Part shown: piece after piece, positions 1-27,046 of the stretch
Position numbering within the stretch: position 1 is the stretch's first letter
Layout: each line of letters starts with the position of its first letter
The notes under the pieces: generated by a model
Database searches by the model: none
Told to the model about the DNA's origin: nothing
Seen by the model: the letters and a program-made list of their open reading frames with translations, nothing else
IMG/VR virus record: IMGVR_UViG_3300032893_000241
Coordinates: 1 to 27,046 of that record
Source of the DNA: a virus
Reading direction: 5' to 3' (one strand)
DNA: 27,046 nucleotides
Translations under genes and position numbers: made by a program

Positions 1-2290
1 GCTGGTAAGAGGTGTAGGCGTACGCCTTGGCGAGATTGCCAAGGAGGTCGCTCACCGCCGTCCCCAACTGCGCGTCAGCAGCAATCTCCATCTGCACCGA
101 CTGGATCACCGGGTTCATCCCCGTCTGCCCGGCATTCAGCGCGTTGTTGAACGTCTGCTGCAACGAGGTTACGGCGAACATCTGACCCTGCTGGATCATG
201 TTCATCCCGTCCTCGGTGGTCTTGAGCCACGTCGAGAACGCCTGGTTGCCGGTCGCGAACTGCGCGTCCAGCAACTGCTGCTTCGTCATGATCGCCTGAT
301 TGTCGATCTGCTGGTCCTGCGCGGCCAGGATGGTCGAGTCGGTGATGCCCATGCTCGAGAGCGACTGTCGGACCTGAGCCTTCTGGGCGGCGACCTTCTG
401 GTCGAGCGCGAGCTGGTCGGCAGGGCGCAGCGTTCCGCTCTGGTAGTCACCGAATGCCTGCGTGTAGATCGCCTGCAACTGAGGATCACTCGCAAGGATG
501 GTGTTGCCCTGCTGCACCGCAGTATCGACCACCTTCTGCTGCGCCGGGGTCAGAGTGCCGGACTTGTACTGGTCCAGCATCTGCGTCCCTGCCTGCGTAT
601 AAGGCGTGCCAAGGGCCGCAACCTTGTCGGACTGTGCTTGGGCGTCCTTCTTCGCCTGATCGGCCTGGGCGAACCCCAGAGCGCCTATGGCGAGGTACGG
701 CGCCATGCTGGTTACGCTGTTCCCGCCAAGAAGGGTGCTGCCGATCGTGCTGATCCCGGTCCCGATGTCGCTCAGGAGACTGGAGCCCGGGTCTGTCGGA
801 ACCGCGCCGGCTGTGGTCGAAGCCCCCGGGTCGGGTAGGCTGGGAGTCTGGGTGGCCGGGGAGGCGCCGCCGAGCCCAGTGCCGTTGATGAGTCCGGCAG
901 GCGTGATCGCCGCGGGTCCGTTCGGGATGCCGGTCCCCGGTAGCCCCATCGTCGCCGTCGAGGTAGGCGGGCTGGCGGATGGGATCGTGGCTGGCGCCGC
1001 GCTTCCAGGCACCCCGCTCATGGGCTGAAGAGGATCTGCCATTTTCCCACCTGCCGTCGTTGTGCCGCTGGACGCGAGTCCGATGCCTGTTGCCTTGCCT
1101 GCCAGATTCCCTACCAGCGAACTGCCGGTCGCGTCAGTGACGCCACCAGTCACGCCGCCCGTTATAGCACCCGTCAGCGGGTCCTTGCCTGACAGGACAG
1201 ACCCAAGAGCTCCGCCGGCTGCGCCTGAGACAGTGCTGCCGAGAACGCCGCCGCCTACAGAGTCGGAGACTCCTGCGCCGATGCCATCAGTTCCGCCCCA
1301 CGCACCGCCGACGCCTCCGCTGATAGCCCCAGTCACAGGGTTCCCGCCGCGCAGAACCGACGTACCAGCACCCTGAACCGCGCCGCCAACAGCGTTGGAT
1401 ACAACTGGGTTGAGCCCGGCCTCCTGCAACTGGTTGGAGATCAGGTTCTTTGGGGTGTACGAGGAAATCTGGGACAGGACTGATGGACCAGGAAGTTGAG
1501 CAGGCGTAGCCATACCCGAAAGGTCGGGCAACCCGACATTGAAGGTCTCGGCAGGCAATCCGCCAGCAGTTCCTGTGTCCGCGATTCCGGTTGCGGTGTT
1601 CGATGCGAGCAGCGTGCTCGGATCGTACGCGAGGCTCGCATCGGTGACGGGAGCCACGTCGGTTGCAGGATCAATGGGGGTGGCGCCTAATGCCCCGGCC
1701 AACCCCATCGAGGCGTAACCACCCGCGATGATGTCGGCGACCTGACCGGCCAGAACATTGCCGCCGGTCTTGTAGCCGGTCTCTGACTGGACTTGCTGCC
1801 ACTGTTGCGCTGTAGGGCCTCCAAGCTGTCCGATCAGAGGGGACAGGTTGCTCCCAGTAACTGCGTTCTCGATCTTCGTACCGAGCGGCGTGCCGCCGAA
1901 GATGGTCTGCTGCGGGTGAGAGATGATCCCCTTGGTGAGATCGACACCCGACTGAAGGGCGTTGGTGACGAATCCCTTGATGTTGCCTAGAGCACCAGCG
2001 TTCGGGTCGATACCAGACATCAACTCCTTCTGGTCAGGCGTCAGACTTCCGGCGAACGTCTGCCACAACTGCATCTCTTGTGGGGTCTGATTGCCAACCG
2101 TGCCTTGCCCTCTACCTTCACCACCGTAGGGGTTGTTGGGATTGACTGGCGCACTCGGCATCGAGAGTAGCTGTTGCAGCATCGCCTGCTGTGCAGGCGT
2201 CAGGCTATTTCCCCACTGCTGATAAATCGGGTCGATCGTCTGCACGCCAGACGGCATCGGGTTCAGCAGTGATTGAGCGCTGGCAGACAT
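1..2290 (-). CDS. large glycine-zipper virion protein, 3' end outside window (partial)
   Basis: An uninterrupted frame of about 763 codons opens with ATG at 2290 and is still open at base 1, so the C-terminus is missing. The start overlaps the stop of the upstream gene (TGATG). Residues about 300-405 are rich in Gly, Ala, Ser and Val with repeated G-x-x-G spacing, resembling glycine-zipper or membrane-inserting segments. Residues about 530-763 are Gln/Ala-rich and predicted helical. A short motif beginning L-T/R-P-x-x-Q occurs four times, near residues 27, 80, 577 and 618. No enzyme motif was seen. It is the last visible late gene, after the fibre, a place where podoviruses often encode ejected internal virion proteins, and the composition fits. 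The ejection role is inference. It could also be a tail or baseplate-like structural protein. Confidence 0.75.
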   Translation of the reverse strand, partial: MSASAQSLLNPMPSGVQTIDPIYQQWGNSLTPAQQAMLQQLLSMPSAPVNPNNPYGGEGRGQGTVGNQTPQEMQLWQTFAGSLTPDQKELMSGIDPNAGALGNIKGFVTNALQSGVDLTKGIISHPQQTIFGGTPLGTKIENAVTGSNLSPLIGQLGGPTAQQWQQVQSETGYKTGGNVLAGQVADIIAGGYASMGLAGALGATPIDPATDVAPVTDASLAYDPSTLLASNTATGIADTGTAGGLPAETFNVGLPDLSGMATPAQLPGPSVLSQISSYTPKNLISNQLQEAGLNPVVSNAVGGAVQGAGTSVLRGGNPVTGAISGGVGGAWGGTDGIGAGVSDSVGGGVLGSTVSGAAGGALGSVLSGKDPLTGAITGGVTGGVTDATGSSLVGNLAGKATGIGLASSGTTTAGGKMADPLQPMSGVPGSAAPATIPSASPPTSTATMGLPGTGIPNGPAAITPAGLINGTGLGGASPATQTPSLPDPGASTTAGAVPTDPGSSLLSDIGTGISTIGSTLLGGNSVTSMAPYLAIGALGFAQADQAKKDAQAQSDKVAALGTPYTQAGTQMLDQYKSGTLTPAQQKVVDTAVQQGNTILASDPQLQAIYTQAFGDYQSGTLRPADQLALDQKVAAQKAQVRQSLSSMGITDSTILAAQDQQIDNQAIMTKQQLLDAQFATGNQAFSTWLKTTEDGMNMIQQGQMFAVTSLQQTFNNALNAGQTGMNPVIQSVQMEIAADAQLGTAVSDLLGNLAKAYAYTSYQ

Positions 2291-2601
2291 CAGCCGATCC
2301 GCCAGTTGGCGCCGTCCCAAATTACCGGCACTGTGTTCGCCCCGCCGCCAGCGACTATTGCGCCGAAGTTCCCGGACATCGCCACGGTCGAGTCCGTCAC
2401 GAATGCCCGCGTAGGAACCGTAACCGTAGGCAGCGACGATACCGTCGTCGTAAGCCCACCCGGAAAGTTTGCGGCCTGTCGCGCAAGAGTCTGATGCACG
2501 GTCGCGTGCCGGAGCATCCAATCCGACTTGGATCGCTCGTCGCCTTCCTTCCACCCGTCCCTGAGGGTGCCGCTACGGACTGGTGCCGTTGTCACCTGCA
2601 T
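2290..2601 (-). CDS. small virion-associated protein of unknown function
   Basis: A 103-residue frame starts with ATG at 2601, inside the last codons of the upstream 58-residue gene, and ends in a TGATG overlap with the large virion protein. The N-terminal third is charged. The C-terminal two thirds are Thr/Val/Gly-rich, ending in a segment like TVPVIWDGANWRIG, a pattern I associate with small phage structural or fibre-accessory proteins. Purines (AAGG) lie directly against the ATG, so a later start is possible; ATG at about residue 29 is the next one. No catalytic motif is visible. Position between fibre and large virion protein suggests a virion component, by context only. Confidence 0.65.
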   Translation of the reverse strand: MQVTTAPVRSGTLRDGWKEGDERSKSDWMLRHATVHQTLARQAANFPGGLTTTVSSLPTVTVPTRAFVTDSTVAMSGNFGAIVAGGGANTVPVIWDGANWRIG

Positions 2602-2749
2602 CCTTCAGTTGCTTGTTGATCTGCTCGTGAATTTCTGAGATCAGGTTGTACGACTGTTTCGCGGGCAACTCCCCCAAGGCGAGGAACACGAGGTTCACTT
2701 CATCAAGGCTTTTGAAAACGACCGTGAACTGTTTGGTCTCCATCACCAT
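2573..2749 (-). CDS. small hypothetical protein downstream of fibre
   Basis: A 58-residue protein begins M-V-M-E-T-K-Q-F. I chose ATG 2749 because an AGGAG sits about 9 bases upstream; the in-frame ATG at 2743 would be too far from it. The frame is open much farther upstream, but that part is Arg-rich and antisense-like, overlapping the fibre gene in another frame, so I excluded it. The start overlaps the last codons of the fibre gene (TGATGG). The sequence has a short beta-like N-terminus followed by amphipathic helix (residues about 15-50) and no cysteines. Function is unknown. Its tight coupling to the fibre gene suggests a fibre-assembly or chaperone-like role, which is inference. Confidence 0.6.
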   Translation of the reverse strand: MVMETKQFTVVFKSLDEVNLVFLALGELPAKQSYNLISEIHEQINKQLKDAGDNGTSP

Positions 2750-3780
2750 GCGGGGATGCTCCTGATCGTGCCGTTGTCGTTGATCTTGATCCACTTCGTC
2801 GGGTTTCCGACTGACGGAGCGTTCGTCAGCGTCCCGGCGCTTGCGCCTGCGTTGTTGGTCAGCGCCGCGTTCGTTGCGATCAGGGCGCCAGTCGTTGCGG
2901 ATGGGCCGACAGTGAGAGTGTCGCCGGATGTAGCTCCGGGACACACGATGTTTCCGGCACCGCCTACGATGAACGTGTCCAGACTGCTTTGTGTATTGAA
3001 GAACCTCAGGTCGTTGCTGCTCGCCGGCTGGTACAACTGAATCTGATTCTGACCGTTCTGGGCGACATTAATAACTTGAGTTCTCGTGGCACTCGAGGAC
3101 TGAACTTGCAGCGCTACAGCCGCAGTCTGAAGTGCTGCAATAAATCCAGTACCGCCGGTTGTGGTTGCATAGAACCCGGCTGCCTGCAACTGACTATTCA
3201 GGACGTTTTGCCACTGCCCATCAGCTCTCAGGAACGTCGCCTGCCCGCCACCGGACTGAGGCACAACGCCGGCCTGCGACGGGCCGAACGTGTTGACGGC
3301 AAGCGTCAGGTTTGAACTCAGCGCACCGCCGCCGGTAAGCGGCGCCGTAGTCGAGATGGTGCGGCTGTTGGGAACGGTATTTATGCCGCCCTGAGTGCCG
3401 CCCTTCAACTGGAACTGCGTACCGTCGTAGATGAGGTCCACCACCGCTCCGACGACAACCTGTCCGGATGTGACCGCAGTCGCATCGGGGTTGGTCACAG
3501 CCTTGGCGCCAAGTCCATTGACGTTTAGCGTCACGGCCCCGGTGACGGTGTTGGCAACCTTGACCTGAAGGCCGACGCCGGCACCGTAGGAAAAGAGCTG
3601 CGGTGCCGGCACCGTGACGATCCACGTATTGACCGTTCCGGTGTCCTGGTAGTAGTTGGTGAACGTCCCAAGTGAGTTGAGCGCCTGAGCGTCCTGACTG
3701 AAGTTGGCATCCAACTGCGACAGCGGGATCGGGCCAGCCTGTGCCGCAAACTGGTTGGTGGGGGTGATTGATCCGGCCAT
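2743..3780 (-). CDS. putative tail fibre / receptor-binding protein
   Basis: 345 residues, ATG at 3780 with AAGG about 9 bases upstream. Composition is typical of a phage fibre: Gly, Thr, Ser, Asn, Gln and Val dominate, with almost no Lys or Cys. The N-terminus (residues 1-40, with QAGPIPLSQLDANF) resembles virion-attachment ends. The segment around residues 140-165 (ISTTAPLTGGGALSSNLTL) is a pattern common in phage fibres and appendages. The C-terminus ends in a short WIKINDNG segment seen in trimeric appendages. It follows the nozzle-like gene by 3 bases, a position fitting a tail appendage. No enzymatic depolymerase motif was recognised. Adsorption specificity is inferred from family-like composition. 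Confidence 0.75.
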   Translation of the reverse strand: MAGSITPTNQFAAQAGPIPLSQLDANFSQDAQALNSLGTFTNYYQDTGTVNTWIVTVPAPQLFSYGAGVGLQVKVANTVTGAVTLNVNGLGAKAVTNPDATAVTSGQVVVGAVVDLIYDGTQFQLKGGTQGGINTVPNSRTISTTAPLTGGGALSSNLTLAVNTFGPSQAGVVPQSGGGQATFLRADGQWQNVLNSQLQAAGFYATTTGGTGFIAALQTAAVALQVQSSSATRTQVINVAQNGQNQIQLYQPASSNDLRFFNTQSSLDTFIVGGAGNIVCPGATSGDTLTVGPSATTGALIATNAALTNNAGASAGTLTNAPSVGNPTKWIKINDNGTIRSIPAW

Positions 3781-3783
3781 GAG

Positions 3784-5364
3784 TTAGTACCTTGCCTTGA
3801 GTTTGTAGTCCATGAAGACGGAACTGAGCTGGTAGACCGCGCCGCTAGAGTATCCGGACAAGCCGACGTATTTTCCATACGCCGACGGGGTGCTGCTCGA
3901 GAAAAACAGATACTGACCGCTGTACCACGACACCGCGTTGTTGCCGCTGTTGACCCATGTGACGATGCCGCCACCGGCATTGGTCCATTGTACCGACGAG
4001 ATGTTCGGGGCGTTGGAGAACGACGACTTGCTGTTCGGCGTGTCAACGCTCGCGACGAACGTGCCGCTGATGGACGACACCACAAGCTCGAATCCCGCGC
4101 GGATCACCTGCTTGTCGGCAAGCGAGTCCTCCATGCCCCACAACGGGGTGGACCACTGGCTTGCGGGAGATGTCGTCCGGTCGGCGAACAACTGGTACAG
4201 CTTGTTGTCTATCAGCCCGAACAGAGCCGGGGCGTTGTTGACCATCCCCTGAGCGATGAACGTCAGGTTGCCGTAGTTGACGAAAAACCAACGGCCATTG
4301 AAGAAACACGCGAGGCTAGGCCCTTCGTCAAGGTCTTCCTGCCCGCTGACTTCTATGTCGTCCGGGCTGTGCCCACGGATGACGAGGAAGCACGCGCACA
4401 GGATATTCTGCACGACCGCGCAGCCACCGGAGATCTGCTGGCTGAAGTCGATGTACTGCCACGTCCCGTCGATGTCCTGAGACAGTCGCTGCACATCGAC
4501 GCCGCCCATAACCTGAGCGCCATAGCGGTTCGCGAACAGCACGTCTCTGCCGTACAGGAAAATCGACGCCGGCTGGTCGCAGCCGACGTTTGACTGGATG
4601 TTCGTGTTGCTGAACACGGGAGTCGGAGGAACTGCCGACGCTCCGGTCGTCGCGTTGGTCGGGATGTACACATCCGAGATGATGTTCCACGACGAACGGC
4701 CACCGATGTAGAGGTAGCCGTTCGCGCTCACCATCCGCACCACCGAGCCGCGCAACTGCGGGTCAGTGAGGTTTACCGTCGCGGCTCCGTTGACCGGCAG
4801 GAACGACGCTGCGGTGTAATCGTCGGGTCCCGACAGCGTGATTACACGTTCCTGAGCTATCCAGACACGCCCCTGGTAGACGGCGATGTCTGTTCCGTAA
4901 GACGGCACTCCGGGACCAGAGATCAGCACGAAACTCGTCCCGTCCCATGCGTAGTACCCGCTTGAGTCTATGAACAGGACCGCGGAGTTCTTCCACTGGT
5001 CCATCCGGCTGCCGGAGCCCGACAGCGGGGAGCCGGAGTTGATGAGAGTCGAGACCCCCGCCACGATGTCGTACTGGTAGATGTTCCCTGCCGTCGAGAA
5101 CAGGAACATGTAATCGACGTAGTTGAGGGTTGCGAACTGCGCCCAGTAGATCTCGTCCGTCGCATAGTCAACCAGGACTCCCGACACGTTCGGGACCGTG
5201 TGCAGGTTCGCATCGCCGATCGGGATCAGGTTGATGAGCTCGTACCAGTGGTCCTCCGGGCACGACACGCGCGATGCCTGCGTGAACACGCCCTTCCACT
5301 GGCGGAACGTCTTGTTGCGACGCTCAACCTCTTTTGGCTGCTGCTCTGCTTTGGTAGTAGCCAA
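3784..5364 (-). CDS. tail nozzle / packaged-DNA stabilisation protein (P22 gp10-like)
   Basis: 526 residues, rich in beta-forming repeats with recurring aromatic-Gly blades (for example IYQYDI, YYAWDG, YLYIGG, FFNGRWFF), consistent with a beta-propeller. P22 gp10 and related nozzle proteins are propellers of similar size and sit after the adaptor at the portal exit, matching this gene order. The only upstream in-frame initiator consistent with the conserved-looking N-terminus is TTG at 5364, with AAGG about 8 bases before it; the first internal ATG is over 100 residues in. It starts 9 bases after the adaptor stop. I rely on fold-like pattern and synteny, so the gp10 assignment is moderate; a generic virion structural protein is the fallback. 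Confidence 0.7.
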   Translation of the reverse strand: MATTKAEQQPKEVERRNKTFRQWKGVFTQASRVSCPEDHWYELINLIPIGDANLHTVPNVSGVLVDYATDEIYWAQFATLNYVDYMFLFSTAGNIYQYDIVAGVSTLINSGSPLSGSGSRMDQWKNSAVLFIDSSGYYAWDGTSFVLISGPGVPSYGTDIAVYQGRVWIAQERVITLSGPDDYTAASFLPVNGAATVNLTDPQLRGSVVRMVSANGYLYIGGRSSWNIISDVYIPTNATTGASAVPPTPVFSNTNIQSNVGCDQPASIFLYGRDVLFANRYGAQVMGGVDVQRLSQDIDGTWQYIDFSQQISGGCAVVQNILCACFLVIRGHSPDDIEVSGQEDLDEGPSLACFFNGRWFFVNYGNLTFIAQGMVNNAPALFGLIDNKLYQLFADRTTSPASQWSTPLWGMEDSLADKQVIRAGFELVVSSISGTFVASVDTPNSKSSFSNAPNISSVQWTNAGGGIVTWVNSGNNAVSWYSGQYLFFSSSTPSAYGKYVGLSGYSSGAVYQLSSVFMDYKLKARY

Positions 5365-5373
5365 GCGAGCGCC

Positions 5374-6009
5374 TTATGCGTAGACGCTCGGGATGATGCG
5401 GGTCTGCCACGCACGGGCAGTCATGAGCATCTGGGTGCGGTACTCGGCCTTGAACATGGCCGCCTCGGCCATAGACTGTTCCTTGAACTTCGCCAAGTAC
5501 GAGGCCCAGTACATGACGTTCTCGGTGAACGGCACGGGGATGGTCTCGGCCTGCGAGTCCGACACTAGGTCGGGCGGGTTCATCGCGCAGTCCCAGTCGG
5601 ACGTGTAGTTCTGGTTCGGGATAGGACCGATCAGGATGGTCGTCGCCCCAACGCGCGTGTACGCCGCGGGCTGTTGCTGGAGGTTGTTCCAGTAGCGGAG
5701 CTTGGCGTTGAACTCGGTCAGGGAGAAATAGATCAGCGGGTACCTCGTGTTCTGCAGGTACACGTTGATGTTCATGATGTCGATGATGTACGGACCCAGA
5801 ACAGGGTCGATCGTCTGAATGACGTACGACTCCTGCCCCATCTGCAGGGTGATGTTGGTCACGTACTGACGCAGGCACTTGGAGTCCTGGCAGACCCGGC
5901 GCCGCGCCTTGTTGATGTAGCCCGTCAGTTCCTGGTCGGACCAGAACTGATTGGTCGGATCGTGCAGGAGTTGGCGAGTGTCCGTCAGGTAACTATTGAG
6001 CGCACCCAC
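5374..6009 (-). CDS. head-to-tail adaptor protein (P22 gp4-like)
   Basis: 211 residues starting with GTG at 6009 behind an excellent AGGAGG, spacing 5. The N-terminus has the arrangement typical of podoviral head-tail connectors: T-R-x-L-L-H-D-P, then F-W-S-D-x-E-L-x-x-Y-I-N-K-A-R-R-R-V (residues about 11-40). The C-terminal half is helical with many Met, Ala and Gln (AEAAMFKAEYRTQMLM), as in ring-forming adaptors. It lies between the capsid genes and the nozzle-like gene, which is where the adaptor that docks under the portal is normally encoded. Assignment rests on pattern and synteny. Confidence 0.75.
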   Translation of the reverse strand: MGALNSYLTDTRQLLHDPTNQFWSDQELTGYINKARRRVCQDSKCLRQYVTNITLQMGQESYVIQTIDPVLGPYIIDIMNINVYLQNTRYPLIYFSLTEFNAKLRYWNNLQQQPAAYTRVGATTILIGPIPNQNYTSDWDCAMNPPDLVSDSQAETIPVPFTENVMYWASYLAKFKEQSMAEAAMFKAEYRTQMLMTARAWQTRIIPSVYA

Positions 6010-6019
6010 CTAATCCTCC

Positions 6020-6478
6020 TCACAACCTGCCATCGTCCTCCTGCTGCGGGGGTTTGCCGGCCGGCAAGCTGTGACCCTTGCCGACCGAACTCCCCACCGG
6101 CAGAGAAGAGGGGGCCAACTCTGATGCCGATACTGTCCGCGCCTTGGACGCCCGCGGCGCGCGATCCTGGCTCGTCGGTGCCTCGTCCTCATCCTCGTCC
6201 TCGTAGTCGGACCCGGGGATGTTCGGCACCGCATCGAACTTGATCTTGGCGAGCTCCGCGTACGCGGCTTCCAACTGGTCGCTGCTGGTCATCCAGCCAA
6301 GCCTCGCCATCGCGAAGGACTTGTCTTCCATGTCGAAACCGAACACATGCCTCGCCACGTTGACGTGTACGTCAACTGCCTTCTTCGGCGGGAATTCGTA
6401 GTCCACCCCGTCGAAGCGACCGCGGATCAGACGGTTCGTCCCGTTCGTGATCCGCACGTGATCCGAAAGATCAATCAT
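6020..6478 (-). CDS. hypothetical structural-region protein with acidic tail
   Basis: 152 residues from ATG 6478, preceded by GAGAGGGGG about 5 bases upstream. The frame extends further 5' but that part is Arg-rich and overlaps the upstream gene in another frame, so it was excluded. Residues 1-85 look globular (I-D-L-S-D-H-V-R-I-T-N, then D-Y-E-F-P-P-K-K-A-V-D-V) with a small beta-rich domain. Residues about 90-105 hold an acidic run (DYEDEDEDEA), followed by a Ser/Pro/Ala/Lys-rich disordered tail. It sits between a decoration-like gene and the adaptor, so a head-completion or neck role is plausible but unproven. Confidence 0.7.
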   Translation of the reverse strand: MIDLSDHVRITNGTNRLIRGRFDGVDYEFPPKKAVDVHVNVARHVFGFDMEDKSFAMARLGWMTSSDQLEAAYAELAKIKFDAVPNIPGSDYEDEDEDEAPTSQDRAPRASKARTVSASELAPSSLPVGSSVGKGHSLPAGKPPQQEDDGRL

Positions 6479-6494
6479 CACGGCCCCCTCTCGA

Positions 6495-7181
6495 TCAGGT
6501 GATGACGCTGAAGTAACTCGTCGACGTCGTGCCCGACGCCTCGATCGCGTAGTTGTACGGGTCGAGCCAGCCCTGGAACGACGTGCTCGCTGCAGCCGCT
6601 GCGCGCGCCTGCGGCGCAGTGGTCGGCGTCGTGCCACCCGCGAGTAGCGGAGTGATGACGCCATCGAGCATGTAGTTGTTCATCGCCGGGTAGTAGTTGA
6701 TGACGCAGTTCGCGCCAAGAACACACTGCACGTTCGCGGCCTGCACGAGCGGCGGCGGCTGCGGCGTGACGACCGTCGCGATCGTCTGCGTCGGGCCACC
6801 CGTGAAGCCAGAGAGCGGCTGCGCGATGAGCCACGGGAAGAACACCGCGATGCCCGTCAGCGACGTGACCGTCAGCGCCGACAGCGTGCTGTAGATCGTG
6901 ATCGCCGTCGTGCTCGGGATCGACAGGATGCGGAACGTGTTGCCGACTAGGATGCCGGTACCAGTCGGTGCCGACGTCGAGCCGCCGAACTTGATGAAGT
7001 AGTTTGGCGGCACGTTCGACGAAGGCGTCATGGTGAGGCCATGCGCCGCGTTGAACGTGATCGTGTTGATGTTGTTGGAAGAGGCGAACGTCGCGCCGGC
7101 ACCCGCAGGGATCGTGAACTGCGTGATCGTCTGCTCGGTCTGGAAGTCGAGCGCGGTGTTGGTAATCTTGAGGATTGACAT
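6495..7181 (-). CDS. putative capsid decoration / minor structural protein
   Basis: 228 residues, ATG at 7181 with AAGGAG 8 bases upstream; that ribosome-binding site overlaps the capsid gene stop codon, so the two genes are probably coupled. The sequence is Thr/Ser/Ile/Gly-rich and beta-like throughout (GILVGNTFRILSIPSTTAIT is typical), with few charged residues, resembling proteins that decorate or complete heads. Direct position after the major capsid gene supports this. Two Cys lie near residues 150-158. No recognised domain; the decoration role is inference. Confidence 0.65.
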   Translation of the reverse strand: MSILKITNTALDFQTEQTITQFTIPAGAGATFASSNNINTITFNAAHGLTMTPSSNVPPNYFIKFGGSTSAPTGTGILVGNTFRILSIPSTTAITIYSTLSALTVTSLTGIAVFFPWLIAQPLSGFTGGPTQTIATVVTPQPPPLVQAANVQCVLGANCVINYYPAMNNYMLDGVITPLLAGGTTPTTAPQARAAAAASTSFQGWLDPYNYAIEASGTTSTSYFSVIT

Positions 7182-7193
7182 GGTGGCTGCTCC

Positions 7194-8216
7194 TTACAGG
7201 GTGAGGAACGTGAAGCCACCGATGCGACTGCAAGTCTTCGGCTTCGTCAGCACCAACTCGCAGAGCGTCAGCACCACTCCGACGTACCCGATCTGGTAGT
7301 TAGAGATGAGGGATTCAAAGCCCGAAAAGGCGAAGGCTGCCATCTCGTGTACGTACAGATTGAGGTAGTTCGTATTGATGAGATACACCGTGCCTTCCGG
7401 GCAGTAGGGATCGGCGTAGATCGGCACACCGGCCACGTCGAGCGCGCGGAATGCGGAGCGCGGACGATCACCGTCGCTGTCGAATGCGCTGCCCGGGCCG
7501 ATGTTGTAGATCTCGCCGCCGGCCGAGCCGACGACGCCGATGAAGTCGTTGCTGAGTGAGGCGAACGTCCCGAAGCCGCAGACACCGAATGTCGGCATCT
7601 CGGCACCGTTGCGGTTCGTGCCGGCGATGTACTGAAAGATCTTCTGGCGCGTCGGGGCAACCGAGCCAGCCGCGTACACGCGCGACTGCCACCACGTGTT
7701 CGCCACGCGGTTGATGTTGCCGTACGTCGCCGCGTTCGTTGAGTCGTCCACCGCACCCGGCAGGCCGATCAACTGCTGCGTGTTCGTGCTGTTGTTGTAC
7801 ATCGCCTGCGACAGCGCGTCCGTCATCGAGTTGCCCGCGTCGTTCATGCGCGCTTCGATGATCGGCACGATCGCGTGGTCAAGCTGCACCGCACCTTCCA
7901 TGCCGAGGAACGGGATCGGCGTCACGACCGCCTTGAGGTTGAACTCGGCGAGCGACGCGCCCTGCTGCTGCCCCGGCTGGTTGAACGAGCCATCGTACCC
8001 AGTCCACTGGGTGTTGACGAAAGGCTGGCCCTGCACCGGGACAGAGATCGAGCTCACACCGCCGGATGCCGTCTGGGCATCGGCGAGCGCCGCGGCGAGA
8101 AGCGGCGACGTGTTGTAGATCTGGACGACGAGCTTCGGCACGAACGCGCGACGAGTCAATGCGGATAATTCGGCAAGCTGTGGTTGTCCCGGCATGATTC
8201 CGCTGGTGATGGGCAT
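7194..8216 (-). CDS. major capsid protein
   Basis: 340 residues, ATG at 8216 with GGAG about 7 bases upstream. The pattern agrees with HK97-fold capsid proteins of podo- and siphoviruses. It has an N-terminal region proposed as arm/E-loop with a VPVQGQPFVN-like strand, a long helical spine segment (residues about 115-145, with IIEARMNDAGNSM), and a conserved-looking C-terminal part with R-A-L-D-V-A-G-V-P-I-Y-A-D and an aromatic Y-L-N-L-Y-V-H-E-M segment. A scaffold-like gene lies immediately upstream and a decoration-like gene 12 bases downstream, as usual for capsid cassettes. There is no obvious N-terminal protease or maturation domain. Confidence comes from order plus residue pattern rather than from an alignment. 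Confidence 0.85.
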   Translation of the reverse strand: MPITSGIMPGQPQLAELSALTRRAFVPKLVVQIYNTSPLLAAALADAQTASGGVSSISVPVQGQPFVNTQWTGYDGSFNQPGQQQGASLAEFNLKAVVTPIPFLGMEGAVQLDHAIVPIIEARMNDAGNSMTDALSQAMYNNSTNTQQLIGLPGAVDDSTNAATYGNINRVANTWWQSRVYAAGSVAPTRQKIFQYIAGTNRNGAEMPTFGVCGFGTFASLSNDFIGVVGSAGGEIYNIGPGSAFDSDGDRPRSAFRALDVAGVPIYADPYCPEGTVYLINTNYLNLYVHEMAAFAFSGFESLISNYQIGYVGVVLTLCELVLTKPKTCSRIGGFTFLTL

Positions 8217-8242
8217 TGATGTCTCCGAGTTTCCTGTAAGTT

Positions 8243-8263
8243 CGCGGTGGCCCTCTCACCGCG
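8243..8263 (-). other. stem-loop in the scaffold-capsid intergenic mRNA
   Basis: A perfect 7-bp inverted repeat (CGCGGTG / CACCGCG on either strand) with a 7-base loop occupies most of the 56-base gap between the scaffold-like gene and the major capsid gene. No T-tract follows on the minus strand, so it does not look like a terminator. It lies about 27 bases before the capsid ATG and could mark RNA processing or protect the capsid message. The role is inference. Confidence 0.5.
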
Positions 8264-8272
8264 TCCGTATCT

Positions 8273-8779
8273 TCAACCGTTTCGCTTGTGTTCGTTGATG
8301 AATGCGAACGCCTGGTCCTGAGCCCACTTGCGCGGGTTCTTCCACAGTGCCTTCGCGTCCTCGCCGCCCGGCAGGATGGCTGCGCGATCACGCGGCGCAG
8401 TCGGCGTCGCGGTCTGCTTCTCGAGCTTGGCGATCTTGCGCGCGGTCTCGTACGAGCCGATGCGCTGGTCCGTCATGATCTTCTCGATGTACTCGGGGTC
8501 CTCGCCAGCCTCGCGGCACAACTGGTGCTCGCGCTCGCGCTTGCGCTCGAGCTCCGCGGCGATCATCCGGTCCTCGATCTCCTTGCGCTTCTTGGCCTCT
8601 TCCTCGCGCACCGCCTCGATGCGGTCGTCAAGGTCGATGTCAGGCGCCTGGAACTTCGGGTCGAGCTTCTTCGCGATGCGTCTCACGTCCTTGGACGCGA
8701 CAGGATCGGACAGCAGCCGATTGGCGAAGAGCGCAAGCCGGTTGCGCTCCTCTTCGGACAGGTTTTCGAGGTCAGACAT
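8273..8779 (-). CDS. putative capsid scaffolding protein
   Basis: 168 residues, ATG at 8779. The protein is highly charged and predicted almost wholly helical. A coiled coil is likely over residues about 50-90 (IEAVREEEAKKRKEIEDRM), and the C-terminus is basic (KNPRKWAQDQ, then E-H-K-R-N-G). No cysteine-rich or catalytic motifs are visible. Helical, charged proteins of this size encoded directly upstream of the major capsid gene are usually scaffolds, with a basic C-terminus binding the coat protein; that is established for P22-like and phi29-like systems and inferred here. It starts 18 bases after the upstream 76-residue gene. Confidence 0.7.
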   Translation of the reverse strand: MSDLENLSEEERNRLALFANRLLSDPVASKDVRRIAKKLDPKFQAPDIDLDDRIEAVREEEAKKRKEIEDRMIAAELERKREREHQLCREAGEDPEYIEKIMTDQRIGSYETARKIAKLEKQTATPTAPRDRAAILPGGEDAKALWKNPRKWAQDQAFAFINEHKRNG

Positions 8780-8797
8780 GACGCGGCCCCCTCACTG

Positions 8798-9028
8798 TCA
8801 CTTGTGGTTCGTCTGGCCGCCGGAGAACGGCACGCGGCGCGTGCTCGCGCCCGGCTTCTCGATGCCAAACCACTTCACGTTGTCACGCAGGCCCGGCTTG
8901 TTCGGGTTCGACAGGCCACCCAACTGCGCGTAACGCGGCGGGTTGATGATGTTGCCGATCTTCGCCCCGTCCTGCGGGCCGCGGACCTTGGTGACAGTCG
9001 GGTAAAAGAGCCTGTTGCCATCAACCAT
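8798..9028 (-). CDS. small basic hypothetical protein in capsid cassette
   Basis: 76 residues, ATG at 9028, with AGAGGA about 8 bases upstream. It is rich in Gly, Pro, Asn, Lys and Arg (for example N-P-P-R-Y-A-Q-L-G-G-L and P-G-A-S-T-R-R-V-P-F-S-G-G), suggesting an extended or disordered peptide. Located between a Gly/Pro-rich protein and the scaffold-like gene, it is probably a head-associated protein. I do not recognise a family. Confidence 0.65.
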   Translation of the reverse strand: MVDGNRLFYPTVTKVRGPQDGAKIGNIINPPRYAQLGGLSNPNKPGLRDNVKWFGIEKPGASTRRVPFSGGQTNHK

Positions 9029-9043
9029 TGTCGTGTCCTCTGG

Positions 9044-9445
9044 TTACATCGGGGGCGGGGCGCCGCCGGGAGGCGGACCACCGGGAGGGGGACCGGGCTG
9101 GCCGGCACTGGGAGCGCCGGGCCCTGCGAGACCGGACAGAAGCTGCTGGATTTCGGCCGGCATCAGCTCCTTGTCCTTGGATTCCTGTTCGCCAAAGACC
9201 TTGGCGATCGCCTTGATGGCGTTGAGGACGGCTTTGCCCTCCTCAGTGGTGGCTCCGAAGGCGGGAAGCGATTGCTCCATGACCTTCATCGCGACCATGA
9301 CAGCGGCTTTCGCGCCTGCTGTGTGACCACCGGCTTTCTGCGGGGTCATCATCGGTCCCGGGGCAGGGCCTGCGTCAGTCGGGCCAGTCGTCGGGGGGCC
9401 ACCGCCACCCTTCAGGGCCGACATCACTTCAGGACTTGCTGCCAT
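9044..9445 (-). CDS. Gly/Pro-rich head-region protein of unknown function
   Basis: 133 residues, ATG at 9445, first gene after the intrinsic terminator at 9481-9509. Residues 1-40 are Gly/Pro/Thr-rich and disordered. Residues about 42-108 form a helical core (AGAKAAVMVAMKVMEQSLP, then E-E-G-K-A-V-L-N-A-I-K-A-I-A-K-V-F-G). The end is a low-complexity Gly/Pro tail. Proteins with a central helical core and disordered Pro-rich ends occur near portal and scaffold genes in many phages, but their function is unsettled. It may be a second assembly factor; this is inference. Confidence 0.65.
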   Translation of the reverse strand: MAASPEVMSALKGGGGPPTTGPTDAGPAPGPMMTPQKAGGHTAGAKAAVMVAMKVMEQSLPAFGATTEEGKAVLNAIKAIAKVFGEQESKDKELMPAEIQQLLSGLAGPGAPSAGQPGPPPGGPPPGGAPPPM

Positions 9446-9453
9446 GAGACGCC

Positions 9454-9482
9454 TATGTACGCGAAAATGGACGACCTGTCAA
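9454..9482 (-). promoter_or_regulatory. candidate promoter for the capsid cassette
   Basis: On the minus strand a perfect TTGACA (9482-9477) is followed after 17 bases by TACATA (9459-9454), then the ATG of the Gly/Pro-rich gene at 9445. The -35 box overlaps the T-tract of the terminator. The -10 box is a poor match (3 of 6), so support is modest; the terminator-then-promoter arrangement is what makes it worth noting. Confidence 0.35.
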
Positions 9483-9509
9483 AAAGCCGCCGGCTGTTAC
9501 CCCGGCGGC
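9481..9509 (-). terminator. Rho-independent terminator after the packaging/portal genes
   Basis: Minus-strand RNA would form an 8-bp perfect GC stem (GCCGCCGG / CCGGCGGC in complementary positions 9502-9509 and 9486-9493) with an 8-base loop. Five Ts follow directly (9485-9481). It sits in the 121-base gap between the micro-ORFs after portal and the capsid cassette. No matching T-run exists on the plus-strand side, so it acts on the late transcript only. Confidence 0.85.
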
Positions 9510-9566
9510 CGGTGGGTACGGTGGAGACCGGATCACCCGTTTAGGGCGATGCGACCGACCGCCGAC

Positions 9567-9596
9567 TTACTTGTGGCGCTTGCTGCGACGGGCCAT
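9567..9596 (-). CDS. micro-ORF 3: 9-residue basic peptide
   Basis: ATG at 9596 is preceded by AAGGAGAG, with good spacing of about 6 bases, and encodes MARRSKRHK before a TAA stop. It is the last of three tandem tiny frames between portal and the terminator, each with a Shine-Dalgarno sequence. Two of the three encode almost purely basic peptides. An alternative is that it is the in-frame tail of a 73-residue frame opening with TTG at 9788. That start abuts its purine tract with no spacing, so I favour separate micro-ORFs. Translation is unproven. Confidence 0.4.
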   Translation of the reverse strand: MARRSKRHK

Positions 9597-9631
9597 GTGG
9601 CTCTCCTTCGTTCGGACGCCCCCTGCTTGAA

Positions 9632-9733
9632 TCATCTCGACGGCCGTCGCATCGGAGGGCGAACCCCCTTCCGCGGCGCTGCCGGAATCCGCATCGGACC
9701 TCTCATCGGACCACCAGGACGAGGAGTCTGCAT
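9632..9733 (-). CDS. micro-ORF 2: 33-residue Pro/Arg-rich peptide
   Basis: ATG at 9733 follows AGAGG with 5-base spacing, and that site overlaps the last codons of micro-ORF 1. The peptide alternates Pro, Arg, Gly and Met (P-R-P-G-G-P-M-R-G-P-M-R at its start, R-P-P-M-R-R-P-S-R at its end) and carries a strong positive charge. The repeated G-P-M-R unit suggests an extended polybasic chain. Possible roles include nucleic acid contact or an assembly peptide; none can be shown. It is too short for automated gene calling to be reliable. Confidence 0.4.
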   Translation of the reverse strand: MQTPRPGGPMRGPMRIPAAPRKGVRPPMRRPSR

Positions 9734-9735
9734 GT

Positions 9736-9783
9736 CTACCTCTTCGTCTTTCGCTTGGACTTGCGATGACCGTGCCGGGACAT
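9736..9783 (-). CDS. micro-ORF 1: 15-residue highly basic peptide
   Basis: ATG at 9783 lies one base after the portal stop codon. It is preceded by GAGG with 5-base spacing, inside the portal's last codons, so translation would be coupled to portal. It encodes MSRHGHRKSKRKTKR, in which 11 of 15 residues are His, Arg or Lys. Its composition resembles micro-ORF 3. Function is unknown; a DNA- or RNA-binding peptide is one option. Confidence 0.4.
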   Translation of the reverse strand: MSRHGHRKSKRKTKR

Positions 9784-9784
9784 G

Positions 9785-11443
9785 TCAACCTCTCTTGGGC
9801 ATTTGACTGACATTCTTCCCCTGAGCCTGTGCGTGCGCGGCCTGTGTCGCCTGCTCTTGCTGCGCCTGCTTGGCTCGCTGAGGCAGGATCTTAGTCTTCA
9901 AGTTGTGCAACAGCAACTCGCGCATCGGGACATCGACCAGCATGAGGGTTTCCTCGAGGTCGATCGCGCCGGCCTTCAAGAGCTCGAACACGAGCGCGTT
10001 CTGGTTCTCGTTGAACAGCGGCGAGTTGGAATGCGAGTCCACCTTGACCACGAAATCGTCTGTGAACTGCTCCATGACGAACTCGAGACCGTCCTCACCG
10101 CGATAGCGACGATCATCGAATTTCCTCATGATCTTGAGGTACATCGTCGCCATGAACTCCAGCGAGTCCTCAACGATCAGCGCTCGCTTCTTTGCACGGG
10201 ACGAGCCGAGCTGAGCGAGTTGGCCCGCGTGGGCTTGGGAGCGCACGCCCTGCTCGCCTCGTCCCTGCATGACGTTCGTGATGCCCGACATCTCCTCGAA
10301 CATCTTGTCGATCTCGGCCACTTCCTTGAACAGATCCTCCGGTACGTTCGGAGCCATCTGCTCGGCCTTCGCGCCTGGGTTGTCGGAGTTGACACCGCCG
10401 CCCGGGGTGTCCAGCGCGAGCATCATCTCGTCCACGACACCGTTGAATCCGGCCATCCACTTCGGCGGGTTGGCCTGCTTGTCGAGGATGTGCGTGATCT
10501 GGTCCATGCGCTCTTCGCGCAGCTTCTGCAGCGGCATCAGCCGCTCGGTCTCGGAGTACCCCCAGAAGTAATCCGGCGACGGGTTCGGGCACACCTGGAT
10601 CAGCGGGTACTCGCCCTTCAGGAAGATCCGGTCCATCTCGCGGTCATAGACCACGATGTCCGGATCGGCACACGTCGCGAGCCGGTAGTCTGCCTTGTCG
10701 TCGTCCCAGACGTAGAGTTCGCAAAGCTCGACCATGTCGTCGTTGACGACCGCCTTGTAGTTCGCAGAGCCCGCGGGCCACATGTTCGCCTGCCCCTGAA
10801 GGACTGGCTGGATGCCGGTGATCTCTACCTGCTTGGCGCCCATGCCGCCGCCGCGCTCCGGAAGCTGGCGGGTGAGCGCTTTCGCAAGGATCTCGTTCGC
10901 GCGCGGATGCTCAGTGACGGTGAGTTCGTACTCTAGCTGCGACTTCGACACGAAGTACCAGTGGCAGAATGCCTCCTGGCGCGACAGCATCGGGATGTCC
11001 TCGCGAAGCACGCCGACATCGTGCGGGTATACGACGTATGGCTCCACCGCCTTGCCGTGCCAGCGCGTCTTCACGAACATCGAGCCGTAGACGAACGACC
11101 ACGTCAGCGCGTGGCCGAAGATGATGTCGCCATTGCTGGCGTGCCATTCGCTCAATACCGCCCGGTTTACGATCGGCACCTTGGGGAGTTGCAGATCGGA
11201 AACGCTAGGCCCCGGATTCACCGCGAACTTCGTCGTCTCCTGCGAGTACATGAACGACGTAAGCTGGTCGATGTGCGGGTAGATCTTGTTGAACTTGGCG
11301 GGCTTGCCGCCGTCGGAACCGAAGAGGTACCAGAGGCGCCACTTCTCGTAGTCCAGCGCGCGGTTGTCGCGGGACGCTGAACACTTCTGGACCAGATCGC
11401 TGTACAGCGCGAGTTTCGCCGCAGGATCTGTCGGGATCTTCAC
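9785..11443 (-). CDS. portal protein
   Basis: 552 residues, GTG at 11443 overlapping the upstream stop (GTGA). The size, the N-terminal region (Y-E-K-W-R-L-W-Y-L-F-G, then P-H-I-D-Q-L-T-S-F-M-Y-S) and the central segment with YFWGYSETERLMPLQKLREE agree with podovirus-type portals. They form the dodecameric ring through which DNA is packaged. A long helix follows (residues about 315-345), typical of the portal stem, and the C-terminus is Gln/Ala-rich and helical, resembling a barrel-like or disordered crown. It is downstream of the terminase large subunit with one small zinc-ribbon gene between. Alternative assignments are unlikely given size and synteny. Confidence 0.85.
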   Translation of the reverse strand: MKIPTDPAAKLALYSDLVQKCSASRDNRALDYEKWRLWYLFGSDGGKPAKFNKIYPHIDQLTSFMYSQETTKFAVNPGPSVSDLQLPKVPIVNRAVLSEWHASNGDIIFGHALTWSFVYGSMFVKTRWHGKAVEPYVVYPHDVGVLREDIPMLSRQEAFCHWYFVSKSQLEYELTVTEHPRANEILAKALTRQLPERGGGMGAKQVEITGIQPVLQGQANMWPAGSANYKAVVNDDMVELCELYVWDDDKADYRLATCADPDIVVYDREMDRIFLKGEYPLIQVCPNPSPDYFWGYSETERLMPLQKLREERMDQITHILDKQANPPKWMAGFNGVVDEMMLALDTPGGGVNSDNPGAKAEQMAPNVPEDLFKEVAEIDKMFEEMSGITNVMQGRGEQGVRSQAHAGQLAQLGSSRAKKRALIVEDSLEFMATMYLKIMRKFDDRRYRGEDGLEFVMEQFTDDFVVKVDSHSNSPLFNENQNALVFELLKAGAIDLEETLMLVDVPMRELLLHNLKTKILPQRAKQAQQEQATQAAHAQAQGKNVSQMPKRG

Positions 11444-11877
11444 TTCCTGTACTCACCCGCGTCGCGCGCGACGTACTGCGGTGCGGGCCTGCCAATCGGC
11501 ACCTGCTTGAGCGCGTTGCCGCCGATGCCGCCGAATGCACCGGGCGCCGCCGACCCCAGCCACGCGCTCTCCCTCGTCGGGTTCTGCCGGTAGTTCTGCA
11601 TGACCTGGCCGGGGGCCATCGCCGGCAGGCGGTTGCCCTTCCTCATCGCGTCCATCACGGAGCCGCCGTGCTTGTCGTTGCGGACATCCGTCATGCGGTA
11701 GTCCATCGCAAGCTGCTTGACCACGCGGTCGGAGTTCTTCGTCCGCGCGCTCGTGAACGACGGCGCCTTGAGGAACTGGATCTTGACGAAGCGATTGTGC
11801 TTGCAGTGGGGGCAGCGGTCCGACTTGGCCTCGAACGGGCCGTGTGCGGAACAGACGTAGTCGTTCAGGACTGCCAT
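11440..11877 (-). CDS. zinc-ribbon protein between terminase and portal
   Basis: 145 residues, ATG at 11877, 26 bases after the terminase stop; no strong ribosome-binding site, so coupling to terminase is possible. Residues C9, H12, C22 and C25 (C-S-A-H-G then R-C-P-H-C-K-H) form a plausible zinc-binding knuckle at the N-terminus. The middle is basic (SARTKNSDRVVKQLAMDYRM), and the C-terminal half is Gly/Ala/Pro-rich. Such small zinc-ribbon genes are seen beside portal genes in several podovirus-like genomes, but I know no proven role. A packaging or head-assembly accessory function is inferred from position. Confidence 0.75.
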   Translation of the reverse strand: MAVLNDYVCSAHGPFEAKSDRCPHCKHNRFVKIQFLKAPSFTSARTKNSDRVVKQLAMDYRMTDVRNDKHGGSVMDAMRKGNRLPAMAPGQVMQNYRQNPTRESAWLGSAAPGAFGGIGGNALKQVPIGRPAPQYVARDAGEYRK

Positions 11878-11903
11878 GCCGGCGTTTTACACCAACCGCC
11901 GCC

Positions 11904-13769
11904 CTAGTGCAAACCCTTGCCCCGGTAGCGCCCAACCCCGGTGTTCTTCTTCTGCACCCGCACGTCCTCGAGGTACCCGATCTCCTTCATGAACCTCTGC
12001 ACCGAGCGCGCTATCGGCTCCTGCATCGGCTCCACGACCTCGCGATGCACGTAGTCGTAGTTGAACCCGCGCGTGATGAGTTGCTGCCTGATCGAGTCGT
12101 TGTAGGCGAGCGTCGCGAGGCACGCCGCGATCACCCTGTCGTCGTGCTTGCCTGCCGGTGCCGCGGGCGCCGAGCCCTCGTCACGCACGACAGACTTCAT
12201 CTCCTCGACCAGCTCGTTGCTCCTCGGTATCAGCATCCCGCGCTCAAAGTAGTCTCGAAACACGTTCATCATCCGCTCCTTCATCTGGAACGTCGTGACC
12301 GTGTGCAGCGCCGACATCGACCCGTAGATCGAGTCGTACTTGCGATAGAGGTAATCCGACATGTTCCCCATCACGTCCATGAGCGAGCGGTCGCCGCGCG
12401 CGGCCTCCTGGTAGCGCTGCTTCTTCATGTTCTGCAGCTCGTTCAGCACCGCGGTGCCGGGGCCGTTGACCTCGAGGTTCAGCATCGAAGACCCGCCGCC
12501 GTTGCCGCGCGAGCCGTACGCGCCGGCGAGGTACGCGATCACCCACGCGAAGGCGTACGTCGGGATGGCCGCGTCCACGAACTCGGCGACCTGTACGATC
12601 CGGTCCCCGTAGCAACGCCATACCGAAGCGACAGAGCGGTCTGCGTTCTCGCTCGAGCCGTAGGACGGATCAGCCCCCACCACGTAGACACCAGCCGGAT
12701 CAGGTTCTTCATACACCCACAGGTTCGCCGACTTCTTGGCCCCAGGCGCCGTCAGCAGCATCAGGTTCGTCTGCCTGACATCGCTCCCCGTCTGCAGTCG
12801 GTAGCACGTCCCCTCGGTCTTGCGCGTCCTCTTGACCGCCTCACCCATCGCGGTCGCCGCGAAGAACTGGCTCCCCGACGAGATGAACGCATCGTACTCG
12901 GTGTGCGGGAACTCCTGCATCCGGTCCATCTCGTCCGTGACCTTCTCCGCGGCGAGCCAGCGGTACCAGGCGAACTGCTCGTCGTCTATGCGCACGTCGT
13001 AGAGCTTGTGGACCTCGCGCGCCCACGTCTTCTCGACCTGGGTCGGACGCCCAGTGCGTCCCCAGTACGAGTTCCACACTGGCCCGCCGCGGTCCGCCCG
13101 GTACATCTCGTTCGCCCACCACGACACGAAGATCGGCCGCTGCGTCACCGACGTCTTCGAGTCCGACCACATGTCGAACCAGTGGTTGAAGCCGTTGGCC
13201 GTGGACTCCCACACGTACAGACGCGAGGGGTTCTTCTCCGCGAGCGACGACCTCAGTGACGATAGCCCCTCAGGGTCTCCCCAGAAGGCCATCTCAGTCG
13301 CGTGAAGGAACGAAAGTGCAGCAGAACGACCGAGACTCCCGCCACCCTTGCCTCGCGTACCAGCCACACGGTAGGACATCCTGGTACCCGTACGGAGTAC
13401 CAACTGGTTGCGGTTGTTCTGCACGACGGGCTGCTTCCAATCGGGCTCCAGACCGTCGTAGTACATCTGGAGCGTAGCGCGGAACTGATCTCTTGCAGGC
13501 TCGTCATGCGTCACCAGTGCGCCGGTCATGCCACGGTGGCTGAACAGCCAGTAGAGGTCGAGCGCCAGCATCAGGGTTGAGATCCCGATTTGCCTGCACT
13601 TCAGGATCACAAATTCGTGTTGCCCCTGTTCCAGACCTTTGACAATTTCCTTGAGTGCCCACTGTTGGGTTCCCAAGAGGTGGTCGCCGAGTCGAATCAC
13701 GTTTGATTCTTTGGTGTCCACGCGTAGCGCGCGGCAGAACTTCAGGAAGTGAGCGAGCGGGAACTTCAA
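11904..13769 (-). CDS. terL: terminase large subunit (packaging ATPase-nuclease)
   Basis: 621 residues. The ATPase P-loop variant K-C-R-Q-I-G-I-S-T lies at residues 57-65. Walker B plus catalytic Glu is likely A-L-S-F-L-H-A-T-E-M at 151-160. The RNase H-like nuclease starts with V-G-A-D-P-S-Y-G (Asp about 367) and ends with G-K-H-D-D-R (542-545), supplying later acidic residues. This enzyme translocates DNA into the prohead and cuts concatemers. The start is TTG 13769, with GGAGG 4 bases upstream and overlapping the previous gene stop; no closer ATG keeps the N-terminal helix. The C-terminal roughly 70 residues form a basic tail. No separate small terminase was identified with confidence; one of the small upstream genes may fill that role. 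Confidence 0.92.
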   Translation of the reverse strand: MKFPLAHFLKFCRALRVDTKESNVIRLGDHLLGTQQWALKEIVKGLEQGQHEFVILKCRQIGISTLMLALDLYWLFSHRGMTGALVTHDEPARDQFRATLQMYYDGLEPDWKQPVVQNNRNQLVLRTGTRMSYRVAGTRGKGGGSLGRSAALSFLHATEMAFWGDPEGLSSLRSSLAEKNPSRLYVWESTANGFNHWFDMWSDSKTSVTQRPIFVSWWANEMYRADRGGPVWNSYWGRTGRPTQVEKTWAREVHKLYDVRIDDEQFAWYRWLAAEKVTDEMDRMQEFPHTEYDAFISSGSQFFAATAMGEAVKRTRKTEGTCYRLQTGSDVRQTNLMLLTAPGAKKSANLWVYEEPDPAGVYVVGADPSYGSSENADRSVASVWRCYGDRIVQVAEFVDAAIPTYAFAWVIAYLAGAYGSRGNGGGSSMLNLEVNGPGTAVLNELQNMKKQRYQEAARGDRSLMDVMGNMSDYLYRKYDSIYGSMSALHTVTTFQMKERMMNVFRDYFERGMLIPRSNELVEEMKSVVRDEGSAPAAPAGKHDDRVIAACLATLAYNDSIRQQLITRGFNYDYVHREVVEPMQEPIARSVQRFMKEIGYLEDVRVQKKNTGVGRYRGKGLH

Positions 13770-13984
13770 ACGTCCTCCAGTTCCTTCGGCAATTCAGGCG
13801 GAGGTGTCACGAAGTCGTTGAGAACCAGATACGAGTCGTACATCCGGTCCTTGATGAGTGCCGCCAAAGGGACGACAGCCGCGAACCCCTCACGGCTGAA
13901 GTCCTTGGGGTCGAAGTTCAACAGCACAGGACATGCCGCCGTGCGACCGTCTTCGAGCGTCACACGCAACTCCCAGATCTTCAC
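13766..13984 (-). CDS. small protein upstream of terminase, unknown
   Basis: 72 residues starting with GTG 13984, which overlaps the preceding stop (GTGA); the ribosome-binding site is weak, suggesting translational coupling. The sequence starts K-I-W-E-L-R-V-T-L-E-D-G-R, a beta-hairpin-like pattern, and ends with the acidic P-P-E-L-P-K-E-L-E-D-V. It directly precedes and overlaps the terminase large subunit. It is too short and lacks an HTH typical of terminase small subunits, so I leave the function open. Confidence 0.65.
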   Translation of the reverse strand: MKIWELRVTLEDGRTAACPVLLNFDPKDFSREGFAAVVPLAALIKDRMYDSYLVLNDFVTPPPELPKELEDV

Positions 13985-14193
13985 CGCGGTCTGTGACGAC
14001 TGGGAGGAAGGTCATCCTCCCTCTCCGGCACCGGGATACCCGCCGCCTGCCGCCGCTCCCGCTCCTGCTGCCGCGCCTCGAGCACCGCAATGTGGTCCTT
14101 GCGCCGCGGGTCGAACCTCTTGAGCTCGTGCTTCGTCAGCAACCGGCTCACGTCATAGTCCGTGTCCCTCTCCTTCCCCGGCTCACGCGCCAT
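13981..14193 (-). CDS. small charged protein, candidate packaging accessory
   Basis: 70 residues from ATG 14193 with GGAGG five bases upstream; a GTG one codon earlier is less well placed. The protein is highly charged. It has a central helix with coiled-coil character (residues about 22-52: L-T-K-H-E-L-K-R-F-D-P-R-R-K-D-H-I, then L-E-A-R-Q-Q-E-R-E-R-R-Q) and a basic end. Located two genes before the terminase large subunit, it might be an unusually small terminase small subunit or a regulator, but no HTH is convincing. The stop overlaps the next GTG start. Confidence 0.65.
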   Translation of the reverse strand: MAREPGKERDTDYDVSRLLTKHELKRFDPRRKDHIAVLEARQQERERRQAAGIPVPEREDDLPPSRHRPR

Positions 14194-14242
14194 CACTGCC
14201 TCCGGTCCTTGTCACGACGCACCATACGCCGCGCCCGCTTCC

Positions 14243-14404
14243 TCACCGCCACAGCACGTGCCCCAGAAGCGCACCCAGCGCCGCACCGATCGACACCTGG
14301 TAGTACCAGCGCTTGAACCACGCCTCGGCCTTCGCCACGTCCGCCCTGGCCGCCGCGGCAGCCTGGTCCCTCAACGCGTTCAACTGATCCTGCGGAGTGC
14401 TCAC
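14243..14404 (-). CDS. 53-residue single-membrane-span protein, holin-like
   Basis: GTG at 14404 overlaps the TGA of the preceding gene (GTGA). Residues 1-33 form an amphipathic Ala-rich helix with charged positions (Q-D-Q-L-N-A-L-R-D-Q, R-A-D-V-A-K-A-E-A-W-F-K-R-W). Residues about 34-51 make one hydrophobic segment, V-S-I-G-A-A-L-G-A-L-L-G-H-V-L. The layout resembles small single-span holins and YqjD/ElaB-type inner membrane proteins. No endolysin or spanin was found in this window, so a lysis function is only a possibility. Not previously listed as a long frame because of its small size. Confidence 0.55.
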   Translation of the reverse strand: MSTPQDQLNALRDQAAAAARADVAKAEAWFKRWYYQVSIGAALGALLGHVLWR

Positions 14405-14601
14405 GTCGTCACCTCCTGCGTCCCCGGCATCCCCACGATGGACATCTCGGCCACCGGCACGTCAATCACCACCGGCCCCGCGTCCGCCACGACCTCGTGA
14501 TCGACTACCGGCGGTGTCGCGTCCACCACCACGGCCGGCTGCTCCCACGACACCTCGCGTACCTCCACGTTGAACTGATCGGCCCCCGTTGACTCTCCCA
14601 C
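14401..14601 (-). CDS. 66-residue acidic protein of unknown function
   Basis: GTG at 14601 is preceded by AAGGAGGACGAC, one of the best ribosome-binding sites in this strand (AGGAGG, spacing 5). The protein is acidic and Val-rich (V-E-V-R-E-V-S-W-E-Q-P-A-V-V-V-D-A, then V-V-D-H-E-V-V-A-D-A-G-P-V-V-I-D-V), likely beta-rich or disordered. It overlaps the holin-like gene by 4 bases. A longer frame in another phase (14462-14812) covers its 5' two thirds. The strong ribosome-binding site favours this frame in the overlap. Confidence 0.6.
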   Translation of the reverse strand: MGESTGADQFNVEVREVSWEQPAVVVDATPPVVDHEVVADAGPVVIDVPVAEMSIVGMPGTQEVTT

Positions 14602-14812
14602 GTCGTCCTCCTTCTGCCTGCGCCTCCAATGCCGCCACCCTACTCCCCAACACCTCCACCATCAACAACACCCCCTCCAACCGCGCCCTCAACGCCCTCT
14701 CCCGCCACCCAGGCGCACCACTCTGCACCTCAGGATCAAACCACTCAGGTATGCGGTCTCTTTCACCGCGCTTCAACGGCCACCCTTGCGCGTCAAGTTG
14801 CACGTCGGACAC
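14462..14812 (-). CDS. putative coiled-coil protein overlapping neighbours
   Basis: Starting at GTG 14812, inside the end of the HNH gene, this frame gives about 116 residues. The first 70 look like real protein: Q-L-D-A-Q-G-W-P-L-K-R-G-E-R-D-R-I-P-E-W-F, then a helix-rich stretch A-R-L-E-G-V-L-L-M-V-E-V-L-G-S-R-V-A-A-L-E-A-Q. The last 45 residues are Gly/Arg low complexity, and this part overlaps the 66-residue gene. Ribosome-binding support for the GTG is weak; ATG at 14662, behind a GGAGGGGG tract, is another possible start. Either the C-terminal part is dispensable overlap or a sequencing frameshift hides an earlier stop. Confidence 0.4.
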   Translation of the reverse strand: MSDVQLDAQGWPLKRGERDRIPEWFDPEVQSGAPGWRERALRARLEGVLLMVEVLGSRVAALEAQAEGGRRGRVNGGRSVQRGGTRGVVGAAGRGGGRDTAGSRSRGRGGRGAGGD

Positions 14813-15159
14813 GCCAACACCAGATTCTGTCGGCCGTTGGCACCACCACGCACCAACGGCACCACATGATCCACATGATACCCACTGAACGCCAGTGACT
14901 TCTGACACCAGTGACACAACCCGTACTGCACCTCCCACAACCTCCGAATGTCACCCGCAATGAACGTGCCCCTGCCGATCGCACGCTCGCGTCTCCGATG
15001 CGCCGCCGCAGCGTTCACCGGCGCCCGACACTCCCGACACCACGAATCCCTCTGCACCCCCCTCCCAGTCCTAGACTCCCTCACCGCAAACTGACCACGC
15101 GCCTTCATCACGTGACACCGCGTGCACTCGAGCTTCAAACCATCGACCTTGCGGGACAT
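14773..15159 (-). CDS. HNH endonuclease
   Basis: 128 residues. Two zinc-type pairs precede the nuclease (C12, C15 and C41, C44). The HNH core spans residues about 74-122: C82-x-x-C85, then Y-H-V-D-H (H95, D97, H98), P-L-V-R-G-G-A-N, N112 and L-A-C-P-T-C-N (C117, C120, N121). HNH proteins next to terminase genes assist DNA cutting during packaging in several phages (for example HK97 gp74), which fits its place at the head of the late operon. ATG 15159 was chosen because it keeps the first Cys pair; the frame extends upstream, but that part is GC-rich, low in protein character and lacks a ribosome-binding site. A free-standing homing HNH is the alternative. Confidence 0.85.
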   Translation of the reverse strand: MSRKVDGLKLECTRCHVMKARGQFAVRESRTGRGVQRDSWCRECRAPVNAAAAHRRRERAIGRGTFIAGDIRRLWEVQYGLCHWCQKSLAFSGYHVDHVVPLVRGGANGRQNLVLACPTCNLTRKGGR

Positions 15160-15647
15160 GCTTGACTTATAACACGGACACGAATTTTTTTGGGGGAACA
15201 CCCGTTTCCGGGTTGGGGGGAGATCAAGGTGAGGCCAAAGCCCAAGCCGCGGCGGCGGCCCATCGAGCCGCGAGCCCCCCTCCTCGGATCGCACGGCGGT
15301 CGCGCCGAGCGGCGGTAGCTGGGAACTCCGATCCGGCGCCGCGCCGCCCTCAGACACGCGCGATCCGAGCCGGCTAGGCGGCCTGTCAGCATGGCCCATG
15401 AGGCCCAGCGCCCCATGTTGCGACGCATCTAAGCATTAGCCTTACGCACCCTTACAGGGCAAGCAAATATCAAAGACTTGCGCGCGTCACTGTTCCAAAT
15501 AGTCCGCATTTACCAAAAAGCGACGTACCACCTACCACCTCGATTGTGACAGTGGTACTAGGCAAGCCCATGACGAGCCACGGGAAAAACCACCTAACCA
15601 CCTTTACCACCTATTTCCGCAAACTCTACACGAAATAATATGCACGC

Positions 15648-15666
15648 TGCATAAAAGTTATGCACG
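15648..15666. promoter_or_regulatory. perfect dyad TGCATAA-N3-TTATGCA with DnaA-box-like arm
   Basis: Seven-base arms at 15648-15654 and 15658-15664 flank the spacer AAG. The right arm extends to TTATGCACG (15658-15666), one mismatch from the DnaA-box consensus TTATNCACA. A second TATGCACG lies just left, at 15639-15646. Its place among the iteron-like repeats suggests an origin or operator. Confidence 0.5.
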
Positions 15667-15768
15667 GGTAGCGACTCAGGCGGGCCATGTGCGTATATAG
15701 GTGGGGTGGTAGACATAGCAGGGTATACATACACTTACCCTATACCACCTGTAGATAGAGGTAGGGCA

Positions 15769-15796
15769 TGGTTAAAGTAAGTCATTGATTTAACCA
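15769..15796. promoter_or_regulatory. 8-bp dyad TGGTTAAA-N12-TTTAACCA, putative operator
   Basis: Arms at 15769-15776 and 15789-15796 are perfect inverted copies with centres 20 bp apart, about two helical turns, which suits a dimeric repressor bound on one DNA face. The right arm overlaps a WACCACCT copy (15792-15799) and the promoter-like element at 15785-15812. Confidence 0.5.
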
Positions 15797-15812
15797 CCTG
15801 ATGCTCTATAGA
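15785..15812 (+). promoter_or_regulatory. candidate early rightward promoter
   Basis: TTGATT (15785-15790, 4 of 6 to the sigma70 -35 box), a 16-base spacer and TATAGA (15807-15812, 4 of 6 to the -10 box) point toward the early block, with the first ATG 110 bases downstream. The spacer contains a WACCACCT copy and one arm of the 8-bp dyad, so a bound regulator would block polymerase. The match is moderate. Confidence 0.35.
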
Positions 15813-15922
15813 CGTTCCTGTATAGATAGACATACGTATAAGTACTAATAGACGTGTATTGAGCGATGACGATACTAGGCGACGTTGATTGATATACACC
15901 GATAACGAGAGAGGTTAAGACC

Positions 15923-16252
15923 ATGACGACAGAAAAGACTGTGCGCGTGCTGTCGATTGACGCATGGCGCGATTCCGAAGGCGGATGGACCTGGAATAAT
16001 TGGTTTGACGTAGGCCGCGCACCGATCGACGTTTGCAACTACACGCCGCGTCGCTTGTTGGCGTGGTTCCGTGCCGAAGGGTATCTGAGAGCCGACAGCG
16101 CGGGACGCTGCGCGATTGAAGACGACGGCTATAACGTCGTCGTGCTCGAGCGGCATTCGCGTATGCCGGTATTCGCTCTGGAGTATGGCGCTGTTGATGC
16201 GGACACACTCGGCGGCTGCCAGCCGGCGGGACTGTGCGCGGTGACGGCATGA
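15923..16252 (+). CDS. first early-block gene, hypothetical
   Basis: 109 residues, ATG at 15923 with GAGAGAGG about 8 bases upstream. It starts M-T-T-E-K-T-V-R-V-L-S-I-D-A-W-R and looks like a small alpha/beta protein with several Trp near the N-terminus (residues 15-28), an R-R-L-L-A-W-F-R-A-E-G-Y-L segment and beta strands D-D-G-Y-N-V-V-V-L-E. I do not recognise a named function. It is first behind the intergenic control region and overlaps the next micro-gene (ATGA), so it is probably an early-expressed host-interaction or regulatory protein; that is inference. Confidence 0.75.
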   Translation: MTTEKTVRVLSIDAWRDSEGGWTWNNWFDVGRAPIDVCNYTPRRLLAWFRAEGYLRADSAGRCAIEDDGYNVVVLERHSRMPVFALEYGAVDADTLGGCQPAGLCAVTA

Positions 16253-16332
16253 GCCTGGTCATCGTGGCTTGCATCATTGGTGGCTGGGTCATTGGCCGCG
16301 CGCTGGCGCGGCTGGGAGGGTTTGCGTCATGA
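16249..16332 (+). CDS. 27-residue single-span membrane micro-protein
   Basis: ATG at 16249 overlaps the previous stop, and its own stop overlaps the next ATG (ATGA on both sides), so it exactly bridges two genes. Residues 2-16 are hydrophobic (S-L-V-I-V-A-C-I-I-G-G-W-V-I-G), followed by R-A-L-A-R-L-G-G. Gly at 11, 12 and 16 could mediate helix packing. Positive residues follow the membrane segment, suggesting the C-terminus faces the cytoplasm. Function is unknown; exact overlaps support its reality. Confidence 0.55.
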   Translation: MSLVIVACIIGGWVIGRALARLGGFAS

Positions 16333-16706
16333 CTACTCTGGACTGTGGACACGACTACACGCCGCCGGCTGCCGGCGAATCTGGCGGTACGGGTTACGCT
16401 TCCCTGCGAGTGCATACCGGCGCCGAGCGGCGCATCTGCTATGCGTGCTGCGCCGAGTGCGACAAGTACCGGATGAATCGCGGAGAGACGTTGACGCTGT
16501 ACCTGAGCAACGGGGAGGTGACTAACTGGCCTGGTTCGCTCAGGTTCAAAGCGTTCAATATTACGCGCAGTCGCATGAACGGATTCGGCGGGTACTACCC
16601 GCGAACAACGGCACGCTTTCGCGGGCCGGATGGCTGCCTGTGGACGATCGACGTTCGCGGCGACATGGAATGCGGGCGCGCGTACAGACTCAAAGATCCT
16701 CGTTGA
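16329..16706 (+). CDS. small Cys-rich phage protein with zinc-finger pattern
   Basis: 125 residues, ATG at 16329 overlapping the micro-protein stop. A longer frame from 16269 would overlap that gene and was rejected. Probable metal ligands are C6 and H8 (L-D-C-G-H) and C37, C40 (I-C-Y-A-C-C-A-E-C). A following block, L-T-L-Y-L-S-N-G-E-V-T-N-W-P-G-S-L, and a C-terminal beta-rich half are features I have seen in a widespread family of uncharacterised phage proteins with a DCGH and ICYAC arrangement. No enzymatic function is known to me. Nucleic acid or protein binding is likely for a zinc knuckle of this type. Confidence 0.75.
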   Translation: MTTLDCGHDYTPPAAGESGGTGYASLRVHTGAERRICYACCAECDKYRMNRGETLTLYLSNGEVTNWPGSLRFKAFNITRSRMNGFGGYYPRTTARFRGPDGCLWTIDVRGDMECGRAYRLKDPR

Positions 16707-16730
16707 TTGACCTAACACAAGGGATAGATC

Positions 16731-16922
16731 ATGAATACCAATCAGCACCGCGAACCGACGTGGGAAAATCAGCTTTGGCACGCTAACCGGCTGGCGGATG
16801 AAAAGGGACTCGCGGCCCTGTATAGCCCGCACGCGGCAACGGGTCGCATCTGCGGATGTGGTCGTTGTTTCTGCTGCGCGGCCCTGCACGTCTATAACGA
16901 GCGCCGCAAGGGGGCCGCATGA
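16731..16922 (+). CDS. small Cys-rich hypothetical protein
   Basis: 63 residues, ATG at 16731, with AAGGGAT about 7 bases before it. The N-terminal half is helical and polar (N-Q-L-W-H-A-N-R-L-A-D-E-K-G-L-A). A tight cluster, I-C-G-C-G-R-C-F-C-C-A (Cys at 41, 43, 46, 48 and 49), could bind zinc or another metal. The stop overlaps the start of the HTH gene (ATGA), suggesting co-translation with the regulator. Function unknown. Confidence 0.65.
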   Translation: MNTNQHREPTWENQLWHANRLADEKGLAALYSPHAATGRICGCGRCFCCAALHVYNERRKGAA

Positions 16923-17116
16923 CCTCCCCGCAATACCTCACCACGCGCGAACTCGCCGCGCGATGGTCCCTGAAACCCGCGACGCTGCTAGCCTGGCGCA
17001 GTAAGGGGAAGGGCCCCGTGGCCGTCAAGCTCGGGGGCGTGGTGCGCTACCGGATGGCGGATGTAGTGGACTTCGAGGCGCGCGGCGCGATCGGCCGCGG
17101 GGAGAGGACGCCGTGA
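16919..17116 (+). CDS. MerR/excisionase-like helix-turn-helix protein
   Basis: 65 residues. It contains a small winged HTH like those of excisionases and AlpA-type regulators: L-T-T-R-E-L-A-A-R-W-S-L-K-P-A-T-L-L-A-W (residues about 7-26), then K-G-K-G-P-V-A-V-K-L-G-G-V-V-R-Y (wing), then a final helix with V-V-D-F-E. No integrase is present, so excision is less likely than transcriptional control. It is paralogous to the 61-residue gene at 25082. It overlaps the genes on both sides by 4 bases. The dyads and repeats upstream of the operon are candidate binding sites, but no direct link can be shown. Confidence 0.75.
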   Translation: MTSPQYLTTRELAARWSLKPATLLAWRSKGKGPVAVKLGGVVRYRMADVVDFEARGAIGRGERTP

Positions 17117-17298
17117 CTAAGATACACGCGAGGTCCGTGCTACTGTTTGTCAATGCCGGGATATCGTTCCCGCTGTGCTACTCGCGCGCGCCGCTGCTTG
17201 ACCTGGACAAAGCGCGGCTCCGCACCAACGGCCCAACCGAGTTAGTAACCTGCAAACACTGCCGGCGGATGCTGGCTGCGGAGATGCGTCATGCGTAA
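17113..17298 (+). CDS. small hypothetical protein with Cys-x-x-Cys
   Basis: 61 residues, GTG at 17113 overlapping the HTH gene stop, preceded by GAGAGG. The N-terminus is hydrophobic (S-V-L-L-F-V-N-A-G-I-S-F-P-L-C-Y) but probably too short and polar for a membrane span. The C-terminal end has V-T-C-K-H-C-R-R-M-L-A, a Cys-x-x-Cys knuckle. A single pair could form half of a zinc site. Function unknown; its place behind the HTH suggests the same operon. Confidence 0.6.
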   Translation: MTKIHARSVLLFVNAGISFPLCYSRAPLLDLDKARLRTNGPTELVTCKHCRRMLAAEMRHA

Positions 17299-17458
17299 CG
17301 ACGACGACACCGGAACCGACAACTACCTGCCGTGGGAGATCCGCACGAACCGCGCCAGACAGCAACGCCGCTTCGATGCTGCGGGCCTCGCGCTGCTGCC
17401 CCTGATCGTTGCCGGCATCTTCGCCTATGCCGCTTGCGTCATCCTAGGGGTACTGTGA
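17291..17458 (+). CDS. 55-residue membrane protein
   Basis: ATG at 17291 lies inside the end of the preceding gene (8-base overlap). Residues 1-27 are polar with acidic start (M-R-N-D-D-D-T-G-T-D) and basic follow-up (R-A-R-Q-Q-R-R). Residues about 31-55 form one hydrophobic span, A-G-L-A-L-L-P-L-I-V-A-G-I-F-A-Y-A-A-C-V, ending at the C-terminus. The positive-inside pattern predicts a cytoplasmic N-terminus. It shares its end with the next GTG start (GTGA). Function unknown. Confidence 0.6.
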   Translation: MRNDDDTGTDNYLPWEIRTNRARQQRRFDAAGLALLPLIVAGIFAYAACVILGVL

Positions 17459-17553
17459 ACGCAATAGACTGGGATGAGGTCATCCCCGCCCTCTGCGCGG
17501 GCGGGATCGCCGGCATGATGCTGGGGTGGCTACTATGGGCGCCGATCTATTAA
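17455..17553 (+). CDS. 32-residue membrane micro-protein
   Basis: GTG at 17455 overlaps the previous stop. A short acidic start (N-A-I-D-W-D-E-V-I-P) precedes one hydrophobic segment, A-L-C-A-G-G-I-A-G-M-M-L-G-W-L-L-W-A, ending in P-I-Y. Gly spacing suits helix dimerisation. It could pair with the 55-residue membrane protein immediately upstream. Translation is supported mainly by the overlap. Confidence 0.5.
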   Translation: MNAIDWDEVIPALCAGGIAGMMLGWLLWAPIY

Positions 17554-17577
17554 CTCTGTGACACAAGGGGCCTTACT

Positions 17578-18456
17578 ATGATTCGTGCTTATCATTTCGT
17601 CGGCGCAACACTGCGCGACGGCAGCGCCGTACCGCCGGATGGCGAATGGCTCACTTTCGACGGCGAGCCCGTCATGTGCAAGCGCGGGCTGCACGCCAGC
17701 CGCGACCCGTTCGACGCGCTGCAATACGCACCGGGCAATACGCTTTGCTTGGTCGAGTGCGATGGGACAGTTATCGAAGGCGATGACAAGCTCGTTTGCA
17801 CTCGCCGCCGCATCATCGCGCGGTTCGATGCCGAGGACATGCTGCGAGCGTTCGCGAGGGCCGACGCTCTGACCGTCGCGCATCTGTGGGACATGCCCGC
17901 AATCGTCCGCGAGTATCTAACGACCGGAGATGAGAAGATCCGGGCCACCGCGAGTGCCGCCGCAAGGGCCGCCGCAAGGGCCGCCGCGAGGGCCGCCGCG
18001 AGTGCCGCCGCGAGTGCCACCGCGAGTGCCGCCGAGAGGGACGCCGCGTGGGCCACCGCGAGTGCCGCCGCGAGTGCCGCCGAGAGTGCCGCCGCGAGTG
18101 CCGCCGCAAGGGCCGCCGCGTGGGCCACCGCGAGTGCCGCCGCGAGGGCCGCCGCGTGGGCCACCGCGAGTGCCACCGCGAGTGCCGCCGAGAGGGACGC
18201 CGCGTGGGCCGCCGCGAGGGCCGCCGCGAGTGCCACCGCGAGTGCCGCCGAGAGGGACGCCGCGAGGGACGCCGCGAGGGCCGCCGCGAGTGCCACCGCG
18301 AGTGCCGCCGAGAGTGCCGCCGCAAGGGCCGCCGCAAGGGCCGCCGCGAGGGCCGCCGAGAGTGCCGCCGCTAGGGACGCCGCGTGGGCCGCCGCGAGGG
18401 CCGCCAGCAGAGTCCGATTCAACGCGATGGTAGCGGAGCGGTTCGCGGGGGTCTAA
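17578..18456 (+). CDS. DUF7666-like protein with alanine-rich tandem-repeat tail
   Basis: 292 residues, ATG at 17578 with AAGGGG upstream. Residues 1-120 form a small domain with [20 protein letters not shown], a [14 protein letters not shown] strand and V-R-E-Y-L, resembling an uncharacterised phage domain that I associate with DUF7666. Residues 123-278 are 39 tetrapeptide units of Ala with Arg, Ser, Thr, Glu, Trp or Asp inserted, probably one long helix. The last 14 residues return to ordinary sequence. All six frames are open through the repeat, but only this one has a ribosome-binding site and an N-terminal domain. The stop overlaps that of the convergent primase gene. Function unknown. 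Confidence 0.7.
17944..18411 (+). repeat. 39 tandem copies of a 12-bp coding repeat
   Basis: The unit is G(C/A)C-(G/A)CC-(GCG/GCA/GAG)-(AGT/AGG/TGG), with one GCT variant near the end and a degenerate last unit. GAC in the first position follows GAG-AGG in several units, giving a larger 36-bp pattern (ACC unit, then GAG-AGG unit, then GAC unit) that recurs three times. Because the unit is a multiple of three and lacks stops in any frame, copy number could change without breaking the gene. Confidence 0.9.
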
Positions 18457-20801
18457 AATACAAGCGGGTCGTCGCTTTCATGGTCGGGGTGATCCCCTAA
18501 AGCCTCGGTGCTGTCGGCTACAGTCGACGGCGCCGGGGTTTCTTTTTGTCCAGGTGGACGCCGGTATGCCTTGGCACCTTCGCGCACGGTACGCGACCAC
18601 CCGTTAGCGCGCAGCACCGACGCCACCCGCATCTGCGCCGAGCGTGTCATCTGGGTCGCGGGGAACTCGAGCGCGGCCAGCACGTCGGCGGTATGCACGT
18701 ATTCGCGGAACTTGACGAACTCCAGAATGCGCGACTCGAGCGGGTCTTCTTCCCGCCTTTCTTCCTGATGCCGCCGGGCCTCGCCCTCGGGGACCTGGTA
18801 CCAGTCCCCGCCCTCTTGGATGTCGTGCAGGGCCTCTGCAAAGAGCTGGTCCCGGTTCGCGGCGATATAGTCAAGGTCCGCCATCGTGCAGCGCACCGGC
18901 CAGAACCGGCGCCCGCCGGTCGGGTCGCTGAGCCATTCATCGCTGTTTGTCGTCCCGGCGAGCACCTGACGCCGTGGCGCGGACAGGACCGAGCGCCCGT
19001 AGGCGGGGCGGAACCGGTCGTGGCGGTTGCTGATCGCGCCCTTGATGCGCTCGATGTCGGCCGCGCGCATCCCGTTAAGCTCGGAGATCTCGACCAGCCA
19101 CAGGCCCTGTATGGCCTCCTGCCAGCGAAGGGTCCCGATGGTCTCGTGGACCTCGGAGAAGTATGGCTCGGCCAGAGCCCGCAGCGCCGAAGACTTGCCG
19201 AGCCCCTGCAACCCCTCAAGAACCATGACATGATCTTGCTGGCAGCCTGGCCGCGTTGCTCGAGCGACCATAGACCGCAGGAACCGGGAGCCGACCGCGA
19301 AGTGATAGGCGTCCGAAGGCGTCCCGAATACCGTGGGCAGGAACCGCTCGCACCTGGGCTTGCCGTCCCATAGGAGACTGTGCAGCCACTCGGTCAGGAC
19401 GTTGCGCTTGTTCTCGCGCGCGAAGGTCATCGCGGCGTCCCTGACGATGCGGGTCTGCATCCGAGGTATCCCGATGTCCCGCTGCATGTAGATCGTGGCC
19501 GCGAAGTCGTCCGTGTCGGCCCATTCCCGGGGGCGGTTCTCGCCCGGCGGTATCCAGAGGACCCGGTTCAGGAACTCATCATACCAAGGCCGGTACTGCG
19601 GGGAGCGGTCAAAGATGCGGACCGCGTTGTCCAGGTTCTCATGCGGGCCGCGGTTCGATTGTGTGAGCCCCCATTCGGTCCACAAGGCGGCCTGAGAGCC
19701 GATCGCGCCCTCGGTGATGACCGTTACCCCATCGTCCTCCGGGGGCGTCTCGCGCCTCATGGCGAGCTCGTGGGACGGCGGGATGAGGGGGATACGGCCG
19801 ACCTCCTCGATACGCGGCTTCGCCCACTTCCCCGCCTCGGTCACGGGGATCGTCAGGTCCGCGGCGTCGGCCTTGGGCGGGCAGTCGTCCACCCTGAGGC
19901 GCCAGACCTTGCAGGCCCAATCGTTGATCAGGTGCTCGGCGAGCCGCGCCATAGCCTCGTGGCCTGGCTGGTCGTTGTCGGGCCAGAGGATCACGTCGCG
20001 CTTCTCAAGCGGGCGCCACTCGGCGCGCATGACGCGCGCGACGCCGCCCTGCCAGGTCACGACCGGCTGCCGCGGGAAATACCGCATTGCAGCATGGGCG
20101 GCCTTCTCGCCCTCGACCACGATCACGCGGCCGGGCAGGGCGAGGGACGGGAGGTTGTAGAGGGGCGCTGGGGAGGGGCCGCCCTTCATCTGCCAATAGC
20201 CGCCCTTGCCCTCAGTGCCGGGGTGCCAGGTCCACGGGCAGAAGGTCTTGCCGTCCGCATCGGGCTCGTAGCGGCAGACGACCATCAGCAGGCGGCTGTC
20301 GCGATTGCGGTAGGCGTAGACGTGGGACGGGAGTCCGTGCTTCGGGTGCTTGAACGTGATGGGGGTGAGTGGGGCGTCCTCCGGTGGGAGGATGACGGGC
20401 GGTGACGGCGGGCGGCCGGCTTTCTTGTCGGCGGCGCGGGATACCGCTACCCGTGTATCGAAACTGCCGCTTGACGACCGGCCTGTGTCCTGATCCAGCT
20501 CCTTGAACGCCTCGGCCTGGGTAATGCCGTGGATCGCGGCGTAGAGGGAGATCAGGTCGCCGCCCTTGTCGCCGGTCGCGAAGTCGGCCCACATGCCGGT
20601 CTCGAGGTTAATGCCGAAGGACTTGCCCGCGGAGCCATTGAGCCCGCCCGCGCGCCATTCCTTGCCCTCGCGCTTGCCCTTGGGAAGCCACCTACTGACG
20701 TGCATCTCGGCATTGGACAGGAGGATCTGGGCGAGCGCGGGGAAGTCCATTAGCTGCTCCGACAGAGCTTGGTTGTAGTAGGGGTCGTCGATGATGGTCA
20801 T
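18453..20801 (-). CDS. Toprim primase fused to VapE-type SF3 helicase
   Basis: 782 residues. Residues about 45-105 resemble a primase N-terminal zinc-ribbon fold ([15 protein letters not shown], then G-G-D-L-I-S-L-Y) but lack its cysteines. A Toprim domain follows: [11 protein letters not shown] at 226-236 and D-V-I-L-W-P-D-N-D at 269-277. Residues about 470-640 match the virulence-associated E helicase family: W-L-H-S-L-L-W-D-G, Walker [10 protein letters not shown] at 529-537, the block V-E-I-S-E-L-N, and A-G-T-T-N with an [11 protein letters not shown] tail. Such proteins prime and unwind phage DNA. It is the last gene of the minus-strand replication block, overlaps the upstream zinc gene (ATGA), and converges on the repeat gene. 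Confidence 0.9.
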
Positions 20802-21022
20802 GGCCGCTCGTCTGGATTCAAAGCATCTTCCCAGTTGAGATCAGCAACAGGCGTCAGCGTCACAGATGTTCCTAACTCGTAACACTGTCCGCAATCCTCA
20901 CATTGCACGCGATACTGAAAAAAACCGTCGATGTGTGCGCCGCCGCCACATTTGCAATAGAGATCCATGCAAAGGTCGGTGCCCTTCCATTGGATGAATG
21001 TATGAGGCAGTGGCTCACTCAT
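20798..21022 (-). CDS. small zinc-binding protein in replication block
   Basis: 74 residues, ATG at 21022 preceded by GGAGAAG; the longer upstream frame overlaps the nuclease and was rejected. Probable ligands are C23, C25, H30, C41, C44 and possibly C47 (Y-C-K-C-G-G-G-A-H and Q-C-E-D-C-G-Q-C). The C-terminus is acidic ([14 protein letters not shown]). It lies between nuclease and primase with overlaps of 8 and 4 bases, so it is co-translated. Because the adjacent primase lacks zinc-ribbon cysteines, a role as a separate zinc module is an attractive but untested idea. Confidence 0.7.
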   Translation of the reverse strand: MSEPLPHTFIQWKGTDLCMDLYCKCGGGAHIDGFFQYRVQCEDCGQCYELGTSVTLTPVADLNWEDALNPDERP

Positions 21023-21395
21023 GGTCTTCTCCACCGAACGGGTAAATGTCAAGGATGTCGTACGCATCCCATATCGAACGAGCGCGCCCAGCGCGCCCGC
21101 CGTGCTCGTTGACGGTCTCAACGAACCGCGTCTGACGCGCCGACATCACGCCGCGCTGTGCCTTGGTCTCGATCGCCACGAACTGCGCTATGCGCTTGCC
21201 TACCATGTCGGGAGTGACGACCAGCGAGCGCCAGCCGATCAGGTCGCTTGAGCCCTTGCAGAGACCGTAGAACACAGCGCGGCCTTGCTTGTCCTTGAGC
21301 ATCCCGACGCTATTGCGGAAGAGGCGCACGTCGTCGCGCGTGCCGAGTTCGATGCGGATGTCGGCGAGCAGTTCGGCTTCGCTTTTGTAGGTCAT
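21015..21395 (-). CDS. VRR-NUC domain nuclease
   Basis: 126 residues, ATG at 21395 overlapping the helicase stop. It has the VRR-NUC hallmarks: F-R-N-S-V-G near residue 26, K-G-S-S-D-L-I-G-W (Asp 51), then A-I-E-T-K-A-Q (E76, K78), and S-A-R-Q-T-R-F-V-E-T (Gln 88), that is a PD-(D/E)xK nuclease core with its usual spacing. Stand-alone VRR-NUC proteins are common in phage replication modules, often next to an SF2 helicase as here, and are thought to cut branched DNA. Length is typical for the phage version. Confidence 0.85.
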   Translation of the reverse strand: MTYKSEAELLADIRIELGTRDDVRLFRNSVGMLKDKQGRAVFYGLCKGSSDLIGWRSLVVTPDMVGKRIAQFVAIETKAQRGVMSARQTRFVETVNEHGGRAGRARSIWDAYDILDIYPFGGEDHE

Positions 21396-22777
21396 GCCTG
21401 CCTCTTTTTCTGGCGCGCTGCCCAGACGTGTTCCGCCCAGACGCGCGCGTTACGGTATCCACGGATCTTACCGAGCTCGATCAGCGCTTCGAGTCCTCGC
21501 GCCTGGCCCTGTTCTCTGCGCGCCTCTCTAGCTCGCGGATCAATCTCCTCGAGCTCGCCTTTCTTATGAGCGACTTTGCGGGCTTCGACGGGGAATGGGC
21601 GTTGGCAAGCGCCGCACGTACTACTGCCAGCTCTTGAAGCAGCGAAGCAACGCGGGCAGATTCGGACGGCGGCGGTACTGTCGCGCTCAGTTGCAGTTCT
21701 TCCACTGTCGCGAGTGCCTGCGAGAGACCACTCGCGATGTTCAGTAGGCAGTCCATGCCGATGGACATTTCCGGCATGATCGAGGAGTAGCGCGCGAGTC
21801 TTTCCTTCTGACGGTCTAAGACAACGACCAACCTGCTGCAAGTAGAGCGCAAGAGACGCAGTTGGTCGTAGAGAGATCCCAACTTCGATGCCGGGACAGT
21901 CAAAACCCTCGGAGATGAGGTCGCAGCTTGTGAGTACCTGGATGGTGCGCTGATGGAAGTCACGGATGATTCGGGCGCGGAGGTCTCGGTGAGTTCCCCC
22001 GTCGATATGTAGTGCTGTATGGCCCGCTCCCATGAACTGTTGGGCGACGTGCCGTGCGTGCTCGACGGAGACGCAGAAGACGACGGCTTGTTTTCCCCGG
22101 GCGAGTCGTTGGTAGTGTTCAAGGGCGTCCCCTGTGATAGTTGGTCGATCAATCGCCGCAGCAAGTTCTGCTGGTACGAAGTCACCCATTCTTCGCTTAA
22201 GCCCAGAGAGGTCAGGTTGCTTGGGAGCATAGACAGTTACCGGCGCGAGTGCGCCAAGCTCGATGAGTTCGGATGTAGAAGGCCCGACGATCAGGCTGTC
22301 GAACATATCCCCTAGGCCCTCGCCCGACAAGCGGATCGGCGTCGCTGTGACGCCGAGGCGGTGCGCGCGGCCCCAGACGGTGAGGATCTTGCCCCAGCGG
22401 GTCTTCCTGATGGCGTGGTGGGCCTCGTCTACCACCGCTAGTGTCGGCGGCGGCATCCGTGTCAACCTGTTGTAGAGGGTAGCGACTGAGCAGACTTGCA
22501 CGGCTCGCCGCGGTCGCCAGTCATACTCAGGGCTAACCACCCCCGGCTCTATGCCTACGTCGGTCAGGGCTTTCACTACCTGCTCGACCAGCTCGACGCG
22601 ATGCACCAGAATCGCGACGCGCCCGCCTTTCTCGACGTGGCGCGCGGTGACATCGCAGAAAATGACGGTCTTCCCGCCGCCCGTCGGCAGCACCAGAAGC
22701 GGTGACTTGGAGCCTGATTTATAGGCTTCTCGGAGTTTGTCAACTGCCGCTGTCTGGTAGGGTCGGAGGGTTATCAT
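21392..22777 (-). CDS. SF2 DEAH-type helicase with C-terminal zinc ribbon
   Basis: 461 residues from ATG 22777, where the protein starts with M-I-T-L-R-P-Y-Q, as usual for this family; the 25 codons upstream overlap the divergent promoter region and were excluded. Motifs: Walker A L-P-T-G-G-G-K-T (30-37), D-E-A-H (117-120), G-V-T-A-T-P (142-147), and motif VI Q-Q-V-G-R-C-L-R-P (314-322). After the helicase core, C374-P-R-C377 and C388-G-A-C391 form a zinc ribbon, and the C-terminus is basic. Related phage proteins unwind or anneal branched DNA during replication and recombination. It is first in the minus-strand replication block. Ribosome-binding site is weak. Confidence 0.88.
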   Translation of the reverse strand: MITLRPYQTAAVDKLREAYKSGSKSPLLVLPTGGGKTVIFCDVTARHVEKGGRVAILVHRVELVEQVVKALTDVGIEPGVVSPEYDWRPRRAVQVCSVATLYNRLTRMPPPTLAVVDEAHHAIRKTRWGKILTVWGRAHRLGVTATPIRLSGEGLGDMFDSLIVGPSTSELIELGALAPVTVYAPKQPDLSGLKRRMGDFVPAELAAAIDRPTITGDALEHYQRLARGKQAVVFCVSVEHARHVAQQFMGAGHTALHIDGGTHRDLRARIIRDFHQRTIQVLTSCDLISEGFDCPGIEVGISLRPTASLALYLQQVGRCLRPSEGKTRALLLDHAGNVHRHGLPTEHREWSLAGTRDSGRTATERDSTAAVRICPRCFAASRAGSSTCGACQRPFPVEARKVAHKKGELEEIDPRAREARREQGQARGLEALIELGKIRGYRNARVWAEHVWAARQKKRQA

Positions 22778-22787
22778 CGGGTGCCAC

Positions 22788-22816
22788 TTGACATCACTGG
22801 AACGGGAGACTAGCCT
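22788..22816 (+). promoter_or_regulatory. candidate promoter for the recombination block
   Basis: TTGACA (22788-22793, perfect), a 17-base spacer and TAGCCT (22811-22816, 3 of 6) lie in the 73-base divergent gap between helicase and the first recombination-block gene, 35 bases before its ATG. The minus strand has a similar weak TAGTCT overlapping it, so both operons may start here. The -10 boxes are poor. Confidence 0.35.
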
Positions 22817-22850
22817 CTCTCCGTCGAGAACACAACAGAGGGCCACGACC

Positions 22851-23051
22851 ATGCCAGACTACACCGGATGCACCGACCTGTTCGCCATCGCGAAGGCGAT
22901 CGCGCGCAACTACGAGGCCGAGCGCCGCGCCGCCGAGTACGACCGCCTCTGCCAGCTTGACGAGGAAGGCTACGGCGACGAGGCGCGGCAGGAAGCGTAC
23001 AACCGTCAGGAGTGCGCGCGGATCGCTCGGGAAGAGGGGAGGCCGCGGTAA
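22851..23051 (+). CDS. small charged protein before the exonuclease
   Basis: 66 residues, ATG at 22851 with AGAGGG about 7 bases upstream. After D-Y-T-G-C-T-D-L-F-A-I-A, the rest is predicted helical and charged (N-Y-E-A-E-R-R-A-A-E-Y-D-R, then Y-G-D-E-A-R-Q-E-A-Y-N-R-Q-E). The TAA stop shares a base with the exonuclease ATG (TAATG). No named family is recognised; position suggests a small accessory to recombination. Confidence 0.65.
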   Translation: MPDYTGCTDLFAIAKAIARNYEAERRAAEYDRLCQLDEEGYGDEARQEAYNRQECARIAREEGRPR

Positions 23052-24028
23052 TGCTCCACCACCCCAAGACCCGCGAGGAATGGCTCGCGCTGCGGCACAA
23101 GTACGTGTCCTCCACCGAGGTCGCCGCGCTGTTCGGCGCCAGCCGCTACATCACGGCCTACGAGCTCGCGCTCACCAAGTCCGACAAGATCCCGTCGCAG
23201 TTCGAGGCGTCTGAGCGCAGCGAGTGGGGACAGTACCTGCAGCTCCCCGTCGCCAAGAAGTTCGCCGACGACTACGGCATCAGCGTGCGGGCGCTCAACG
23301 CCTACGCGGTGATCGAAGAGTCTGGCATGGGCGCCTCGTTCGACTACGAGATCATCGGCATCAAGGAAGGCACGCCGCACAAGGGGCCGGTGTTGCAGGA
23401 CATGTACAAGGCGAACGGGCCTGGCATCCTTGAGATCAAGACCGTCGATTACCTCGTGTTCCGCGACCAGTGGCACGAGGACGACGAGGGCAACTTCGAG
23501 GCGCCCGCGCACATCGAGATCCAGGTTCAGCAGGAACTTCACACCATCGCCCGCTCGTGGGGCGTGCTCGGCGTGCTGGTCGCCGGCAATCAGGGGCACA
23601 TCCTGATCCGCGACCGCGACGAGGAGGTTGGCAAGTCTCTGGAGGCGAAGTGCCGGGAGTTCTGGCGCGACCTCCGAGCGGGCAAGCTCCCGCCCGTGAC
23701 GTTGCCGGAAGACGCGGGCATCATGCGTAAGATCTACGCCTACGCGGAGCCGGGTAAGCTGCTCGACGCGCAGGACGATCCGGTGATCCGCGATCTCTGC
23801 GCCCAATACGCCGACGCCGCTCAGCTAGCGAAAGGCGCCGAGGAGGTCAAGAAGACCGTACAGGCGAAGCTCTTGGAGCGCATCGGCACCGCGGAGAAGG
23901 TGCTGGTGGACGGGTTCACGATCAGCGCCGGCATGGTGGCGCCGGCATGGATCGAGCGGTACGAGCGGGCCGGCTACAGGAATCTGCGGATCTACACGAA
24001 GAAGGCGACTAAGGAGAAGGCGGCGTGA
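23051..24028 (+). CDS. YqaJ-type phage recombination exonuclease
   Basis: 325 residues from ATG 23051, sharing a base with the upstream stop, behind an AAGAGGGGAGG stretch. YqaJ/lambda-exonuclease features: W-L-A-L-R-H-K-Y-V-S-S-T-E-V-A-A-L-F-G-A-S (11-31), S-E-W-G-Q-Y-L-Q (57-64), S-F-D at 97-99 (catalytic Asp), L-E-I-K-T at 127-131 and H-I-E-I-Q-V-Q-Q at 154-161. The C-terminal part is extended by a helical stretch. The enzyme resects 5' ends so that the annealing protein can load; the RecT gene lies two genes downstream, completing a Red-like pair. Stop overlaps the next GTG start (GTGA). Confidence 0.9.
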   Translation: MLHHPKTREEWLALRHKYVSSTEVAALFGASRYITAYELALTKSDKIPSQFEASERSEWGQYLQLPVAKKFADDYGISVRALNAYAVIEESGMGASFDYEIIGIKEGTPHKGPVLQDMYKANGPGILEIKTVDYLVFRDQWHEDDEGNFEAPAHIEIQVQQELHTIARSWGVLGVLVAGNQGHILIRDRDEEVGKSLEAKCREFWRDLRAGKLPPVTLPEDAGIMRKIYAYAEPGKLLDAQDDPVIRDLCAQYADAAQLAKGAEEVKKTVQAKLLERIGTAEKVLVDGFTISAGMVAPAWIERYERAGYRNLRIYTKKATKEKAA

Positions 24029-24231
24029 AATACTGCGATAGCTGCAAGTACAGCGGCACGATGGTTGGCGGCGACAAGTCGCTCAACCACATCTGCCGCC
24101 GGCATCCCCCAACGGTGAGCCTCGTTCCCATGCCGACCCGGGATGGGATGCATGTTCAGAGCGTCACGGTTTGGCCTGGTATCAACGAGGCCGACTGGTG
24201 CGGTGAGTACGAAGGGAAGCTCGCGTCATGA
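24025..24231 (+). CDS. small Cys4-type protein between exonuclease and RecT
   Basis: 68 residues, GTG at 24025. Ligand candidates are C4, C7, C24 and C59: Y-C-D-S-C-K-Y-S-G, I-C-R-R-H-P-P, and A-D-W-C-G-E-Y. This C-x-x-C...C-R-R-x-P-P...W-C-G-E pattern occurs in a large family of small phage proteins whose function is not known to me. Overlaps on both sides (GTGA and ATGA) show tight coupling with recombination genes. Confidence 0.75.
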   Translation: MKYCDSCKYSGTMVGGDKSLNHICRRHPPTVSLVPMPTRDGMHVQSVTVWPGINEADWCGEYEGKLAS

Positions 24232-25085
24232 ACACATCACCGATGCAGATGGTCGTCGCCGGTCTGACCGACGAGAGGATGCAGAAGTCCTTTAAGGACG
24301 TGCTTCCCTCAAACGTCACCGTCGATCGCTTCACCAAGGTCACGCTGACGGCGATCCAGTCGTCTCCTGAAGTTCTCGAGGCCGACCGCCAGTCGCTCTA
24401 CCAGGCGTGCGTCCACGCCGCAGCGCGCGGTCTGCTGCCCGACAAGAAGGAAGGCGCGCTGGTCGTCTTCAACACGAAGATGCCGGACGGTTCGTGGGTC
24501 AAGAAGGTCCAGTTCCTCCCGATGCCGGAAGGAATCATCAAGGAGATGGCGAAGGCCGGTGTTTCGGCCTACGCGGTCAGCGTCTACGAGAAGGACGAGC
24601 TGGAGATCTGGAACGACGACGACGGCCAGCACGTCCGCCACAAGCCGGTGATCTTCGGCGACCGCGGAGCTCGCCTCGGCGCGTTCGCGGCCGGCAAGAC
24701 CAAGGAAGGCCGGTCCTACGTCGAGGCCATGAACATGGACGACATCGCCCGTGTCCGGTCCCGGTCGAAGCAGAAGGACAAGGAGGGCAATCCGACTGGC
24801 GCGTGGAAGACCGACACCGAGCGGATGGAGCAGAAGTCGGCGCTCCACCGCTTGCGGAAGCGCATCCCGATGGTGGGGTACGAGTTCAACGACGACGAGG
24901 ACTCGGATGTGGACCTGTCACAGCCTGCTGAGGCCGTGGTGGCGACGCAGCCGCCAACACAGACCGAGGCGGCTCCCGCCGGCCGAAAGCGCCCTCGGGC
25001 CTTGCAGGCGGTCGTGGACGCTCCGGCCCCGCCGCCCGAGGCACCGCCGCCCCCGGATGACACCTTCGACGGAGACGTGATATGA
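24228..25085 (+). CDS. recT: RecT family single-strand annealing protein
   Basis: 285 residues, ATG at 24228 overlapping the upstream stop. RecT-like order is visible: A-I-Q-S-S-P-E-V-L-E-A-D, L-Y-Q-A-C-V-H-A-A-A-R-G-L-L-P-D (57-72), E-G-A-L-V-V-F-N-T-K, F-L-P-M-P-E-G-I-I-K, then A-Y-A-V-S-V-Y-E-K-D-E-L-E and E-A-M-N-M-D-D-I-A-R-V. A C-terminal tail (from about residue 230) is Pro/Ala-rich and ends in acidic D-D-T-F-D-G-D. It anneals single-stranded DNA produced by the YqaJ exonuclease, supporting phage recombination. The stop overlaps the start of the following HTH gene. Confidence 0.9.
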   Translation: MNTSPMQMVVAGLTDERMQKSFKDVLPSNVTVDRFTKVTLTAIQSSPEVLEADRQSLYQACVHAAARGLLPDKKEGALVVFNTKMPDGSWVKKVQFLPMPEGIIKEMAKAGVSAYAVSVYEKDELEIWNDDDGQHVRHKPVIFGDRGARLGAFAAGKTKEGRSYVEAMNMDDIARVRSRSKQKDKEGNPTGAWKTDTERMEQKSALHRLRKRIPMVGYEFNDDEDSDVDLSQPAEAVVATQPPTQTEAAPAGRKRPRALQAVVDAPAPPPEAPPPPDDTFDGDVI

Positions 25086-25267
25086 AGGCGCTGACCGGCC
25101 ACCTGACACCAGTCCAACTCGCCAAGAGGTGGGACATGTCCGAAGGCACTCTCGCGAACTGGCGCATCGTCAACAAGGGGCCGAAGTTCATCAAGCGGTT
25201 CGGCCGTGTCTGGTACCCGCTCGAGCGCGTCACGGCCTTCGAGCGCAAGCATGGGCTCGCCGCATGA
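25082..25267 (+). CDS. second MerR/excisionase-like HTH protein
   Basis: 61 residues, ATG at 25082. Residues 7-58 align by eye with the HTH at 16919: L-T-P-V-Q-L-A-K-R-W, G-T-L-A-N-W-R, N-K-G-P-K-F-I-K-R-F-G-R-V-W-Y-P, V-T-A-F-E-R-K-H-G. Shared positions include L-T, L-A-x-R-W, T-L-x-x-W-R, K-G-P, K, G-x-V and F-E. The Arg/Lys-rich wing is more basic here. It is likely a transcriptional regulator or DNA-architecture protein expressed with RecT. No integrase supports calling it an excisionase. Confidence 0.75.
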   Translation: MKALTGHLTPVQLAKRWDMSEGTLANWRIVNKGPKFIKRFGRVWYPLERVTAFERKHGLAA

Positions 25268-25416
25268 GACCCATCTACCTGTCGCCTCGCCAGTTACACC
25301 GCATCGAAACGCGGTTCATCAGGCTTGATCCAGGAGTAGGCTCATGGAGACGACCGGCGACACGGTGGAGACAACTGATCCAGAGGTTGTTTCGGCGATC
25401 GACAATCGTGAATTGA
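25264..25416 (+). CDS. possible 50-residue basic protein
   Basis: ATG at 25264 overlaps the HTH gene stop (ATGA), and the frame encodes a basic peptide (L-S-P-R-Q-L-H-R-I-E-T-R-F-I-R-L-D at first, W-R-Q-L-I-Q-R-L-F-R-R-S-T later). The last 73 bases overlap the next gene, which has a far better ribosome-binding site; here there is no clear one. It may be real through coupling, or just the leader containing the next ribosome-binding site. Low confidence. Confidence 0.3.
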   Translation: MRPIYLSPRQLHRIETRFIRLDPGVGSWRRPATRWRQLIQRLFRRSTIVN

Positions 25417-25532
25417 GGGGCGTCGTGTTCAAGCACATCCAGACGTGGACCACGATGGCGCGCGTTCTGACGCGGGACCTCGAGAAGTGGCGGGCGGAGA
25501 GAGCAGCGAACTACGGAACAGGTGCGCCGTGA
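25344..25532 (+). CDS. small hypothetical protein
   Basis: 62 residues, ATG at 25344 with AGGAG 7 bases upstream. The N-terminus is acidic and Thr-rich (E-T-T-G-D-T-V-E-T-T-D-P-E-V), and residues about 24-54 form a charged helix (R-G-V-V-F-K-H-I-Q-T-W, then T-R-D-L-E-K-W-R-A-E-R-A). No named family. Stop overlaps the next start. Confidence 0.65.
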   Translation: METTGDTVETTDPEVVSAIDNRELRGVVFKHIQTWTTMARVLTRDLEKWRAERAANYGTGAP

Positions 25533-25765
25533 ATATGACGCTCAAGGAACTCATGGATTGGCTCGCTGAGATCCAGAAGATCGCAGGTGACGCCACCGTG
25601 ACCAATGTCGCCGCCATCAGACTTGAGGGCGCTACCACCTTGGACTACAGAGACCGATACAACTACGGCTACGGCCGCGAAGGTAAGCGCGCGCGCCGTC
25701 TGACGGTGCTGTTTGATGTGCCGCAGTTTGTCGAAGCAACTGATCTACGGTCAGCACAACCATGA
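25529..25765 (+). CDS. small hypothetical protein with acidic/Tyr-rich region
   Basis: 78 residues from GTG 25529 (overlapping stop) or ATG 25535, two codons later. It starts with a helix, T-L-K-E-L-M-D-W-L-A-E-I-Q-K-I-A-G-D-A. A beta-like part follows, with a Tyr-rich segment L-D-Y-R-D-R-Y-N-Y-G-Y-G-R and a strand R-L-T-V-L-F-D-V. I recall similar short phage proteins near recombination genes but no function. The stop overlaps the next ATG. Confidence 0.65.
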   Translation: MNMTLKELMDWLAEIQKIAGDATVTNVAAIRLEGATTLDYRDRYNYGYGREGKRARRLTVLFDVPQFVEATDLRSAQP

Positions 25766-26046
25766 ATCACGCAGACCTGTTCAATGGTGAGACGCCGCTA
25801 CGTAGTGACGCGAAGCGCAAGGAGCCGGTTCCGCGCGGCTATGCGCGTCCGCCAGGAACAGGACCGGCCGGCGAAACGTGTGGCACCTGCGAGCATCACG
25901 TCATCAAGCGAATGGGAAAGAACTACCACAAGTGCGCATTGGCTAGAGCGAAGTGGACCGGAGGCGGCGCTAGCGATATCCGCGTACGGTCGCCGGCTTG
26001 CTTAGCTTGGCGCGCTGTTTCGTCGACAGAGGGGCCAGCGAAGTGA
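25762..26046 (+). CDS. Cys4 small protein of unknown function
   Basis: 94 residues, ATG at 25762. Probable zinc ligands are C40, C43, C58 and C80: E-T-C-G-T-C-E-H-H, H-K-C-A-L and S-P-A-C-L-A-W. The layout with K-W-T-G-G-G-A-S-D-I-R before the last Cys is a pattern that recurs among phage small proteins. The N-terminal 38 residues are Pro/Arg-rich and likely disordered. It belongs to the overlapping gene chain behind RecT. Confidence 0.7.
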   Translation: MNHADLFNGETPLRSDAKRKEPVPRGYARPPGTGPAGETCGTCEHHVIKRMGKNYHKCALARAKWTGGGASDIRVRSPACLAWRAVSSTEGPAK

Positions 26047-26219
26047 AGCGCAAGCCAACACCATACGAGCGAGCACGCGGCGCCTTTCGACGCGCGCACC
26101 TCTATCCGTTTCGCTCTGGCGAGTTCGGGCACATGCGGTGGATTGACGGCTGGCTATTCGGCTACGCGGCAGGCAAGCGAACACGCAGAGCAGCTTCAGT
26201 GCGAGGAGAGCGTCAGTGA
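26043..26219 (+). CDS. small basic hypothetical protein
   Basis: 58 residues from GTG 26043, overlapping the previous stop (GTGA). It is strongly basic and aromatic (K-R-K-P-T-P-Y-E-R-A-R-G-A-F-R-R, then W-I-D-G-W-L-F-G-Y-A-A-G-K-R). The G-W-L-F-G-Y-A-A-G core is short and polar enough to be soluble. A nucleic acid-associated role is possible from charge alone. No family is recognised. Confidence 0.55.
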   Translation: MKRKPTPYERARGAFRRAHLYPFRSGEFGHMRWIDGWLFGYAAGKRTRRAASVRGERQ

Positions 26220-26452
26220 AAATGCGCGTCCATGGGCAATTTGACGAAGACGGAGAGTTTCATCCGTACATGCAACCGTGGGATGGCGTGATCTTTGGCG
26301 GCACTATCCGAGATCCATTTGACGGACAAGTGCTGGCAATCAAGGACGAATACGGCGAATGGGTCAGTCCGACGATGCGAAGCGTTGGCATTCGTCGCCG
26401 GCTCAAAGTTAGCGAGATCTCTGTCAGCGCAGGAGTTGCTCAGAGTGAGTGA
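26216..26452 (+). CDS. small hypothetical beta-rich protein
   Basis: 78 residues, GTG at 26216 (then ATG three codons in). It begins M-K-M-R-V-H-G-Q-F-D-E-D-G-E-F-H and continues with short strands and turns (W-D-G-V-I-F-G-G-T-I-R-D-P-F-D-G, L-A-I-K-D-E-Y-G-E-W-V). The final third is basic. No known domain. It overlaps its upstream neighbour by 4 bases and the GNAT-like gene by 8 bases. Confidence 0.6.
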   Translation: MKMRVHGQFDEDGEFHPYMQPWDGVIFGGTIRDPFDGQVLAIKDEYGEWVSPTMRSVGIRRRLKVSEISVSAGVAQSE

Positions 26453-27041
26453 CGATTTCGCCGTTGTGACCGAGCATCCGTCCCTGATCGATTTCGTGGA
26501 CGGATTGCAGCGCAAGAACGCGGAGGCGCTGAGTTTCTATCCGCGCCAAGTTTTCGAGCGCGAACAGCGGGCCGGTCGTCTGTTCCTAGCCCTACTGAAT
26601 GGGGAGCCGTGCGGGTACATCTACGCTGGAGCCCAAGGCCGGGACGTTAAGTGCCATCAGGTCTGTATCCAGTATGACGCACGGCGCCGCCTGTACGGAG
26701 CGATGCTGGTGCAGGTGTTGGAGGCTTATGCCAATGAAGGCCGCGCCTCGACCGTCACGCTGCGTTGTGGATTCGACATCGAGGCTAACGAGTTCTGGAA
26801 GGCGCTCGGCTACGGGGTTGTGACCGTACACAACGGCGGGATTCGTCGGATGCGCCGGATCAATGTCTGGCAGAAGCAGATCTCTCCAAGCCTATTCGAG
26901 CCGGTCTATATCGAGCCGGAAGTCGGCAAGGCGAGCGCCGCGATTTGGGCTAAGCACAAGCAAACCGGGATCGTGACGCAGTTCATTCGCGGCAAGAAGA
27001 TGGATCAGTACCGAGCCTTGATATTGAAGGACTCGCAGTGA
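26445..27041 (+). CDS. GNAT-fold-like acyltransferase family protein
   Basis: 198 residues from GTG 26445, behind AGGAG at about 9 bases; a longer frame overlapping the upstream gene was rejected. The order of elements suits GNAT enzymes: an N-terminal helix region, strand R-L-F-L-A-L-L-N-G-E-P-C-G-Y-I-Y (45-60), strand K-C-H-Q-V-C-I-Q-Y-D, a loop A-R-R-R-L-Y-G-A (79-86) in the usual acetyl-CoA pyrophosphate-binding position, then helix, then V-T-L-R-C-G-F-D-I-E-A-N-E-F-W-K-A-L-G-Y (104-123). GNAT relatives in phages modify proteins, DNA bases (Mu Mom) or antibiotics; the substrate here cannot be told. The loop is R-R-x-x-Y-G-A rather than the typical R/Q-x-x-G-x-G/A, so CoA use is not certain. 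Confidence 0.65.
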   Translation: MSDDFAVVTEHPSLIDFVDGLQRKNAEALSFYPRQVFEREQRAGRLFLALLNGEPCGYIYAGAQGRDVKCHQVCIQYDARRRLYGAMLVQVLEAYANEGRASTVTLRCGFDIEANEFWKALGYGVVTVHNGGIRRMRRINVWQKQISPSLFEPVYIEPEVGKASAAIWAKHKQTGIVTQFIRGKKMDQYRALILKDSQ

Positions 27042-27046
27042 ACGTA
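27038..27046 (+). CDS. possible start of the next gene, cut by window edge
   Basis: GTG-AAC-GTA overlaps the stop of the GNAT-like gene (GTGA), matching the overlap pattern of this operon. Only three codons are visible, so nothing can be said about the product. Confidence 0.3.

Follow-up and report, generated by a model that had tools for sequence, protein, structure and literature searches.

The C-terminal domain of SaPI Rep recognises iterons located directly downstream of its own gene, to which the protein appears to bind as two hexamers (PMC7581432), and PICI origins, in which an AT-rich region has an iteron set on either side, support the replication of plasmids (PMC6092414). The pRN1 primase-helicase carries a C-terminal winged helix, with an origin downstream of the gene that is active even when displaced, and the alpha protein of phage P4 combines a TOPRIM-type primase, a ring helicase, and a repeat-reading C-terminal winged helix in one protein (PMC4234260). 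The window analysed here (the whole 27-kb stretch of an IMG/VR virus record, which is linear and probably incomplete) contains at 15526-15799 an array of the repeat WACCACCT that is very likely a theta-type replication origin of a phage, with the repeats serving as iterons read by the C-terminal winged helix of a VapE-type primase-helicase. The preliminary description called the array the best candidate for a previously undescribed control element, which is true in part, because the SaPI/PICI origins make the kind of origin known; the distance of 2.65 kb from vapE is unusual, and it is well supported that this is a candidate origin in a phage group where, in the sources consulted, none had been pointed out. 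Literature searches on vapE and origins recovered work on SaPI, PICI, SCCmec, and pRN1, and found no publication combining vapE, phage, iteron, and origin of replication; coverage of subscription papers was poor, and an earlier description is possible.

The repeat array and its genomic setting

As first described, the array lies between divergent blocks. The leftward genes encode HNH, terminase, portal, and major capsid proteins, with nearest annotated relatives in two Manatee Spring phages (45-63% identity), and the rightward early side encodes the VapE-type primase-helicase, a helicase, a YqaJ-type exonuclease, and RecT. The HNH gene (14773..15159, minus strand) adjoins small genes and the terminase gene and marks the conserved flank of the putative origin. 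A scan of genome contigs found a terminase relative in one alphaproteobacterial MAG and gave no clear host. On the early side, an ORF at 17578-18456 (292 aa, Ala/Arg/Ser-rich) contains approximately 39 copies of the 12-bp repeat GGGCCGCCGCGA at 17942-18405.

Seven copies of WACCACCT, all on the plus strand, were confirmed by the sequence and by motif counting, as were the overlap and the close packing first reported. Two copies of TACCACCT (15526..15533 and 15533..15540) have one base in common, and a triplet with 8- and 9-base steps is formed by AACCACCT at 15588..15595, AACCACCT at 15596..15603, and TACCACCT at 15605..15612. These five direct copies are separated by an 86-bp spacer (15613..15698, 47% GC) from a right-hand set comprising TACCACCT at 15743..15750, AACCACCT at 15792..15799, and one weak inverted iteron, AGGTGGGGTGGTA (15699..15711, minus strand). 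The inverted variant noted earlier is thus present but imperfect, with a position weight matrix score of 0.52 of the maximum.

The whole window contains eight copies of WACCACCT against 0.80 expected, and eight or more were reached in none of 100 shuffles; the eighth copy, at 25633, is inside an open frame, leaving seven of the eight in the spacer between the gene blocks. Between 15401 and 15922, ACCACCT is present seven times, compared with a mean of 0.07 and a maximum of 2 in 5000 shuffles. A short motif in a compositionally distinct spacer might cluster by chance or through low complexity, with no function, but this explanation is extremely improbable considering that, beyond the window shuffles, shuffling the spacer 3000 times never brought any 7-mer to six copies, and that relatives have analogous arrays at the same place.

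The base composition of the region agrees with its earlier designation as the most AT-rich stretch, since the lowest-GC 125-bp segments of the contig start at 15716-15781 (37-39% GC versus 62.8% overall). This minimum is to the right of the central spacer, in a stretch spanning 15713..15922 (GC about 36-44%). The cumulative GC skew also has its minimum at ~15.5 kb, in agreement with an origin at this location but confounded with gene direction. Searches run on the window for intrinsic terminators and Rfam families found none. The central spacer includes a palindrome, TATGCAcgcTGCATA, at 15638-15653 and a third TATGCA at 15659, and TATGCACG is mildly enriched.

An origin driven by host DnaA, in which the WACCACCT repeats would be accessory, could make use of TTATGCACG at 15658 and the TATGCA palindrome in the spacer. 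However, the repeats are unlike DnaA boxes, matches to TTATNCACA with at most one mismatch are fewer in the window than expected (4 versus 6.2) with only one of the four in the spacer, and vapE supplies a helicase and primase of the phage's own, making a DnaA-driven origin highly implausible; the same count of DnaA-like 9-mers makes DnaA a poor candidate for a ligand of the array.

A C-run followed by an A-run is conserved ~35-90 bp upstream of the HNH start in the window (15186-15251) and in loci L174, L175, L104, L178, L013, L018, and L086, and several relatives have contigs that stop 77-143 bp upstream of HNH, which makes this region a candidate genome end (cos). A packaging site (cos/pac), with the repeats bound by the small terminase near the genome end, would accord with these contig ends and with the HNH and terminase genes that adjoin the array. 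It is nevertheless very unlikely to account for the repeats, as a distance of at least about 220 bp, on the HNH side, separates the array from both the contig ends and the C-run/A-run motif, and other groups with vapE keep the array with that gene in their contigs, not with the terminase. A second candidate origin may lie beyond the window, which is fragmentary.

Arrays beside vapE and in virion-type relatives

Repeat arrays are linked to vapE in viral contigs generally. An alignment-based scan of IMG/VR yielded 80 vapE loci, and for the 66 distinct vapE genes analysed, significant 7-mer arrays were counted in a 400-bp frame slid around the vapE stop codons. At 0 to +400, 37 of 62 loci had a significant array, and at -200 to +200, 32 of 64 did; each of the other offsets between -8 and +7.4 kb from the stop gave 0-2 such loci. 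Amongst noncoding gaps of at least 200 bp, significant arrays were present in 14 of 17 located directly 3' of vapE versus 4 of 65 elsewhere (Fisher p=8e-10). The linked motifs are loosely related, with (G/T)(T/A)ACC(A)C(C)T as their approximate common form and near-matches to the motif of the window in L287 (GTTACCACC), L314 (GTAACCACC), L289 (TGACCACC), and L272 (TAACCACCT), and the repeats occur as pairs and triplets at 8-10 bp steps on either side of a gap of some 60-130 bp. In 31 of 50 vapE origins, the two repeat sets have opposite majority senses; in the window, by contrast, the right set is weak and mostly has the same orientation as the left set.

A reverse search of IMG/VR, for triplets of ACCACCT stepped by 8-10 bp, gave at least 120 stretches, most of which resemble 9-bp in-frame coding repeats, and those used were noncoding or adjacent to vapE. 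The triple ACCACCT adjoins vapE in at least six contigs (L357, L364, L397, L415, L426, and L432), in all of which the repeats form two sets 3' of vapE. A seventh noncoding case among the matches listed, L442, has an array at 5024-5170 (four direct and two inverted ACCACCT) directly 3' of a 671-aa P-loop ORF (5184-7199) that is an apparent primase-helicase and had no VapE match by tblastn.

The association with vapE also bears on whether the repeats are an operator array, through which a phage regulator (e.g., the HTH proteins at 16919 or 25082) would regulate transcription of the divergent early and late units. Such a role would suit the position of the array between divergent blocks and the HTH_17/AlpA-like proteins encoded in the window, and Xis/AlpA-type proteins can bind direct repeats cooperatively. 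In most vapE loci, however, the array follows vapE on its 3' side instead of separating divergent genes, the vapE loci with arrays yielded no homologues of the 16919 and 25082 proteins, and sigma-70-like promoters in the window are not above chance. An operator array is therefore unlikely, and the two HTH proteins are not supported as ligands; promoter repression could be a side effect of initiator binding. The comparison with the vapE loci instead strongly supports the other function first suggested for the repeats, that of probable replication-origin iterons.

In relatives of the same virion type, the motif at this place is replaced. The WACCACCT array is absent from every terminase/capsid locus fetched, and no close relative was found to combine this 8-mer with matching flanks; the exact 8-mer is missing because the motif changes between relatives. 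The three loci that reach through the spacer have other repeats in the corresponding position, some 350-480 bp upstream of the HNH start: GGTTCAT at 8-bp steps in L018, CCCTGTGACC-type repeats in L023, and CTCCCC/ATCCCTA in two sets flanking a 30% GC stretch in L086. VapE adjoins the array region in L023 and L086, and the L018 contig ends short of vapE. Displacement of the array from vapE, as in the window, is also seen in L086, L023, and the Burkholderia phage Mica. Conservation in relatives, proposed in the preliminary description as a check, thus fails for the exact 8-mer and holds for a differently spelled array at the same place, and taking absence of the array from close relatives as evidence against it would have been misleading.

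No VapE was found in L009 and L010, and their junctions between early and late genes show no array. Repeats in L010 (5660-6000), L066, L163, and L169 were set aside on account of their coding or low-complexity appearance. L089, where VapE was likewise not found, has three tandem GGATAACAT-like repeats (5297-5330) and a DnaA-box-like TGTGGATAAC at about 5480, which may be an origin of another type within this virion group. A peptide deformylase-like gene is present between the HNH and terminase genes of L018 (1327-1839).

VapE, the proposed initiator

VapE (18453..20801, minus strand), a fused primase and self-loading helicase, matches Pfam PF05272 (E=4.9e-63) and PHROG primase/helicase families, the latter match spanning residues 35-315. 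Residues 426-695 match PDB 7pds by sequence (E=6e-29), and EGEKAA and WPDND motifs were spotted by eye. The AlphaFold2 model of residues 400-782 has a mean pLDDT of 91, and by fold it is closest to the six chains of 7pds (PriRep1 with dsDNA; TM 0.73-0.75, E=2.5e-23). The C-terminal winged-helix domain (18561..18737, minus strand; about residues 689-747), the proposed iteron reader, is predicted as helix-helix-helix-strand-strand with a pLDDT of about 95, followed by a disordered tail. A single-sequence scan of IMG/VR found no close relatives of VapE or of the 15923 protein.

The repeat motif co-varies with the C-terminal domain across vapE loci. In a partial Mantel test on 928 divergent pairs from 46 vapE loci, motif similarity was correlated with C-terminal identity after helicase-core identity had been removed (r=0.18; 0 of 1000 permutations). 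The correlation is small, but its direction is as would be expected if the C-terminal domain reads the iterons. Of the ligands named in the preliminary description, the primase (18453-20801) is probably the right one.

Proposed mechanism and comparison with known systems

The mechanism proposed here is modelled on SaPI Rep (PMC7581432). By analogy, VapE would form hexamers on both iteron sets (left, 15526-15612; right, 15699-15799), melt AT-rich DNA that lies between them or to one side, and load itself as a helicase; the N-terminal primase part of VapE would then prime, with replication running outward. Initial melting or loading is presumed to take place in the spacer at 15613..15698, which is comparable with the ~60-130 bp central gaps of other vapE origins, and the most AT-rich stretch (15713..15922) would be an alternative melting region.

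The apparent generality of the vapE-iteron linkage is of wider interest. That most of the 66 distinct viral loci have an array beside vapE points to one initiator-origin system common to phage satellites and ordinary phages, and offers an easy way to find origins in uncultivated phages as well as a testable code of protein-DNA recognition. It is probable, with appreciable room for doubt, that an iteron origin read by the winged helix of the primase-helicase is the standard replication module of vapE-carrying tailed phages in general, in which fast-changing iterons match a fast-changing reading domain, and that some groups have had their origin shifted to the early/late junction. If so, phages would have a SaPI-like replicon-specificity code and the sequence of an origin would be predictable from that of its VapE.

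Amongst the described systems, pRN1-type replicons share with the window a primase-helicase with a C-terminal winged helix and an origin downstream of the gene, but pRN1 uses a long stem-loop, whereas the folding potential of the window array is weak (z=-2.0, slightly better than shuffles). The P4 alpha origin is similar in its repeats and may be so in the fusion of a TOPRIM-type primase, ring helicase, and C-terminal winged helix, which in the window protein is suggested by the PHROG match, the two motifs spotted by eye, and the AlphaFold2 model; it differs in that the helicase part of the window protein is VapE-type (PF05272), with PriRep1 as the closest fold, and in that no crr-like second site was identified in the window. 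Burkholderia phage Mica (NC_054148; L171) has the same arrangement of vapE, further genes, and then two-set repeats around an AT-rich stretch, with a TGTCACC array at 41490-41695 that lies 2.8 kb downstream of vapE, ahead of the late block. Its motif and virion genes are other than those of the window, and the record gives these repeats no origin annotation; the Mica array is an origin candidate in a cultured phage.

The closest counterparts are the rep-ori modules of SaPIs and PICIs (SaPI PriRep1, SaPI5 Rep, and EcCICFT073 pri-rep-ori). The window element is not a PICI, because it has capsid, portal, and terminase genes of its own, and it represents a tailed phage and no satellite. Its putative origin does not lie directly 3' of the initiator gene, as SaPI/PICI origins do, but is 2.65 kb from the vapE end at 18453, with opposite-strand genes in between, and its right set is weak and mostly direct. 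The window and the SaPI/PICI modules nevertheless have in common an initiator of the Rep/VapE self-loading ring family with the primase-helicase fold of 7pds and a C-terminal domain that binds DNA, or in the window is predicted to, together with multiple short direct repeats near the rep gene; the flanking of an AT-rich stretch by two iteron sets may be shared as well (PMC6092414, PMC7581432).
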